From Acidobacteriaceae bacterium (GTDB taxonomy: Bacteria > Acidobacteriota > Terriglobia > Terriglobales > Acidobacteriaceae), in NCBI GenBank assembly GCA_021323655.1, contig JAJPKO010000010.1:1-64000 (forward strand): 64,000 bases of DNA. Direction: 5' to 3'. The number at the start of each line of letters is the position of its first letter. The first letter of the stretch is position 1. A program made the translations under genes and the position numbers. The notes below the pieces were generated by a model. It saw only the letters and a list, made by a program, of their open reading frames with translations, was not told the DNA's origin and made no database searches. Positions 1-64,000 of this stretch are shown here, one piece after another.

Positions 1-259
1 CGCTTTGCCAGTGGTCCCCATGGCGACCACTGGCAAAACAACGTCAACCAACAACCTTCCTAAGTTCCAAGGAAGATCGAAAGTGCGAAACTTACTGGAC
101 ACTACCTCAATCAGCAGAATGTAAGTGAGAAACCTACACCATGCTCGACTCGCCACAGAGGATTCAACAAAGCAATGGTTCACGGCCACCTTCAACTGAA
201 GCATGGTGCGTCACTGGCTGAACTCGTCGGCAAACTTATCCTCGAAATTGACCCGAATT
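1..259. other. Non-coding left edge with inverted repeat
   Basis: No convincing gene is seen here. The only structured element is the perfect inverted repeat at 4-37. The rest is comparatively AT-rich and looks like decayed sequence; reading frames on both strands run for 20-30 plausible codons but have no start with a ribosome binding site. Confidence 0.4.
4..37. repeat. Perfect inverted repeat, 13-bp arms, 8-bp spacer
   Basis: The left arm TTTGCCAGTGGTC (4-16) and right arm GACCACTGGCAAA (25-37) are exact reverse complements, separated by CCCATGGC. The 13-8-13 layout totals 34 bp, the same geometry as the core sites of some tyrosine recombinases such as lox. It could equally be an operator or a stem-loop of a gene lying left of the window. 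No T-run follows, so a terminator is less likely. Confidence 0.75.
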
Positions 260-382
260 TCAACGAGAACAAATCCGCCAGACGAAATCCTCAGCCATAG
301 CAGCGCAGAACGGTTCGTGATCACCGCGGGCCCACGACTCCATAATCTGTTGCACAAGAGCTTTGTTGTCTATAGCGCTCAT
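260..382 (-). pseudogene. Truncated NTF2-like (SnoaL/ketosteroid isomerase-type) fragment
   Basis: A minus-strand frame starts at ATG 382, behind the good ribosome binding site GGAGAGGG, and reads 40 codons (MSAIDNKALVQQIMESWARG then DHEPFCAAMAEDFVWRICSR) before a TGA. The opening helix followed by W-A-R-G-D and F-x-x-x-M-A-E-D-F-V-W is typical of the N-terminus of NTF2-like/SnoaL-like proteins, which are usually 120-140 residues. The family C-terminal barrel is absent, so this is probably a gene remnant. The next frame stays open for about 20 codons after the stop, compatible with a frameshift. The family call is an inference from a short stretch. Confidence 0.4.
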
Positions 383-762
383 GAATCCCTCTCCGTTCAA
401 AAAAACGTCTCTCTTCATTCTCCAAAAGAGATTTGTGCTCTCTCTTTAGATTCTTCTTGTCACACCGGTTATTGCCGCGAAACGATGCTGGTAAACTCGG
501 ATCGTACGCTTCGGGTACCAGCAAACAAAACGCACACGAACATCCCCAGGCTAAAGGTTCTGTCCGGACTGGAGAAAACTCCGCGAGGCCGGCTGTTGCC
601 TTGTATTGCGGGATTGCGTCAAGCTCTTTGAAGGCACTGGTGAATGCGTTTGAGAGCCTCTACATGGTGCGAGGCTGAACTTCCTCATGAATCGGGGGAA
701 GTACAGGTCGTGGACACGGCGTGCAAGATGCTTTGGTAGGCAACTCCAGGGAGACGCTAAAT
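383..762. other. Intergenic, no gene supported
   Basis: About 380 bp lie between the NTF2-like remnant and the HxlR gene. Several short overlapping frames exist on both strands, but none has a recognisable protein pattern together with a ribosome binding site. The segment at 383-400 is the leader of the remnant. It may be decayed coding sequence. Confidence 0.4.
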
Positions 763-1104
763 TCAGGCAGGCTTGGGTCTAGGCAGGTTCGGCGGGACAC
801 CAAGATGCTTTGTACCCCAACTACACATCGCCTCCATGACCGGTATCAAGTCGCTTCCCGCATCGCTCAACATGTAGTCGACTCGGGGTGGAACTGCGTT
901 GGAGGCCAGCCGCTTAATAACTCCATCTGTTTCGAGTTCGCGCAGTTGTGCGGTTAAGACCTTCTCCGTCACACCAGGCAACAAATCCCGAATCTCCGCA
1001 AAGCGTCGAGTTCCGAACGACAGATGCCAGACGATCAGTACCTTCCATTTCCCTGCGAGGACATTCGAAGTTGCCTGCACTGGGCATCCGAAGTGCTCTT
1101 TCAT
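763..1104 (-). CDS. HxlR-family transcriptional regulator
   Basis: This 113-residue protein is a single winged-helix domain and the usual length for HxlR regulators. The hallmark segment is the early cysteine (C8) followed by GKWKVLIVWHLSFGTRRFAEI, then the recognition region VTEKVLTAQLRELETDGVI and the wing ending in Y-x-L-S-D-A-G. HxlR proteins bind DNA as dimers and commonly respond to electrophiles or redox stress through the N-terminal cysteine; no ligand can be assigned here. It starts with ATG at 1104 behind GGGGG. HxlR genes often sit divergent from their target, but the region to the right carries no gene for about 260 bp, so the target is not evident; the adjacent gene is the broken NTF2-like fragment. 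Confidence 0.9.
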   Translation of the reverse strand: MKEHFGCPVQATSNVLAGKWKVLIVWHLSFGTRRFAEIRDLLPGVTEKVLTAQLRELETDGVIKRLASNAVPPRVDYMLSDAGSDLIPVMEAMCSWGTKHLGVPPNLPRPKPA

Positions 1105-1362
1105 TTGACCCCCGAGCTTACAAAATTGTGCGTTCTTCCCAAACTGGTTGCTTGCATTTTATTCTTCATTCGCTATCAACGGAACCGCTGATTTCTCGAT
1201 TGCATAGTTGCAGTTTAGGAAATCAATGTCTTAAACCTTTTGATGTAAGCTTACGTCGACCGCGTTGAGAATGATCGTCAGGATTACGATGTCCAAGAAT
1301 TAGCGCGCTGCTCATGCAGTTAGCTTTTTAACGATTTTTACATTCAATCAAGGAGTCGGTGT

Positions 1363-1884
1363 GTGGAGATTCCCTCGAATCCGTTGGCAGTTCTCACCTT
1401 CATTTCCGCCCCAGCGGTTCTGACGAACGCATCCTGTGTGCTTCTGTTTGGTACGGGCAACCGTTATGGGCGAGCCGTAGACCGCGTGCATGAACTCGCC
1501 GACCTTATTGAACAGAACGCAGGCCTCGAGGAGGCGGAATTAAGGCTCCGTATCCGCCAACTCGAAGCTGGGGAAACTCGGACGATGCTAATCGTACGCG
1601 CACTGACGTGCTTCTACACCTCAGTCGCTTCATTTGTGGCCAGCACGCTGATTTCTCTGATTGGCGCGGTACTAGTTTCAAGTAGCAGCAGAGTTCCAGT
1701 TCCATTCATTTTTGCTGTTGCGTTCTTGGCAGGGACAGTCGGAGTCATCACCATGATTAGCGGCGCGGCAATGCTGGCGCGAGAGACGACATTCTCGTTC
1801 CGTGTTTTGCAGGAAGAAAAAAACTACCTCTCAGGACGTGTGAGTGAGCGCTTGTCGAAGCTCGCGCGGCCAATCTCCAACTAG
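1363..1884 (+). CDS. DUF2721-family membrane protein
   Basis: This 173-residue protein has a first hydrophobic stretch with LTFISAPAVLTNASCVLLFG, then a charged segment ending R-Y-G-R-A-V-D-R-V-H-E-L, then two strong membrane helices (about 88-112 and 118-142). This is the layout of DUF2721 inner-membrane proteins, whose function is unknown. The start is GTG at 1363, chosen because AAGGAG sits 7 nt upstream. It is followed after 29 bp by the isochorismatase-like gene on the same strand, so the two may be co-transcribed. Family assignment is by pattern; no role is inferred. Confidence 0.7.
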   Translation: MEIPSNPLAVLTFISAPAVLTNASCVLLFGTGNRYGRAVDRVHELADLIEQNAGLEEAELRLRIRQLEAGETRTMLIVRALTCFYTSVASFVASTLISLIGAVLVSSSSRVPVPFIFAVAFLAGTVGVITMISGAAMLARETTFSFRVLQEEKNYLSGRVSERLSKLARPISN

Positions 1885-1913
1885 CAAGAACACTATTGGA
1901 AAGGAACGGTGCT

Positions 1914-2498
1914 ATGGATAAGTCAACTCTAACAATAAGTCCTGAGGATGCGGTCGTTCTATTTGCCGACCTTCAGGCTGGAATTATCGAACTATCCGCA
2001 ACCAACTCGCTGGAGCGGGTCAGAAAGGCAGTCAAAGAATTGGCGAAGCTCGCCAAGCTCCTGCAAATCCCCGTTTTTGTTACGGGGGTTCGCGGCGAAA
2101 ATGGGGAACCCGCTAAGGTGATTCCGGAAGTTGGAGAGATACTTGGAGAACTGCCCACCCTTCATCGGACGACCTGTGATGCTTTTCAGAATGCGGAGAT
2201 TGTCTCGGCAATCAAGGGGACTGGTCGCAAGACCCTTCTGGTTTCCGGCGTTGCGACTGAACTTGCTGTTCAGCTTGCCGCGCTTGGTGGTGTCGACCAG
2301 GGATACAGGGTATATGTGGTGCTGGACGCATGTGGTGGCATGAACGAGCGCACTGAGCAGGCGGCGCTGTTCCGAATGAACAAGGCTGGCGCCACTACCG
2401 TGTCGGTCATGACTCTGGCTGGTGAACTGGCTGGCGATTTCCGCGACCCCAAAGCGCAGCAGGCTATTGGAATCGTTTATGAAATGGCGAAGGTGTGA
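1914..2498 (+). CDS. Isochorismatase-like (YcaC-type) hydrolase, cysteine replaced
   Basis: A 194-residue isochorismatase-like fold. The start is ATG 1914, because GGAAAGGAAC lies just upstream; an upstream TTG at 1896 would put that site inside the gene. The family Asp is present (D19 in VVLFADLQ), as is the later motif GVATEL at 112-117. The residue that carries the nucleophilic cysteine in cysteine hydrolases of this fold reads Ala118, and the region of the catalytic lysine reads H84-R85. True isochorismatases also lack the cysteine, but no siderophore or phenazine genes are nearby. Substrate is unknown, and hydrolase activity is doubtful. It overlaps the next gene by 20 bp, so translation is probably coupled. 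Confidence 0.8.
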   Translation: MDKSTLTISPEDAVVLFADLQAGIIELSATNSLERVRKAVKELAKLAKLLQIPVFVTGVRGENGEPAKVIPEVGEILGELPTLHRTTCDAFQNAEIVSAIKGTGRKTLLVSGVATELAVQLAALGGVDQGYRVYVVLDACGGMNERTEQAALFRMNKAGATTVSVMTLAGELAGDFRDPKAQQAIGIVYEMAKV

Positions 2499-3186
2499 GC
2501 GGCACCTGGTCCGAATAGATTCCGTCCGGCCATTGGTTCGAACGATTGCCGTTCTGCTGTCGTTGGTGTCAGCAGGAACTTTTGCAGGGGCGCAGGATTT
2601 CCAATCTTGGAGTGAACTCGACTTCACTGCCTCGTGGAAAAAGGTCGACCTCCTAATTCCGCTGCTTGCGCGGGTTGATTCAAGCCTGCCGAATCCACAG
2701 CTTGCCGCAACAGGAGTGACGGCCGACATCCCCCTGCATGGGCACCTTACACTCACCGGCGGATACCTTTTCGCAGTGGTTCCGCAGCAATCGCTAGACG
2801 TGCATCTGCCGCTCATCGCACTATCCCCAACGTTTCGGCTCCACCGTTTTATGCTGGCTGACCGCAACCGTTTCGAGAAGCTTATCGGGTTCGGGAACTC
2901 GCCTGTGCGTTATCGAAACCGGTTTCTGCTCGACGCACCGTTCGGAACAAAGGAGCGTTCGCACGCATTCGTTGACGACGAAATTATTTTCAATCTCACA
3001 GCGGGCAACTGGAACCAGAATCGGTTCCAAATAGGGAGCGGGCTGCAACTAACCCAACGGATTTCTCTTGACGTCTACTACCTCCGAAGAAACCTAAGCG
3101 GACACGTTTCCACGCAGAATGTGCTCGGCACCGCGCTGAGAATAAATTTAAAACCCTGGAAGGAAAGAATCGCAAGCAACGATTGA
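2479..3186 (+). CDS. DUF2490-like putative outer-membrane protein
   Basis: This 235-residue protein starts at ATG 2479, giving a basic N-terminus followed by a hydrophobic segment (VRTIAVLLSLVSAGTFAGAQ) that looks like a signal peptide. The mature part alternates polar and hydrophobic residues in short strands and contains RYRNRFLLD and a C-terminal strand pattern ending in INLKPW, as in DUF2490 beta-barrel proteins of unknown function. An upstream in-frame start at 2422 would lie deep within the preceding gene and lacks support. It overlaps the isochorismatase-like gene by 20 bp. The family call is moderate; no substrate can be named. Confidence 0.6.
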   Translation: MKWRRCERHLVRIDSVRPLVRTIAVLLSLVSAGTFAGAQDFQSWSELDFTASWKKVDLLIPLLARVDSSLPNPQLAATGVTADIPLHGHLTLTGGYLFAVVPQQSLDVHLPLIALSPTFRLHRFMLADRNRFEKLIGFGNSPVRYRNRFLLDAPFGTKERSHAFVDDEIIFNLTAGNWNQNRFQIGSGLQLTQRISLDVYYLRRNLSGHVSTQNVLGTALRINLKPWKERIASND

Positions 3187-3228
3187 ATTCTCCAATAGGC
3201 GCCGGAAATTAGCCTTTGTCGGCGTATT

Positions 3229-4623
3229 CTAGACCCCAGTCGCCGCCAGAACCCCTGCTCCGGCATGCTCCTTTTCCACCGCCGCGACGCACTCTTCCAG
3301 AATATCGAGCGCAATCTCCGCCTCATGCTCATTCACAACCAGCGGCGGAGCCAGCCGGATCGAGGTCTCTCCGCAGCCCAGAATCAGCAGCCCCCGCTCA
3401 AAGGCCAAGTCCACAATCCGGTCGCGCCATTCTCCCGCCACCTCGCGCGTAGACGGGTCTTTCACAATCTCGATGCCGATCATCAGACCGCGCCCGCGCA
3501 CATCGCCTACAATTGCGTGCCGCGCCGGCCACCCATGCAGGCGCGAAAGCATCTGCTCGCCTACCTTCGCAGCATTGGCAATTCCCTCGCGTTCGAGAAT
3601 CTCCATCGTCGCCAGCGCCGCCGCAATCGAGACCGGGTTTCCGCCAAAGGTCGAAGCGTGCGAGCCCGGCTTCCAGTCCATGATCTCCGCGCGTGTCATG
3701 CAGATACCCAGCGGCATTCCTGAAGCGATGCCCTTGGCACTGCACACAATGTCCGGCTGCACGCCCGAGTGCTCAATCGCCCACCATTTGCCCGTGCGTC
3801 CCGCACCCGACTGCACCTCATCGGCCACCAGCAGAATGCCGTACTTGTCGCAGATGCGCCGCAGCTCGCGCAAAAACACATCCGGGGCCACAAGGTAACC
3901 GCCCTCGCCCTGAATCGGTTCAACAAAGATCGCGGCCACCTCTTCCGGCGGCAGGTTCGTCTTGAACAGCCGGTCTTCAATGTACCGGGCGCATCCCAGC
4001 GCATATTTTTCCTGCTCTTTCGCATCTCCGCAACAGCCCCGGTAAAGGTTTGGATATGGCACATGCGTCACTCCCGGCACCAGCGGAGCAAAGCGGCGGC
4101 GCTGCTGCGGCTTCGACGCCGTCAGAGAAAGCGCGCCCATCGTACGTCCATGGAACGCCCCCAGAAACGCAATGATGTGCTGGCGTCCCGTATGGTAGCG
4201 GGCAATCTTCAGCGCGCACTCCACCGCCTCCGCCCCAGAGTTGCCATAGTAAAAGCGGTGCGGCCCCGGCATCGGCGCAATCGCAGACAGGCGCTCCGCC
4301 AGCGTCACCAGCGACTCGTAATAAAAGTCTGTCCCCGATATATGGATCAGCTCCGCCGCCTGCTTCTGGATCGCCGCCACCACCTCCGGATGACAATGCC
4401 CCGTCGAAGTCACGGCAATGCCCGCGGCAAAATCCAGAAACTCATTCCCGTCCACATCCGTCACCCGCACGCCCTTGCCGCTCTTCGCCACCAGTGGATA
4501 CGAACGCGTATAGCTGGGCGAGATCAGTCGGTCATCTTCGGCAACAATCCGCCTGGCATTCGGCCCCGGCAACGGCCCATTCAACTTCGGCCCAAATTTC
4601 TTCAGAATTTCAGTGCTCTGCAT
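3229..4623 (-). CDS. Class III PLP-dependent aminotransferase (GABA/acetylornithine type)
   Basis: A full-length 464-residue fold-type I aminotransferase. Recognisable elements are the substrate-entry glycine segment DVDGNEFLDFAAGIAVTSTG (56-75), the PLP phosphate loop GNSGAEA (127-133), FHGRT near 157, the EPIQGEGG loop (235-242), the DEVQSG aspartate (268-273) and the Schiff-base lysine K297 in CSAKGIASGMPLG, then HASTFGGNPV. Enzymes of this class move an amino group from omega-amino donors such as 4-aminobutyrate or N-acetylornithine to a keto acid in the cytoplasm. No arg or gab genes adjoin it, so the donor cannot be fixed. The stop is convergent with the DUF2490-like gene, 42 bp apart. 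Confidence 0.9.
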   Translation of the reverse strand: MQSTEILKKFGPKLNGPLPGPNARRIVAEDDRLISPSYTRSYPLVAKSGKGVRVTDVDGNEFLDFAAGIAVTSTGHCHPEVVAAIQKQAAELIHISGTDFYYESLVTLAERLSAIAPMPGPHRFYYGNSGAEAVECALKIARYHTGRQHIIAFLGAFHGRTMGALSLTASKPQQRRRFAPLVPGVTHVPYPNLYRGCCGDAKEQEKYALGCARYIEDRLFKTNLPPEEVAAIFVEPIQGEGGYLVAPDVFLRELRRICDKYGILLVADEVQSGAGRTGKWWAIEHSGVQPDIVCSAKGIASGMPLGICMTRAEIMDWKPGSHASTFGGNPVSIAAALATMEILEREGIANAAKVGEQMLSRLHGWPARHAIVGDVRGRGLMIGIEIVKDPSTREVAGEWRDRIVDLAFERGLLILGCGETSIRLAPPLVVNEHEAEIALDILEECVAAVEKEHAGAGVLAATGV

Positions 4624-4701
4624 CTTTTTTCTCCTGTGCTGATCATCGACTTATTGTTGTGGCAGGTCTGTCATCCATTGAATGCACCACTCTGTCTTTT
4701 T

Positions 4702-4736
4702 CATCCTGAGCGGAGCGCAGCGTATCGAAGGACCTG
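4702..4736. repeat. Dispersed intergenic repeat (TCATCCTGAGCG type)
   Basis: TCATCCTGAGCGGAGCGCAG and following bases match a short repeat often seen between acidobacterial genes. The same 12-base core occurs at about 7530 and 40634, and a shortened form (GTCATCCTGC) at 41570. Function unknown. Confidence 0.6.
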
Positions 4737-5040
4737 CATTCCTGATAGGGAGAAAGTCTCTCTTCTGGCATGACACGCCGCAGATAGAGGAGCGCCACGG
4801 GCAGCGGTGACTAGTCACTGCCGAAGAGGCTAGGTCGTGTGCGGGTAGGCAGAACGCGAAGATGCTTGCGGGGAGCAATGGCGCGCGCAAAAGACCGGCT
4901 CCAGCTATGCATGCCGACCACAGCGCCGGAAATATGCTCTTTGCTGCGCATCCTGTTCCTGAGAATAGCACGTCAGCTGCCAGGCAGAAAAGCGAAAGAT
5001 ACACAAAGGTTGCGTCGCAGTTTGGGTTTGTTTTGAAGGG

Positions 5041-5080
5041 GCACAGCTTCAGCTGTGCCGAAACGGGGTGGCTTTAGCCC
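5041..5080. repeat. REP-like palindromic element
   Basis: GCACAGCT-TC-AGCTGTGC (5041-5058) is a perfect 8-bp hairpin, followed 11 bp later by GGCTTTAGCCC (5070-5080). Such paired elements resemble REP sequences. No transposase gene is nearby. Confidence 0.5.
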
Positions 5081-5125
5081 GTGTAAATAGAAGAGTTTAG
5101 CAGGAAATATAGAGGGTCTGAAAAA

Positions 5126-6046
5126 TCAGGCGGTCACCAGTGAGGTAGCACCGACAGCGACCGTTTTCGCCTTCGTCTTTTCCGTTGCCAGCGTCACCAG
5201 CTTCCAGGCCGAGCGGTCTTTGAGCAGCCGTGCCACCAGCGCAGTGTGCATGGCGTGTCCGGCGCGCTCCGCCACCACACGGCCCAGAATCTGTCGTCCG
5301 GCCAGCGCCAGATCGCCGATAAGATCCAGCACCTTGTGGCGAACAAACTCATCGTCAAAGCGCAGCGGCCCATTGACCACACCCTTACGGGTAAGAATGA
5401 TGGCACTCAATTCAGAAACGCCGCGAATCAGTCCCATATTGTGCAGCATCTGCTCGTCTTCCTTGTAGCCAAAAGTGCGCGCCGGGGCAATCTGGTTCCC
5501 GTAATTACCTGCGGCCAGATCTACGGCAAAGGCCTGCTGTCCAATAGGAGACGGAAAATCAATGTGGTAGGAAACGTTGTACCCTTCACCGGGATACACA
5601 CCGATAAATTTGTCACCCTCGCGCACTTCCACTTTTTTCAAAATACGCAGATACTCACGCTTGCGCCGCTGCGTCTTCACACCCACCTGCTCAAAGGCCT
5701 CGATATAAGGCAGCGCGCTGCCATCCAAGATCGGAAGCTCAAGATTGTCCAGCTCGACAATGGCATTATCAATTCCGCGTCCAATAAATGCGGAGAGCAA
5801 GTGTTCCGTCGTCGAGATAAGGACGCTCTGCCGCATCAGGCTCGTGGCATAGCTCACCTTGGCAATGTTGCGGCACGTCGCCGGAACTTCAAAGTTGTCC
5901 AGGTCCGTTCTGCGAAAGACAATGCCGGAACCGGCAGGCGCAGGAAGCAGACGCATCCGCACAGGCGCGCCACTGTGGAGCCCTACGCCGGAAAATTCGA
6001 CCGGGGCAGCAATCGTCTGCTCAAAGTGCAACAATGGATCGGGCAA
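5126..6046 (-). CDS. lpxC: UDP-3-O-acyl-N-acetylglucosamine deacetylase LpxC
   Basis: LpxC is the committed zinc amidase of lipid A synthesis. It removes acetate from UDP-3-O-acyl-GlcNAc in the cytoplasm, so the cell builds lipopolysaccharide. The 306-residue length is standard. The first domain carries GVGLHSG (20-26) and the zinc ligand H82 in STTEHLLSA; the second carries RHKVLDLIGDLAL with zinc ligands H237 and D241 and the catalytic histidine in RAGHAMH near 264-267. The start is TTG at 6046, preceded by GGAG at a 7-nt spacing; no ATG is available. It is a single gene here, without the acidobacterial lpx or fab neighbours. The C-terminus is about ten residues longer than the minimal enzyme. 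Confidence 0.97.
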   Translation of the reverse strand: MPDPLLHFEQTIAAPVEFSGVGLHSGAPVRMRLLPAPAGSGIVFRRTDLDNFEVPATCRNIAKVSYATSLMRQSVLISTTEHLLSAFIGRGIDNAIVELDNLELPILDGSALPYIEAFEQVGVKTQRRKREYLRILKKVEVREGDKFIGVYPGEGYNVSYHIDFPSPIGQQAFAVDLAAGNYGNQIAPARTFGYKEDEQMLHNMGLIRGVSELSAIILTRKGVVNGPLRFDDEFVRHKVLDLIGDLALAGRQILGRVVAERAGHAMHTALVARLLKDRSAWKLVTLATEKTKAKTVAVGATSLVTA

Positions 6047-6194
6047 AAATGACTCCAGAAAAAATGAAATGATTGCTCGATTTCTTTCTTTAACGACATA
6101 GACTACTTCGGAGGGCGAAAGTTTCGTTGTTGTAAATTTGCCACAACACAGTGGCAGAACCGCACCGCATCCTAAAAATGTGCATGGGTTGTAA

Positions 6195-7352
6195 ATGGTT
6201 GAACAAACAGGCAGTTACCGTATAGATACCCTGTTGGCAAAGGCCGCATCCCACGGTAAGCCATTGCTCGTTCTGCTTCAGGAGATGGTCGAGATCGAGT
6301 CCCCGAGCGATGATAAGTCCGCTGTGGACCGCTGCGTGGCCTTCGTTGCAAAGCAATGCGAGCGCACCGGAGGCCGTGTTCGCCTCCACAAGCAGAAAAT
6401 CTTCGGCGATCTGCTGGAGGCGCGCTTTGGCCCGAAGAAGAGCGCGCAGAAACCTGTCCTTCTGCTGGGACATTTGGATACGGTCTGGCCTCTCGGAACA
6501 CTAAAGAGTATGCCCTTTCGCGTAGCCAAAGGACGCGTGTGGGGGCCAGGCGTCCTGGACATGAAGGCGGGAGTGGCCATGGCTTTGACTGCCATCTCGC
6601 TCCTGCAGGAAGAAAACCGGCTGAAGCGTCCTGTGATTCTGCTGCTCAACAGCGATGAAGAAGTGGGCAGCACAGCATCGCGTTCGGTAACCGAGAAGCT
6701 GGCGCTCGAATGCGAGGCCGTCTATGTTCTGGAACCGGCGCAGGGACTGGAAGGTGCATACAAGACCTCACGCAAGGGAGTTGGCAACTATCGCGTGAGT
6801 GTAAAGGGCGTGGCCGCGCACAGCGGGGTGGATTTTGAGCGCGGGCACAGCGCCATCGCCGAACTTGCACGGCAGATCGTGCGTATGACAGGTTTCACCG
6901 ATTTAGAACGTGGAACGACCGTGAATGTTGGAACCATTCAGGGAGGAACGCGATCTAACGTAATAGCAGCCGAGGCCCATGCTGAAGTGGATGTACGGAT
7001 TGTGAGGGCCAGAGATGCGGCGCGCGTGGAGAAACAATTTCGTTCCCTGCGCGTCTTTGATAACAAGTGCAGTCTGCACGTTGAAGGCGGACTGAACCGT
7101 CCTCCGATGGAGCGCACGCGCGGAACGGTCGCGCTCTACAAGCGGGCCGCAGCCTGTGCCCGCGCGCTTGGATTTGCATTGCAGGAAGCGGCCACGGGAG
7201 GCGGTTCAGACGGCAACTTCACCTCCGCCCTGGGCGTGCCTACATTAGACGGAATGGGAGCAGTAGGAGAAGGCGCACACGCCGCGCACGAATCCATCCT
7301 GCTCGAACACCTGGCGCCGCGAACGGCCCTGCTGGCAGCCATGCTGGAATGA
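6195..7352 (+). CDS. M20-family zinc peptidase (carboxypeptidase G2-like)
   Basis: This 385-residue protein has the di-zinc M20 layout: GHLDTVWPLG (first metal His and catalytic Asp), GPGVLDMKAG (bridging Asp), SDEEVGS (catalytic Glu pair) and a C-terminal ligand in GEGAHAAHESI. A dimerisation domain lies between, with GVAAHSG and GTRSNVIAAEAHAEVDVR. The GHLDTVWP pattern is closest to glutamate carboxypeptidases and related deacylases that cut the bond to a C-terminal or N-acyl amino acid. No signal peptide is seen, so it probably acts in the cytoplasm. It is divergent from lpxC with 148 bp between, and 7 bp upstream of a short membrane-protein gene. Substrate is unknown. Confidence 0.9.
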   Translation: MVEQTGSYRIDTLLAKAASHGKPLLVLLQEMVEIESPSDDKSAVDRCVAFVAKQCERTGGRVRLHKQKIFGDLLEARFGPKKSAQKPVLLLGHLDTVWPLGTLKSMPFRVAKGRVWGPGVLDMKAGVAMALTAISLLQEENRLKRPVILLLNSDEEVGSTASRSVTEKLALECEAVYVLEPAQGLEGAYKTSRKGVGNYRVSVKGVAAHSGVDFERGHSAIAELARQIVRMTGFTDLERGTTVNVGTIQGGTRSNVIAAEAHAEVDVRIVRARDAARVEKQFRSLRVFDNKCSLHVEGGLNRPPMERTRGTVALYKRAAACARALGFALQEAATGGGSDGNFTSALGVPTLDGMGAVGEGAHAAHESILLEHLAPRTALLAAMLE

Positions 7353-7359
7353 GGTCCTG

Positions 7360-7506
7360 ATGCTGAAGTTCATTGAATTCGCACTGCTGGCCGTATCCCT
7401 GCTGATCGTCTTCGGACTGGTCACCGTTTCCCCCTGCGCGGAAGCCTCTCTGCCCGAGACCACGGAAAGCGGCGAGGTAGAAGCCCCGGCACTCCCCAAG
7501 CTGTAA
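7360..7506 (+). CDS. 48-residue putative membrane protein
   Basis: ATG 7360 is preceded by GAGG at a spacing of about 5 nt and opens a 48-residue frame: MLKFIEFALLAVSLLIVFGL, then VTVSPCAEASLPETTE and an acidic tail ending in PALPKL. It has one strong hydrophobic helix at 8-25 and a polar, acidic C-terminus. It could be a single-span membrane peptide or a small exported protein with a cleavable signal (cysteine at 26 does not fit a clear lipobox). It lies 7 bp after the M20 peptidase and is probably translated from the same message. No family was recognised. The start and ribosome site support expression, not function. Confidence 0.55.
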   Translation: MLKFIEFALLAVSLLIVFGLVTVSPCAEASLPETTESGEVEAPALPKL

Positions 7507-7527
7507 CGGGGTTTTATCCCCATCACA

Positions 7528-7562
7528 TTTTCATCCTGAGCGTAGCGCCGCAGGCGCGCCGA
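7528..7562. repeat. Dispersed intergenic repeat copy
   Basis: TTTTCATCCTGAGCGTAGCG, followed by a G/C-rich stretch, is a second copy of the TCATCCTGAGCG element seen at 4702. It lies between the short membrane-protein gene and gltX. Confidence 0.55.
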
Positions 7563-7611
7563 CTTGCTGACCCGCTGAATCGCTTCCGTTCCTGATACCC
7601 TCAAATCAGTT

Positions 7612-9117
7612 ATGCAGAAAACCGAAACACGGGTCCGCTTCGCGCCTTCGCCTACCGGACTTCTTCACGTGGGCAATGCCCGCACGGCGCTTTACAACTG
7701 GCTGGTGGCCCGCCACACAGGCGGAAAATTCATCCTTCGTATTGAAGACACCGACGTGGAGCGCAGCCGGGAAGAGCACGAAAGGCAGCTCATCGAAGAC
7801 CTGCGCTGGCTCGGCCTCGACTGGGACGAGGGCCCCGAAACGGGCGGCCCCCACGGGCCATATCGTCAATCAGAGCGGCTGGACATCTATCGCAAACATA
7901 CCGACCAGCTCCTGCGCGAAGGCAAGGCGTACCGTTGCTTCTGTACCACCGAGGAACTCGAAGCCGAGCGCCAGAAGGCCATCGCCGAACACCGCCCGCA
8001 GGTCTATTCAGGCAAGTGCCGCGCCATTTCCCAAAGTGACTCAGATGCACGCGCCGCCTCAGGCGAGTCATTTGCTGTGCGTCTGCGCATCCCGGAAAAA
8101 CCTTTGCGCTTTCACGACATCGTGCGCGGCGAAGTCGAGTTTCCCAACGAGACCGTCAGCGATCCGATCCTTGTCCGCTCGAGCGGCGTGCCTGTTTACA
8201 ACTATGTAGTCACAGTAGATGACGCGCTGATGGAGATCACGCACGTCATTCGCGGTGACGACCACATCTCGAACACGCCCAAACAGGTGGCCATCTACGA
8301 AGCCTTCGGCTGGCCCGTGCCTGAGTTCGCGCATCTCTCTACGATTCTTGGCAGCGACCGCGAGCGGCTCTCGAAGCGCCATGGTGCGACTTCGATTGCA
8401 AGCTTCCGCGAGATGGGTATTCTGCCCGAAGCACTCGTGAACTACCTCGCCCTGCTGGGATGGGGCGCCGAAGGCGGCACACGCGAAACCTTCACGCCTG
8501 AGGAGCTGATTCACGAATTCAAGCTGGAGCGCGTCACGGCCTCACCCGCCGTCTTTGACTTCGACAAGCTGCACTGGCTCAACCGGCACTACCTGAAGTT
8601 GGCAGACCCGGCACGTGTGCTCGACCTGGCATGGCCGTACTTTGAGAAGAAAGGCCTTCTGCCCGCCCACACTGCGGCCGAGAAGAAGATTGCCGACTGG
8701 TTTGGAAAGCTCATCGCCCTCTTTCTGCCTTCGGTGGACCGCCTGGAGCAATTGCCGGAAAAGGCGCAGTTCCTCTTTCACTTCGATCCGGCGGCGGCAA
8801 AGGCGAGCGAAGAGAATGCGGTCATTCTCGCAACAGAAGCCGCGCAGAAGGTGCTTGCGGCCTTTGCGCAGCGCGTTCGCACGCATCAGGGCGCAGTCAC
8901 GCCCGAGTTGTTCAAAAGCTGGATGAATGAGATCAAGTCCGCAACCGGAGCAAAGGGCAAAGAATTGTTTCACCCTGTGCGCATCGCGCTCACCGGAGCA
9001 CACTCCGGCCCCGAATTCGACAAGCTCATTCCCCTGCTGGAAGAAGGCAGCCCGCTGGCGCTTCCCGCACACATATTGAGCGTGCGCGAACGGGTCGAGC
9101 AATTCATTTCCGCATGA
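7612..9117 (+). CDS. gltX: Glutamate--tRNA ligase
   Basis: Class I aminoacyl-tRNA synthetase that activates glutamate with ATP and loads it on tRNA-Glu (and, in non-discriminating forms, tRNA-Gln). The 501-residue length fits bacterial GltX. The N-terminus has the HIGH-type signature [18 protein letters not shown] (9-26), followed by LRIEDTD; the second ATP motif is [13 protein letters not shown] (about 250-262). A cysteine pair CFC near 108 is in the region of the usual zinc knuckle. The helical anticodon-binding domain occupies the C-terminal 180 residues. The stop overlaps the next gene as ATGA. No glnS is in the window, so the tRNA-Gln question stays open. Confidence 0.97.
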
Positions 9118-9668
9118 GCGCAGCACAGCATCTCCTGTTTCCACACAGTTGGAGTGTTCGGGTCCTTGAACGGCGCCCGCTCATCGCACCCAGGCGGCAG
9201 TTTGTCTATCCTCAGCAGGCAGAAGAGGTGGAGCGCGGTGCACTGGAACTGCTCATCCAGCCATCAGCCGGAGAAAAATTCCTCGCCACCTGCGCACTGG
9301 GCTTTGGCGATCCCTCTGCGCCCACCGGCGTGTGGAGCTGCCCGCATCCGGACTGGCTTTGCGCCGCATCCGGAGGTTATGTATATCTGGTCCACACACT
9401 GCGGCCCGAAGAATGGCAGATGGTTCCCTATCGTCCCGTCCTCGGAATCCGCGCTGTGCCCGAGCAGCACCTTCTGCTCTTCCTCGGCCACCAGGCCATC
9501 TGCGCCTGGGGCGGCGAAGGACAGGCGTGGGAGTCAGAGCGCCTCTCATGGGAAGGCATCGAAATTACCAGCATCTCCGGAAACATCCTGCACGGCCTCG
9601 GATGGGACCTGATGACTGACAAAGATGTGCCCTTTGCTCTGGACTTACAAACTGGCATTCGCATTTAA
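9114..9668 (+). CDS. Unknown protein translationally coupled to gltX
   Basis: This 184-residue protein begins at the ATG of an ATGA overlap with the gltX stop, so its translation is probably coupled. It is rich in tryptophan and has recurring beta-strand stretches such as [31 protein letters not shown] and [18 protein letters not shown]; the spacing suggests a small all-beta or partial propeller-like fold. No signal peptide or membrane helix is seen. It converges on rsmD, overlapping it by 4 bp. I do not recognise a family. It is well formed in length and codon use, so I regard it as a real gene. Confidence 0.7.
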
Positions 9669-10234
9669 GCTGCCGTTCCATTCCGGTAAAAACTAAGCGC
9701 GGCATCACCCTGTTCCAGCAGGCGATAACGTTGCAGGCTTCCATATATCTCATCCAGCGACTGTTTGCGAGAGTGCTCCGCAACCACAACAGCGCCGGGC
9801 GCAAGCAGGCGCTCTTGCGGGCCTCCCAGCGCTTCGAGCGTGCGGGCGTATTGGTCCGCATTTTTATATGGCGGATCCAGAAACACGATGTCGAAGCTCT
9901 GCCTCTGTTCCTGGAGATGTTTCAGTGATGTTGCGACACTGCGCGTGTCCAATTGAAAGCCCTCGCTGATTCCCAGAGACTTCAGATTGGACCGAATCGC
10001 AGCAATGGCCGCAGCCGCCTTTTCCACAAACACCACACCAGCGGCCCCACGGCTCAGCGCCTCGATTCCATTGGCCCCGGAACCGGCATACAAATCAAGA
10101 AACATCGCACCTTCCATGCGCGGAGCAAGCACATTAAACAGCGTCTCGCGCAGGCGGTCGCTGGTCGGGCGCGTATCCACGCCACGGGGGGCCACCAGCG
10201 CGCGTGAACGGTACTTTCCAGCAATCACCCGCAT
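9665..10234 (-). CDS. rsmD: 16S rRNA (guanine-966-N2)-methyltransferase RsmD
   Basis: RsmD transfers methyl from S-adenosylmethionine to G966 of 16S rRNA during small-subunit assembly. The start ATG 10234 gives MRVIAGKYRSRALVAP, the canonical family N-terminus, followed by TRPTSDRLRETLFNVL. The SAM-binding motif is FLDLYAGSGANGIEALSRGA, with FVEKAAAA after it, and the catalytic motif IV is VFLDPPYKNA. At 189 residues it has the usual length. The open frame continues 80 codons upstream, but that stretch has no family similarity and overlaps the divergent gene. Confidence 0.96.
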   Translation of the reverse strand: MRVIAGKYRSRALVAPRGVDTRPTSDRLRETLFNVLAPRMEGAMFLDLYAGSGANGIEALSRGAAGVVFVEKAAAAIAAIRSNLKSLGISEGFQLDTRSVATSLKHLQEQRQSFDIVFLDPPYKNADQYARTLEALGGPQERLLAPGAVVVAEHSRKQSLDEIYGSLQRYRLLEQGDAALSFYRNGTAA

Positions 10235-10286
10235 CGTTCTGATGGTATACCGCCATATACAATGATGAAGGACGAGGACGAAAGCA

Positions 10287-11420
10287 ATGCGCGGCTGGTC
10301 ATTTCCGCTGGGTCGCTGGATGGGCGTGGATCTGCGCATCCACACCTTCTTCCTGCTTCTCCTCGGCTTTAGCCTGCTGGCCACCAGCCTGAACGTGCCT
10401 ACATGGCGCGCCATCTTTCTCTGGGGCATTCTGCTGCTGGCCGTCTTTGTGCGCGAAATCGCGCGCGTCATCACTGCCGCTTATCACGGGGTACAGCTGC
10501 GCAGCATCCTGCTGCTCCCCATCGGCGGACTCTTCTCCTACGCAAATCCTGACAGCGCCGAGCGCGCCAGCGAAGGCAAGGTGCAGACCTCCATGGCCCT
10601 CGTCGGCCCGCTCGCCAATTTCGCCTTTGCTCTTGTCGTTGGAGCATTGATCCTCGGCGCGTCGCCGAACGTACCCGTTTTTGCCAAGCCGCTTGTCACG
10701 CCGCTGCACCTGATGCGCTCCGCCGTATGGCTGAACGTGATTCTTGGCGCGCTCAATTTTGTTCCCGCCTATCCGCTCGATGCGGGCCGCATGCTCCGTG
10801 GCGGATTCAGCCGCGCCCATGGTGCGGTCAAGGGCACGCGCGCCGCCTCCGGCATTGGCCAGATGCTCGGCCTGCTGGCCGTACTCGGGGGCATCGCCCT
10901 GCTCTTTCTTCCCGGCTCCGGACTGGGCACCAACCTGAGCCCCTGGCTCATCATGGGAGGCTTTTTCATCTTCATTGGGGCGCAGCTTGAAGACCAGGGC
11001 CTGATGTTCCAGTCTGTCGTGGACACGGTCACCATGCGGGACGTCATGCTCACCAACTTCGCCACGCTCTCGCCCTCGGACACTCTGGAAGACGCCCTCC
11101 ACCAGGCCATCCACTCCCTTCAGGACGAGTTCCCTGTTGTGCGCGGCGCAAACCTGGTCGGAGTGGTCTCGCGCCAGGGCATCATCGAGGCCCTTCGCAG
11201 CGAAGGCAACGGATATGTGCAGTCCATCATGTCGCGCGCCTTTCAGGTAGCGCAACCCGATGATTCACTGGGACAGATGATCCGCCGCATGTCCGGCGGC
11301 AAAATGTCCCTCGTTCCGGTAACAGAAGGCGGTCGCATCGTCGGCATCGTCACGCTCCAGAACCTGATGCACAGCATGGGCATGCTCGCCGAACACCGCA
11401 GATTCAAGCGCGAAGGCTGA
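10287..11420 (+). CDS. S2P/M50-like membrane protein with CBS pair, zinc motif lost
   Basis: A 377-residue polytopic protein built like the site-2 proteases with CBS domains: five or six membrane helices over residues 15-225, then two CBS modules (about 243-300 and 305-365). The helix that should carry HExxH reads FVREIARVITAAYHG, so both zinc histidines are Arg56 and Arg60; the glutamate E57 stays. The second metal motif is nearly intact as NFVPAYPLDAGR (157-168), keeping D165. A working zinc site looks impossible, so this is predicted to be a pseudoprotease, perhaps binding nucleotides through the CBS pair. It is divergent from rsmD (52 bp). The ribosome site is within GGACGAGGAC. Confidence 0.85.
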   Translation: MRGWSFPLGRWMGVDLRIHTFFLLLLGFSLLATSLNVPTWRAIFLWGILLLAVFVREIARVITAAYHGVQLRSILLLPIGGLFSYANPDSAERASEGKVQTSMALVGPLANFAFALVVGALILGASPNVPVFAKPLVTPLHLMRSAVWLNVILGALNFVPAYPLDAGRMLRGGFSRAHGAVKGTRAASGIGQMLGLLAVLGGIALLFLPGSGLGTNLSPWLIMGGFFIFIGAQLEDQGLMFQSVVDTVTMRDVMLTNFATLSPSDTLEDALHQAIHSLQDEFPVVRGANLVGVVSRQGIIEALRSEGNGYVQSIMSRAFQVAQPDDSLGQMIRRMSGGKMSLVPVTEGGRIVGIVTLQNLMHSMGMLAEHRRFKREG

Positions 11421-11436
11421 GTCCCGCCCTTGAGCA

Positions 11437-11563
11437 GGGGGTATCCCCCCTCCCCTGCTTAGGGGCCGTTTCCTTTATTTTCAATGACTTAGCGGGGGAT
11501 TATCCCCCGCTATCTTACTGATTCTGCAGGGGTTAAGTGCGATCTAGTATTTTCAATCACTTA
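11437..11563. repeat. Acidobacterial-type intergenic repeat cluster
   Basis: Two near-identical 16-mers, TATTTTCAATGACTTA (11476-11491) and TATTTTCAATCACTTA (11548-11563), are 72 bp apart. A perfect hairpin AGCGGGGGA-TTA-TCCCCCGCT (11491-11511) and a GGGGG-TAT-CCCCC hairpin near 11440 lie among them. The arrangement looks like a decayed tandem of a ~72-bp unit. Confidence 0.6.
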
Positions 11564-11582
11564 CGAGGGGGTCCCATGAAAG

Positions 11583-11611
11583 CGCCCGCACGAGGCGCAG
11601 GCTTTTTTTGG
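11583..11611 (+). terminator. Possible rho-independent terminator
   Basis: GCGCC-CGCACGA-GGCGC followed by AGGCTTTTTTT forms a short 5-bp GC stem before seven T. It is 160 bp after the S2P-like gene and inside the repeat region, so its role is uncertain. Confidence 0.4.
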
Positions 11612-11844
11612 CAACCTTAGCTCTTAAGTTCAGGATAGCAAATTGCGTGGAAATTACCGGCAGCTCCAGTTTTGGAATAAGTGGTTTATTTTATGTGGGT
11701 TGCGTGTGAAGTGGATGGGAGAGGGACTTGACAAAAATTTTCCACAAGGGAGTCATAGCAGCGTAACACCGGGTCCCATCCTTCGCGACAGCAAAGGTGG
11801 GAACCTTCGCAGGATTACGCAGCACGGAAGGGCAAAGCGAATGA

Positions 11845-12885
11845 TCAACCCGAAATCTCTCTTACCTCGGTAGCAACACGAACCGCCTCTGGTTTTTGCG
11901 GCAGCTCATCCATGCGGCCAAAGATCATCTTTCCGGACGCGGTCTGCAGCACCGATGTCACATTGATCTCCACCGCACGGCCAATCATCCGCCGCGCATG
12001 GTCTACCACCACCATCGTGCCGTCATCCAGATAGCCAACCCCCTGGTCGTACTCCTTGCCTTCTTTCAGGATTACGATGTTCATCTTCTCACCGGGGAGA
12101 ACCACAGGCTTAAGTGAATTGGCCAGATCATTGATGTTCAGCACCTGCACGCGATGTACCTGCGCGACCTTGTTCAGGTTGAAATCAGTGGTGATGATCT
12201 TTGCCTCAAACTTTTTTGCCAGCTCAATCAGCTTCAGGTCCACTTCCCGTGCCTGCGGGAAATCGTCCTTCACGATCTGCACATTCAGCAGCGAGTTGCC
12301 CTGCATCCGCTGGAGCACATCGAGCCCGCGCCTTCCGCGCTGCCGCTTCGAGCTGTCGGTGGAATCGGCCACCATTTGCAGCTCATGCAGAACAAATTCA
12401 GGGACGACCAGTGTCCCATCCACAAATCCGGTTTCGGCCATGTCAGCAATACGACCATCAATAATCGCGCTTGTGTCCAGCAGCTTCATGTCCCGTCTCG
12501 TCTGCCTGTCGCCGGTAAACAGTCCGCCCAGCGCGGAGAGGTTCAGCAGGTCCCCTTTGCTCGCACCCACCACAAGGCCCACGTAGGACATGAGCAGCAG
12601 CACAAAAATCTGCAGGACACTGCGCACACTTCCGGCGGGAAGGCTATTGGCCAGCACCAGGCTGAACAGAAAGGCGCCGAAGATGCCGAGAACACTTCCG
12701 GCCACAGCGCCAATCAGCCGGCGCAGCCCCAGCGCGCGCACACGTACTTCAAAGAGGATCACCAGGGCGGCAGCCGCCGCTCCCACACCCGCCGACACAG
12801 TTGCGGACAATCCAAACGGCCGAAAGAAGTAACAGGCAGCAGCAAATACAAGAACAAAAACAACGCGTATAAAAACGAGGTCCAT
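11845..12885 (-). CDS. PIN/TRAM-domain membrane protein (YacL-like)
   Basis: This 346-residue protein starts at ATG 12885, preceded by GGGGGA. It has four N-terminal membrane helices (about 3-22, 30-48, 58-80, 90-108), then a PIN nuclease domain with LLDTSAIIDGRIAD (D137, D143) and later acidic residues in ITTDFNLN, and a C-terminal TRAM RNA-binding domain near 275-335 containing VGYLDDGTMVVVDHARR. The family occurs in Gram-positive bacteria and acidobacteria; it is thought to be a membrane-bound RNase, but its substrate is not settled. The four acidic PIN residues appear to be kept, so activity is plausible. An upstream extension of the frame shows no family match. Confidence 0.88.
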   Translation of the reverse strand: MDLVFIRVVFVLVFAAACYFFRPFGLSATVSAGVGAAAAALVILFEVRVRALGLRRLIGAVAGSVLGIFGAFLFSLVLANSLPAGSVRSVLQIFVLLLMSYVGLVVGASKGDLLNLSALGGLFTGDRQTRRDMKLLDTSAIIDGRIADMAETGFVDGTLVVPEFVLHELQMVADSTDSSKRQRGRRGLDVLQRMQGNSLLNVQIVKDDFPQAREVDLKLIELAKKFEAKIITTDFNLNKVAQVHRVQVLNINDLANSLKPVVLPGEKMNIVILKEGKEYDQGVGYLDDGTMVVVDHARRMIGRAVEINVTSVLQTASGKMIFGRMDELPQKPEAVRVATEVREISG

Positions 12886-12978
12886 ACGGATCCCCCGAAT
12901 ATCATCTTTGCCGCAGCCAGAAACTGCTTTTGCGCGGCACCCGGAGTATACGCATACGCCTGCGCTTTCTGCAAAAGG

Positions 12979-13007
12979 AAAAGGCACCGCAACGCGATGC
13001 CTTTTTT
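12979..13007 (-). terminator. Terminator after gyrA
   Basis: Read on the minus strand, GCATCGCGTTGCGGTGCC forms a stem with one mismatch, flanked by A-rich and T-rich tracts (TTTTCC after the stem). It lies 19 bp beyond the gyrA stop. Confidence 0.65.
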
Positions 13008-13025
13008 CTGCTGCTGAAAACAGAG

Positions 13026-15677
13026 TTACTGCAACAGCGTCCCGTTTTCCTGTTCCTGCTTGGCTTCCTCCGGCGGAATGACAACGGCCGCGGCGACCTT
13101 GTCGTCCTCTTCCAGATTCAGCAGCCTGACACCCTGCGTCGAGCGCCCAGCCTCGCGGACCGTCTTCGTATCAATGCGGATGATCTTGCCAAACTGGCTG
13201 ATGATCATCAGCTCCGAGGTTTCGTCCACAAGCTGAATCGAAGAGACCTTGCCATTGCGCGGGGTGGTCTTAACGTTGATGACGCCCTTGCCGCCGCGCG
13301 TCTGCAAGCGGTACTCATCCACGTCCGTACGTTTGCCGTAGCCGTTTTCCGTCACGCTGAGAATCAGGCAGGCGCAGCTTACGCCATTCTCGTTCCTGCG
13401 TTCTTTCGGAGTAACAGCAATGCCTACCAGGTAATCGTTCCTGCCCAGCTCGATGCCGCGCACACCGCGCGCCGGACGCCCCATGGACCGCACGTCATCC
13501 TCATCAAAGCGGATAGCCATGCCTTCGTGCGTTGCCAGGAAGACAATCTGCTTTCCATCGGTGATGCGAACGCCCACCAGCTCATCATCCTCATCCAGAC
13601 CGATGGCGATGATGCCGCGCGCCATTACATTGGAGAAGTCCTTGAGCGGCGTCTTCTTCACTGTTCCCTTGCGCGTGGCAAAGAAGATGTACTTGCCCTC
13701 TTCTTCCAGATTGCGGACGCCCAGAATCGTGCGCACCGTCTCGCCGGGCTGTAGATTCAGCAGGCTCTGGATGGACTTGCCCTTGCCCGCCGCGCCAACA
13801 TCGGGAATCTCATAGACCTTCAGCCAGTACACACGCCCGGTATTGGTAAAGCAGAGCAGGTACGCATGGGTGGACTCGATGATGAGCTGCGAGACAAAGT
13901 CCTCGTCGCGCGTCTTCATCCCGGTGCGGCCCTGGCCTCCGCGGCGCTGTTGGCGATAGGTGGAGATCGGCGTGCGCTTCAGGTACCCCTGATGCGAAAC
14001 CGTGACGGCAACCTGCTCATCTGCAATCAGGTCTTCGAGCTTCAGCTCTACCGTCTCGTCAATGATCTCCGTGCGGCGAGCATCGCCATAGTCCTTGCGG
14101 ATTGCCTCCAGCTCCTTCACAATGACTGAGCGCAGCTTCTTCTCTGAAACCAGAATGGATTCGTACTCCTCAATGCGCTCGCGCACCTCGGCAAGTTCCT
14201 TCAGCAGCTCATCAATCGAAAGCTGCGTGAGGCGATACAGTTGCAGCTCGAGGATGGCATCAATCTGGCGATAGCTCAGTGTGAGCGTCGGTGTAATGAG
14301 CGTCGCCGGATCAATGGCATACTTGGCCGAATCCAGCGTGACACCTTTCAGCGCCTGGTCCCGCACAGTAATCGTCTTGCCGGAGAAGAACTGGAAGAGG
14401 TTTTCGCGGGCATCCGCACGGGAGCCTGATCCGCGAATGATCTTAATCACGTTGTCCAGATGGTCCAGGGCAATCTGGTAGCCGATGAGGATATGCTCCC
14501 GCTCACGCGCCTTGCGCAGCAGGAAGGCGGTGCGGCGGCGGACCACATCCACACGATGATCAATGAAGTGGCGAATGGCATCCGGCAGCGAAAGCTCGCG
14601 TGGCTGGCCATTCACGACGGCCAGAAAGATCATCGAGAAGCTTTCCTGCATCTGCGTGTGCTTGTAAAGCTGGTTGAGCACAATCTGCGGCTCGGCCCCG
14701 CGCTTCAGCTCAATCACGATACGCATGCCGTCGCGGTCGCTCTCGTCGCGAACGTCAGAGATTTCGTCCACCGTCTTCTCATTCACCAGCTCGGCAATAC
14801 GCTTGATCAGCGTGTTTTTGTTGACCTGGTAAGGAATTTCGCTGACGATAATCGCCTGACGGCCCTGCGTCAGGTTCTCGATGGCGCATTTGGCGCGCAT
14901 CAGGAAGCGGCCACGACCCGTTTTATATGCCTGCGCAATGCCGCTGCGTCCGTAGATAAAGCCGCCCGTCGGGAAATCCGGCCCCTGCACGTGTTTCAGC
15001 ACTTCGGCCAGCCCTGCGTGCGGATTGTTCACCATCTCTATGGCGGCGTTGATGACTTCCGTCAGATTGTGTGGCGGAATGTTGGTGGCCATGCCGACCG
15101 CGATGCCATTCGCGCCATTGATGATGAGATTCGGAATGCGCGTCGGCAGGACCGCCGGCTCATAGGTGGACTCGTCATAGTTAGGGACAAAGTCCACTGT
15201 CTCCTGATCAATGTCGGCCAGCATCTCGCCGGCAACACGCATCATGCGGCATTCGGTGTAACGCATCGCCGCCGGAGGATCACCGTCTACCGAGCCGAAG
15301 TTTCCCTGCCCATCCACCAGCGGATAGCGCATGCTGAAGGGCTGCGCCAGACGCACCAGCGCGTCATAGATGGCCGAATCGCCATGAGGATGGTACTGGC
15401 CCATCGCCTGTCCCACAACTTTGGCGCACTTCGTGTACTTCTTGTTGTGCTGCAGGCCCATCTCGTGCATCGTGTAGAGGATGCGGCGGTGTACAGGCTT
15501 AAAGCCGTCACGTACATCCGGCAACGCGCGCCCGATAATGACTGACATGGAGTAGTCGAGATACGACCGGCGCATCTCATCTTCCACATTGATAGGTACG
15601 ATATTGGCTGCGCCGGGGCCGATGTCGCCGTTACCGCCGTCGCCAAGAGGGAGTTGTGGGTTCTGTTCGTCTGCCAT
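13026..15677 (-). CDS. gyrA: DNA gyrase subunit A
   Basis: GyrA is the breakage-reunion subunit of the ATP-driven enzyme that introduces negative supercoils. The 883-residue protein has the winged-helix domain with catalytic Y140 in [10 protein letters not shown]. The quinolone-contact region reads [20 protein letters not shown], with Ser101 and Asp105 at the positions usually changed in resistance, so no resistance change is seen. The C-terminal pinwheel begins with the GyrA box QRRGGQG (near 566), which marks gyrase rather than topoisomerase IV ParC. An N-terminal extension of about 25 residues is acidic and Gly-rich. gyrB is not adjacent. Terminator follows at 12979. Confidence 0.97.
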
Positions 15678-15895
15678 AGATGAGTGTCACAGAGAAATTT
15701 CACGCGGCAAGTGAAGGACAAAGGCCGGATGAAATGAATCTATCTCTATGATACTAAAATAGTTATCGAACAGCAATGCAGGCTTAGTCTATTGGATTCA
15801 GGAGTTTGCAGCAAGCGGCTTGGAGTGCCTGTGGCATTCTCCATTCCGTCCACAGAAAATGCCTGCCTGCTATCTGAGGAATTCCACGAAAAAGA

Positions 15896-15924
15896 AAAGG
15901 GCCAGGCGCTGGCCTGGCCCTTCT
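15896..15924 (-). terminator. Terminator after TonB receptor 1
   Basis: On the minus strand AGGGCCAG-GCCAGCG-CCTGGCCCT precedes TTTTCTTTTT. The 8-bp stem and the U-tract 15 bp past the stop make this a strong rho-independent terminator. Confidence 0.85.
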
Positions 15925-15939
15925 GCACTTCATATTTCC

Positions 15940-18900
15940 TTAGAAGTTAAAGCGTGCAGCGAGCTGCATCTGACGCGGGTTGTAGACATAGTTGGAGTTC
16001 GCGTTGGTATAGCTGCCATAGGTCGGCTGGAAGTTGAGCGTCGGGCTGCTGACCGGTCCAGCAATGGAATAGGCCGAGGTGCTCACTCCAGTGATGTTGA
16101 CGTGGTTCAGCGCATTGAACAGCTCGCCAAACACTTCGAAGCTCGCTTTGTCTCCTACAGGAATCTGTTTGGAGAGGCGGACGTCGAAGATCTGCGTAGC
16201 CGGATAACGATAGCTGTCCCGCAGTCCCGGCAGGCGGGTCACGCCTGTACCCAGCGGGCCGGAAAAAGCACCCAGCGTAGATCCGGTGGTCCCTGGAGTA
16301 TAGGGGAGTCCAGTTTGCGCCTGGAAAACAGGAGCAAGTGTCCAGCCATTGGCAAAGAGGCGGGAAACATAGCTCTTCACGTTCCAGGTGGGGGAAAAGA
16401 CGGCATTGAAGACGAACCGGCTGCGCACATCGTTAGCCGAAGGTCCGTAATCAGCCCGAATATCCGCCGGATCGAGATAGGTGTTCCCCGGCGATCCTGT
16501 GCCCGTGTACTGGTTATAGTCAAGCGACTTGGACCAGGTGTAGTTGGCGTTGAACTGCAGCTGCTGAGTAAAGCGGTGGTTCACCTGCGCCACCAGTCCG
16601 TGATAAGAGGAATTGCCGTTGCTGATGGCTTCGATGATCTGGCCATAGTTTGGAGCCGGACGGTTAAAGTTCGTATACAGCTTCGTTGTGACCTGAGCGC
16701 CGTCCGTATATGGCCCGGCAACCGCGCCCTTTATCGAGGTAGAAGGCTGCTGGCCGACCACGGTGTAGGTAATGGGAACGACCGAGTGGGTATCAAAATT
16801 GCGATCAATGCCCGCAATCAGTTCACGTCCCAGGCTGCCAATGTAGCTGACCGAAAATACGGTGTTCCAGCCCATCTGCTGCTCGACTGTCAGGTCCATC
16901 TCATGGATCTGCGGCGCCTGAAAGTTCTTGTCAAAATACGCCAGGCTGGCCAATCCGGAACTGAGAGAAGGAGCGGTGGCAAGAACGTTTGGGAAGCCCG
17001 GCGCGCCAGCCCCATATCCTTTAAAGGTGTAGGTCAGCTGCCCATTCGGGTTCCCGGAAGCAAGATAGGTCTGCAGGATATTTGAGTTGATGATGCGGCC
17101 AAAATACATGCCGTACCCACCCCGAAGAACAGTGTGGGCGTTCCCGAAAACGTCCCAGGCAAAACCCACGCGTGGGCCAACGTTGTTTTTGTCGTCGGGC
17201 GACTGGGAGGTCAGCTGCTGAATGGTCCGGTTTCCGATGGTGGGCACCGTCGTAACATTGTCGGTGCTGGGAAGGATCGCCCCGGGAATGCTCTCGTACT
17301 CATAGCGAACACCAAGGTTGAGCGTAAGCCGAGGATTTATCTTCCAGTCGTCCTCGACAAAGAAGGCATAGTCTTTGGTGATGAGCTGGAATGCTCTGGG
17401 TCCGAAGGCCTGGGAGAAGCTGCTGTAAGTGTACTTATAATTGGCTGGGCCCACGCCAAGCACGCCGTGGTAGTAATCGGAGAGATAGTCTCCCAGGAAG
17501 CTATAGCTGTAGGACCCGTTCTCGGTATACAGGTTCTTGATGTAATCAAGAACGTTGTTGTAATCCACGCCAAACTTCAAATTGTGGTTGCCACGGACCC
17601 AGTTCACTGTATCGGCAATCTGGGTACGGCGCTCATCCGGATAAGCAAACCGCTCAAGAAACGCCGGCTTGCCAATCTGAAAACCGGTTGATCCCCAGAT
17701 GGAGATCTGTGCAGGACGGCCAAACTGATTATTGGCCATTGGCTGTTCATATGCGGTAGGGGACTGGCTGCTTTCAAATTCAAAGTCGCGTCCATACTGG
17801 AAGCGAATCTCATTGAGGATGGTCGTTGTAAAGGTGGATTCCAGCTTGGCCACGCCCCAGTCTTCTTTTACGAAGTCATTTCCAAAGCTGGCACGCCCGT
17901 ATGTATTGGAGGCTTGCGTCTGGATTCCAGCAGGCGAGTTCCAGCCAAGCCGGTTGTACTCAAACGAAGCGTGGTGCTTCGGCGTAACCTGCCAGTCGAG
18001 TTTGGGGAAATTGATGATCTGTTCGCCTTTGCGAGGAACAGTGCCAAGAGTCCCGGCGGAAAGGGCCGCAACGCCTTGAACATCAGCCTGCACACCGGCG
18101 TTGTAGTTGCCGCCATAGAGGTTGGTAGCAAGCTCGCAGGCGTCTGCCGTGGGCTGATACCGGAGGTTTTTCGTGCCGCCGGGGAAGGCCGCCTGTCCCG
18201 CCTTGGTCCTGATGTTGGCGCAGGTAACCCCGGGTGGAAGCGAAGAGAGAGGCGCAGCATAAAAGGCCAGGGGAGTTCCCACGCGCGCTGTTCCGGGGAA
18301 ATTCCGGCTTGACTGGTCATAGGCATAGAACCAGAAGAGCCGGTCTTTGATAATGGGTCCGCCAATGCCGAATCCCCACTGCTTCCGCCAATCCTTGGGC
18401 TTGTAAACATTGGTGACAAAATTGCCGGAAGCGTCCTGCGTCGTCAACGTGGTGTAGCCGTTCTTCGCTCCCCACTCATTGTCGCGGTCGCGGAAGAAGG
18501 CCTGTCCGTGAATCTGGTTCGTACCACTCTTGGTGACAGTATTGATGACGCCGCCGGCAGCCCGCCCGTATTCAGCCGAATAATTTGAGGTGTTGACCTG
18601 AAACTCCTGGACCGCTTCTTCTGAGGTGGAGTAGGAGGCGCGGGTACGTCCGCGTTCCTCAGAGAAATAGGCCTGGTTATTATCAGCGCCGTCCACCGTA
18701 ACGTTATTCAGCAGCGCGCTGACGCCACGGAAGCTGAGGAGACCAAAGCCGTCAGAATTGGAAACAACGCCCGGGGTGAGGACAGCAAAGTTGGACCAGC
18801 GGCCGCCGTTGATCGGCAAATTGTTGATCTGCTGCTGGTTGACGCCTGTATTGACCTCAGGACTGGTGGTGTTGACCAGCGGCGCAGTGTCCGAGACAGT

Positions 18901-19257
18901 CACAGTCTCCGATGAATTGCCGACCGAGAGGTGCGGTTCAAGGGTGGTCAGGTTTCCGACCGTAACCACCGTATGCTCGGCCCGGTACTCCTGATAACCG
19001 GAGGCAGATATTGAAACGGTGTAGTCAGCAGGCTGAAGGTGGATCACGCGGAAGTACCCCTGCGCATCCGTCGTAGCGGTGACCTGGGCATTGGTGCCCT
19101 CATTGGTGACCGTTACAGTTGCGTTGGGTACAACAGCCCCGCTTGCGTCATATACGGTGCCACCGACTGCGCCATCCGTAGTGCTCTGCGCGTATGAAGC
19201 TGCGCAAGCGAGCGAAAGTAGAACGAGGGCAGAAGCCCGGAAGAAACGTTGAAACAT
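15940..19257 (-). CDS. Oar-like TonB-dependent receptor 1
   Basis: A 1105-residue outer-membrane receptor. The start is ATG 19257 behind GAGGAGA, giving signal peptide MFQRFFRASALVLLSLACAA. Residues about 27-115 are a carboxypeptidase-regulatory-like (Cna-B-type) domain with GGTVYDASGAVVPNATVTVT; then comes a plug with LLSFRGVSALLNNVTVDGAD and a long barrel ending in the aromatic strand LAARFNF. Such receptors import large substrates, often glycans or peptides, using TonB energy. It is the upstream... neighbour in a tandem pair with the next receptor (same plug phrases ERGRTR, QVNTSN, EYGRAAGGV), so it arose by duplication. Substrate cannot be read from sequence. A terminator follows at 15896. 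Confidence 0.9.
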   Translation of the reverse strand: MFQRFFRASALVLLSLACAASYAQSTTDGAVGGTVYDASGAVVPNATVTVTNEGTNAQVTATTDAQGYFRVIHLQPADYTVSISASGYQEYRAEHTVVTVGNLTTLEPHLSVGNSSETVTVSDTAPLVNTTSPEVNTGVNQQQINNLPINGGRWSNFAVLTPGVVSNSDGFGLLSFRGVSALLNNVTVDGADNNQAYFSEERGRTRASYSTSEEAVQEFQVNTSNYSAEYGRAAGGVINTVTKSGTNQIHGQAFFRDRDNEWGAKNGYTTLTTQDASGNFVTNVYKPKDWRKQWGFGIGGPIIKDRLFWFYAYDQSSRNFPGTARVGTPLAFYAAPLSSLPPGVTCANIRTKAGQAAFPGGTKNLRYQPTADACELATNLYGGNYNAGVQADVQGVAALSAGTLGTVPRKGEQIINFPKLDWQVTPKHHASFEYNRLGWNSPAGIQTQASNTYGRASFGNDFVKEDWGVAKLESTFTTTILNEIRFQYGRDFEFESSQSPTAYEQPMANNQFGRPAQISIWGSTGFQIGKPAFLERFAYPDERRTQIADTVNWVRGNHNLKFGVDYNNVLDYIKNLYTENGSYSYSFLGDYLSDYYHGVLGVGPANYKYTYSSFSQAFGPRAFQLITKDYAFFVEDDWKINPRLTLNLGVRYEYESIPGAILPSTDNVTTVPTIGNRTIQQLTSQSPDDKNNVGPRVGFAWDVFGNAHTVLRGGYGMYFGRIINSNILQTYLASGNPNGQLTYTFKGYGAGAPGFPNVLATAPSLSSGLASLAYFDKNFQAPQIHEMDLTVEQQMGWNTVFSVSYIGSLGRELIAGIDRNFDTHSVVPITYTVVGQQPSTSIKGAVAGPYTDGAQVTTKLYTNFNRPAPNYGQIIEAISNGNSSYHGLVAQVNHRFTQQLQFNANYTWSKSLDYNQYTGTGSPGNTYLDPADIRADYGPSANDVRSRFVFNAVFSPTWNVKSYVSRLFANGWTLAPVFQAQTGLPYTPGTTGSTLGAFSGPLGTGVTRLPGLRDSYRYPATQIFDVRLSKQIPVGDKASFEVFGELFNALNHVNITGVSTSAYSIAGPVSSPTLNFQPTYGSYTNANSNYVYNPRQMQLAARFNF

Positions 19258-19522
19258 ACTGGCTCTCCTCAGAGAAAACGAACCTGGAATTCCAGCAGGA
19301 GAAAATCCTGCACTGTCTCCCGGGCGCCGAGGGGGAGTCCGTGCGCCCAAAGCCAGAAAACAGCCAGTTTCAGCCTCGCATACTTGCGTTACAAAGCTGT
19401 AAACATCTGATGCACTTTATTGCCGCAATCACACCCCAGAGGCATTTGCGTGATAAAGCTGGTTTGACTATTTTTATTCCTGAAAAATTGTCACTCGCGA
19501 AGCCTGCACCGCCAGGCTGCTC

Positions 19523-22500
19523 CTAAAAATGCAGCCGCGCAGCGAACTGGAACTGCCGTTCCCGGTACAGAGTGGTGCTATTCGAGTTTGTGATGGTTCC
19601 AAAGCGCGGCTGCCCATTCGCCCCGCTCAGAAATGTCAGATGGGCCGTGTCATTGTAGGTCCTGGCATTGCTTATGGAGTATCCTACCGTGTCAATACTG
19701 GTGGCGTTCTGGTGATTCAGCACATTAAAGACCTCGCCCAGGAGCTCCAGTGAATACCGCCTCCCAAACCGTGTTTCCTTTGAAAAGCGCGCGTCCACGT
19801 TATACACACGCGGATAGCGAAACGTATTCCGCCCCACCGTGGGCAGACGGTTGTCCCCGCCCGAACCGTTGATGCTCGCACCCAGCCCTTCGACCTGATA
19901 AGCGGAATCCGTAATGACACCCGTCCCGCCAGCAGCCAGGCAGGCCGGGTCGTAGTCGTAAATGAGCGCATTCTGGCGAGAGCAGGCCGGTGCCGGAATT
20001 GAGCCAGTCGTTCGCATCGTAAAAGGCAGCCCGGTGCGCAGCTCCGCCGTTGAAGCCAGACGGTATCCATTCGCCACTGTCCCCCAGAAGCCATGCACGT
20101 TCCACGGAGCGTGCAGCACCGCGCCGCCCGTAATACGGTGCCGGATGTCGAATGCTGAATTGCCGTATTCCAACTTGAAATCCGTAGGATCAAGCACATC
20201 GTTCAGATCAGCAAAGGTGCTCTCGTTCTGATTAAAGTCGATCGCGTGCGAATACGTGTATGTCCCAAGCAAATCCAGCACGCGGGAACGATGCGCAAGC
20301 CGCAGCGCCCCGGCCTGATAGTAAGAATTGGTCTCCGTAAAAATATCCGTGATCTGCTGATAATTCGGGTTGATGCGCTTGGCGAAAAACCTGGTAGTAT
20401 ATGTTCCTTTGAGCGGGCCTTTTCCCGTTGCATCGTCAATGATGTAGTGAATCTGTTCCACCGCCGAAAGATCAATGTTCGTGTCCACAAAGTTCGGCAG
20501 CTCGCGTCCCGCGCTCCCCATATATGTCAGCGTCAGTATCGTCTTGTGCCCCAGGTCCTGCTCCAGCGAAAGCTCCGCCTGATGGATCTGCGGGTTCTGC
20601 GCGCGCCGGTCAAAGAAAACCGCATTGGGCTTTACGGCCAGCACAGGCTTGCTGCTGAAAACATAGGGAAACGGGGGCGCCCCCTTATCGTGCGGACGAT
20701 AAAAATACGTCTGCTGGCTGTTTGGCGAACCAGTCTGGGTCAATGCGGTAAAAGCAGTCGAGTTGATGATGCGCCCGTAGTAAATGCCGTATCCGGCGCG
20801 CAGCACAGTGCGGCCTTTGCCGGAAAGGTCCCACGCAATACCGAGCCGGGGCCCGAAGTTGTTTCTGTCGTGGGGAAGGCTGGCCGTCTCGGGGACCGCC
20901 GCATTCACCAGATTCCTGTTGGTGTTCGGAAGCTGCTCATACTCATACCGGATGCCGAAAGAAAGCGTCAGCCCATGGCGCAGCCTCCATTCATCTGAAA
21001 CGAAACCTGCGTAATCGGCACTCTGGAACTGGAACGTGGTGGGCCCCACGCCCTGCTCAAACCACGAATAACAAGGCAGATTGCCCGCCCCCGTCGTGGT
21101 CCCGGAGCAGTGGTTCGGCGAATAATAGTCCGCCGCAAAGTCGAGCACGTTCGCGTAATCATACACCCCGTTCTGGGCATAAAGATTGTTGCTGTAATCG
21201 GTGACGTAGTTCAGGTCGTAGCCAAACTTGAACGCATGAGTACCGCGTACCCACGTCATTATGTCTACAAACTGGTGCCGTCGCTCGTCCGGATACGCCG
21301 GGCGATCGAGAAACGCGGGCTTTCCAAAGCGAAATCCCGCGCTCGCAGGCGCAATCGAGATCTGTGGCGGATGCCCGTAGGCGTTTTTTGCAAAGCCCTC
21401 CTCAAAAGGAGCAGGCCTGTCCGCAAATTCCGATTCAGTGTCGCGCCCATACTGGTACCGCATCTCATTCAGTACATTTGCGCTCAGAAAATACTGCCAA
21501 CGCGCAATGCCCCAGTCTTCCTTCACAGAATCATTGCCAAAGCTGGCCACGCCATAGGTTTCCGACGCACCTGTCTGTGTGCCATTCAGCGAGTTCCAGC
21601 GCATATGGTTGTACTGCAGCGTGAGGTGATGGCGCTCGTTGATCTGCCAGTCCATTTTCGGGAAGAAAATCATCTGGCTTCCGCTGCGAGGAACATCGCC
21701 CAGCAGCGTGTTCAGCCCATTCAGCAGCTTGTTATAGCTGGCCAGCGCCTGCGCGGGCGTCTGCTGAATGCGCGCCGCCAGTGTATCAATCTGTGCTGAA
21801 GTGGGTGTCGCAAAAAACTTCTGCGGGTCGTTCGCGCGCGCCACCGCAGGAAAATCACGCCGATACTGGTCATATGCAAGAAACCAGAAGAGCTTGTCCT
21901 TGCGTATGGGCCCTCCGGCACTCATTCCCCATTGACGACGCGTGTCCTGCGGCTGAAAGGGAGAACTCACAAACTGGCCCTCAGCATTGCGTGAAGTCAG
22001 CGTCGTAAACGGGTTCGTAGCGGAGAGTTGGCGGTTGCGATTGTAAAAAAACAGATCGCCGTGGACCTCATTTCCACCGCTTTTCGTCACTGTGTTCACC
22101 ACACCTCCTGCGGCACGCCCGTACTCGGCGGAAAAGTTCGAGGTGTTCACCTGGAATTCGCGCACTGCCGCCTGCGTCGTCGAATAGCCGATCCGCGTAC
22201 GTCCACGCTCTTCTGAGAAGAAGGCCTGATTATTGTCCGCGCCGTCTATCGTATTGTTGTTCAACAGCACGCTGATGCCGCGAAAACTGAGCAGCCCGTA
22301 GCCGTTCTGGTCCGGCGTAACGCCCGACGCAAGCAGGGCAAAGCTTGACCAGCGGCGGTTGTTCGAAGGCAGGTTTTCAATCTGGTCCGGCGTAATGTTC
22401 TGCGTGACCGCGGCGGTTGTCGTGTCTATCTGGGTGATATCTTCACTTACGCGCACAGTGGTTTGCGCAGTGCCCACACTGAGCTGCGGAACAATATGCG

Positions 22501-22804
22501 TCAGGCGCCCCACTTCCACGGTGATGGCCTGCGCCATCCAGGGAGCGAAGCCATCGGCGCCGACCATCAGGACATACGTGCCCGGCGAAAGTTCTTCAAA
22601 ATAGAACCGGCCTGCACCGTTGGCCGTCATGTTCCGCTCAAGTCCCGTAGATGGATTGCGCAGAGCAACCTGCGCGCCAGCAACAGCGCGGCCTTCGCCA
22701 TCCACCACAGTTCCGGCGATGGCGCCCGCAGTATTCGACTGCGCGCGGCCCCATCCCGCACACAACAGCAGCAGCACACAAGAAAAAATGAAGCGCAGCC
22801 TCAA
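19523..22804 (-). CDS. Oar-like TonB-dependent receptor 2
   Basis: A 1093-residue receptor paralogous to the one at 15940-19257. I chose TTG 22804 as start because GGAGAAGG lies 5 nt upstream and it yields a compact signal peptide, RLRFIFSCVLLLLCAGWGRA; a TTG at 22837 gives a longer, less signal-like N-terminus. The regulatory-like domain has GAIAGTVVDGEGRAVAGAQV, the plug LLSFRGISVLLNNNTIDGAD, and the barrel ends in QFAARLHF. It is transcribed in the same direction as receptor 1, with 265 bp between, so both may form one operon or be separately driven. It is divergent from obgE. Likely an outer-membrane importer of an unidentified large substrate. Confidence 0.9.
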   Translation of the reverse strand: MRLRFIFSCVLLLLCAGWGRAQSNTAGAIAGTVVDGEGRAVAGAQVALRNPSTGLERNMTANGAGRFYFEELSPGTYVLMVGADGFAPWMAQAITVEVGRLTHIVPQLSVGTAQTTVRVSEDITQIDTTTAAVTQNITPDQIENLPSNNRRWSSFALLASGVTPDQNGYGLLSFRGISVLLNNNTIDGADNNQAFFSEERGRTRIGYSTTQAAVREFQVNTSNFSAEYGRAAGGVVNTVTKSGGNEVHGDLFFYNRNRQLSATNPFTTLTSRNAEGQFVSSPFQPQDTRRQWGMSAGGPIRKDKLFWFLAYDQYRRDFPAVARANDPQKFFATPTSAQIDTLAARIQQTPAQALASYNKLLNGLNTLLGDVPRSGSQMIFFPKMDWQINERHHLTLQYNHMRWNSLNGTQTGASETYGVASFGNDSVKEDWGIARWQYFLSANVLNEMRYQYGRDTESEFADRPAPFEEGFAKNAYGHPPQISIAPASAGFRFGKPAFLDRPAYPDERRHQFVDIMTWVRGTHAFKFGYDLNYVTDYSNNLYAQNGVYDYANVLDFAADYYSPNHCSGTTTGAGNLPCYSWFEQGVGPTTFQFQSADYAGFVSDEWRLRHGLTLSFGIRYEYEQLPNTNRNLVNAAVPETASLPHDRNNFGPRLGIAWDLSGKGRTVLRAGYGIYYGRIINSTAFTALTQTGSPNSQQTYFYRPHDKGAPPFPYVFSSKPVLAVKPNAVFFDRRAQNPQIHQAELSLEQDLGHKTILTLTYMGSAGRELPNFVDTNIDLSAVEQIHYIIDDATGKGPLKGTYTTRFFAKRINPNYQQITDIFTETNSYYQAGALRLAHRSRVLDLLGTYTYSHAIDFNQNESTFADLNDVLDPTDFKLEYGNSAFDIRHRITGGAVLHAPWNVHGFWGTVANGYRLASTAELRTGLPFTMRTTGSIPAPACSRQNALIYDYDPACLAAGGTGVITDSAYQVEGLGASINGSGGDNRLPTVGRNTFRYPRVYNVDARFSKETRFGRRYSLELLGEVFNVLNHQNATSIDTVGYSISNARTYNDTAHLTFLSGANGQPRFGTITNSNSTTLYRERQFQFAARLHF

Positions 22805-22961
22805 GCAGACCTTCTCCAGGGCAGAAGAGTTAAACAAGATGCAGAACCAACCTCTTCATGGGCCGTCATTCTGAGCAATGGCCGCTGCCCCAACAAAGCT
22901 TTCCCGCATCCATAAAATTGGAGGAATCGTGCTTCCGAGATTACGTGATTCGTTAGACTAG

Positions 22962-24002
<1,041 letters not shown>

Positions 24003-24323
24003 GTTTTTATTCAGACGATGAATCCATCAACCCACTCAGTTTTAAAGTAAAAATGGCGGTAGGAATTTTTTCCTGCCATAAACATGCCTGCGATTGAAAA
24101 AATCAGCATTGCTCTTCCCTCAGAGAGAGGGTGGCCCAATTACGCGAAGCCGTTGAGGCTGGGGAGTATCCTCAAGCAGCAAGGCTATCCGTGATGCGCG
24201 CGCGAGTGGGGAGCAAAAGCGTAAACTGCACGACAAATCCTCTTTCGGATCCAAAACAAAACGGTAAGAATTGAGCGGGTAGTATATGGCGGACGTGATT
24301 TGCCTTCTCTGCTCTAATGCCGC
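24003..24323. other. Intergenic region holding an antitoxin remnant
   Basis: The 321 bp between obgE and the multicopper oxidase hold the ParD-like remnant at 24084-24267. No terminator hairpin with a T-run was seen after obgE, and no toxin gene is present. Confidence 0.5.
24084..24267 (+). pseudogene. Decayed ParD-like ribbon-helix-helix antitoxin
   Basis: ATG 24084 reads MPAIEKISIALPSE, the start of a ParD/CopG-type antitoxin. A frameshift then moves the matching text to another frame at 24131 (VAQLREAVEAGEYPQA) and a second shift near 24180 to a third (KAIRDARASGEQKRKLHD), ending at TAA 24267. Joined, the pieces follow the family order: strand, first helix LREAVEAGEY, second helix AIRDA, basic tail. 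Intact antitoxins are about 80-90 residues, so part of the second helix and tail is lost. No ParE toxin is found downstream. The call rests on pattern recognition across three frames and would need a search to confirm. Confidence 0.55.
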
Positions 24324-25889
24324 TTAGCCCCGCACCACCTCAAATGGCCGCATCATTTCATTGTCCTCATGCTCCAGTACGTGGCAGTGCCACACATAGC
24401 GCCCTGTGTGCTCTTCAAACGGAACAATAATCCGCGTCACCATCCCTGGATCGCAGCGCACCGTGTCCTTCCACCCCATCTCGTTCGCATCAGGAGAAAC
24501 CAACGGCCCGGTAAATCGTAGCTCGTGCGTTTGCTGATAGTGAAAGACATTGAAGCGCCGCCGGTCGAGCACCTGAAAGCGCACCAGATGTAGATGGATG
24601 GGATGCGAGTCATCTGTAAGATTCACCAGCTCCCATATCTCCGTCGTGTTCAGCACAGGCTTTTCCGTTACGGGAGCATGCCACGGTGTGTTGTTCAGCA
24701 GCATCCGCATCGGGCGCTGCACATCATCCATCTCTTCATCCAGAGTCAGCCGCCGGGTCCGCACTGCATTCGTTTCTGCAATGCGTGGTACAGCATGCAG
24801 CTTTTCTGGCACCACAACAGACTTTGTATTCGCAGTCTTCAAAACGCGAAATTGCAGGACGGTAAAGCTGTCGCTGACAAACTCCACCTGCTCGCCCCGC
24901 ATCGCACCGAAGTCTATCAGCAGGTCTGCACGCTCGCCCGGGGCCATCGTCACTCGTTTGAGGGGGACGGCCGCCGGAAGCAGTCCCTGGTCTGAACCGA
25001 TCTGGTAAAACTCTGCTCCATTCGCCAATGAAAACCGGAAAAACCGCCCATTCGACCCATTCATCAGGCGAACTCTGTAGAGCGCCGGTTCCACCTCGCA
25101 ATACGGCAGCAGCTTTCCATTTGCCAGAATGGCATTACCGAAAACCTCCGGCACCCACACCTCGCCTCTCTTCTCCGATACCGGATATTCCAGCTGACCA
25201 TCCGTGCGCAGCAACCGGTCGCAAATCATCAGCGGAATCTCATATTTTCCGCGCGGCAGAGAGAGCAACTCTTCTCGCGCATCGTGCAGAATGCACATGC
25301 CCAGCATTCCGGCATAGGTATTCAGGCGGTTTATGCCCATCGTATGGTCGTGGTAAAAAAGCAGCGCCGCATCCTGCGTGCACGGATAAAAGCAGGTCTG
25401 CGACTTTCCCGGAACAGTCCAGTCTTCCGGCCATCCATCGCTGGCAGCAGGCGTGCGCCCGCCGTGCAGATGCACCACGGCCCGCACTTCAGGCACGCCC
25501 TTCCCTGCTCCATGCAGTGCATGGTCTATCGGCAGAAGGTGCCTGGCGGGAAGCTGGTTCACCCATTCCACAATCATTCCCCGTCCCGCCGCGCTCATCA
25601 GCACAGGCCCTGGAAATGTCGCTCCAAACGTCCACATTCGCGTGACCGGCAGGTCGCGATGTACCTTCACCATCGCCTCGCCTATCGGAATCCGATAGTA
25701 CGGGACCTGCTCTTCCGGCTTCTCCGGATGCGAACGCAGGCCCACAGGCTGGGCCACGGACGGAAGAGGCAGCGCGTCTGCAAACGGCCGCAGGTTGGAG
25801 GGGTCGAGCTGCTGCGGTCCAGCAAAGAACGGAAACGGGTTTGCCAGCACGAGTCCGGTGCCGGACACGAAGCTTCTGCGCGTAATCAA
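24324..25889 (-). CDS. Multicopper oxidase (CotA/bilirubin-oxidase type)
   Basis: A 521-residue three-domain blue copper oxidase, predicted to oxidise phenolic or metal substrates with four-electron reduction of oxygen to water outside the cytoplasm. Copper motifs are in order: VHLHGGRTPAASDGW, FYHDHTMGINRLN, HPIHLHLVRFQVLDRR and the terminal WHCHVLEHEDNEMM. The last has the type 1 copper Cys, flanking His residues and the axial Met. The N-terminus begins with ITRRSF, a twin-arginine motif, fitting folded export. The start is TTG 25889, since a TAA lies two codons upstream and no ATG is available; its ribosome site is weak. It may be a laccase or cuproxidase; neighbours do not decide. Confidence 0.92.
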   Translation of the reverse strand: MITRRSFVSGTGLVLANPFPFFAGPQQLDPSNLRPFADALPLPSVAQPVGLRSHPEKPEEQVPYYRIPIGEAMVKVHRDLPVTRMWTFGATFPGPVLMSAAGRGMIVEWVNQLPARHLLPIDHALHGAGKGVPEVRAVVHLHGGRTPAASDGWPEDWTVPGKSQTCFYPCTQDAALLFYHDHTMGINRLNTYAGMLGMCILHDAREELLSLPRGKYEIPLMICDRLLRTDGQLEYPVSEKRGEVWVPEVFGNAILANGKLLPYCEVEPALYRVRLMNGSNGRFFRFSLANGAEFYQIGSDQGLLPAAVPLKRVTMAPGERADLLIDFGAMRGEQVEFVSDSFTVLQFRVLKTANTKSVVVPEKLHAVPRIAETNAVRTRRLTLDEEMDDVQRPMRMLLNNTPWHAPVTEKPVLNTTEIWELVNLTDDSHPIHLHLVRFQVLDRRRFNVFHYQQTHELRFTGPLVSPDANEMGWKDTVRCDPGMVTRIIVPFEEHTGRYVWHCHVLEHEDNEMMRPFEVVRG

Positions 25890-26165
25890 TGCTTAAAGAC
25901 CTGGCTCCATTGTGCACAGCGAATGTTTGCAGGACGTAAAAAACAGCAGAAGCTGAATTCTGGAAAGAAAACTATGCCCGATACAATGCCCGACGTTATG
26001 TACAGATGCCTGACACTCTCCGGACCCATCCCTGCTATATGAATAAAACCAACATGTAACGGGAAAGATTGGAAAGACCATCAGCATTCTCACAAGCCAG
26101 GCCACAACAGAAATGAAACTTGCTCTGCCCCGCCGCCTCCTCGTATCATCCGGCTCAGAGCCTTT

Positions 26166-26741
26166 ATGCCAGACACACAAACCAGCCAGATGCCCGTTCT
26201 GCGGGAAAAAGGCCGCATCATGTCCGCCTCAGAAATTGAGCGCACACTCGTGCGGCTGGCCCATGAAATCATCGAAAAGAACAACGGCAGCGAAAATCTC
26301 GGTCTGGTAGGCGTAAAGCGCCGCGGCGTGCCGCTCGCCCAGCGCCTCGGCGCCCTCATTAGCAGTATTGAGAAGCAGCCCGTGGACGTAGGCGTGCTCG
26401 ACATCAGCTTCTACCGCGATGATCTTTCCACCAAGGACGTCCGCCCCGTCGTCAACCCCGGCGACCTGGGCTTTGATGTCAATGGACGCGACGTGGTGCT
26501 GGTAGACGATGTGCTTTATACCGGCCGCACCATCCGCGCCGCGCTCGATGCCCTCTTCGACCACGGCCGTCCCCGCCGCGTGCAGCTCCTCACACTGATT
26601 GACCGCGGCCATCGCGAACTCCCCATCGAAGCCGGATTCGTTGGCCGCACTATTCAGACCACCGACCGCGAGATCGTTGAAGTAAAACTGCGCGAAATAG
26701 ACAATGACGAGCAGGTCATCCTCGTCGAACGCATCGACTAA
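26166..26741 (+). CDS. pyrR: Pyrimidine regulator / uracil phosphoribosyltransferase PyrR
   Basis: PyrR senses UMP/UTP and, in many bacteria, binds pyr mRNA to favour termination; it also has weak uracil phosphoribosyltransferase activity. The 191-residue length is near standard. The PRPP-binding signature is VVLVDDVLYTGRTIRAALDAL, and LVGVKRRGVPLAQRL and RGHRELPIEA are typical. It heads pyrR-pyrB-pyrC with 172 bp to pyrB. An N-terminal start at 26166 gives about 15 residues before the conserved REKGRIMS region; a slightly later start is possible. A leader attenuator before pyrR was not recognised. Confidence 0.95.
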   Translation: MPDTQTSQMPVLREKGRIMSASEIERTLVRLAHEIIEKNNGSENLGLVGVKRRGVPLAQRLGALISSIEKQPVDVGVLDISFYRDDLSTKDVRPVVNPGDLGFDVNGRDVVLVDDVLYTGRTIRAALDALFDHGRPRRVQLLTLIDRGHRELPIEAGFVGRTIQTTDREIVEVKLREIDNDEQVILVERID

Positions 26742-26867
26742 CGCTGAACCACACAATTACGGCAGCGGCGCGTTTGTGAGGCCAACGTGGGACTGACCAA
26801 CCCACGCGAAAGCGCCTCCATTTCTCCCTAAACTGTCACCGGGAAAACCAGCGCTCCCGCTCCATTT

Positions 26868-26888
26868 TGCAAGAGAGGCCTCCTGCCA
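26868..26888 (+). promoter_or_regulatory. Possible PyrR-binding RNA element before pyrB
   Basis: TTGCAAGAGAGGCCTCCTGC, 26 bp before the pyrB ATG, contains AGAGAGGC, close to the conserved GNGAGGYU core that PyrR recognises in pyr leaders. The match is partial (7 of 8 in the core) and no antiterminator/terminator pair is obvious, so this is a tentative site. Confidence 0.3.
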
Positions 26889-26913
26889 GATTAAAATTTA
26901 TCCAGCCATTCGC

Positions 26914-27936
26914 ATGCCTAAGACAAAACCGAAGCCGCGCAAAACACCGTCTTCCAGTCCACAACAAACCTCTTTCCATCACCCGGGCTCGCTGCTTTCT
27001 GTGAATGATCTCGCGCTCGAGGACATTGGCCATGTTCTCAAGCTTGCGTCCGTTCTTGAAACAGAAGACCCGCTGAAGCGCATGAAGCGTCTCTTCAAGC
27101 GCCGCGTCTCGCTCCTGTTTTACGAGTCGAGCACACGCACCCGCACCTCATTTGAGCTGGCGGCCAAGCAGCTCGGCGCGGACACTGTACTCGTCAGCGC
27201 GCTCTCCTCCAGCATTGAAAAAGGCGAGTCGCTCAAGGACACAGGCATCACTCTGCGCGCTCTCGGCGCTGAATGCATCATCCTGCGGCACCCCAATTCC
27301 GGCGCGCCCTATGTGCTCTCGCGCGCTACCGGACTACCTATTTTGAACGCGGGCGACGGCATGCACGAGCATCCGTCCCAGGCATTGCTCGATCTCCGCA
27401 CCATCCTCCAACACGTTCGCGGAGCGAAGGCCGCAGGCCCCGTCTCTGAAACCACTCTCAAAGGCGTCACCGTCACCATCTGCGGAGACATCTTCCACAG
27501 CCGCGTGGCCCGCTCCAACATGCTGCTGCTGCCGCGTCTCGGCGCGCGCGTTGTTCTCTGCGGGCCCTCTGCGCTGCTGCCTGAGACGGCCGCCGACGCT
27601 GGCCCCGGCATCACCATCGAACGCAACTTCGATCAGGCGCTCCAGCAGTCGCAGGTGGTCATGATGCTGCGCATCCAGGCCGAACGCCTCGCCGGATTAA
27701 ACCTCGATCTCGACGAGTACAAGCTGCGCTACCAGGCAAACGCAGAGCGGATCGCCGCGCACGCGTCCAAGGCACTCATCATGCATCCTGGCCCCATCAT
27801 TCGCGGCCTTGAAATGACCAGCGAAGTCGCCGACGGCCCGCAATCTGCCATTGCCGAACAAGTGCGAAACGGAGTCGCCATCCGTATGGCCCTCCTGGTG
27901 CGCGCTCTGACTGCGAAAGGAAAAACGTCCCGATGA
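26914..27936 (+). CDS. pyrB: Aspartate carbamoyltransferase catalytic subunit
   Basis: Condenses carbamoyl phosphate with aspartate, the second step of pyrimidine synthesis. In 340 residues the carbamoyl-phosphate loop is FYESSTRTRTSFELAA (69-84), then the active-site lysine loop SIEKGESLKD, ILRHPNSGAPYV, and the base-binding helix HPSQALLDLRTI. The aspartate-binding part has MRIQAERL and MHPGPIIRGLE; most enzymes read MHPGPINRG, so the Asn is Ile here. An N-terminal extension of about 25 residues is unusual and basic. It follows pyrR and overlaps pyrC as ATGA. No pyrI regulatory subunit adjoins it. Confidence 0.96.
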   Translation: MPKTKPKPRKTPSSSPQQTSFHHPGSLLSVNDLALEDIGHVLKLASVLETEDPLKRMKRLFKRRVSLLFYESSTRTRTSFELAAKQLGADTVLVSALSSSIEKGESLKDTGITLRALGAECIILRHPNSGAPYVLSRATGLPILNAGDGMHEHPSQALLDLRTILQHVRGAKAAGPVSETTLKGVTVTICGDIFHSRVARSNMLLLPRLGARVVLCGPSALLPETAADAGPGITIERNFDQALQQSQVVMMLRIQAERLAGLNLDLDEYKLRYQANAERIAAHASKALIMHPGPIIRGLEMTSEVADGPQSAIAEQVRNGVAIRMALLVRALTAKGKTSR

Positions 27937-29237
27937 AACCGATCCTCGTTCGCGGAGGCCGCCTCATAGACCCGTCCTCTGGTGTAGACTCACCGCGCGA
28001 CATCCTGCTGAAAGACAGTCGCGTTGCTGCCGTGGACGCTCCGGGCAAGCTCAACTCCGCCATCCGTCAGGACGGCGCGGAGGTCATCGAAGCCAAAGGC
28101 CTCGTCGTCGCCCCCGGCCTCGTAGACATTCACGTCCACTTGCGCGAGCCAGGCCAGGGCCATAAAGAAACCATTGCCACCGGTACCGCAGCCGCAGCCG
28201 CAGGTGGATTCACCACCGTCTGCGCCATGCCCAACACCACGCCCGTGAACGACTCGCCGGAGATCACGCGCTGGATGCAGTCGCCTGAACGCAACGCGCA
28301 GGTCCGCGTCTTCCCCATTGCTGCCGCCACTCGCGGAAGCATGGGCGAGGCCCTCACCGAATACGGTGCGCTCAAGGCCGCCGGGGCCGTCGCTGTTACC
28401 GATGATGGCAAGCCCATCCTCGGCGACGCCATCATGCGCGAGACCCTCATCGCCGCTTCCCGCACAGGTCTCCCCGTCATCCAGCACGCTGAAGACACGC
28501 GCATGACCGGAGGCTGCTCGATGAACGCCGGCGCTCTGGCCTTCCGCCTCGGCCTGCGCGGTATGCCGGTCGAAGCCGAATCCAGCCTTGTCGAACGCGA
28601 CATTCGCCTCGTCGCCGAACTGAAAGACGCGCGCCCGCACCTGCACGTCGCCCATCTTTCCACCGCCAGGGCCCTTGACGCCGTCCGCCGCGCCCGCCGC
28701 AACGGCCTCCATGTCACCTGCGAAGTCACGCCGCATCATTTCGTTCTCAACGAGGAAGCCGTCGGCGAGTACCACACCCACGCCAAAATGAACCCACCGC
28801 TGCGTTCCGAGACGGACCGCCAGGCCATGATCGAAGGCATCATCGAAGGTGCTGTGGATGCACTCGCCACTGACCACGCTCCTCACGCTGCCCATGAAAA
28901 AGAGCAGGAGTTCGAACGCGCGCCCAACGGCATCACCGGACTCGAAACCGCCCTCGGGCTCGCCATCGTCTGGCTGCACGAAAAGCACAAGCTGCCCCTT
29001 TCCCGCGTCCTCGCGCTGTTGAGCACCCAACCCGCCGCCGTCCTCAACCTCAAAGGACGGGGAAGCCTGGCCGTCGGCTCTTTTGCTGACGTCGTCCTCT
29101 TCGACCCGAAAAAGCAGTGGATCTTCCACGCAGCCGACTCAAAATCCCGCTCAAAAAACACCCCGTTCGACGGCTGGAAGCTGACCGGAAAAGTGGCCCT
29201 CACCATCAGCGAAGGCCGCATCGTCTACCGTGCCTGA
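27933..29237 (+). CDS. pyrC: Dihydroorotase
   Basis: Cyclises carbamoyl aspartate to dihydroorotate, the third step of the pathway. The 434-residue enzyme is of the long, amidohydrolase class I type: zinc motif VDIHVHLREPG near residue 60, then GFTTVCAMPNTTPVN, VTDDGKPI, IQHAEDTRMTGG, ARPHLHVAHLSTARAL and the catalytic-aspartate segment ATDHAPHAAHEK. These features support an active enzyme. It starts in an ATGA overlap with pyrB, so the pair is translationally coupled. A strong terminator closes the operon at 29277. Confidence 0.96.
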   Translation: MKPILVRGGRLIDPSSGVDSPRDILLKDSRVAAVDAPGKLNSAIRQDGAEVIEAKGLVVAPGLVDIHVHLREPGQGHKETIATGTAAAAAGGFTTVCAMPNTTPVNDSPEITRWMQSPERNAQVRVFPIAAATRGSMGEALTEYGALKAAGAVAVTDDGKPILGDAIMRETLIAASRTGLPVIQHAEDTRMTGGCSMNAGALAFRLGLRGMPVEAESSLVERDIRLVAELKDARPHLHVAHLSTARALDAVRRARRNGLHVTCEVTPHHFVLNEEAVGEYHTHAKMNPPLRSETDRQAMIEGIIEGAVDALATDHAPHAAHEKEQEFERAPNGITGLETALGLAIVWLHEKHKLPLSRVLALLSTQPAAVLNLKGRGSLAVGSFADVVLFDPKKQWIFHAADSKSRSKNTPFDGWKLTGKVALTISEGRIVYRA

Positions 29238-29276
29238 TCTGGAAACGGTCCTGCTGGACTTCGTCCTGACACCTGA

Positions 29277-29318
29277 AAAGCGACGCTGAAATCAAACGAT
29301 TTAGCGTCGCTTTTATTT
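29277..29318 (+). terminator. Terminator of the pyr operon
   Basis: AAAGCGACGCTGAAATC-AAAC-GATTTAGCGTCGCTTT is a long stem with one bulged G, followed by TTATTTT. It lies 39 bp after pyrC. Confidence 0.9.
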
Positions 29319-29323
29319 TCTCC

Positions 29324-29353
29324 TTGACAACCGTTTTTTTCTCACAATATAAA
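29324..29353 (+). promoter_or_regulatory. Sigma70-type promoter for TonB receptor 3
   Basis: A perfect -35 TTGACA (29324-29329) and a TATAAA -10 (29348-29353) are spaced by 18 bp. The expected start of transcription is near 29360, giving an unusually long leader of about 200 nt. Confidence 0.7.
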
Positions 29354-29369
29354 AACCGGGCATACTGCT

Positions 29370-29381
29370 GATATCGTTATC
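29370..29381 (+). promoter_or_regulatory. Possible LacI-type operator
   Basis: GATATCGTTATC has GATA/TATC arms around a central CpG, a pattern common to LacI-family operators. It sits about 10-20 nt after the expected transcription start, a position where a bound repressor would block. The half-sites differ at one base. No LacI gene is in the window. Confidence 0.4.
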
Positions 29382-29505
29382 ACATCTCTCTCCCCCACAC
29401 GTGAAAACGACGGCAGGAATTCAGGGCAAATTCCATGCTGCCGGAGCCTCTGGCTCCATTAGTAGTTGTTGAATATCTCTGCTGAGACGTAACACTTTGG
29501 TCAAC

Positions 29506-29534
29506 AAGGCAGGCCAGCACAAATGGCCTGCCTT
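29506..29534 (+). other. Strong leader hairpin before ribosome site
   Basis: AAGGCAGGCCA-GCACAAA-TGGCCTGCCTT is a perfect 11-bp stem with a 7-nt loop, 13 nt before GGAGG. No T-run follows, so it is not a simple terminator; it may stabilise the mRNA or affect initiation. Confidence 0.7.
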
Positions 29535-29562
29535 AAGAATTCAATTTGGAGGCTGGTTTTAT

Positions 29563-32500
29563 ATGCAAAAACGTATACATTTGCACCGAATGCGTTCTCA
29601 CCGGTTCGTGAGAACGCTATCTTGTCTCATCTTGGCTCTCCTGCTCCTTGCCGGCAGGCCCTCTCACGCCCAGCGCGCCGGAGGCACCATCAGCGGGACC
29701 GTGCAGGACTCGCAGCACGCCGTTGTTCCCAACGCACAGGTAATACTCGAAAACAGCGCCACAAAAGACAGGCGGATCATCACCACGAACTCAAGCGGCT
29801 TCTTCAACTTTGCCGCTGTTCCTGTGGGCACATACTCGGTCAGCGTTAAAGCGCCTGGGTTCCAACCCTATGTGGCAACAGATATTACCATTCACGCCGG
29901 AGATGACCGCGTTCTTCCGGACCTCCTTCTTCAGGTGTCAGGCTCTACCTCTGTGGTCCAGGTGACAGCTTCTGAGGCGGGCGTGATTCCGCTGGACAAT
30001 GGCGCCAGCAGCACGACAATCAACGAAACGCTGGTGCAAAACCTGTCTATTCAGGGACGTGATGCTGCCGAACTGGTCAAGTTCATGCCTGGACTGGCCA
30101 TGAACACGGGCCTTGGCCAAACTGAGTTCAACAGCCAGACGACCCAGACGAACAGTGGTCCTATCGGTGCTTTCTCTGCCAACGGCACCCAGCCTTATGG
30201 TTCCATGCAGATGACTCTGGACGGCGCGGGCCTGATTGATGTGGGAAACCAGGGCACGCAGATTGCCAATGTGAACCAGGACCAGACAGCTGAATTTACC
30301 TATCTGAATGCAGCCTTTGGGGCCGACACGCCGCGCGGCCCGAACATTATTCAGGTGACCAGTAAGGGCGGCGGTCAGCAATTCCACGGGGATGCTTACG
30401 CGTATCTGCGTAACTGGCAGTTGAACGCGAATGATCCTTATAACAAGGCGGTATCTCCGGGAATCCGGCGCGTCATTTCGCACCAGACGTACCCGGGCGG
30501 CACCATCGGCGGTCCGGTCATCTTTCCAGGGTTTGGTTATAACCGCAACCGTGACAAGCTCTTCTTCTTCGCCGGATACGAGAAGATGTTCCAGAACCCG
30601 GAAGCAAATCTTGTTCAGTTGGTGGTCCCTACAACGAACATGATTAATGGCGATTTCAGCAATCTTAGTAAAGACCCAAATGCGTGGAATACGGCGCAGC
30701 AGCCTTGTGTTAATGCGCCTTCATGGACCGGCTTCTGCCCTGGTGGCAAGAACCCATTTCCGGGCGGAATCATTCCGGCCTCGTACTGGGACCAGGACGG
30801 CCGCAATCTGCTGATGTACATGAACAAAATCAACCCGCCCAATATTGACCCTGCCACGCACAACGGCTACAACTTTCAGTTTCTGGACCATGAACCGGTG
30901 AACCGCTGGGAACTGCGTTTGCGCGGCGACTGGGACCCAACGCTGAATGACAAATTCAGCGTTGTTTATACCAAACAGAACGAAGCAGACATCAACAACT
31001 TCGGCATCTGGTGGTGGCCTTCATGGACTGCACCTATGCCTTCACAACTGAACGCGACGACAAAGGCGAACCTGTGGACGGCGAATTATGTCCATGTTTT
31101 CAGCCCTACTACTACGAACGAATTCAGCTTCGCATATACGTATTTCACTTTCCCGCCGAAATTTAAAAATCCTGCGGCGATGACAGCAGCCACGGCCAAC
31201 TACACAACGTATGCGCCATTTGATACCAGCAGCACCAATGCTTTCGACCAATTACCGAACATTCTCAGTTGGCAGGCCAGCACTGGCGCTTATTCGGGCA
31301 GCTTCGCCGGCATCTATGCACCGCCAATGATCAAAGGATTTGGCGGGGCCTATGGAAACATCAAGAAAATATATGCTTATCAGGACAACTTCACGAAAGT
31401 GCTCGGGCGCCACAGCCTGAAAGCAGGGTTTTTCTGGGACAGCAACAACCAGACCCAGACGACCGGCTACGGGAACTGGACGCAGGGAGCCATTGAGTTT
31501 GATCCCTGGGGATACTACACCACGAACAACCAGTATGCTGACATGCTGATTGGCCACACAGCAGGCATGTCACAGTACGCCGCTGCCCCTGTGCATGACA
31601 TGGCCTATCACGAATGGGCATTTTATGGGCAGGACCAATGGCACGTCACCAACAAATTCACACTCAACTATGGTGTGCGCTTCGATCACGAAGGCGCATG
31701 GTATCCAACGCGTGGCCCGGGCCTTGCGGTCTTTGATCCGTCCAGCTATGACAACACACCCAACGCCCCTACCTGGACAGGTATGAAGTGGCACCAGATT
31801 GACAGTAAAATCCCGCAATCTGGTTTTGTTTCACCCTTCGTGCAGCCGGATGTGCGCTTTGGAGGTGCATACGACGTCCATGGCAATGGCAGGACTGTTG
31901 TTCGTGGAGGCTTCGGCATCTATCGCTGGCAGTTCTCAGAGGGCGACGTGGATGCAGCGCTCAATCCTGCCTGGAACGTGCTGAGTATTTCAACTCCGGC
32001 AACGGAATCCTTCGCCGCACTCGCCTCTTATAAGCCCACTGCCAGCAGCACATGGTGCGCACTCAATTCCACCTGCCCCACCGGGGTGGATGCGATCAAA
32101 AAGGGCGAAAACAAGACGCCTTACACCATGAACTGGGACGCCATGGTTGACCAGGAACTTCCGAACCGGATGGTCTTTGAACTTCAATACATTGGCAACC
32201 ACACAGACAATGCTCTGTTTACCGGTAACGGGACGACAGAGAGCTTCATTTCCAATATCAACAAGATTCCGATTGGCGGGCTCTATGGTACGAACGCGCT
32301 TACCGGAATCAACTACTGGCAGCAGTCCTGCGCCCAGGGTTCCTGCGCCACGCCAAACAGTCAGTACTATAACGGCTATCGCCCCTATGCGAACTACGGC
32401 GTACTGAACCTTGTCCAGCACGGCAGCTACTCCAACTACAACGGAATGGTGGTTGCCCTGCAGAAGCAGACCGGTATGGCCACGTTCATCGTGAACTATA

Positions 32501-33255
32501 CCTTCAGCAAGGTCATGGGCATCCGCGATGGCCAGACAGACAATGGCGGTGGCGACGGTGTCACGATTGATCCGTTCCATGTTCGTGCCAACTATGGTCC
32601 GCTAGCGTATGACCGCACGCATCTTTTCAATGCGGCGTATTACATTACGCTTCCTGGCCTGCACGATGCTAATTTCTTCGTCAAAGGCATTATTAACGGC
32701 TGGCAGCTCTCAGGCGATACTCAGCTTCAGAGCGGAACACCGCTCCAACCCAATACCGGTGGAAATCTGAACGCGAAATGGCTGTCCAACTCCTCAGGCG
32801 CTTCAGCCAGTAACACGTATCTGCTGGGAACGAATGCTGTCGTCCTGTCACCCTATTTGAAATGCGATCCGCGAAGTGGAGGCGGAAAATACTTTAATCC
32901 CTCCTGCTTCCAGACCCCCTCGAAGATGGGCGTCAATGGGCCTGCGGTATGGCCTTACATCAAAGGGCCTGCGTTCTTTGTCTCAGATCTGGCAATAGCA
33001 AAGAGCTTTGCCGTTACCGAGCATCAGAACATCCAGCTCCGTGTCTCGGCTTTCAACTTCCTCAACCATCCACTGCCGCAGCTGGGCCAAGGCAATGACG
33101 ACAACCTGTACATGAATTGTGTGCAGAGCTCACCCTCGGCCATGGGTTGTGACGAAGGCGGCACAAACCAGAACCCAACCACCAACGGCAACGTGCAGTA
33201 CAAAGCAGCAAAACAGCACCGATATATGGAGCTTTCTCTGAAGTACAACTTCTAG
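29563..33255 (+). CDS. Oar-like TonB-dependent receptor 3
   Basis: The largest receptor of the window, 1230 residues from ATG 29563 (GGAGG at 29548). The basic N-terminus precedes a signal segment LSCLILALLLLAGRPSHA, then the regulatory-like domain GTISGTVQDSQHAVVPNAQV and a plug with GSMQMTLDGAGLIDVGNQ. The plug is phrased differently from receptors 1 and 2 (GRDAAELVKFMPGLAMNTG), and the barrel has many Asn/Gln-rich loops with Cys pairs, ending in ELSLKYNF. It probably imports a different substrate from the tandem pair. Control elements in the leader suggest induction by a sugar-type signal, but that is inference. Two hairpins close the gene at 33279 and 33323. Confidence 0.9.
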   Translation: MQKRIHLHRMRSHRFVRTLSCLILALLLLAGRPSHAQRAGGTISGTVQDSQHAVVPNAQVILENSATKDRRIITTNSSGFFNFAAVPVGTYSVSVKAPGFQPYVATDITIHAGDDRVLPDLLLQVSGSTSVVQVTASEAGVIPLDNGASSTTINETLVQNLSIQGRDAAELVKFMPGLAMNTGLGQTEFNSQTTQTNSGPIGAFSANGTQPYGSMQMTLDGAGLIDVGNQGTQIANVNQDQTAEFTYLNAAFGADTPRGPNIIQVTSKGGGQQFHGDAYAYLRNWQLNANDPYNKAVSPGIRRVISHQTYPGGTIGGPVIFPGFGYNRNRDKLFFFAGYEKMFQNPEANLVQLVVPTTNMINGDFSNLSKDPNAWNTAQQPCVNAPSWTGFCPGGKNPFPGGIIPASYWDQDGRNLLMYMNKINPPNIDPATHNGYNFQFLDHEPVNRWELRLRGDWDPTLNDKFSVVYTKQNEADINNFGIWWWPSWTAPMPSQLNATTKANLWTANYVHVFSPTTTNEFSFAYTYFTFPPKFKNPAAMTAATANYTTYAPFDTSSTNAFDQLPNILSWQASTGAYSGSFAGIYAPPMIKGFGGAYGNIKKIYAYQDNFTKVLGRHSLKAGFFWDSNNQTQTTGYGNWTQGAIEFDPWGYYTTNNQYADMLIGHTAGMSQYAAAPVHDMAYHEWAFYGQDQWHVTNKFTLNYGVRFDHEGAWYPTRGPGLAVFDPSSYDNTPNAPTWTGMKWHQIDSKIPQSGFVSPFVQPDVRFGGAYDVHGNGRTVVRGGFGIYRWQFSEGDVDAALNPAWNVLSISTPATESFAALASYKPTASSTWCALNSTCPTGVDAIKKGENKTPYTMNWDAMVDQELPNRMVFELQYIGNHTDNALFTGNGTTESFISNINKIPIGGLYGTNALTGINYWQQSCAQGSCATPNSQYYNGYRPYANYGVLNLVQHGSYSNYNGMVVALQKQTGMATFIVNYTFSKVMGIRDGQTDNGGGDGVTIDPFHVRANYGPLAYDRTHLFNAAYYITLPGLHDANFFVKGIINGWQLSGDTQLQSGTPLQPNTGGNLNAKWLSNSSGASASNTYLLGTNAVVLSPYLKCDPRSGGGKYFNPSCFQTPSKMGVNGPAVWPYIKGPAFFVSDLAIAKSFAVTEHQNIQLRVSAFNFLNHPLPQLGQGNDDNLYMNCVQSSPSAMGCDEGGTNQNPTTNGNVQYKAAKQHRYMELSLKYNF

Positions 33256-33278
33256 GGAATTTGCGTGGCTTTCCGAAC

Positions 33279-33304
33279 AGGGGCCCCGAAAGGGCCCCAA
33301 AATT
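33279..33304 (+). terminator. Hairpin after TonB receptor 3
   Basis: GGGGCCC-CGAAA-GGGCCCC followed by AAAATTTT, 24 bp after the stop. The stem is very GC-rich, but the T-run is short. Confidence 0.6.
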
Positions 33305-33322
33305 TTGCCCTTCTCCAGACGC

Positions 33323-33354
33323 AAAAAAGCCCTGCTTTTCGCAGGGCCCTTTTG
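33323..33354. terminator. Bidirectional terminator
   Basis: AAAAAAGCCCTGC-TTTTC-GCAGGGC followed by CCTTTT forms a stem with A-run before and T-run after, and so can serve the receptor on the plus strand and the histone-like gene on the minus strand. Confidence 0.75.
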
Positions 33355-33371
33355 CTTGCCTGTGCAGCGGG

Positions 33372-33923
33372 TTACTTCTTTTTCGCTGCCTTCTTTGTTG
33401 CCTTTTTCGTTGCCTTCTTTGCAGCCTTTTTGGTTGCCTTCTTAGCTGCGGTTTTCTTTGCAGGGGCCTTCCTGGCCGCTGCCTTCTTTGCTGCCTTCTT
33501 CACTGCCAAATTAGTTTTACCTCGTTTGGTTGATTTTTTACTGCTGGCGCCCTTTTTTCCGGCCGCGGATTTCTTCGTGGCCTTGCTGCCGCCGCGAGCG
33601 CCCCTGCTGGGTTTAGCGGCAGATTTCTTTGCGGCCTTCCTGGCCGGGGCCCTTTTCGCAGCTTTCTTCGCTGCCTTCCTGGCTGGCTTCTTCGCCGCCG
33701 GATGTGACGCCTGCGCTCTACCTGTTTCTTCGGCAGCGGCGGCCGGTTCTTCAGCCTCGGGCCCTTCTTCCTCCTCGTCTTCCAGATCGTCGTCGTCTGA
33801 AGAAATGGAAATGCTTACTTCCTCTTCTTCATCTTCGCCAAATCCGTCATCCACTTCTTCTGTTTCGTGGTTGTTGTCGAATTCCTCGTCATTCTGCGCG
33901 AAAAGTTTGCGGTCATCCTGCAT
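33372..33923 (-). CDS. Bipolar acidic/basic histone-H1-like protein
   Basis: This 183-residue protein has two opposite halves. Residues 1-65 are strongly acidic and Ser-rich (EDEEEEVSISISSDDDDLED). Residues 75-183 are Lys/Ala-rich with repeated AAKK and ATKK units, ending KKAAKKATKKATKKAAKKK, like the C-terminal tails of histone H1 and of bacterial H1-like proteins. The basic part should bind DNA or RNA; the acidic half may shield or regulate it. The DNA of the basic part is a run of near-repeats, so its length may vary between strains. The gene is isolated, between a convergent receptor and the lytic transglycosylase. It resembles no enzyme. Known H1-like proteins usually lack such an acidic head. 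Confidence 0.75.
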   Translation of the reverse strand: MQDDRKLFAQNDEEFDNNHETEEVDDGFGEDEEEEVSISISSDDDDLEDEEEEGPEAEEPAAAAEETGRAQASHPAAKKPARKAAKKAAKRAPARKAAKKSAAKPSRGARGGSKATKKSAAGKKGASSKKSTKRGKTNLAVKKAAKKAAARKAPAKKTAAKKATKKAAKKATKKATKKAAKKK

Positions 33924-34060
33924 GAAAATGTCCTCCGGCTGCGGCGCCTGAATTTTTCAGTTCAATCACAGAGGGCGCGCAAAGTATCCGCTTTCCCTGT
34001 CCGCGGATTATAGCAACAGGATGCAACGCATTTCCAATGAAAGCAAGTATTTATTCGGCT

Positions 34061-35764
34061 TCATCGCACTCTTTTTGCATGATGCGACGATGAAGCCGCC
34101 TTCGTATCGGCATGCACTTCCTTAGCACCCTTAGCCGCATGGTGTGATGCAGTCTTCGCATGACGCGACGAGGTTTTCTTTGAAACACGCGCCGGCTCAG
34201 CGACATAAAGCCTGCGTCCGGCCGTCACTGTGTTTCCCCGCAAGTGGTTCCAGCGCTTCAGTTGGTCCACCGTCACGCCAAAACGGTCGGCCACTGTCAC
34301 CAGCGTGTCGCCGTGCTGGGTCTTATATGTACTGCTGCGCAGTGAAGATGGCGCTGCCGCCGGTGCCACCGGAATCACGAGTGAATCTACTCCGCTCAGA
34401 TCGCTGCCCGAATCAAGCTGGTTCACAAACGCAATCTCTGAGGCAGAAACGTGGTACTGCCTTGCCACCTCATCCAAAGACTCGCCCGGCGTCAGCACAT
34501 GGAATCGCCACGACCGCCGCTTGTCTTCCGGAATCTCCGCAATCCTCTTCTCAAAAAGGTCCTTTGTCTCCGGAGGCAGATGCAGATCATACGGCTCACC
34601 CGGAGGCGTCGTCATTCGCAGCAGGCCCGGGTTCAGCCCCACAATCTCCTGCAGCGGAGCATTCACTACATCGGCCACCAGCCGCAGGTCTACCGCATAA
34701 TTCGTCGTCACTGTATCATCCACCAGCGGCGGATCAGGCGATAGGTCCGTCAGCCCATACTGCTTAGGGTTCTTCGCCATAATCGTCACTGCGAGAATAA
34801 TCGGAACGTAGTTCTTCGTCTCGGCCGGAAGATTATTGCGCCGATACAGTTCCCAGAAGTCCGCATAGCCCGTGCGCTCCACCGCGCGCTGAATGTTTCC
34901 CGCACCCCAGTCATATGCGGCCATCGCCAGATACCAGTCGCCCAGTTGGTCGTATAGCTGCTTGATCCATCGCGCATATGCCCGCGTTGCCTTCTCCGGA
35001 TCAAACCGCTCGTCATACCATCCTGTGCGTGAAAGCCCGTACGGCCCATACGGCATAAACTGCCACATGCCTCCTGCACCTGAGTGCGGATTCACCGCCT
35101 GAGGACGAAAGCCTGATTCTGCCACCGCCTGATAGATCAGGTCCTGCGGCACGCCTTCCTGCTTCAGGATGCGCTGGATCATATCCTTGTAGCGCCCCGC
35201 CCGCGTAAGCGCGCCAACAATTGTGTTGTGGCCCTTCGTCGTATTGCTGAAGAAATTGATATAGCTTGCCACGTAATCGTTCATCACCAGCGGAAGGTCA
35301 GACTGCGTGGTCTTCAGTTCGGCTTCCGCCTGTGCACGCACCTTTGGGTCCACAGGAAACGTCACATCATTCGCAACATCCACCGGCGCGTCTTCCGGAT
35401 GCTGCTGCGCTGTCTGCGTTCCGTTTTCGCGCAGCGCGTCCATCTCGAGCGTATTGATCGCGTCCACAATGTGGTCAAACTCCTCGCTGATCGTGGCATC
35501 GCTCCTGATGTCAATGCCGCTGCGCAGAATCAGGTCCACGGCGTAATCAAAGTTGGAGCGCGCCGCCGCCGTCTGCCCGCTGCGGTAATTACTCAGCCCC
35601 GCCTGGTAGGCCTTCTCCACACTGTCAATTAACGTCTGGTCACGCTGAGAAATGGCCGGGAGCGACACAGCACTTCGCTGCTGCGCCAGAGCGCTTCCGC
35701 CGTGACCAGCCATACAAATAAGGACCGCGATGAGCGCGGCGGATGAAGACCTGAAAACAACCAT
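34061..35764 (-). CDS. MltD-like lytic transglycosylase with two LysM domains
   Basis: A 567-residue exported murein hydrolase, predicted to cut the MurNAc-GlcNAc bond non-hydrolytically. The signal peptide is within AALIAVLICMAGHGGSALAQ. An N-terminal helical region precedes the SLT domain, with catalytic E216 in AVAESGFRPQAV, then GAGGMWQFMP and WYLAMAAYDWGAGN. Two LysM repeats follow, HVLTPGESLDEVARQYHVSA (about 406-450) and TQHGDTLVTVADRFGVTVDQ (about 483-525), which bind peptidoglycan. The C-terminus is His/Lys/Ala-rich, ending SSHHAKRVR. Compared with MltD of enterobacteria the N-terminal region is longer, and no lipobox is seen. Stands alone. Confidence 0.92.
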   Translation of the reverse strand: MVVFRSSSAALIAVLICMAGHGGSALAQQRSAVSLPAISQRDQTLIDSVEKAYQAGLSNYRSGQTAAARSNFDYAVDLILRSGIDIRSDATISEEFDHIVDAINTLEMDALRENGTQTAQQHPEDAPVDVANDVTFPVDPKVRAQAEAELKTTQSDLPLVMNDYVASYINFFSNTTKGHNTIVGALTRAGRYKDMIQRILKQEGVPQDLIYQAVAESGFRPQAVNPHSGAGGMWQFMPYGPYGLSRTGWYDERFDPEKATRAYARWIKQLYDQLGDWYLAMAAYDWGAGNIQRAVERTGYADFWELYRRNNLPAETKNYVPIILAVTIMAKNPKQYGLTDLSPDPPLVDDTVTTNYAVDLRLVADVVNAPLQEIVGLNPGLLRMTTPPGEPYDLHLPPETKDLFEKRIAEIPEDKRRSWRFHVLTPGESLDEVARQYHVSASEIAFVNQLDSGSDLSGVDSLVIPVAPAAAPSSLRSSTYKTQHGDTLVTVADRFGVTVDQLKRWNHLRGNTVTAGRRLYVAEPARVSKKTSSRHAKTASHHAAKGAKEVHADTKAASSSHHAKRVR

Positions 35765-35816
35765 GCGGATGTACTGCTTTATTGTAGTGGCTCATTGTGG
35801 CGCGCGTCACATTCTT

Positions 35817-38549
35817 CTATTCATTGCGCAGCGCCTCTACCGGATGCACCGATGCAGCGCGCCGCGCCGGCAGTGCGCCCGCCAGCACCAGCATCAACGC
35901 CGTCAGCCCAACGGCCGCAATCATCGTCACCGGGTCTGAAGCTGTGACCCCATAAAGCTGACTGCGGAAGAGCCGCGCCAGCGCAACCGTCGCCGGCAGC
36001 GCCACCAGAACAGCAAGCACGGTGATCCACGCCATCTCGCGGACCACGAGCACAATGACGGCCCTGCGCTGCGCCCCCAGCGCCAGCCGCACGCCAATCT
36101 CGCGCGTCCGGCTCTGCGTCGAGTAAGCGAGCACCCCATACAATCCAATCGCCGCCAGCAGCATCGCCAGCACCGCAAAGCTGATCGCCAGCATCGCCAG
36201 CGCGCGCTCTGTCGCGGTGCTCACGTCCACCTGCGTCTCCATCGTGCGCAGGTCCGTCATCACCAGCGTGGGGTCCAGCTCATGGATCGCCCTTCGCACC
36301 GGCGCTTCCACCACTTCAGGCGCCGCCACACTGCGCGCATAAATTTCCACACCCTCCGCGCGGGCGCTTTGCAAATAAGGCCTGTACACCACCGCCCCGG
36401 CATCATCCCTCAGGTTCTGGTGCTTCGCATCTCCTACAACACCCACAATCGTTATGTCGTAAGTTGTATGGTCCGTAATTTCGCCCAGCAGATGTCCGAC
36501 AGCATTTTGCCGCGGGCCGAAAAACTTCTTCGCAAACGCCGCATTCACAATCGCCACCTTCGGCGCACCGTTCGCATCCGCAACCGTAAACTCGCGCCCC
36601 GCCAGCAAAGGCTGCTTCAATGTGGCAAAGTAGCCCGGCGTAACCCAGGGATTCTCATAATCCGTGCGCTCGTTTTCGCCAGCCTTATGTCCTTGCACCG
36701 CATACCCATTCACCTGCTGCTCGCCCGTAAGCACCGGGTCCGTCGTGGCCGCGGCCATCTCTACTCCAGGCGCGCGACGCACCTCATCAAGCGCCGCTTT
36801 TACGATGGCCATGCTGTGCGCTTCATCGTAGCCCGAGTCCGTCGGGTCCAGGCCAAACGTCACCAGATGTTTCGTATCAAAACCAAGGTTCTGCTCCCGC
36901 AGATGTTTCAGCGTGCGGACGAAAAGTCCTGCTCCGCACAGCAGCAGAACGCTCAACGCAATCTGCACCCCCACAGCAATCTTGCGGAAACGCTGCGAGC
37001 TCCTGCTCGAGGTCCCCGTATTCTGGCGTAAAGCGTTTGTCAGATCAGGCCGCACAAAATGCAGCACCGGCGCGATGCTGAAAAGCAGGCTGACAATCAG
37101 CGCAAGCCCAACCGTAAAGAGCAGCACCCGCGCATCCACGGCCGCCGAATACGGCTCCTCTCCCGGGACCGAATTCGTCAGCAATCGTACCAGCACTCTC
37201 GCAATCACAGGAGAAAGCACCAATCCCGCCGCTGCCCCGGTCATGCCAAGCAGTCCGCCTTCCACCAGCAGTTGCGAGGCAATGCGCGCAAACCCAGCGC
37301 CCAGCGCGTAACGCATAGACATCTCTCTTGTCCGCGCCGCTCCCCGCAGCAGCAGCAAAGTCGCAACATTCAGCGTGCACATCGCCGTCAGCAATCCTGC
37401 CATGCTGATGAGAATGATCAGCGGGGTCTTCAGGCCTATGCGGTTTGGCGCAAAGCCCGTCGAGTCGTCCTTCACCAGAAAGTGCGCCTTCTCCACATAG
37501 CGCTCTTTAAACTGTGGCGAAGCGGATTTGTACAGCGGCAGCTCCTGCGCGCGCAGCGCCTTCCACAAAGGGTCTACCGCTGCTTGCGCCTGCGCAGGAC
37601 TTACTCCCGGCTTCAATCGCGCCACCAGCGTCAGCCAGATGGACTGGCGGTTCTCAAGCATATGTTGCGCCGCCATCGGTGGAATGGCAATGTCGGCCAT
37701 CGTCACGGGGAGAAAAACTCCCGGACGGTATCCGCCAATCGCGCTCTGAAAACTCTCCGGCGCTACTCCCACAATCCCAAAAGGATGTCCATTGATGAGC
37801 ACCTTCTGCCCAATCACGTCGCGCGATGCGGCAAAGCGCGTCCGCCAGTAGTCATAGCTCAGCACAACAACGGCATTGGCATCGTTCGCCGTCTCATCGG
37901 CTGCAGTAAACAGCCTTCCCAGCGCCGGCCTCAGTCCCAGCACCTGAAAGTAGTTCCCGCTCACCAGCTCCGTGTCTTTTTCTTCCGCCTGATCATGCCA
38001 GGAGACACCAAGTTTCGTCCGCATCGCAGCCAGCACGCCGCTGAAGACCTGGTTCTGATCACGCAGGTCTTTGTACATCGGATAAGAAAAGTAGTCGCCA
38101 ACATCGCCGCCCTCTGCAAAGAACGATCCCGAGAACGACCCTCTCCACTCAAAGCGCACCAGCTCCTGCGGACGGTCCACCGGCAGCATCCGCAGCAGCA
38201 CCTGATCGAACAGCGTAAAGATCGCCGACGTCGCCCCGATGCCCAGTGCCAGCGTCAACACAGCCGTCACCGCAAACCCCGGCATCCTTACAAGCTGCCG
38301 CACTCCATACCGCAGATCACGCCAGATACTTTCCAGCGAAAGCGTCAGGTCCATCGCCGCCACGCGCTCCTTTGCCACAACCGGGTTCCCAAACCGCAGC
38401 AGCGCATCGCGCCGTGCCTCTTCTTCAGGCATGCCTTGCGCCACGTTGTCCTCCATGCGCATTTCGAGATGAGAACGCAGCTCCTCTTCCGTCTCAACCT
38501 CTACGCGAGAACGCCGCAAAAGGTTCGTCATGCGGTGAAGTAAAGCCAT
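35817..38549 (-). CDS. ADOP-family MacB/FtsX-type permease
   Basis: A 910-residue 'acidobacterial duplicated orphan permease'. The start is ATG 38549 with GAGGA 5-9 nt before it. After a cytoplasmic N-terminal segment (TEEELRSHLEMRMEDNVAQG) comes the first MacB-type periplasmic domain, opened by the membrane helix of GFAVTAVLTLALGIGATSAI, then FtsX membrane helices near 370-500, a second periplasmic domain and a final FtsX unit near 820-905, ending LPARRAASVHPVEALRNE. These proteins have the duplicated permease layout but no dedicated ATPase; none is nearby. It is 8 bp after the PadR gene, so the two are one transcript. Exported substrate unknown. Confidence 0.93.
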   Translation of the reverse strand: MALLHRMTNLLRRSRVEVETEEELRSHLEMRMEDNVAQGMPEEEARRDALLRFGNPVVAKERVAAMDLTLSLESIWRDLRYGVRQLVRMPGFAVTAVLTLALGIGATSAIFTLFDQVLLRMLPVDRPQELVRFEWRGSFSGSFFAEGGDVGDYFSYPMYKDLRDQNQVFSGVLAAMRTKLGVSWHDQAEEKDTELVSGNYFQVLGLRPALGRLFTAADETANDANAVVVLSYDYWRTRFAASRDVIGQKVLINGHPFGIVGVAPESFQSAIGGYRPGVFLPVTMADIAIPPMAAQHMLENRQSIWLTLVARLKPGVSPAQAQAAVDPLWKALRAQELPLYKSASPQFKERYVEKAHFLVKDDSTGFAPNRIGLKTPLIILISMAGLLTAMCTLNVATLLLLRGAARTREMSMRYALGAGFARIASQLLVEGGLLGMTGAAAGLVLSPVIARVLVRLLTNSVPGEEPYSAAVDARVLLFTVGLALIVSLLFSIAPVLHFVRPDLTNALRQNTGTSSRSSQRFRKIAVGVQIALSVLLLCGAGLFVRTLKHLREQNLGFDTKHLVTFGLDPTDSGYDEAHSMAIVKAALDEVRRAPGVEMAAATTDPVLTGEQQVNGYAVQGHKAGENERTDYENPWVTPGYFATLKQPLLAGREFTVADANGAPKVAIVNAAFAKKFFGPRQNAVGHLLGEITDHTTYDITIVGVVGDAKHQNLRDDAGAVVYRPYLQSARAEGVEIYARSVAAPEVVEAPVRRAIHELDPTLVMTDLRTMETQVDVSTATERALAMLAISFAVLAMLLAAIGLYGVLAYSTQSRTREIGVRLALGAQRRAVIVLVVREMAWITVLAVLVALPATVALARLFRSQLYGVTASDPVTMIAAVGLTALMLVLAGALPARRAASVHPVEALRNE

Positions 38550-38557
38550 AAAAATCC

Positions 38558-38884
38558 TCACGCGTACCGGAGCACGGCACGCACTCCCCTCACCAACTGA
38601 TCGAAGCTCTTCTCCGCTTCTTCCATTTGTTTGCGCCCTGCGGGAGTCAGCCTGTAATACTTCGCCTTCCGCCCTGTTTCCGTCAACGCCCATTCCGAGC
38701 GCAGCCATCCGCTCTGCTCCATGCGGTGCAGCGCCGGATAGAGCGAGCCCTCTTCCACATTCAACAGCGCATCCGAGGCCCTCTGGATATAAAGCACAAT
38801 GCCATATCCGTGCAGCGGCCCCGCCTGCGACAAAGTTTTCAGCACCAGAAGGTCCAGACTTCCCTGAAGGTCATTTTTTGCCAT
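38558..38884 (-). CDS. PadR-family regulator (acidobacterial type)
   Basis: This 108-residue winged-helix protein opens with MAKNDLQGSLDLLVLKTLSQ and GPLHGYGI, then EGSLYPALHRMEQSGWL with the recognition and wing motif, and TETGRKAKYYRLTPAGRKQM. These are typical of PadR proteins associated with ADOP permeases. PadR proteins repress by binding inverted repeats and release on ligand binding. It likely controls its own operon through the palindrome upstream. Its stop is 8 bp before the permease start. Confidence 0.93.
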   Translation of the reverse strand: MAKNDLQGSLDLLVLKTLSQAGPLHGYGIVLYIQRASDALLNVEEGSLYPALHRMEQSGWLRSEWALTETGRKAKYYRLTPAGRKQMEEAEKSFDQLVRGVRAVLRYA

Positions 38885-38888
38885 GCGC

Positions 38889-38945
38889 CCATACTTATAT
38901 ATCTTGGTATCCCGAAGAGACTATCCATAGACATATAGGTATGTC
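38889..38945 (-). promoter_or_regulatory. Candidate PadR operator region
   Basis: A perfect palindrome GACATA-TAGG-TATGTC (38930-38945) lies about 46 bp before the PadR start. Closer to the gene, ATAC and GTAT half-sites flank 12 bp at 38891-38910. Both overlap the expected promoter. They could form an autorepression site. Confidence 0.5.
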
Positions 38946-39107
38946 AATCAAAATTGCGACTTGTTGCGACGGGTGGCCCATTCAAGCCTGGCGTTGGCTT
39001 GAGTGGGGCAGTTCCACCCATCTCTTTCACCCCGCTGTCACACAAAATTCACCACCCATTCACGAGCGTCCGCTATTCCTGCTAACTGAGGCAGGAGACA
39101 AAAACAA

Positions 39108-40571
39108 ATGAAAAAACTCACACTTGCAGCCCTTCTTGCGTCTGCGTTTGTGTGCGCGTCCGCACAGGACGGCCACGTCCACTGGAAGCGCAACGGAGCA
39201 CCCACCGAAGTTACTATCACCGGAGGCCCCTGGACCCTCGAACAGTCCGGCGCTGGCGTAGGCCTTAAGTCCGTCGGATACTGCGACGCCAACGGCAACC
39301 AGATCGGCAATCCCGGCACCGAGCGCATGCAGCCCTACTACTTCCCCGTAGTCTCCGGACGCGGCAAATATCTTCAGGGCTATTTTGACTGGCGTCCGAA
39401 AGACATTGATGAGGCCGTCGTCGCTGCCTACTCCACCGACGCGGGCCAGAGCTGGACCTTCCAGCAGAAAGCGCTGGAGCTGCGCACCACCTGCCCCGAC
39501 CAGGTCAATAAATATCCCAACGGCCAGAAAGAACCCGGCCCCGACCCGAACAACAGCGACAACGGAGATGACGACGGCCAGGGCCATCAGTTCGTGCTCA
39601 ACATTGGAGGCCACACTTACCTCTACACTCTGGAGCGCGCCAACAACCACATTGACTCCGACGATCTCTACATCCACGAGCTCAGCCCTCAGCCCGGCCT
39701 GCCTCTGAACGGCGCTCCCGAGCTGAATGATGGTCCAACCGACGCAACCAGCAGCGAGCCTGAGATCGCCACCCACACCACCGGCCTGCTCAATCCTGAT
39801 GGCATCCTCGGCGTTGTGCCCGGAAGCTGGCCCGTCAAGATCATCTACGAACAGAAAATTCTCGACGGAGACATTACCGGCAGCACGGCACTTCCCGCCT
39901 CGCAGCTCTGCAGCACCTACTGGTCAAAGTACTATGCCAACAATCCCTATGGCACAAAGACCAACGATGACATTACCTACCTGCGCCTGGCTGAAACTTC
40001 TGATGGAATCCACTTCAAAGACCTCGGCATCCTGCAGGGCCTGAACAATCCCGGCGATGTAAGCCTCACGGGAACACGCTGGCTGGCAACGGCTGGCACC
40101 CTGCTCAAGCTCGACCGCGATCGCTATGGCCTCTTCTTCTCCGGCGGCGGCTGCGTTGATGGCGACTCCGACGCCTTCCACTACATCGGCTATGCCGAAT
40201 CGCATGACCTTCTGCACTGGACGGTGGTGTATGGCATCAATAACCCGATCCTCTCCACTGCGCCCATTACCATGACGGTAGACCAGAACGGCGCCCCGGT
40301 CGCTTCCGGCGGCTCAGGAACTACGATCACCATCCCTGCCAATACTCCGGTCGCGGGCAACACGCTGGGTTTCTTTAACGGACGCGTCTACGGTCCCAGC
40401 GGCGCCATCTATAACCGCGACACGCTCACTATCCTCTTTGCCGGATACCACACCCAGAAACCAAAGTACGGTCTCGGCGACTACCGCACCATTGGACGAC
40501 TAAGCCTGCACGCATCGCAACCGCTTGTCCGAGATGATGATGACGGCTGGCGCGACAACGATGACCGTTAA
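39108..40571 (+). CDS. Secreted propeller-like protein with Asp-box motif
   Basis: This 487-residue protein has a clear signal peptide (MKKLTLAALLASAFVCASA). The mature part contains an Asp-box, YSTDAGQSWTF, as in sialidases, and phrases such as AETSDGIHFKDLGIL and AESHDLLHWTVVYG that recall five-bladed beta-propellers of glycoside hydrolase families 32/43. Eight or so Asp-rich turns (DPNNSDNGDDDGQ) could bind calcium. The C-terminus is very acidic (RDDDDGWRDNDDR). No catalytic triad can be named. It is divergent from PadR and followed by a terminator. A role in polysaccharide binding or cleavage is an inference. Confidence 0.6.
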   Translation: MKKLTLAALLASAFVCASAQDGHVHWKRNGAPTEVTITGGPWTLEQSGAGVGLKSVGYCDANGNQIGNPGTERMQPYYFPVVSGRGKYLQGYFDWRPKDIDEAVVAAYSTDAGQSWTFQQKALELRTTCPDQVNKYPNGQKEPGPDPNNSDNGDDDGQGHQFVLNIGGHTYLYTLERANNHIDSDDLYIHELSPQPGLPLNGAPELNDGPTDATSSEPEIATHTTGLLNPDGILGVVPGSWPVKIIYEQKILDGDITGSTALPASQLCSTYWSKYYANNPYGTKTNDDITYLRLAETSDGIHFKDLGILQGLNNPGDVSLTGTRWLATAGTLLKLDRDRYGLFFSGGGCVDGDSDAFHYIGYAESHDLLHWTVVYGINNPILSTAPITMTVDQNGAPVASGGSGTTITIPANTPVAGNTLGFFNGRVYGPSGAIYNRDTLTILFAGYHTQKPKYGLGDYRTIGRLSLHASQPLVRDDDDGWRDNDDR

Positions 40572-40589
40572 ACCCGCAAAAGCAATTTG

Positions 40590-40632
40590 GTACCCAGCCC
40601 TTCAACCCCGAAAGGCTGGGTACTTCAGTTTT
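40590..40632 (+). terminator. Terminator after secreted protein
   Basis: GTACCCAGCC and GGCTGGGTAC are exact 10-bp arms around a 14-nt loop, followed by TTCAGTTTT. It lies 18 bp after the stop. Confidence 0.7.
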
Positions 40633-40672
40633 GTCATCCTGAGCGATGCGAGTTGTTGCAGGATGCAGCGGG
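40633..40672. repeat. Dispersed intergenic repeat copy
   Basis: GTCATCCTGAGCGATGCGAG and following bases form the third copy of the TCATCCTGAGCG element, between the terminator and the convergent ctaG gene. Confidence 0.55.
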
Positions 40673-40695
40673 CAGAAACAACAACCCCGAGTGCT

Positions 40696-41538
40696 CTAGA
40701 TCGAAGCCACAGGCCTGCGCTCACGGCTGGGCGAGAGCAGCCGTATTGTTATCCAGAATGTCGGAAGCAGAAACACGGTCGAATTGGTCACCCACATAAA
40801 AGCTCCCGCCGCAGCCTGGTCTGAGAGGGGGTCTATGCCCAGCAAAGGCGTCGTTAGCGCATAGGTGGGATAAATCACGCGTCCGGAAAAACAGAGCGAG
40901 GCCGAAATGATGGTATTGATCAGGTCTGACGTCAGCAGATAAGGCAGTAACATCCAGCTCAGCCTCTGCCTCGCGTCTGGCCACGGGCGGACGATCGGCC
41001 ACCAAAAAAGAAGGCTGGTGAAGAAAAAGCAGGCGTGCTCAAGGTCGTGCCAGTTTTGCGACCGCAGCGCCAGCTCGTACGCCGCCGGAACATGCCATCC
41101 GATATAGGAGAGGTTCATCAGCAGCCAGGCTGGCTTCAGGCTGGTAAGAAAGTGCCCTGCCTTTTTAGGCCATTGCGACCGCAGGAGCGGTCCAAAGATA
41201 CGGCGCACCACCGGACGCGGCAGCCCGCGCAAAAGTGGGACCTGCGGCAATCCCAGCAGAAGCAGCGGGGGCGCGATCGTCATGAAGAGAAAATGCTGCC
41301 CCATGTGGGCCGAGAGCAATTGACCATCCAGAGTGTCCAACGGAGAAGCAACCGCCAGAAAGAGCGCAAACAGGCCGAGCAGAAAACAACCGAGCCGCCA
41401 CGCAGGAAATTGCGCAGGACGGGTCTGGCCAATGAGCAGCCATCCGCGAAGATAAATGAGCGCGGTAAGCAGCAGCAGAAGCGTGGTCACCGGAGGAACG
41501 TTCCAGACAAGAAGCGCGGATTGGAACTCTGGTGACAT
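40696..41538 (-). CDS. ctaG: Cytochrome c oxidase assembly factor CtaG (caa3 type)
   Basis: A 280-residue polytopic membrane protein with seven or so helices. It carries the family patterns HMGQHFLFMTIAPPLLLLGL, YIGWHVPAAYELAL and HDLEHACFFFTSLLFWWPIV, whose histidines are thought to handle copper. Proteins of this caa3-CtaG/DUF1404 group are needed for insertion of copper into caa3 oxidases. It is the last gene of the respiratory operon. I use ATG 41538; an in-frame ATG at 41574 lies inside an inverted repeat and has no better ribosome site. Neither start is well supported. Confidence 0.9.
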   Translation of the reverse strand: MSPEFQSALLVWNVPPVTTLLLLLTALIYLRGWLLIGQTRPAQFPAWRLGCFLLGLFALFLAVASPLDTLDGQLLSAHMGQHFLFMTIAPPLLLLGLPQVPLLRGLPRPVVRRIFGPLLRSQWPKKAGHFLTSLKPAWLLMNLSYIGWHVPAAYELALRSQNWHDLEHACFFFTSLLFWWPIVRPWPDARQRLSWMLLPYLLTSDLINTIISASLCFSGRVIYPTYALTTPLLGIDPLSDQAAAGAFMWVTNSTVFLLPTFWITIRLLSPSRERRPVASI

Positions 41539-41569
41539 GGATGATATGTGTTTTGCCGCATCCCGGCTT

Positions 41570-41610
41570 GTCATCCTGCCTGCATTTCACCGCGCATCCT
41601 GCAGGATGAC
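41570..41610. repeat. Inverted repeat before ctaG
   Basis: GTCATCCTGC (41570-41579) and GCAGGATGAC (41601-41610) are exact inverted arms with a 21-bp loop, in the gap between the cytochrome b and ctaG genes. The arm matches the TCATCCTGAGCG repeat family. It could lower expression of ctaG relative to the structural genes. Confidence 0.55.
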
Positions 41611-41623
41611 AAAATCCAGTGCC

Positions 41624-43087
41624 TTACTTCCCCAACTGCGCCTGGGCCTCCTGCGAGGCATCCACCGCAGCCGGACGGTTCGCGGGCTTCAGCGTTTCCA
41701 GAAAGCGTACCAGCGCGTTCACTTCCGGCGGGCTGAGGTTCTTTCCATAGGCCGGCATATTGCCGCCGCCCTGCAGCACCTGACGAATCAACTGGTCTTC
41801 GGTGAGTCGCGTTGCTACGTCATCGAGCGCCGGACCGCGCTGTCCGCCCAATCCACCCACTGAATGGCAATTGCGGCACTGCTTCGCCTGAAAGACCACG
41901 GCGCCCTGCCGCTCGAGCGCAGTCTCCGAGTGTACCAGCTTCTGTGGAAGGGGATCACCGCTCCACGCGTCCATCACCGGACTCCACGGCGTATGCACGC
42001 CCAGGTGCGTGAAGATGCCCCACGACACGGCAACCGTAATCAGCACCAGCACGGCCACGGGACGGCGGTGCCAACTCTTCTCGCCCACACCCGCAACAAA
42101 AGGAAGGGCAAGAAGAACCAGTATTCCGATGGCCGGAGCGATAAGTACAAAGGGCGTCTCCATCTCCGGCGGCAGGTAGGAGAGCACAGCAAACAACCAG
42201 AGAAAGAAGAAGTCCGGCTTCGGCGCGGTCTGAATGATCGTCGGATCGGGCTGGCCGCCCGGCCCATAGGGACCAAACAGCAGCGCGCATACGGCCACCG
42301 CCACCAGAATTCCCGCGGAGAAAAACAGGTCCTTCCACAGTGCATCAGGAACAAACGGGACGCCGTCCTTGTGCGCCATCTCGTTGTATTCCTGAATGTA
42401 GGTTTCGCGGCGGACTACTCGTCCCGGCATAGGCCATTCGTTGATGCCGAGCTTCAGCACCATCCAGACGTGCAGCCCGGCAAAGAGCAGCATCAGTCCG
42501 GGAATCACGAAAACGTGCAGCGCGAAAAAGCGCGAGAGCGTGGCACCAGCGATGATTGGACCACCCAGCAATAAATGCACCAGCGGCCCGCCAATCAGCG
42601 GCACGCGACTGACAATCGAGGCGCCAATGCCGAGGCCCCAGTAAGCGTCCTGGTCAAACCGCAGCACCTGACCGGTAAAGGCCATGCCCAGGGTCATCAG
42701 AAGCAGAAAGACGCCAAGGATCCAGGTCAGCTCGCGCGGAAATTTGTAAGCACCGAACATGAAGACCTGTGCCATGTGAATCAGCACAACGGCCACCATG
42801 AAGTTTGATCCCCATCCGTGCATGGCGCGAAGGAACCACCCGAGATAAAGCTGGTGGTTCAACTGGTCCAGTGTCTTCCACGCCTCGCCGCCGGAAGGGA
42901 CATAGATAATCGCCAGCAGAATGCCGGTGGCAATCTGAAGCATCAGCAGCGTCATGGCTGCGCTGCCAAAAACGTACCACCAGCTCGCCGTGTTGCGGGG
43001 AACAGGATGCAACGCGGCTTCCTTAATGGGCCCTTCAAGCTGAAGGCGGCGTTCAAACCAGTTGTAGACTTCCTTCAGCCGAGACAT
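41624..43087 (-). CDS. Cytochrome b / cytochrome c fusion of bc complex
   Basis: A 487-residue fusion of a full cytochrome b (b6 plus subunit IV) and a C-terminal class I cytochrome c. Haem b ligands are H90/H104 and H191/H206; the second pair is spaced by 14 residues as in b6-type proteins. The Qo-site motif, usually PEWY, reads PDFF (291-294). The cytochrome c domain has CRNCH (404-408) and an axial Met in GGGNMPAYG. It should oxidise quinol and pass electrons through the Rieske protein. It overlaps the Rieske gene by 13 bp. Fusion of c to b is known in other phyla, but having all of b, IV and c in one chain is less usual. Confidence 0.93.
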   Translation of the reverse strand: MSRLKEVYNWFERRLQLEGPIKEAALHPVPRNTASWWYVFGSAAMTLLMLQIATGILLAIIYVPSGGEAWKTLDQLNHQLYLGWFLRAMHGWGSNFMVAVVLIHMAQVFMFGAYKFPRELTWILGVFLLLMTLGMAFTGQVLRFDQDAYWGLGIGASIVSRVPLIGGPLVHLLLGGPIIAGATLSRFFALHVFVIPGLMLLFAGLHVWMVLKLGINEWPMPGRVVRRETYIQEYNEMAHKDGVPFVPDALWKDLFFSAGILVAVAVCALLFGPYGPGGQPDPTIIQTAPKPDFFFLWLFAVLSYLPPEMETPFVLIAPAIGILVLLALPFVAGVGEKSWHRRPVAVLVLITVAVSWGIFTHLGVHTPWSPVMDAWSGDPLPQKLVHSETALERQGAVVFQAKQCRNCHSVGGLGGQRGPALDDVATRLTEDQLIRQVLQGGGNMPAYGKNLSPPEVNALVRFLETLKPANRPAAVDASQEAQAQLGK

Positions 43088-43614
43088 ACCAGCTTCTCCT
43101 TCTGGGCCATGGCTTCATTGGCCAGCGTGGGCATCTGTCCGGCATTGATGTGCAGTTCGCCGCCCACAACTTTGTAGTCGTACTGGAAAAGCCCGCGTTC
43201 CGGAGGTCCAGAGGCGCGGTCGCCATTCGCGTAGTACACACCGCCGTGGCACGGACACATGAACAGCTCCGACTGCGGAAACCAGCGTACCGGGCAGCCC
43301 AGGTGCGCGCAGTTGATGGCAAAGACCTGAAAAGTATTTCCGCCAACACGGCGCACCCAGCACGGAGTCTTGGCGGTTTCGCCATCCTGTGGACGCTTGA
43401 ACGGATTCACAAACTCGGCCAGCCGCGTCTGTCCTTCCGGAAACTGGCTGAGACTCCCGAGCGAAATCCACTTGTTGTACGCACCTTTGCGCTTGACTGG
43501 CGAGAACAGATAACCAATGACAGGGACCGTGATGGCAACGCCCACAATCGCGTTTATCGCAATGCCGATCTTCATCAGCAGCGTTCGTCGTGTTACCTTC
43601 TTTCCGTCACTCAT
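43075..43614 (-). CDS. Rieske iron-sulfur protein of bc complex
   Basis: This 179-residue protein starts at ATG 43614. The N-terminus has a twin-arginine motif (KKVTRRTLLMKIG) and one membrane anchor (about 15-37). The 2Fe-2S cluster boxes are CAHLGC (102-107) and CPCHGG (120-125): Cys and His of each box ligate the cluster and the other Cys pair forms the disulfide. The Thr of the common CTHLGC box is Ala here. It overlaps the dihaem cytochrome c gene by 4 bp (ATGA) and the cytochrome b gene by 13 bp. Longer upstream frame is part of the previous gene. Confidence 0.94.
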   Translation of the reverse strand: MSDGKKVTRRTLLMKIGIAINAIVGVAITVPVIGYLFSPVKRKGAYNKWISLGSLSQFPEGQTRLAEFVNPFKRPQDGETAKTPCWVRRVGGNTFQVFAINCAHLGCPVRWFPQSELFMCPCHGGVYYANGDRASGPPERGLFQYDYKVVGGELHINAGQMPTLANEAMAQKEKLVCLG

Positions 43615-44369
43615 AACTTCTTTCCTCTTCCGGTCTCGTCCTGCGCCGGATAGGGCTGGCCCGGGGTCTGCTGGCGCTGGCTCGCCATCCACGCAACCAG
43701 GTCCGTTACTTCCTGGTCGCTCATGGCGTGACCAGGCTGGGCGTTGCGCCAGTCCGGATGCCCCAGATCGGGACGCCCGGCGATGATGATGGCGCGCAGC
43801 GACTGGTCACTGATCAGCGCAAGATAAGATCCGTCCGTGATCGAGCTGGTCTTTGTTTTGCCCCCGGTATTCAGCGGCTGCGTTCCCGTGACATGGCAGC
43901 GCGAGCAATACGCCTGAAAGACCTGCTGGCCGTGCGCTGCGTCCCCCTGCTTGTCCGTCTTGTAAGGAGGAACGTCCGCCCCCTGCAAGTATCCAGACCT
44001 GGCCCAGCGCTGACGAAGGCCTTTCACCAGCGCATCAATCTGCGCATCGGTCAGCATGCCTCCTGCGCTCTGTGCAAAGGCGGGCATCAGCGTGCCCTGC
44101 TCTCCATTGGCGATGACGCTACGCAGCGTATTGTCATCCACAATGGCCTGATACTCAGGATTGGCCAGAGCAATGGCAGGGCCATACTGGCCGTCTGCGC
44201 CGTGGCAGGCTGAGCAGTTCTGCGAATACAGGCGCGAGAAGTCGGTGACCTCATCCGGCCGCATCGCCTCGGAACCGGGATGGGGATAGCCTGGAAATCG
44301 TTCGCATCCGGCCGTCAAAACCAGCGAGGCGAGCAGAAAGGCCCCGCTAAGGAACTGGCGTGCATTCAT
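43611..44369 (-). CDS. Dihaem cytochrome c lipoprotein
   Basis: This 252-residue protein begins MNARQFLSGAFLLASLVLTA followed by GC, a lipobox with the acylated Cys at 22. It has two class I cytochrome c domains: CSACH (52-56) with axial Met in GTLMPAF, and CSRCH (about 155) later with a second domain reaching to the C-terminus. It probably carries electrons between the bc complex and the caa3 oxidase on the outside of the membrane. It overlaps the flanking genes by ATGA at both ends, so expression is tightly coupled with the unknown membrane protein and the Rieske protein. Confidence 0.92.
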   Translation of the reverse strand: MNARQFLSGAFLLASLVLTAGCERFPGYPHPGSEAMRPDEVTDFSRLYSQNCSACHGADGQYGPAIALANPEYQAIVDDNTLRSVIANGEQGTLMPAFAQSAGGMLTDAQIDALVKGLRQRWARSGYLQGADVPPYKTDKQGDAAHGQQVFQAYCSRCHVTGTQPLNTGGKTKTSSITDGSYLALISDQSLRAIIIAGRPDLGHPDWRNAQPGHAMSDQEVTDLVAWMASQRQQTPGQPYPAQDETGRGKKL

Positions 44370-45214
44370 TGGCGGTGGTCCTCTCCTTCTTCAGAGTGCA
44401 GTCCGGAGGCCTCAATGCCCATACGCATCACAAAGGGCAGAGACTGCGTCGTGCGGATGCGGCTCTGGTGAGCAACCACCCAGCCCGCGACCAGACCGTA
44501 TGTAATCTGCGATGTCAGAAACCATCCCCACTGGATGCGCTCATCAAATGCAGGATTGATGATTCCGAGTGAGGCGTGCAGCAGGCCCGTCCACAGCAGC
44601 GGAGCGATAATGCCGCCCAGAATAATTGGATGGCGCGGCAGCATCGGCAGCATGGCCCCATAGAGCAGGCCCACCAGGATACTCGCCGTAGCGTGGATGA
44701 TGATGGCAATCACCAGCGCCTGAGGATGGAAGGCGGCAATCTGGGCCGTCGTCGGATTCGTCCAGTGCGCAACACCGGCGCCTCCCAGCAGGTTGACCGG
44801 ATACCAGATACTATGGAAGCCGATGATCCCATACAGCAGCGCGGGAACCAGCATGGCAATTCCGCCTGCAATGCCGCCCTTCAGCCCGGAAAGCACCGGG
44901 TAGGTTTCCAGCGGAAGATGCGCGCGGTGCTCTTCCTTGATTTCAATGCGCGTAACGTGCGTGCGCTCTGATTCAATCGTGATCTCGTGGGCCTCTACCG
45001 GCACGTCTTCGTGCGCCTCATGCGGCAGCACCTGCCGGAACCACCCCGCGCAGGCAGTGACCACGAGCACCGCGCCCAGAATACTGACAACCACGTGGGT
45101 CACCAGCCCGGCAAAGATCAGAGTGGCCCCAAAGGCAAGCACAATCGGCCACGCCGTAGGCGCAGGCAGATGGATCGTGTTGCCGGAATGACCGTGTTGT
45201 TCGTGCGAGTCCAT
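44366..45214 (-). CDS. Unknown polytopic membrane protein of the bc-caa3 operon
   Basis: This 282-residue protein starts at ATG 45214, behind GAGAGA. It has about six membrane helices (two near 22-60, then four between 110 and 260), a His-rich N-terminus (MDSHEQHGHSGNTIHLP) and an acidic cytoplasmic or periplasmic loop (HEAHEDVPVEAHEITIESER). No cofactor motif is seen. It sits between oxidase subunit III and the dihaem cytochrome and overlaps the latter by ATGA, so it is likely a structural or assembly part of the supercomplex. It might stand in for a small subunit IV, but its length and fold do not match one. No family recognised. Confidence 0.75.
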   Translation of the reverse strand: MDSHEQHGHSGNTIHLPAPTAWPIVLAFGATLIFAGLVTHVVVSILGAVLVVTACAGWFRQVLPHEAHEDVPVEAHEITIESERTHVTRIEIKEEHRAHLPLETYPVLSGLKGGIAGGIAMLVPALLYGIIGFHSIWYPVNLLGGAGVAHWTNPTTAQIAAFHPQALVIAIIIHATASILVGLLYGAMLPMLPRHPIILGGIIAPLLWTGLLHASLGIINPAFDERIQWGWFLTSQITYGLVAGWVVAHQSRIRTTQSLPFVMRMGIEASGLHSEEGEDHRQ

Positions 45215-45242
45215 AATCTCTCGAAAAGTTGCGGCGCCTTCC

Positions 45243-45836
45243 TCAGCGGCCAATCACATAGACCACCGTAAAGACCACAATCCAGACAGCGTCTACAAAG
45301 TGCCAGTACAGCGCCAGCACCTGAATGCGGTCAGCATGCTCTTTACGCACATGGCCGGTAACGGTAAACATCAGCACCGTGAACAGCGCAATCAATCCAA
45401 GGATGACGTGCGATGCGTGCAGCCCGACCAGCGAATAAAAGGTGGTCCCGAACAGGTTCGTGCTGATGGTCAGCCCATCTTCATAAATCAGCTTGTGCCA
45501 CTCAATGCCCGTGCCAACCAGAAAGATGGCCCCCAGCACAAACGTCAGCGCCCACCACAGTCCAAAGGACTTGATCCTGCCGTGCTCGACTGCCCGCTCT
45601 GCCAGCCAGATCGTCAAGCTGCTCGACAGCAGAAAGATGCTGTTCCATATCGGCACTTCCAGAATCTGCGGCGTCGGTCCATAAAGGCTCTTGCCAATGT
45701 TGTAGACATAGGCCACCACAAAGATTGTGAAGATGGTCGATTCCGCGAGGATGAGGCAGAACATGGCCACACGCCCCTTCGAGGGCTGTACCCACGCCTG
45801 TTCTCGTTCTGCCTGTGCTACTGCAAGTGTGCTCAT
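45243..45836 (-). CDS. ctaE: Cytochrome c oxidase subunit III
   Basis: A 197-residue five-helix oxidase subunit III, the short form found in caa3-type enzymes. Recognisable segments are KGRVAMFCLILAESTIFTIF, GIEWHKLI and GLHASHVILGLIAL, with the conserved HASHV. The terminal part has LYWHFVDAVWIVVFTVVYV. It lies 12 bp after ctaD. It does not bind metal but stabilises subunit I and its proton uptake. Confidence 0.94.
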   Translation of the reverse strand: MSTLAVAQAEREQAWVQPSKGRVAMFCLILAESTIFTIFVVAYVYNIGKSLYGPTPQILEVPIWNSIFLLSSSLTIWLAERAVEHGRIKSFGLWWALTFVLGAIFLVGTGIEWHKLIYEDGLTISTNLFGTTFYSLVGLHASHVILGLIALFTVLMFTVTGHVRKEHADRIQVLALYWHFVDAVWIVVFTVVYVIGR

Positions 45837-45848
45837 CTCGTTACGGCC

Positions 45849-47546
45849 TCACTCATATCTCCAGTCAGGATCTTCCGGATGCTTGATGTCCCACAAAGGA
45901 CGGCGGCTGGTCACTACCGGGTCTTCAGCAAAGTTGTAGGCTGGCGGAGGAGACGGCGTCGCCCACTCCAGCGTCCAGGCATCCCACGGATCGTTACCGG
46001 CAACCCTGCCCTTGAAGTACGAGTGGACCAGATTGAAGGCAAAGACCAGCACTGCGATCGCCTGAATAAATCCGCCGATCGAAACCACAAAGTTCCATGG
46101 GGCCCATCCGCGGTCCGCCTCATAGGTGAAGATAGAGCGTGGCATGCCCAGAATGCCCAGAACGTGCATTGTGTCGAAGGACACATGGAAACCAATCACG
46201 AAAAGCCAGAAGTGCCATTTGCCCAGCTTCTCGCTCAACATGCGCCCGGTCACCTTCGGATACCAGTAATAAATTCCGGCGAAGATACAGAAGACAATCG
46301 CGCCGACCAGCACATAGTGGAAGTGCGCAATCACAAAATATGAGTTGTGCAGCTGCCAGTTCCACGGCGCAACGGAAAGAATGATTCCCGTCAGTCCCGC
46401 AATCAGAAACTGGAAAAGGAATGCGGTGCAGAAAAGCATGGGCGTCGCAAAGCGTATCTTCCCGCCCCACATTGTCGCCACCCAGTTAAAAATCTTGATG
46501 CCTGTGGGAATGCCGACCAGCATGGTCGAAAGCACAAAGAAGGTGTTGCCCACCGACGTCATTCCAATGGTGAACATATGGTGCGCCCACACGCCAAGGC
46601 TCACGAAGGCAATGCCCACAGAGGCTGCGGCCATCGCCGGATAGCCAAAAATCGCCTTGCGTGAAAAGACCGGAATGACTTCATTCGCAATCGCAAAGGC
46701 GGGAAGCACCAGCACATACACTTCCGGGTGTCCGAAGATCCAGAAGAAATGCGCCCAGATCAGCGCCGATCCTCCGGCCTGGGTATCAAAGAAATGCCCG
46801 CCCAGATAGCGGTCAATCAGCAGCATTACCTGTGCTGCCGTCAGCGGAGTAATCGCCAGCAGCGCCAGGAAGGACGTCACCACATTCAGCCAGACAAACA
46901 GCGGCAGCCGCATCAGCGTCATGCCCTTGCAGCGCAGGCAAAGCGCGGTAGCGATCACATTAATGGACGCGCCAATCGTGCCAAATCCAGTCACAATCAG
47001 CGAAAGTGCCCAGTAGTCCGGCGCGTGTCCCGGAGAAAACGCCCGCTCCGTCAGGGGCGAGTAGGCCCACCACATCGTGTCTGGCGCGCTGCTTGCGCCG
47101 TAGAGACCATATCCGCCAATAAAGCTGTAGTAGAGCAGAATACCGCCGAAGAAAGTCAGCCAGAAGCTGAGCGCATTCAGGCGCGGAAACGCCATATCGC
47201 GTGCACCGACCATCAGCGGAACCAGATAGTTGGCAAACCCAAAGATATAGGTCATGCCCACCAGAAACACCATGGTGGTTCCATGCATCGTAAAGACGCG
47301 GTTAAAGACCCACGGCGAAAGAAAGTGCATGTCCGGCCGGACAAGCTGGATGCGGATCAGGATCGCTTCAACTCCACCCACCAGCAGAAAGAAGATGGAG
47401 TAGAGCATATAGAGGATGCCGAGCTTCTTGTGGTCTACTGTGACCACCCAGTCGTGCAACCAAGCAAGAAAAGCAGCCTGCGACCAACGCCGCCCGTGCG
47501 GGGCCGCCTCCAATGCGCCCGGAACCGGAAATGTTGAATCTGCCAT
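45849..47546 (-). CDS. ctaD: Cytochrome c oxidase subunit I
   Basis: The catalytic haem-copper subunit, 565 residues with twelve membrane helices. Visible motifs are the haem a ligand FTMHGTTMVFLVG, the CuB ligand region GHPEVYVLVLPAF with the Tyr cross-linked to His, HHMFTIGM with two more CuB histidines, and the haem a/a3 pair AHFHYVLVGAIVF. The Glu in HPEVY marks an A1-type D-channel oxidase. It reduces O2 to water and pumps protons. The gene is 15 bp after subunit II. Confidence 0.97.
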   Translation of the reverse strand: MADSTFPVPGALEAAPHGRRWSQAAFLAWLHDWVVTVDHKKLGILYMLYSIFFLLVGGVEAILIRIQLVRPDMHFLSPWVFNRVFTMHGTTMVFLVGMTYIFGFANYLVPLMVGARDMAFPRLNALSFWLTFFGGILLYYSFIGGYGLYGASSAPDTMWWAYSPLTERAFSPGHAPDYWALSLIVTGFGTIGASINVIATALCLRCKGMTLMRLPLFVWLNVVTSFLALLAITPLTAAQVMLLIDRYLGGHFFDTQAGGSALIWAHFFWIFGHPEVYVLVLPAFAIANEVIPVFSRKAIFGYPAMAAASVGIAFVSLGVWAHHMFTIGMTSVGNTFFVLSTMLVGIPTGIKIFNWVATMWGGKIRFATPMLFCTAFLFQFLIAGLTGIILSVAPWNWQLHNSYFVIAHFHYVLVGAIVFCIFAGIYYWYPKVTGRMLSEKLGKWHFWLFVIGFHVSFDTMHVLGILGMPRSIFTYEADRGWAPWNFVVSIGGFIQAIAVLVFAFNLVHSYFKGRVAGNDPWDAWTLEWATPSPPPAYNFAEDPVVTSRRPLWDIKHPEDPDWRYE

Positions 47547-47561
47547 AAATCCCTTCGCGCC

Positions 47562-48611
47562 TTATTTCAGTGTGGACAGGTATGCCGTGACCTGATCGAG
47601 TTGCTGGTCGTTTAACTGCATCGCCGGCATCAGCGAGCCGGGCTTGAACGTGTCCGGGTTCCTGATCCACTCGCGCAGATGCTCAGGCGTATTCGTCGTC
47701 GCTCCGGAAGCAATGGTTTCCCGGCTCATCAGGTGGGTCAGGTCCGGTCCGAATCGCCCCGTCGCAGCCGTACCCGCAATCGTGTGGCAATTCATGCAGG
47801 CCTGGGTTTCAAAGACATGCCTGCCCTCTGCCACCTTCGGATCATTCACTGCCGGCTGCTGCTGGTTTTTCACCCATGCCGCAAACTGGTCCGGCGTATC
47901 CACATAGACACGCAGCAGCATCTTTGCATGTTCTACGCCGCAGAACTGCGCGCACTGACCGACGTAGGTTCCAGGATGGCGCGGATCAATCCACAAATAG
48001 TTGATCTTATTCGGTACCAGGTCCGTCTTGCCGGACAACTGCGGGACCCAGAAGCTGTGGATCACATCGGCGGAAAGCAGCGTCAGAAAAGTCGGCGTCG
48101 GATGGTTCGCATCGCTCAGTGGAACATGCAGCTCATTAACTCCGCGGATGCCAAGCCTGGGATAATTGAACTCCCACCAGTATTGGTGGCCCACCACCGT
48201 CACATCCAGCGCAGATTTCGGCTTGGGAGCGTCCTGAATGGCGAAGATCATGCGTGCCGTGGTGAGAAAAAGCACCACAACAATCAGGACCGGGACAACG
48301 GTCCAGGCCAGCTCAACCTGAGCAGAACCATAAATCTGCGCTGGCTCGCTCGTGTCGTCCTGCCCATGCTGGCGATACTTGAAAGCAGCATAGGCAATCA
48401 GCGATCCAACGGTAACAAAAATGCCGCCCGTAATGGCGATGACAAACAGCGACAGCTCGTAAATATTACTTGCAGGGGTAGAGGCAGGCGCAAAGATGCT
48501 CGGCGTGGATTGCGGCCCCTCCGCAAATACGGCATGCCATGCAAAGAACACAAGCAGAAATAAAAACCCTTTGGCAGACCACTTCACGCATCGATAAGGT
48601 TCTGTAAGCAT
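47562..48611 (-). CDS. ctaC: Cytochrome c oxidase subunit II with fused cytochrome c (caa3)
   Basis: This 349-residue protein has an N-terminal signal or first helix (KGFLFLLVFFAWHAVF), two membrane helices, and the cupredoxin domain whose CuA site is read in DVIHSFWVPQL and GQCAQFCGVEHAKM. A cytochrome c domain follows with ACMNCHTIAG and axial Met in GSLMPAM. The fusion defines a caa3-type oxidase. It is the first gene of the operon, with ATG at 48611 and a GGAAG site about 10 nt upstream. Its promoter must lie in the 400-bp gap beyond. Confidence 0.96.
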   Translation of the reverse strand: MLTEPYRCVKWSAKGFLFLLVFFAWHAVFAEGPQSTPSIFAPASTPASNIYELSLFVIAITGGIFVTVGSLIAYAAFKYRQHGQDDTSEPAQIYGSAQVELAWTVVPVLIVVVLFLTTARMIFAIQDAPKPKSALDVTVVGHQYWWEFNYPRLGIRGVNELHVPLSDANHPTPTFLTLLSADVIHSFWVPQLSGKTDLVPNKINYLWIDPRHPGTYVGQCAQFCGVEHAKMLLRVYVDTPDQFAAWVKNQQQPAVNDPKVAEGRHVFETQACMNCHTIAGTAATGRFGPDLTHLMSRETIASGATTNTPEHLREWIRNPDTFKPGSLMPAMQLNDQQLDQVTAYLSTLK

Positions 48612-49009
48612 CGTTTCTTAACTTCCTTCACCGCGCCAGATGAGAGCGAAGACAAGATTTTGAAGCGTATCGCACCCTCAGAAGCTCTGGCGTCCAGCGC
48701 TTTCCCTATGTCACCTCAATCGGCAAGGGAGCAGGCGACCAAGGGATGCCAAGGCCGACGACAGTGTCTCTGAAAATGCCGTTATAAAGGACCTGCTTCT
48801 TCAACCAAAGGCGTAAGCTCAGCGAAGAAACAAAGCGGCCGCTCAAACTTGCAAGCAGCGGGAATCATTACTCTCCAATTGTAACAGCACTGAGGCCTTT
48901 CTGCTTTGTTTACGGCGCAGAAATTGAGAAATTACCGCCCAGACCAGGACGAACATTTTCTTAATTTTGTTTTTGGATGCACCGCTTCTCGCAACGCGGA
49001 ACGCGCCCA
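48612..49009. other. Leader of the respiratory operon; no gene seen
   Basis: About 400 bp separate the flavoprotein gene from the caa3 operon on the same strand. No protein frame, hairpin terminator or consensus -35/-10 pair was found with confidence. It must hold the operon promoter, which may depend on an alternative sigma factor or an activator. Confidence 0.4.
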
Positions 49010-50131
49010 CTATAACGCACGCTCACTTGCAGCCGCCGGTAAAAAGCGGCGCACAATTCCTGAAAGGCGAAAAAGATTGAAGCCCTCCGCGTAGCTCTTG
49101 AGCACGGCGTTTCGCACAAACGGCATGCGCATCGCGCGGAAGCCACTTTCCGGCCTTGCATAAAAGGAAGTGGCCACACGTTCCGTAATGCGCAGGTTTC
49201 CGCGCAGTCCGGCCGTCAGCCCGGCAAAAGTCAGGCCCGCATCGGCGCCATGATCCAGCGCCGCGCTGATTGCGGAAGCCGCAGCCTGTCCGCTGGTGAT
49301 CGCACCGTAAATGCCCTCCCCGGTAAGTGGATCAGCAAACCCTCCGGCATCCCCGACCAGCAGAATGCGTCCCGGCAATGGGACATGCTCTCCCGCTCCG
49401 AAACCGAGATACTGCCCGATAAAGTTCTCCGCCGCCGCATCCCGCCCATACCGGGCCGCAATATACCCGGCGAGTCTGCCCTTGTCGAAAGAGCAGGTGT
49501 GCTCGGCAGAATACAGGCCAATATTCACATGATCACGCCGGGGAAAGACCCATCCATATCCCCTGGGCACAGGAGCAAAATCAAAAACCAGATCATCCCG
49601 GATCGCATTTCGCGAAAGATTGGCCTCAATGGCGAAGCCTCTGTGAAACCATGCCGCTTTCTGCGTCAGACGCCGCACCTGGCTGTTCACTCCATCCGCG
49701 CCAATAAGAAAGCGGCTGCGCCATTGGCCTTCGACGCTGAACAGTGACACGCCGTCTGCATCCTGCCCGATGCGCTCGATGCGCCCGATCTTCTGGAACC
49801 GCGCACCTGCTTCTATAGTCTTGTTCAGGCAGTACGCGTCCAGCTCTTCACGCACCGTCATGGCGCAGATCGTCTTTCCGCTGCGCACCAGAATGTGCGG
49901 TTCGCTCCGGGTCTCAATCACAATGCGCTGGACCGTCTTATGCACGACCGGCGCAACCGAATAGCGCAGTGCGCGCAGGGTCTTTGCCGTCAGTCCTCCG
50001 CCACAGGCCTTTTTGCGAGGAAAAGCGGCCTTGTCCAGCAGCAAAACAGACCTGCCCTGCGCCGCAAGATCATACGCGCAGGCGCATCCTGCAGGTCCAG
50101 CCCCTACCACAATGGCATCCCACTGCTCCAT
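49010..50131 (-). CDS. Geranylgeranyl-reductase-family flavoprotein
   Basis: This 373-residue FAD enzyme opens with IVVGAGPAGCACAYDLAAQG, the Rossmann dinucleotide fold. The second FAD motif is FLIGADGVNSQVRRL and the third LLVGDAGGFADPLTGEGIYG. The CGGGLTAKT element near residue 42 is typical of geranylgeranyl-reductase-type proteins, which reduce isoprenoid side chains or act as halogenase-like oxidoreductases. It is 14 bp after the GntR regulator and on the same strand, so they are likely co-transcribed, though an isoprenoid reductase with an amino-sugar regulator is an odd pair. Substrate unknown. Confidence 0.85.
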   Translation of the reverse strand: MEQWDAIVVGAGPAGCACAYDLAAQGRSVLLLDKAAFPRKKACGGGLTAKTLRALRYSVAPVVHKTVQRIVIETRSEPHILVRSGKTICAMTVREELDAYCLNKTIEAGARFQKIGRIERIGQDADGVSLFSVEGQWRSRFLIGADGVNSQVRRLTQKAAWFHRGFAIEANLSRNAIRDDLVFDFAPVPRGYGWVFPRRDHVNIGLYSAEHTCSFDKGRLAGYIAARYGRDAAAENFIGQYLGFGAGEHVPLPGRILLVGDAGGFADPLTGEGIYGAITSGQAAASAISAALDHGADAGLTFAGLTAGLRGNLRITERVATSFYARPESGFRAMRMPFVRNAVLKSYAEGFNLFRLSGIVRRFLPAAASERAL

Positions 50132-50145
50132 CTCTTTGCATTCGA

Positions 50146-50922
50146 TTATTCAATGGCCGTCATGGGAACACGAATGGAAGCACGGTAACGGTCGCCACGA
50201 TAGCGCGAACAGGCCGCCTCGACCGGCGTCTCCTGCGTAGTCATAATCACGCGCGTAATCGAGAGAATGCTCGCCTTGCGCGGAATCGTCAGCAGCTCCG
50301 CCTCTTCTTTGGTCGCTGCCAGCGCCTCAATCGTCTCGTCCGCATAGCCCACCCGCACTCCATAACGCTCGCGCAGGGTCTGGTAAAGAGAGTGCCTGGC
50401 AAAATCAATGCGTTCCAGGCCTGGAAATTGCTTCAGCGGAATATGTGAGTCCTCAATGGCCATAGGAATGCCATCGGCAATGCGCAGCCTGCGCAGGTGC
50501 AGGACCTGGTCCTCTTTTTCCAGCTTCAGCTTCTGCGCAATGTCATCTGCCGGGGCAATCACCGCCTGGTCCAGCAATTTGGAACTGGGCTTCATCCCGC
50601 GCTTTCGCATCTCTTCAGTAAAACCCTGAAGGTGCATGATGTTTTTTTCCAGCTTGGGGCGGGTCACAAATGTACCGCGGCCCTTTTCGCTGAAAGCATA
50701 GCCGCTGGTCTTTAATCCATGCAGGGCCTGGCGCGCCGTCATACGGCTCACCTGGTAGTGGCGGGAAAGCTCTTCTTCTGAGGCCAGGGGGTCTCCCTCA
50801 GAAAGCTCTCCGGACTGGATCTTCTCCATCAGGGCCCGCTGAATCTGGTAGTACAGCGGGATAAAACCGTTCTTGTCCAATGGGTGAAATGTTGCCTGGT
50901 TTTGTGTACGGCCCTTTGCCAC
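50146..50922 (-). CDS. GntR/UTRA-family regulator (NagR/YvoA-like)
   Basis: This 258-residue regulator starts with GTG at 50922. The N-terminal winged helix (about 20-85) has IPLYYQIQRALMEKIQSGEL and DPLASEEELSRHYQVSRMTA, then a UTRA ligand domain (about 105-245) with LHLRRLRIADGIPMAIEDSH and the C-terminal YRGDRYRASIRVPM. Homologues respond to amino-sugar phosphates. It is divergent from nanE (93 bp) and a candidate regulator of the TonB receptor and SIS gene further right. The gene also precedes the flavoprotein on the same strand. Confidence 0.93.
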   Translation of the reverse strand: MAKGRTQNQATFHPLDKNGFIPLYYQIQRALMEKIQSGELSEGDPLASEEELSRHYQVSRMTARQALHGLKTSGYAFSEKGRGTFVTRPKLEKNIMHLQGFTEEMRKRGMKPSSKLLDQAVIAPADDIAQKLKLEKEDQVLHLRRLRIADGIPMAIEDSHIPLKQFPGLERIDFARHSLYQTLRERYGVRVGYADETIEALAATKEEAELLTIPRKASILSITRVIMTTQETPVEAACSRYRGDRYRASIRVPMTAIE

Positions 50923-51015
50923 TTTAGTCCCTCAGTTTCTTACAGATTGCCAGAATTTCTACACTTCCGCGCATGCTCAATCATTTAATATGCGTAACAT
51001 GCCCGGCAGTTCTAT

Positions 51016-51702
51016 ATGACACCACCCGTTGCATTCCCTGCCAGCTTAAAAAACAAACTCATTGTCTCCGTACAGGCCATGCCAGGTGATCCGCTGGACG
51101 ACACTGGCGCGCTGCGCCGTATGGCCATTTCCGTTCTTCGCGGAGGAGCCGGCGGCCTGCGCGCCAATGGCCCGGAACACATTGCCGCGTTCCGGCGCGA
51201 GACTTCACTGCCCATCATCGGCATCTGGAAGCGCTTCGATGAAAATGGCCCTTTGATTACGCCTGATTTTCCATCCGCCAGGGCCGTCGCCGAAGCGGGT
51301 GCCGACATCATCAGCGTAGACTGCAGCGCGCACCGTCCCGCGTTTCTGGAGCCCTGGGCCGATTTACTTCGCAGCATCACGACCGGGCTCGGCAAACCTG
51401 TCCTCGCCGACATCGCCACGTTCCACGAGGCCCTCTCCGCCGAGAAAGCCGGCGCCAGTGCGGTCGCCACCACCATGTATGGATACACGCCCGAAACCAG
51501 AGGCCAGCGTTCCGTCCATTGGGAACTCCTCGAGCAGCTGGTCAAAGAACTTCGCATTCCAGTCATTGTCGAAGGCCACGTCCGCACTCCGGAAGATGTG
51601 CGCCGCGCACTCGACCTGGGGGCCTTCGCTGTCGTCGTTGGAGCAGCCATCACCCAGCCTGGATGGATCACCACGAGGTTTGCTGAAGCCATGAAACGGT
51701 AA
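51016..51702 (+). CDS. nanE: N-acetylmannosamine-6-phosphate 2-epimerase
   Basis: A 228-residue TIM-barrel enzyme that converts ManNAc-6-P to GlcNAc-6-P. Typical segments are LIVSVQAMPGDPLDDTGALR, RANGPEHIAAFR, LPIIGIWKR, GADIISVDCSAHRP, VLADIATFHEAL, ATTMYGYTPETRG and PVIVEGHVRTPEDVRRALDL. It lies divergent from the GntR gene. NanE is part of sialic acid and ManNAc use, but no nanA or nanK is in the window, so the substrate may come from elsewhere in the cell. Confidence 0.95.
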   Translation: MTPPVAFPASLKNKLIVSVQAMPGDPLDDTGALRRMAISVLRGGAGGLRANGPEHIAAFRRETSLPIIGIWKRFDENGPLITPDFPSARAVAEAGADIISVDCSAHRPAFLEPWADLLRSITTGLGKPVLADIATFHEALSAEKAGASAVATTMYGYTPETRGQRSVHWELLEQLVKELRIPVIVEGHVRTPEDVRRALDLGAFAVVVGAAITQPGWITTRFAEAMKR

Positions 51703-51784
51703 CTTTGCTCCATCGTTTTACCCATCCCAGACATCCCCGCCAGTCCTGATGCGAGCAATAAATTTTCCTTGTCTGCCTGATTTT

Positions 51785-51816
51785 TTGCTTGCTTGCCAGT
51801 ACAGTTGTCTATACAG
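51785..51816 (+). promoter_or_regulatory. Promoter-like element with GntR-type operator
   Basis: TTGCTT (51785-51790) is a weak -35 and a TCTATA/TATACA element near 51808-51815 a -10. The -10 overlaps TTGTCTATACAG (51805-51816), an imperfect TTGT-N4-ACAG dyad. The same motif is found upstream of the SIS gene. Confidence 0.45.
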
Positions 51817-51940
51817 TATGTGAAATCAGAAAGACAGTCCAGACAAATACTGCTGTTTTTTTGAAGCACCTGCCGCACAACGGACACAAGTTCCGTCTCG
51901 GCAATTCATCAACCCTCTTCCCTTTGGAGGTCCATCATCT

Positions 51941-54900
51941 ATGCGAGCACGCAACCTTTTTTCAAGTCTTTTGTTGCTGCTGGTGTGTTGTTCCGCGACG
52001 CTTGCCCAGACAATTACCGGGTCTATTACCGGCACAGTCACCGACGCAAGCGGTGCTGCCGTCAACGGAGCTACAGTCACCGCCATCAACACCGCTACCG
52101 GAGTCACGTTCCCAACACAAACCAATAACGCCGGAGTCTATACCGTGCGTTTCCTGCCTATTGGACAATACAAGGTCACAGTATCGGCTCCTGGCTTTGA
52201 AACATCCACCGTCGGTCCATTTGCTCTTGAAGTCGCTCAGGAAGCCCGTATTGATGCGAAACTGGTAGTCGGTCAAGTGAGTACCAATGTCGTGGTCACA
52301 AGCGCGGCGCCCATTCTGGATACCCAGAACGCGACAACCGGTGACACGATTACAGCAAAGGCTGCAACGGAAGTCCCTCTGCAGGCACGCAATTTCGCGT
52401 CCTTGTCCTTACTGGTTGCAGGCGCAATTGCCACCAACCCCAAGGCGCAGAACAGCGTCATGCGCTCAGCGTATAACGGCGGCTATTTCCAGAACGGCAA
52501 TCGCGAGCAAACAAATAACTACACGCTGGACGGCGCAGACATCAACGAGACCATTGACAACTACATCGGCTATAGCCCGAACGTTGATGCAATTGGCGAG
52601 ATCAAAGTCATCACCGGGGACGCCACTGCAGAATACGGTAACGCCAATGGCGGCCAGGTTGTCATGGTCACCAAAAGCGGAACAAACCACTTCCATGGCA
52701 ATGCTTTCGGGTTTCTGGAAAACCAGAACCTGAACGCGAACAGTTGGAGCAACAAGCATACGGCCGGAAAGGCCGCCCCCGTCAACCCATTCAATCGCTC
52801 CATCTTCGGCGGTACCCTGGGCGGGCCCATCAAGCGTGACAAGATCTTCTTCTTTGTGGATTACCAGGGTGCGCGGCAGAACACAAACTCCACTACTTTC
52901 TACACTGTCCCGACTGCTGCGATGCGGACTGGTCTGGTTCCCATCAATGGCATTCAAAAGCATTTCAACATCACCAATCCCGCTGCACAATTCCTGCTTT
53001 CACATCCGGAGATATATCCGATGGAAACCATTCCCGCCAACAATACAAACGGCGGTTTGATTCCCAATCGCAACTACTCAGGTTCTGAAAAGCAGTTCGT
53101 CAACAACAATCAGGGTGACATCAAAATTGACTGGCAAATCCGCCAAAGCGATCTCTTGTCAGGCCGGTTTACCATCGGGCGAGAGCAGGACGGCAACAGC
53201 ACTGTCAGCATCCCGACAGAAATTCCTACAGTAAACTCGAATCCGTATACTGGCTTCATCTTTAACTGGACCCACACTTTTTCACCCAACGTCGTCAGCG
53301 AGGCGCGTGCAGGATATGGACGCTCACGCTACATCGCCAGCCTTCAGGACATTGCCGGCCATTTCGGCCTGTCAGGAAATGCGAAGTTGGGTATCCCTGG
53401 AGTCCAGGGTGTACCGGGCTTCAGCGAATTTTCCTTCAGCGGCGGTACCGGTTTGTCCAACATCGGGCCAGGCGCTGGCGGCACGGCATCTGACAGCATC
53501 GCCAATACCTTCACATATGGGGACAACATCAGCTGGCAGCTTGGCAAGCACACCATCAAGTTCGGTGGGCAGGCCCTCCGTTACCAGCAAAACCGCTACT
53601 ATTCAGGCAATGATGGCGCGCTGGGCCAGTTCGGCTACAACGGAACATTCACAGGTGATAGCTTCTCTGACTTCCTGACCGACCAGTCTAATTTTTATGG
53701 TCAGGGCCAGAGCGTCGTTAACCGCTGGGGACACCGCCAGTGGCGCGATGCAGTCTTCTTCCAGGATGACTGGAAGGTCATGCCAAACCTGACCGTCAAC
53801 CTCGGCATGCGTTGGGAGTACGACCAGCCCATCTATGAGGTCAACAACAAGCAGGTCAATTTCAACATCTATACAGGCGCTGTCAGCTTTGCCGGGAAAA
53901 ACGGGGCCAGCCGGGCACTCTACAACGCATATTGGGGTGGATTCATGCCGCGCCTCGGCTTTGCTTTCTCGCCAGAGCGTTTTCATGACCGGTTTGTAGT
54001 GCGTGGCGGTTACGCCATTACCAACTTTATGGAAGGGACCGGAGCTAACCTGCGCCTTACGCTGAACCGGCCCTTCTTTGTGGATTCCTCCGCGAATGCA
54101 ACTACCGTCGGCTTCAAAACAGAAAATGGTTTCCCCCGGCCTGCCGACCTGGGCGACTATACAGGTCAAAACATCCGTGCATGGCAACCAAATCTCAAGC
54201 CGGCGCTTATTCAGCAGTTCAACCTGACAACGGAAACTCAATTCGGAAACGAAATGTCTCTGGTGATCGCCTATTTGGGGCAGGTTGGAAATCATCTTGT
54301 TGACCCGCGCGAAGGAAACCAGGCGCCCTGCTCCCTCGTTGCACTTCCAACTCAGCCCACCCCCTGCGTAGTGCCATTCTCAAAATTTGCTCCGGCAAAT
54401 GGCATCAACATCAGTGGAGTCAGCGTAGTCAGCTATACCGAGTCTGAGGCCATGATGAACTACAATGCGTTGCAGACATCGCTCCGCAAACGCACCAGCA
54501 ACGGCCTCGAGTTCCTGGCCAACTACACCTATAGCAAGTCGCTTTCAAACAACCTGGGCTATTATGGCGCAGGCGGTGTTGCCTCTCAGTCAGCATATTG
54601 GCAGGATGCCTACAACGGCGGCGCCGACTACGGCCCGGCCTTCTTTGATGCCACACACACCTTCTCGTTCTCCGGATATTACGACCTTCCCTTTGGACGC
54701 GGGAAAATGTTCGGCTCAAACATGAACCGCTTTGAAGACGTGTTCGTGGGTGGCTGGAAACTGGGAGCAGTCGCCAGCCTGCACAGCGGCTTTCCTGTCA
54801 CGATGTCATCCCCGCAGGTCTACAAAGCAAACCAACGCACCAACCGCGCCATGCACTATCGTCCGCTCCGGGTCAACCACAGGTCCACAGACCACTGGTT

Positions 54901-55243
54901 TGGAACGGATGCTTCCGCAGTACCCTGCACGAATACCGGCTCCAGCCTGGCAAATGACAATGGCAGCTGTGCCTACGGCGAAGAGCTGGCGACGGGCTTC
55001 GGGACCTCACGGGTAGGCTCCGAGCGCGCCCCCAGCTACAAGGACTTCGACATGGCAGCCAGCAAGCAGTTTGCCATCACAGAAGGCAGCAATCTGGAGT
55101 TCCGGGCTGATTTCTTCAATCTTCTGAACACTGTCAGCCTCGGCGCTCCAACAAACGATGTCTCCAGCGCAACCTGGGGACAGATCACCAACACCAACTC
55201 AACGGAACGCCAGATCCAGCTTGCCTTAAAGTTCACCTTCTAA
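51941..55243 (+). CDS. Oar-like TonB-dependent receptor 4 (amino-sugar locus)
   Basis: This 1100-residue receptor starts at ATG 51941 behind TTGGAGG. The signal peptide is NLFSSLLLLLVCCSATLAQ, followed by the regulatory-like domain GSITGTVTDASGAAVNGATV and a plug with NYTLDGADINETIDNYIGYS and GNANGGQVVMVTKSGTNHFH. The barrel ends QIQLALKFTF. Position between nanE and the SIS gene, and the operator shared with the latter, suggest it imports an amino-sugar-containing glycan. The gene is closed by the terminator at 55263. Confidence 0.9.
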   Translation: MRARNLFSSLLLLLVCCSATLAQTITGSITGTVTDASGAAVNGATVTAINTATGVTFPTQTNNAGVYTVRFLPIGQYKVTVSAPGFETSTVGPFALEVAQEARIDAKLVVGQVSTNVVVTSAAPILDTQNATTGDTITAKAATEVPLQARNFASLSLLVAGAIATNPKAQNSVMRSAYNGGYFQNGNREQTNNYTLDGADINETIDNYIGYSPNVDAIGEIKVITGDATAEYGNANGGQVVMVTKSGTNHFHGNAFGFLENQNLNANSWSNKHTAGKAAPVNPFNRSIFGGTLGGPIKRDKIFFFVDYQGARQNTNSTTFYTVPTAAMRTGLVPINGIQKHFNITNPAAQFLLSHPEIYPMETIPANNTNGGLIPNRNYSGSEKQFVNNNQGDIKIDWQIRQSDLLSGRFTIGREQDGNSTVSIPTEIPTVNSNPYTGFIFNWTHTFSPNVVSEARAGYGRSRYIASLQDIAGHFGLSGNAKLGIPGVQGVPGFSEFSFSGGTGLSNIGPGAGGTASDSIANTFTYGDNISWQLGKHTIKFGGQALRYQQNRYYSGNDGALGQFGYNGTFTGDSFSDFLTDQSNFYGQGQSVVNRWGHRQWRDAVFFQDDWKVMPNLTVNLGMRWEYDQPIYEVNNKQVNFNIYTGAVSFAGKNGASRALYNAYWGGFMPRLGFAFSPERFHDRFVVRGGYAITNFMEGTGANLRLTLNRPFFVDSSANATTVGFKTENGFPRPADLGDYTGQNIRAWQPNLKPALIQQFNLTTETQFGNEMSLVIAYLGQVGNHLVDPREGNQAPCSLVALPTQPTPCVVPFSKFAPANGINISGVSVVSYTESEAMMNYNALQTSLRKRTSNGLEFLANYTYSKSLSNNLGYYGAGGVASQSAYWQDAYNGGADYGPAFFDATHTFSFSGYYDLPFGRGKMFGSNMNRFEDVFVGGWKLGAVASLHSGFPVTMSSPQVYKANQRTNRAMHYRPLRVNHRSTDHWFGTDASAVPCTNTGSSLANDNGSCAYGEELATGFGTSRVGSERAPSYKDFDMAASKQFAITEGSNLEFRADFFNLLNTVSLGAPTNDVSSATWGQITNTNSTERQIQLALKFTF

Positions 55244-55262
55244 GCTGGAGCAGCCCTCTCAG

Positions 55263-55294
55263 GGGCGTGGATTTCTTCCACGCCCTTTTCTTTT
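55263..55294 (+). terminator. Terminator after TonB receptor 4
   Basis: GGGCGTGG-ATTTCTT-CCACGCCC is an 8-bp perfect stem followed by TTTTCTTTT. It separates the receptor from the SIS gene, which then needs its own promoter. Confidence 0.9.
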
Positions 55295-55314
55295 CAGAAA
55301 AAATAGCGGTATAG

Positions 55315-55326
55315 CTGTCCATACAG
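55315..55326 (+). promoter_or_regulatory. Candidate GntR operator before SIS gene
   Basis: CTGTCCATACAG is an imperfect CTGT-N4-ACAG palindrome, 27 bp before the SIS start. It matches the element at 51805-51816 in ten of twelve positions, consistent with a shared regulator. Confidence 0.5.
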
Positions 55327-55352
55327 GCGCGATTTAAGCGAAAATAAAAGCC

Positions 55353-56471
55353 ATGCCCCGTTCGTTTCCTCATGCTATGCTGCGCGAAATTTACGAGCAG
55401 CCCGAAGCGCTGTCGGCCACCATCCGGAATTACGTTTCCGAGCACGCCCTTAACCCGGGGGCCTTCGCCTCGGTTGCCGAGGCATTGCGCGGACATCAGC
55501 GTGTTGTCATCGCCGCCAGCGGATCCAGCCGTCACGCCGGCCTCGCAGGCGAGATCATGCTCGAAGACCTGGCAGGACTGACTGTGGACGTCGAATACGC
55601 GAGCGAATACTGTTACCGCTCCACACACACGCTTCAGGACCCCGGTGTCATCGTCATTTCGCAGTCCGGCGAAACCGCCGACACGCTGGCCGCGCTCCGC
55701 GAAGGCAAAGCGCGCGGCCTCTCTACCATCGCCATTACCAACAACTCAAACTCCACCATGGCGCGCGAGGCCGATGCCTCTCTGCCTACCATCGCGGGGC
55801 GGGAAAAAGCCATCCCTGCCACCAAGAGCTTCACCACGCAGCTTGCTGTCCTCTATCTCCTCACGCTTTCCATGTCTCGCCTGCGTGGGCGCATGACCGT
55901 GCACTCCGTTTCCAATCTTATTGATCAACTGGAGGCGCTTCCGGGCCTGCTCGAGCGCTCACTGCCTACGTGGGAAGAGCAGCTTCACACAGTGGCCGAA
56001 CACACAAGGAACGCCCGCGGCTTTCTCTACCTGGGTCGCGGCATCCATTACGCCATCGCTCGCGAAGGAGCGCTCAAGCTCAAAGAATCCGCCTACATTC
56101 AGGCCGAGGGTTATCCCGCAGGCGAACTGAAGCACGGCCCGAACGCACTCGTCACCAAAGAATCTCCGCTGGTCATGCTCGCCACGCAGGACCGCAACGA
56201 CCCGGATTCTGTTCTGCGCTATGAAAAGACCCTGCAACTAATGAAGGACATGCAGGCGCAAGGCGCCGAGATCATCGCGCTCGCCACGGAAGGCGACAGC
56301 GAAGTACCACAGGTCGCGCGCTTCACTATCCCGGTCCCCAACGCCAGCGAATACCTGTTGACTATTTTCGAAGTGGTTCCCCTGCAACTCTTCGCCTACT
56401 TTACCGCCATCCTCCACGGAGTGGACGTGGACAGCCCGCGCAATCTGGTCAAGGCCGTAGTGCAGGAATAA
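55353..56471 (+). CDS. SIS-domain sugar-phosphate isomerase/deaminase (GlmS-C/NagB-II like)
   Basis: A 372-residue protein made of two SIS domains, the same as the isomerase half of glucosamine-6-phosphate synthase but without the glutaminase domain. Typical text is VVIAASGSSRHAGLAGEIML, VIVISQSGETADTLAALREG, AREGALKLKESAYIQAEGYP, GELKHGPNALV and the tail DVDSPRNLVKAV. Such stand-alone proteins are often glucosamine-6-phosphate deaminases (NagB-II) or related aldose-ketose isomerases. In this context it would feed GlcN-6-P into glycolysis. The start may be 55353 or 55374; neither has a strong ribosome site. A deaminase rather than isomerase role is an inference. Confidence 0.85.
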   Translation: MPRSFPHAMLREIYEQPEALSATIRNYVSEHALNPGAFASVAEALRGHQRVVIAASGSSRHAGLAGEIMLEDLAGLTVDVEYASEYCYRSTHTLQDPGVIVISQSGETADTLAALREGKARGLSTIAITNNSNSTMAREADASLPTIAGREKAIPATKSFTTQLAVLYLLTLSMSRLRGRMTVHSVSNLIDQLEALPGLLERSLPTWEEQLHTVAEHTRNARGFLYLGRGIHYAIAREGALKLKESAYIQAEGYPAGELKHGPNALVTKESPLVMLATQDRNDPDSVLRYEKTLQLMKDMQAQGAEIIALATEGDSEVPQVARFTIPVPNASEYLLTIFEVVPLQLFAYFTAILHGVDVDSPRNLVKAVVQE

Positions 56472-56478
56472 AGAAAAA

Positions 56479-56514
56479 GGCCCATGCTCCGTATTCAGGA
56501 GCAGGGGCCGTGTT
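56479..56514 (-). terminator. Terminator for TonB receptor 5
   Basis: On the minus strand GGCCCCTGCTCC-TGAATAC-GGAGCATGGGCC, one mismatch, is followed by TTTTTCTTTATT. It lies between the convergent SIS and receptor genes. Confidence 0.85.
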
Positions 56515-56524
56515 GTCTTCCGGA

Positions 56525-59500
56525 TTAGAAGAGGAACTTTGCCCCAAACTGCAGGACGCGTGGATCGTAAGTCGAAGTCAACTGCCCAAAGTTCGAGTTA
56601 GTGAACCCCGTGCTCACATTCTGAAATTCCGTATGGTTAAAGGTGTTGTACGACTCGGCGCGAAGCTGGATTCTCGGGCCTTCAGCTGACGTAATCCGGA
56701 CCTCCTTAAACAAGCTCAGATTCCAGTTAAAGAGTCCCGGACCTACAACTGCGTCCTTGCCCGAGTTGCCAAAGCCGGCGTTCGGTCCAGTTGATCCTGA
56801 AACCCAGGGAGCGACAGGCGCCGAGAAGGCGGCCGTGTTAAACCACGCTGTCGGCTTCTTCGGGTAGCTGACATGACCGGAGAGATTTGGCCGGTTGCTA
56901 CCGCCTCCCAGTCCGAGCACATCGGTTCCGTAAGATGGCCCTGCCGGCACACCGCTTTCAGCCACGGTAATGCCGGAAATCTGCCATCCGCCAAGGACCG
57001 TCCTTGCCAGCGCACTGTTCGAGTGCAGGAAGAACGGCAGCTCGTAGATGTAGCTTGCGTTAAAGATATGACGGCGGTCGAGTGTGCCTGAACCACGGTC
57101 ATATTCCAGATTGAATGGGTTGGAAACTCCCTGCAGATCGCCGCTCTTGATGTCAATCTCATGCGAATAGGTATAAGCAAACTGGAGCGTGAGCCCATGT
57201 TTGTTTTCCATGCGCAGGACCGACTGCAGGGAGTGATAGTTGCTGTTGGTCTCGTTTTCGTTGAGAGTAATGTTAGCCCAGCCGGGGAACTGCCGGTAGA
57301 GGTTCGCATTCGCCCCATTGGCGACCGCCTGGCGATGAGCATAGCCCGAAGAATCGCTCAGCGGCAGCGTGTTGATGTTGCGCTGGTCATCCTGGTGCCA
57401 TCCCGTCATGCCCACGTACTGCACGGCGAAGACAACCGATGGCGCAAGCTCCTGCTGCACGCCAAGGCTGAACTGCGTCGTTCCTGGATTGTCATAGTTC
57501 ATTGCCAGAGCATTAAAGTTGCTCGGAGAAGTGGGCGTTTTGGCCACAGCTCCGTCCGTCGTCACGTTCGGATTTGAGAACGTAACGCTGCTGACCGAAG
57601 GCTGAAAAGCAAACGGCGGGTTGGTATCTGTGCCGTAAATGTCATTGCCCTGAATACGCTCAAAGAACAATCCAAAGCCTGAGCGAATGACGGTCTTACC
57701 ATTGCCGAACAGGTCGTAAGCAAAACCAACGCGAGGCTGAATGGTCCCATAAGAGTTATGCACCAGTCCCCGCGGAAACCCGTTGACGCAGGCAAGATGC
57801 ACGCCATTCAGGTAATACGGTACAGGAGCGCCCGAGGGCTGGCTGAATCCAGGCCCACTTGGGTTCAACGTTCCATCCGACGCAGGTACCTGCGCGTTGG
57901 CAAGGTTGAAGTCTACCGGAACAAAGTTCGACGTGCGATTGTTCTTTTCATACACGTGCGGCAGTCCGTCATAGCGCACGCCAAGGTTTAACGTAAGCCG
58001 TGGCAACACATGCCAGTTGTCCATCGCATAACCTGAATACGTATTGTTCAGCCAGTGGGCTGTCCACTGGTTCTGGAGCTGGGTATAGCTGCTGGCAAAT
58101 CCGAGCAGGAAGTTCACATAGGAATCGCCGGAGAAGGCCGAATCATTAAAGGTGTAATCGCCCTGCGTATCCGCCTGCACCTGCTGGTTCTTGTCCATGC
58201 GCATATATGAGAAGCCAAACTTCAGCGAATGCGCGCCTTTGGTCCACGACAGATCATCGCGAATCTGGTAATTCAGGAACGAGTTGTGCCACGGCCAGTA
58301 ATTGGTCGTCCAGGTCGTGCCGGGGCCTACGCCATTGAAGGAGACGGAAGGCAGCCGGTTCCCTGCATTGTTGCCGGTAAAGATGCCGGTGGCGCTCCAT
58401 CCCGAAGGCTGCTTGTAGATTCCCGTCGGAGTAATATCAATGGTGTTGCCATTCACATTCACCGCAGTCTCATTCAGCAGCGTGGGTGAAATCATCTGGC
58501 TCAGCTTTACCACCGCGCCCCACGACGGGTTCTTGAAGACGTTGCCCACCGTATCATAGCTGTCGCTGCTCCACATCGAGGGGAAGATGGTCTGCGACAT
58601 GTCGTCGTGGATCCAGTGCCCCATCAGGTGCAGCTTGTCCGTCAGGTCGTGGTCAATGCGCACCACGTCTTCACGCACATCCGTTGGCTGCTTGGGAGAA
58701 GCCACCCACTGGTTCGTTCCCAGGTTCGGCCTGGGAATCGCGCCCGTCCCCATAAAGAGTACCGCATTCGGATCAAAGAGCTGGTGCGGGATTGTCGAAA
58801 CGCAGGAATTCGGCGCGCTGCACGTATACGGGAACGGCTGACCTGGCGTCAGGCCCAGCGCCGCATACTGGGCCAGCAGTGCCGGATTCTTTGTCTGCGG
58901 CACAACCGGAAGCACCGCCGTCGATTGACCTGTCGCGTCCGTCCTGGTGTAGTCCACATACTGCAGGTCCTGTCCCGCAACTGGGAAATTGGAACCAGGA
59001 ATAGTAATTGTCGCGTTGGGATTCGCGCCCTGAATAAACTTTCTCCACTCTTCATTCACAAAGAAGAATGTCTTTTTCAGCAGTGGTACTTGTCCGCCCA
59101 GATTACCGCCAAAGATGTTGAGCCGAAGCTCAGGAATCTTCTGGTTCGCCTGCTTTGAGAAATAGTTGTTGGCGTCAAAAATGTCGTTGCGGTTAAACTC
59201 CCACAGCGAGCCGTGATACTTCTGCGTGCCCGACTTCAGCACCATCGTGATCGTGCCGCCGGAAGAGATCCCATAGTCAGCGCTGTAGTTGCTGCTCAGC
59301 GTCTGAAATTCCGCAATCGCATCCGGAGAAGGCAGTACGCCAATCTTTCCGCCACTACCGCGGTCATACACTTCGCCGCCATCAATCAGCCAGTTGTTGT
59401 GGTCCGGACGCATTCCGTTGAAGCTCAGGTTGAATGAGCTGCCCTGCGCCGTAACACCGTTGAACGAAGGATTATTGTTGGAAACGCCACTACCCAGCGC

Positions 59501-59968
59501 CGTCAGCGCAATCACATTGCGTCCGTTGGTAGACAGCTGTGATATCTGCTTATTGCTGATGAGGGAGCTGACTTCGTTCGTCTCCGACTGCACCTGCAAG
59601 GCATTCGCCTGCACCGTGACTGTCTGGCTGGCCACGCCTACTGTCAGCTGCGCATCGGCGCGCAGTGTTTGCGCCACGTTCAAAACAAGTCCCGACTTCT
59701 TGTAGCTCTGGAACCCGGGCGCATTGATGGAAAGGTCATACGTCCCGTGGTTCAAACCGGAAAAATCATACAGTCCGGTCGCGCTGGTCACTGTGGAGCG
59801 CGTGGCCCCGGTTGCCGTGTCCGTGATGGTCACAGTCACGCCGGCGACGGCTGCGCCCGACTGGTCGGTGATTGTACCTGTAATGTCTGCGTTCTCCTGC
59901 GCGTATGCGGTCAACAGCGCGCAAAGAGCAAAGATGCTCAGGACGAACAAATGCTTCCAATCTCTCAT
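56525..59968 (-). CDS. Oar-like TonB-dependent receptor 5
   Basis: This 1147-residue receptor starts at ATG 59968 with signal peptide WKHLFVLSIFALCALLTAYA. The regulatory-like domain has GTITDQSGAAVAGVTVTITD, and the plug has NGRNVIALTALGSG and LSFNGMRPDHNNWLIDGGEV. The barrel ends LQFGAKFLF. The plug phrases NGRNVI and MRPDHNNW differ from the other four receptors, so it belongs to a separate subgroup. It converges on the SIS gene, so it is not part of the GntR regulon by position. A promoter with TTGACA lies about 143 bp upstream. Confidence 0.9.
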   Translation of the reverse strand: MRDWKHLFVLSIFALCALLTAYAQENADITGTITDQSGAAVAGVTVTITDTATGATRSTVTSATGLYDFSGLNHGTYDLSINAPGFQSYKKSGLVLNVAQTLRADAQLTVGVASQTVTVQANALQVQSETNEVSSLISNKQISQLSTNGRNVIALTALGSGVSNNNPSFNGVTAQGSSFNLSFNGMRPDHNNWLIDGGEVYDRGSGGKIGVLPSPDAIAEFQTLSSNYSADYGISSGGTITMVLKSGTQKYHGSLWEFNRNDIFDANNYFSKQANQKIPELRLNIFGGNLGGQVPLLKKTFFFVNEEWRKFIQGANPNATITIPGSNFPVAGQDLQYVDYTRTDATGQSTAVLPVVPQTKNPALLAQYAALGLTPGQPFPYTCSAPNSCVSTIPHQLFDPNAVLFMGTGAIPRPNLGTNQWVASPKQPTDVREDVVRIDHDLTDKLHLMGHWIHDDMSQTIFPSMWSSDSYDTVGNVFKNPSWGAVVKLSQMISPTLLNETAVNVNGNTIDITPTGIYKQPSGWSATGIFTGNNAGNRLPSVSFNGVGPGTTWTTNYWPWHNSFLNYQIRDDLSWTKGAHSLKFGFSYMRMDKNQQVQADTQGDYTFNDSAFSGDSYVNFLLGFASSYTQLQNQWTAHWLNNTYSGYAMDNWHVLPRLTLNLGVRYDGLPHVYEKNNRTSNFVPVDFNLANAQVPASDGTLNPSGPGFSQPSGAPVPYYLNGVHLACVNGFPRGLVHNSYGTIQPRVGFAYDLFGNGKTVIRSGFGLFFERIQGNDIYGTDTNPPFAFQPSVSSVTFSNPNVTTDGAVAKTPTSPSNFNALAMNYDNPGTTQFSLGVQQELAPSVVFAVQYVGMTGWHQDDQRNINTLPLSDSSGYAHRQAVANGANANLYRQFPGWANITLNENETNSNYHSLQSVLRMENKHGLTLQFAYTYSHEIDIKSGDLQGVSNPFNLEYDRGSGTLDRRHIFNASYIYELPFFLHSNSALARTVLGGWQISGITVAESGVPAGPSYGTDVLGLGGGSNRPNLSGHVSYPKKPTAWFNTAAFSAPVAPWVSGSTGPNAGFGNSGKDAVVGPGLFNWNLSLFKEVRITSAEGPRIQLRAESYNTFNHTEFQNVSTGFTNSNFGQLTSTYDPRVLQFGAKFLF

Positions 59969-60341
59969 AATGGCTGTAGCCTCCTGTTAACCTTCCAAAG
60001 ATTTTTCAACGCTTTTATTAACGATTACCTGTGTTGGTATTCACGCAGTTTTTAGGGATCAATTTGCCATTTTCAGACAGCAATAAATGGTTTTACTTAT
60101 CCAGGTGCAACATTAAGCACGATGAAAAATTCGATTGTCAAGTGTTTTGGCGAAGAAGGCCGCCTTCAGGGTCAACCGTTTGCCTGTGCCGGAGAAATGG
60201 CCCCCATTTTCAAGGCTTATCCGGCAATTTTTCATTCCTGAAAATCAACGCGTTCTGTTTCTCGTGAAATACAACCCCGTGCAGTGATACCTCACTCGAC
60301 GCCCTTCGCCCTCGGCGCTGCAACTTGATATTCTTCATGCA
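59969..60341. other. Divergent intergenic region with receptor promoter
   Basis: The 373 bp between the receptor and the small lipoprotein hold the minus-strand promoter at 60112-60141 and a long AT-rich leader. Nothing else was recognised. The lipoprotein promoter is probably in the right half. Confidence 0.5.
60112..60141 (-). promoter_or_regulatory. Promoter of TonB receptor 5
   Basis: On the minus strand TTGACA (60141-60136) is followed after 18 bp by CTTAAT (60117-60112). The -35 is perfect and the -10 moderate. The leader would be about 135 nt. Confidence 0.5.
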
Positions 60342-60917
60342 GTGAAGCTGAAAGCCCTCTTCTCCTCCATCTGTGTCCCTGGCGTGGCCATGGCGGCGCT
60401 CCTCATTTCCGGCGGCTGCGCCCGACAAGCCACCACAGACAACACCACTGACGCAGCAAAGCAGGCCCAGCAGGCGCGGGCCGCGGAAAAAGCCCAGATC
60501 GATGCGGCGCGGGAAACGCTGGAGACGATTCCTCCCCCGGCCAAGAGCCGCTATATGGCCGTACGCAATGTGGAAAGCTGGGTCAATCCCTTTCTCATCG
60601 TCGGCAGTGAAAATATGACCCTGCGGGTCATCTATCCCGACCAGATCCACAGCAATGCGCTGCCCAGCGCCATGCTCAAGCCTGCCAAAGCGCGCCGGCA
60701 GGAGCTGACCATCCGCCCTTCCGACCTACCCGATGCATTAAGCTCCCTGCCCACTGAGGAATGGCCATACGGCCGCGTGGTCGCCGTGGAGGAAGACCCG
60801 GCGGAAACCCGCTCGAACCGTCTCCAGGTGCGCAAAAACATTGAAACCACCATGCAGGCACTCAACAACCTTGGCGTAGTCGTCTATGAATGGCCTTACA
60901 GCGGTCCCGGGCGCTAG
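60342..60917 (+). CDS. Small lipoprotein of unknown function
   Basis: This 191-residue protein starts with GTG at 60342. The leader MKLKALFSSICVPGVAMAAL ends LISGGC, a lipobox with the acylated Cys at about 26. The following helical region has AKQAQQARAAEKAQIDAARE, typical of a lipoprotein stalk, then a compact C-terminal part with YMAVRNVESWVNPFLIVGSE and VGSENMTLRVIY. The repeated phrase NPFLIVG-x4-TLRV may be a small beta domain. It is upstream of bamA but separated by about 575 bp, so a link to outer-membrane assembly is not supported. No family recognised. Confidence 0.7.
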   Translation: MKLKALFSSICVPGVAMAALLISGGCARQATTDNTTDAAKQAQQARAAEKAQIDAARETLETIPPPAKSRYMAVRNVESWVNPFLIVGSENMTLRVIYPDQIHSNALPSAMLKPAKARRQELTIRPSDLPDALSSLPTEEWPYGRVVAVEEDPAETRSNRLQVRKNIETTMQALNNLGVVVYEWPYSGPGR

Positions 60918-60982
60918 ACTTCTGCGCCTGCAAGGCAACTCTACCGATGGATACTGGCAGCTTTCTCCGCCAGCCACACCTT

Positions 60983-61022
60983 CATCAACGATTCGACGCA
61001 AACATCAACGATTCGACGCAAA
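60983..61022. repeat. Perfect 20-bp tandem duplication
   Basis: CATCAACGATTCGACGCAAA occurs twice back to back (60983-61002, 61003-61022) without a mismatch. It is non-coding and may be a recent duplication or a pair of protein-binding sites. Confidence 0.85.
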
Positions 61023-61403
61023 CTATTTCATTGCGCCTGCCAGAGGCTTGTTGAATACGATTCGCGCCGAAGCCAGGAAACTAGATTCCCCCACCAATAC
61101 GAACACGACAACATACAGACTTGCATGGTCCGCAGTGGTGTCCGGTGGGCCTGCAATTCGAGAGTCTCTGCGGCCCCCTAAAATGTTCTGTTGTACTTCC
61201 ATCCACCCCGCATCCCCAAAAACCCTCCTATCCGATAGACTAAGAACGGATTTCCAAATGCCAATACGCCGGGCTGGCGAGCAGAAGAGCAGGGCAGGTT
61301 TTGCAAGATTTGGGCCGCTTGCTGCAAACCAAATCTTCTCTCACCCGTCGGAATGGTGATGGCTCCAGAATGACTGGGAAGGCGGTCTTAAGATGCTCCG
61401 GGG

Positions 61404-61433
61404 TTGGGAACACCGCCTCCGGTCACTTATAAT
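61404..61433 (+). promoter_or_regulatory. Sigma70-type promoter of bamA
   Basis: TTGGGA (61404-61409), 18 bp, then a perfect TATAAT (61428-61433). Transcription would begin near 61440, about 50 bp before the bamA ATG. Confidence 0.65.
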
Positions 61434-61492
61434 CGCTTTTTCCTCAATCTTTGATCTGGCTTTGCAGTGAGGGTGTGCCTATTTTTCCCGTC

Positions 61493-64000
61493 ATGCCAGA
61501 GAGCGCAGGCTCTCCAGTAAAATCCAGCAAGCTCCGCCGCATGTTGAAGCCATTGGCCTTCATTCTCCTTTGCTTCACGGTATTTGATGTTTGGGCGCAG
61601 TCGTCACAGACGATCACGCAGATCCGCGTCATAGGCAACCGCCGCATTCCCAAGGAGACCATCCTCGCCCGTCTCTTCAGCCATGAAGGCGAGCAGTTCG
61701 ACCCCACCACCGTCGAGCGCGACTTCAACTCCCTCTGGAACACCGGATATTTTGAAGACGTCCGCATCGAACGTGAGGACAATCCCAAGGGCGGCATCAT
61801 TCTCGACATCTATGTCCGCGAAAAACCCACCATTCGCGAAATCAATTACAAAGGGTTGAACTCGGTCACGCAGTCCGACGTCCTCGATCGCCTCAAGAAA
61901 GAAAAAGTCGGCTTCTCCGTCGAAAGCCAGTACGACCCCACCAAGATCGCCCGCGTGGAAACGGTGCTCAAAGAGCTGCTCTCCGAGCACGGCCGCCAGT
62001 TCGCCACCGTCAAGGCCGACGTCAAGACCATTCCTCCGGCCTCCGTCCAGGTAAACTTCATTATTAAGGAAGGCCCCAAGGTCAAGGTTGGCAATATCAC
62101 CTTTACCGGCAACCAGCACATCCCGGCACGTGATCTCCGCTGGGCCATGAAAAATCTGCGCCCTGTCGGAATCCCGCACTCCATCTTCTTTGAGAACCTC
62201 TTCGCCAAGACCTACGACGCCAGCAAGCTTGAAGAAGATGCCGAACGCGTCCGTCAGGCCTATCGCGACAAGGGCTACTTCCGCGCCTCCACCGGAGACC
62301 CGCAGACCCATCTGCGCAACGAGGGCGGCCTCTCCTTCTTCACCTTCCGTCCGCGCAAAGGCAAGCGTATTGACATTCGCATCCCTGTGGACGAGGGCGC
62401 GCGTTACCGCCTCGGCTCGATTCACTTCACTGGCAGCAAGCTCCAGAACATGAACGTGAATGCTCTGCGCGCCCAGTTCCCGCTCAAAGACGGCGACTGG
62501 TTCAACTTCACTGCCTTTGGCAAGGGCCTGCAAAATCTTCAGAAGGCCTACAGCACCCTCGGCTACATCAACTTCACGGCAAATCCGATCCCGAAGATTG
62601 ACGACGACAAAAAAATTGTCTCCTTCGACGTCGAACTCGACGAAGGCAAGCAGTTCTATGTCTCGCGCATTGAATTCCAGGGCAACACCGTTACGCGCGA
62701 CTTCGTCATCCGCCGCGAGCTCTACCTTGAAGAAGGCCAGGTTTACAACAGCCACCTCTGGGAGCTGAGCCTGCTGCGCCTCAACCAGCTCGACTACTTC
62801 GATCCGCTCAAGGTGGACCAGGACACAGAAATCCACCAGAACCCCGAAACCGGCACCGTAGACCTGCTGCTCAAGGTGCATGAGAAGGGCAAGAACTCCA
62901 TCGGCCTGAACGGCGGCGTCAGCGGCCTCTCCGGCACGTTCCTCGGCCTTAACTACCAGACCAACAACTTCCTTGGTCTGGGCGAAACGCTCAGCGTGCA
63001 GGCCAGCGCCGGAAACCTCTCGCGCAACCTGCTCTTCAGCTTCAACGAGCCGTACATTCGCAACAAGCCCATCAACGCCGGCTTCTCTATCTATTCGCAG
63101 AAGTACGACTACAACGCCTCCAAGGCCTATAACCTCTCCGGCGTGGACACCAACACCCAGCAGGCCGTCAACTCCCTGGTGCAGAACTACAACCAATCCA
63201 CCACCGGATTCACGGTCTCGGCCGCATACCCCATCCGCCACTCCTTTAAGCGCCTCGGCTTCACTTACGCGCTCAACCGTTCATCGGTCACCACCTTTAG
63301 CCAGGCCTCGCAGAACCTTTTCCAGACGCTGGCCTTCCGCAGCGGTATCCAGGGCCAGAACTCGCTCCAGGGCATTGTGAACAGCATGGCCTCGTTCAGC
63401 TTCTCCTGGAACAAGTTGGATTCGGTCTACATGCCGCGCTCCGGCTCCGAACTCAACGCCATCCTTCAGCTCGCTGGGATCTGGGGCAACGTCCGTTACT
63501 TCAGCCCCGTTGTCGAATACAAGCAATTCAAGCCGGTCAAATGGTTCCGCTTTAACAATGACGGGCGCAACATCTTCGGATACCGCATCCAGGCCAACTA
63601 CATTCGGGGCTTCAGCGGAGACGTAGCGCCTCCATTCAACCGCTTCTATGGCGGCGGCGAGGCCGACATCCGCGGCTTCGATATCCGCACTATCTCGCCC
63701 TATGGATTTGTTCCCACGCGGGTGCAGTACAACCTCACCAACCCGGACGGCAACTGCGTTCCGCAGGACCCGACCAATCCGCAGACCAACCAGTGCATCA
63801 AGGTGCCCATCCCGGTCTACGGCATCAGCTCCATCGGCGGCGACACGCAGATTGTCGGTAACATGGAATACCGTATTCCGCTCGTAGGCCGCACCGCGGC
63901 ACTCGAACTGTTCAACGACTTTGGAATGGTCATGGCCGTCAGCAGCAGCCAGCTCAAGCAAAGCCCGCAAGGCTATGACCAGCTGAATGCTCCACTCTAT
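61493..64000 (+). CDS. bamA: Outer-membrane protein assembly factor BamA, 3' end outside window
   Basis: Open from ATG 61493 to the window edge, 836 codons so far. After a short leader (LKPLAFILLCFTVFDVWAQ) come the POTRA domains, starting ITQIRVIGNRRIPKETILAR, with the repeated pattern of NTGYFEDVRIERED, KEGPKVKVGNITFTGNQ and VDEGARYRLGSIHFTGS; at least four or five POTRA units are present. The barrel follows from about residue 460, with NGGVSGLSGTFLGLNYQ and FGGG/RGF loop text GGGEADIRGFDIRT, which carries the conserved RGF motif. BamA folds and inserts outer-membrane beta-barrels, including the receptors of this window. An alternative start ATG 61541 would shorten the leader. A promoter lies 60-90 bp upstream. 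Confidence 0.95.
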   Translation, partial: MPESAGSPVKSSKLRRMLKPLAFILLCFTVFDVWAQSSQTITQIRVIGNRRIPKETILARLFSHEGEQFDPTTVERDFNSLWNTGYFEDVRIEREDNPKGGIILDIYVREKPTIREINYKGLNSVTQSDVLDRLKKEKVGFSVESQYDPTKIARVETVLKELLSEHGRQFATVKADVKTIPPASVQVNFIIKEGPKVKVGNITFTGNQHIPARDLRWAMKNLRPVGIPHSIFFENLFAKTYDASKLEEDAERVRQAYRDKGYFRASTGDPQTHLRNEGGLSFFTFRPRKGKRIDIRIPVDEGARYRLGSIHFTGSKLQNMNVNALRAQFPLKDGDWFNFTAFGKGLQNLQKAYSTLGYINFTANPIPKIDDDKKIVSFDVELDEGKQFYVSRIEFQGNTVTRDFVIRRELYLEEGQVYNSHLWELSLLRLNQLDYFDPLKVDQDTEIHQNPETGTVDLLLKVHEKGKNSIGLNGGVSGLSGTFLGLNYQTNNFLGLGETLSVQASAGNLSRNLLFSFNEPYIRNKPINAGFSIYSQKYDYNASKAYNLSGVDTNTQQAVNSLVQNYNQSTTGFTVSAAYPIRHSFKRLGFTYALNRSSVTTFSQASQNLFQTLAFRSGIQGQNSLQGIVNSMASFSFSWNKLDSVYMPRSGSELNAILQLAGIWGNVRYFSPVVEYKQFKPVKWFRFNNDGRNIFGYRIQANYIRGFSGDVAPPFNRFYGGGEADIRGFDIRTISPYGFVPTRVQYNLTNPDGNCVPQDPTNPQTNQCIKVPIPVYGISSIGGDTQIVGNMEYRIPLVGRTAALELFNDFGMVMAVSSSQLKQSPQGYDQLNAPLY

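Follow-up and report, generated by a model that had tools for sequence, protein, structure and literature searches.

A predicted NagR-type regulon combining an Oar-type outer-membrane receptor and a GlmS-derived SIS protein in Acidobacteriaceae

The window, that is, the whole 64,000-nucleotide stretch of acidobacterial DNA analysed here, carries the four genes that the first-pass annotation had grouped together as an amino-sugar system, and each of them was confirmed. The gene on the minus strand (50146–50922) encodes a GntR/HutC (UTRA) regulator of the NagR type, a proposed repressor, in which Pfam recognizes both the GntR winged helix and the UTRA domain. The other three genes lie on the plus strand. 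The first (51016–51702) encodes a NanE family protein, a putative N-acetylmannosamine-6-phosphate 2-epimerase scoring above the cut-off of NCBIfam PRK01130; the second (51941–55243) an Oar-type outer-membrane receptor, proposed to import amino-sugar glycans; and the third (55353–56471) an SIS protein that corresponds, judging from NCBIfam scores and Pfam SIS domains, to the isomerase half of GlmS without the glutaminase domain. The regulator gene is flanked on the left by a geranylgeranyl-reductase-like gene. This gene and coxB (47562–50131 of the window) adjoin the regulator in several relatives too, for no obvious reason. To the right of the SIS gene, in the opposite direction, lies a second OMP_b-brl_4 receptor gene, whose product shares 26% identity with the first receptor. 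Besides the first receptor, two more large OMP_b-brl_4 receptors are encoded within the 64-kb window (29497–33255 and 56525–59968).

The common sites that had been claimed near the receptor and SIS promoters are also present. On the basis of motif match and conservation, we assigned a putative receptor-gene operator, TTGTCTATACAG (51805–51816, plus strand; extended form GTACAGTTGTCTATACAGT), and a putative SIS-gene operator, CTGTCCATACAG (55315–55326, plus strand; extended form GTATAGCTGTCCATACAGG), the cores of which begin 135 and 37 bases upstream of the respective gene starts. The window contains no other exact match to YTGTCYATACAG; in 100 dinucleotide shuffles of the window, exact matches averaged 0.01, and no shuffle contained two. 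With two mismatches allowed, the window was unremarkable (11 matches, 7.6 expected).

The whole genome to which the window belongs showed no excess of the looser core TGTNYATACA (23 matches versus 19 for the reversed control). Most of the 21 matches other than the two operators lie within a long frame, and four do not clearly do so. Core matches were found at the start of the gene for ATP synthase A (L087), upstream of a short-chain dehydrogenase gene (L088), adjoining an Hsp70 gene (L094), and, as the weaker TGTTCATACA (L091:1501–1510; G000:C17:93808–93817), just upstream of another OMP_b-brl_4 receptor gene. No recognized amino-sugar gene is located at these four places, and the TGTTCATACA core could be either a chance match or an additional target. 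A one-mismatch search of the same genome gave 35 matches, 30 of them with loci, mostly within long frames. Four of these matches were rejected because the genes behind them, encoding a RES domain protein (L020), a PAP2 protein (L025), a kumamolisin prodomain (L027), and ThiO (L013), are not amino-sugar genes.

The sites persist in relatives despite altered gene order. Equal sites were found in the upstream regions of four genomes (G070, G017, G035, and G066). In G035 the receptor and SIS genes point away from each other, both with a site of their own, and in G066 the SIS site is kept while the only receptor nearby is a 26% paralogue, not an orthologue. The receptor site is intact in G017 although the receptor is only 45–47% identical; in this single-contig genome (3.7 Mb), the core TGTMYATACA occurs four times, two of which are at the receptor and SIS promoters. 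Seven named acidobacterial relatives possess the regulator, and an exact site precedes the receptor or SIS gene in five of them (a Silvibacterium MAG, two other MAGs, Paracidobacterium acidisoli, and Acidobacterium sp. S8), several named relatives being the same genomes as some of the numbered ones, so that the two sets overlap. No site was found in the fetched stretches of KBS 146 and dw_441, where no SIS gene was found.

Upstream scans of the other genes covered part of each set, namely 12 nanE, 22 regulator, and 9 receptor genes. An exact site was found for six of the nine receptor orthologues. The receptor gene of G270 (64% identity) is divergent from the regulator gene with an exact site between them; the orthologues of G157, G235, and G386 (58–59%), beside or near the regulator, have no site upstream. 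Both sites are kept in G118, where the first stands before a gene for a 313-residue DoxX-like membrane protein (L269:11222–12163), which takes the place of the receptor gene of relatives. Eight of the 22 regulator genes have a site of their own with at most one mismatch (five exact), while the regulator gene of the window has no site upstream of itself. Exact cores also occur at other promoter-like places, such as those of an acetyl-CoA synthetase (G070, L176) and a sugar transporter (G066, L159), among others. In G066, further exact cores lie between two divergent amidohydrolase genes (L180:2001–2010) and by OMP_b-brl_4 receptors (L164 and L184).

The SIS-gene site follows the presence of the regulator. 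Among 398 sampled genomes of the family, the regulator was found at an E value of 1e-85 or better in 36, spanning 8 of 79 genera; 30 of the 36 were used, and six with 55–63% identity (G059, G139, G298, G323, G350, and G388) were left out. The 300 bases upstream of the SIS gene were compared between 29 genomes that encode a regulator orthologue and 20 that do not, the latter including G023, G043, and G044, which are not documented by name as searched for the regulator. Not counted were G232, which gave no match, G079, because of a contig edge, the second of the G019 copies, and any match at or below about 52% identity. Of the genomes with the regulator, 26 of 29 had a site with at most one mismatch to TGTNYATACA, compared with 2 of the 20 that lack it; for exact sites the numbers were 10 of 29 and 0 of 20. 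Many of the 29 belong to one genus, and with one genome per lineage the ratio was 6/7 versus 2/20 (Fisher, 6e-4), where genus g34 was entered as two lineages because it has two site types. With g34 as a single lineage it was 5/6 versus 2/20 (Fisher, 0.002). Among 300 permuted patterns the maximum was five of the seven lineages, reached by two patterns. G039 and G031 have no regulator orthologue, yet carry a one-mismatch site upstream of the SIS gene.

A link to amino-sugar genes was also evident in relatives. The order regulator, nagA, and divergent SIS gene was observed in 11 of 24 genomes checked, all from genus g34, and an exact site lies 34 bases upstream of nagA in G035. A nagA site with at most one mismatch was found in 14 of 29 genomes with the regulator versus 2 of 13 without it (Fisher, 0.04; the count omits G141, with no match, and G079); 12 of the 14 are the common nagA–SIS divergent promoter of one genus, and the other two are the exact G035 site and a site in G157, 204 bases away, that may be due to chance. 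In the other 15 of the 29, nagA has no site at this level. The nagA gene of the genome containing the window (contig C56) is preceded by a degenerate block, GACTATACAGCTATACA, within the 49-base gap to the neighbouring gene, and the block is conserved in this genome and in G017, G070, and G118; it is possibly a nagA operator. In contrast, none of the 12 nanE genes scanned, including the window copy, has a site with at most one mismatch upstream. Thus, the proposed tie of a NagR-like regulator and its sites to amino-sugar genes is supported by the nagA–SIS clusters and by the G035 site, whereas for nanE, a frequent neighbour of the regulator in relatives, the scanned genes give no support for membership in the regulon. 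The genome-wide association expected by the first-pass annotation is weak in the genome of the window, which shows no excess of sites and only the degenerate block at nagA. Among the genes examined, no kinase or inner-membrane transporter was linked to the system.

A second amino-sugar locus exists in the genome of the window (L111:628–13479; G000:C44:95000–109000). It contains genes for an OMP_b-brl_4 receptor, a PIG-L deacetylase, a nagA-like protein, a GH20 enzyme, an aldose epimerase, an SSS symporter, and a nagB-like protein; the best site score there was 10.2 versus 19.6–27.4, and none is near operator strength. In dw_441 (L194:10737–17965), the regulator and nanE genes are followed by genes for a fucose-isomerase-like protein, an SSF symporter, an FGGY kinase, and a ROK protein, suggesting a different sugar role in that neighbourhood.

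The best solved relatives of the regulator are Bacillus subtilis YvoA/NagR and Streptomyces DasR. An alignment showed that 13 of the 15 phosphosugar-contact residues of NagR, taken from the available text of PMC4333415, are identical, and the remaining two are replaced (glycine for serine and leucine for isoleucine). Three paralogues in the same genome keep 12, 9, and 9 of the 15 contacts. The contacts do not single out one effector, because the paralogue on contig C32 keeps 12 of them. This paralogue (L082; G000:C32:135472–136197) is a GntR/UTRA protein of 41% identity with proline in place of R48, and no amino-sugar family was found among the five neighbours scanned (L112).

According to the same text (PMC4333415, as far as available), R38 and R48 of NagR read the G at −5 and the G at −4, respectively, and T frequently replaces the G at −5 in one half of natural sites. 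Our regulator retains R48 and the wing glycine (G69) and has E50 in place of R38. The operators, GTTG-TCTATA-CAGT (receptor) and GCTG-TCCATA-CAGG (SIS), share with NagR and DasR operators the six-base half-site spacing and the G at −4, but position −5 is T in each half. The classical dre operator, GTGG-N6-CCAC, was therefore not matched; since the G at −5 is lost, we use the label NagR-type and do not speak of NagR with a dre site proper. In 21 aligned sites, for which the core letters and position −4 were fixed by the search pattern, only the flanking and N positions were free, and close relatives were counted singly, the free position −7 is G in one half in 19, a further feature in common with NagR and DasR operators. 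The change at −5 is not strict, since four g34 genomes (G034, G319, G270, and G331) have GGTATAGACA upstream of the SIS gene, retaining G at −5 in one half. From these sequences we infer that the regulator is a repressor whose dre code has shifted.

The SIS protein (372 amino acids) contains only SIS domains, with no N-terminal glutaminase domain detected by Pfam. In this respect it resembles the NagB-II (SO_3506 type) and GlmD deaminases, which likewise belong to the SIS family and lack that domain. However, it is far nearer to GlmS: the NCBIfam scores were 360–374 bits for GlmS models, 136 bits for NagB-II, and 97 bits for GlmD, all below the curated cut-offs (430 bits for NagB-II). The annotation as a NagB-II-like SIS protein is corrected in this respect. 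Equivalents of GlmS K485, E488, H504, and K603, which we take to be the catalytic residues, are invariant in 13 aligned SIS sequences. A separate full-length GlmS candidate is encoded elsewhere in the genome (G000:C61:468063, open frame of 652 amino acids), and no protein of the genome exceeds the NagB cut-off; the simplest reading, given these two facts, is that the GlmS-derived protein is a predicted glucosamine-6-phosphate deaminase. NagB-like genes scoring below the cut-off are present on contigs C55, C44, and C47, and their products could be the deaminase instead.

The receptor has an N-terminal CarboxypepD_reg domain and an OMP_b-brl_4 barrel, a pair that presumably marks the Oar type. 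Pfam found no plug domain, the fold prediction was poor (pLDDT 40.7), and a sequence search found no solved barrel. In other genera, receptor orthologues accompany the regulator or lie close to it. SusD was absent among the six window proteins scanned with Pfam; on the basis of this absence, the receptor may act instead of a SusCD pair. The genome encodes several Oar-type receptors without an assigned cargo and, to our knowledge, this large family of OMP_b-brl_4 receptors mostly lacks cargo assignments.

Starting from the genes, the sites, their conservation, the link to the regulator, and the conserved effector-contact residues, all of which are observed, we consider it probable that a NagR-type regulon governs the GlmS-derived, NagB-II-like enzyme and the Oar-type receptor and is released by GlcNAc-6-phosphate or glucosamine-6-phosphate. 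DNA binding, the direction of control, the effector, the receptor cargo, and the enzyme activity are predictions of this model. The NagR-type repressor would occupy the dre-like operators of the receptor and deaminase promoters. A rise in either phosphosugar, derived from GlcNAc glycans such as chitin or peptidoglycan, would release it; the receptor would then take up more oligosaccharide, and the deaminase would convert glucosamine-6-phosphate to fructose-6-phosphate. In some relatives, the regulon would also include nagA, and the regulator gene would have a site of its own. The DoxX case in G118 and the NagB-like genes slightly lower our confidence in this regulon.

Another phosphosugar, such as ManNAc-6-phosphate, may be the effector, with a role in cell-wall recycling, sialic acid, or other sugar metabolism and not in the use of GlcNAc glycans. 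The frequent adjacency of NanE, the effector contacts shared with paralogues, and the other sugar genes beside nanE in dw_441 would fit this, but the sites accompany nagA and the SIS gene in relatives and none of the scanned nanE genes, and we regard it as rather unlikely. We consider it improbable that the conservation reflects ordinary core promoters, with TATAGT/TACAGT and TATACA as approximate −10 boxes, and not operators. The conserved stretch does contain TAYAG and TATACA, and the nagA block has two copies of CTATACA in its 49-base divergent gap. A core promoter, however, should persist without the regulator, in conflict with the 26/29 versus 2/20 distribution of the SIS site, and the conserved TGT half, which is no component of a −10 box, lies outside any such box.

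The enzyme may also be questioned, since SIS proteins have several activities, and NagS, a GlcNAc-6-phosphate dehydratase, was described in 2025 (PMC12680351). In the part of that report available to us, NagS is placed near MurQ and has true orthologues only in Streptomycetaceae. The SIS protein resembles GlmS from end to end and possesses the GlmS catalytic residues, so a NagS-like dehydratase or another SIS sugar enzyme in place of the deaminase seems improbable as well. The NagR-type regulon with a predicted deaminase remains our preferred reading.

Control of amino-sugar genes by GntR regulators is of a known kind, exemplified by NagQ, Bacillus NagR, and DasR, as far as the accessible parts of the literature go. 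The targets here differ from those of NagR and DasR in including an outer-membrane receptor. In the accessible sections on Proteobacteria, the NagQ (GntR) and NagR (LacI) regulons likewise control nagA and nagB, and uptake permeases belong to their core, while none is linked here. TonB receptors are included in LacI-type NagR regulons of two Xanthomonas species, and the NagQ motif consists of tandem repeats (PMC5343134, in part); in Shewanella, a Nag receptor has been assigned, and NagR is again of the LacI type (PMC2996990, in part). Within these sources, the proteobacterial regulator associated with receptors is thus of the LacI type, whereas ours is of the GntR type. A 2018 genome paper proposed porins for GlcNAc entry (PMC6252331, in the portion available). 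Our search of the open-access literature, with subscription papers outside its scope, found no description of the acidobacterial regulon; as far as that literature shows, the regulon is new, as are its shifted operator and the inclusion of this receptor family.

Acidobacteria are abundant in soil. The conserved operator links one Oar-type receptor to amino-sugar catabolism, giving a testable cargo and a route to others. We tentatively suggest, at somewhat less than even confidence, that this acidobacterial lineage re-tuned the NagR/dre code, exchanging R38 for glutamate and the G at −5 for T, and brought an Oar-type OMP_b-brl_4 receptor under it for SusD-free uptake of GlcNAc glycans. If this is true, regulon mapping could assign cargo to other OMP_b-brl_4 receptors.
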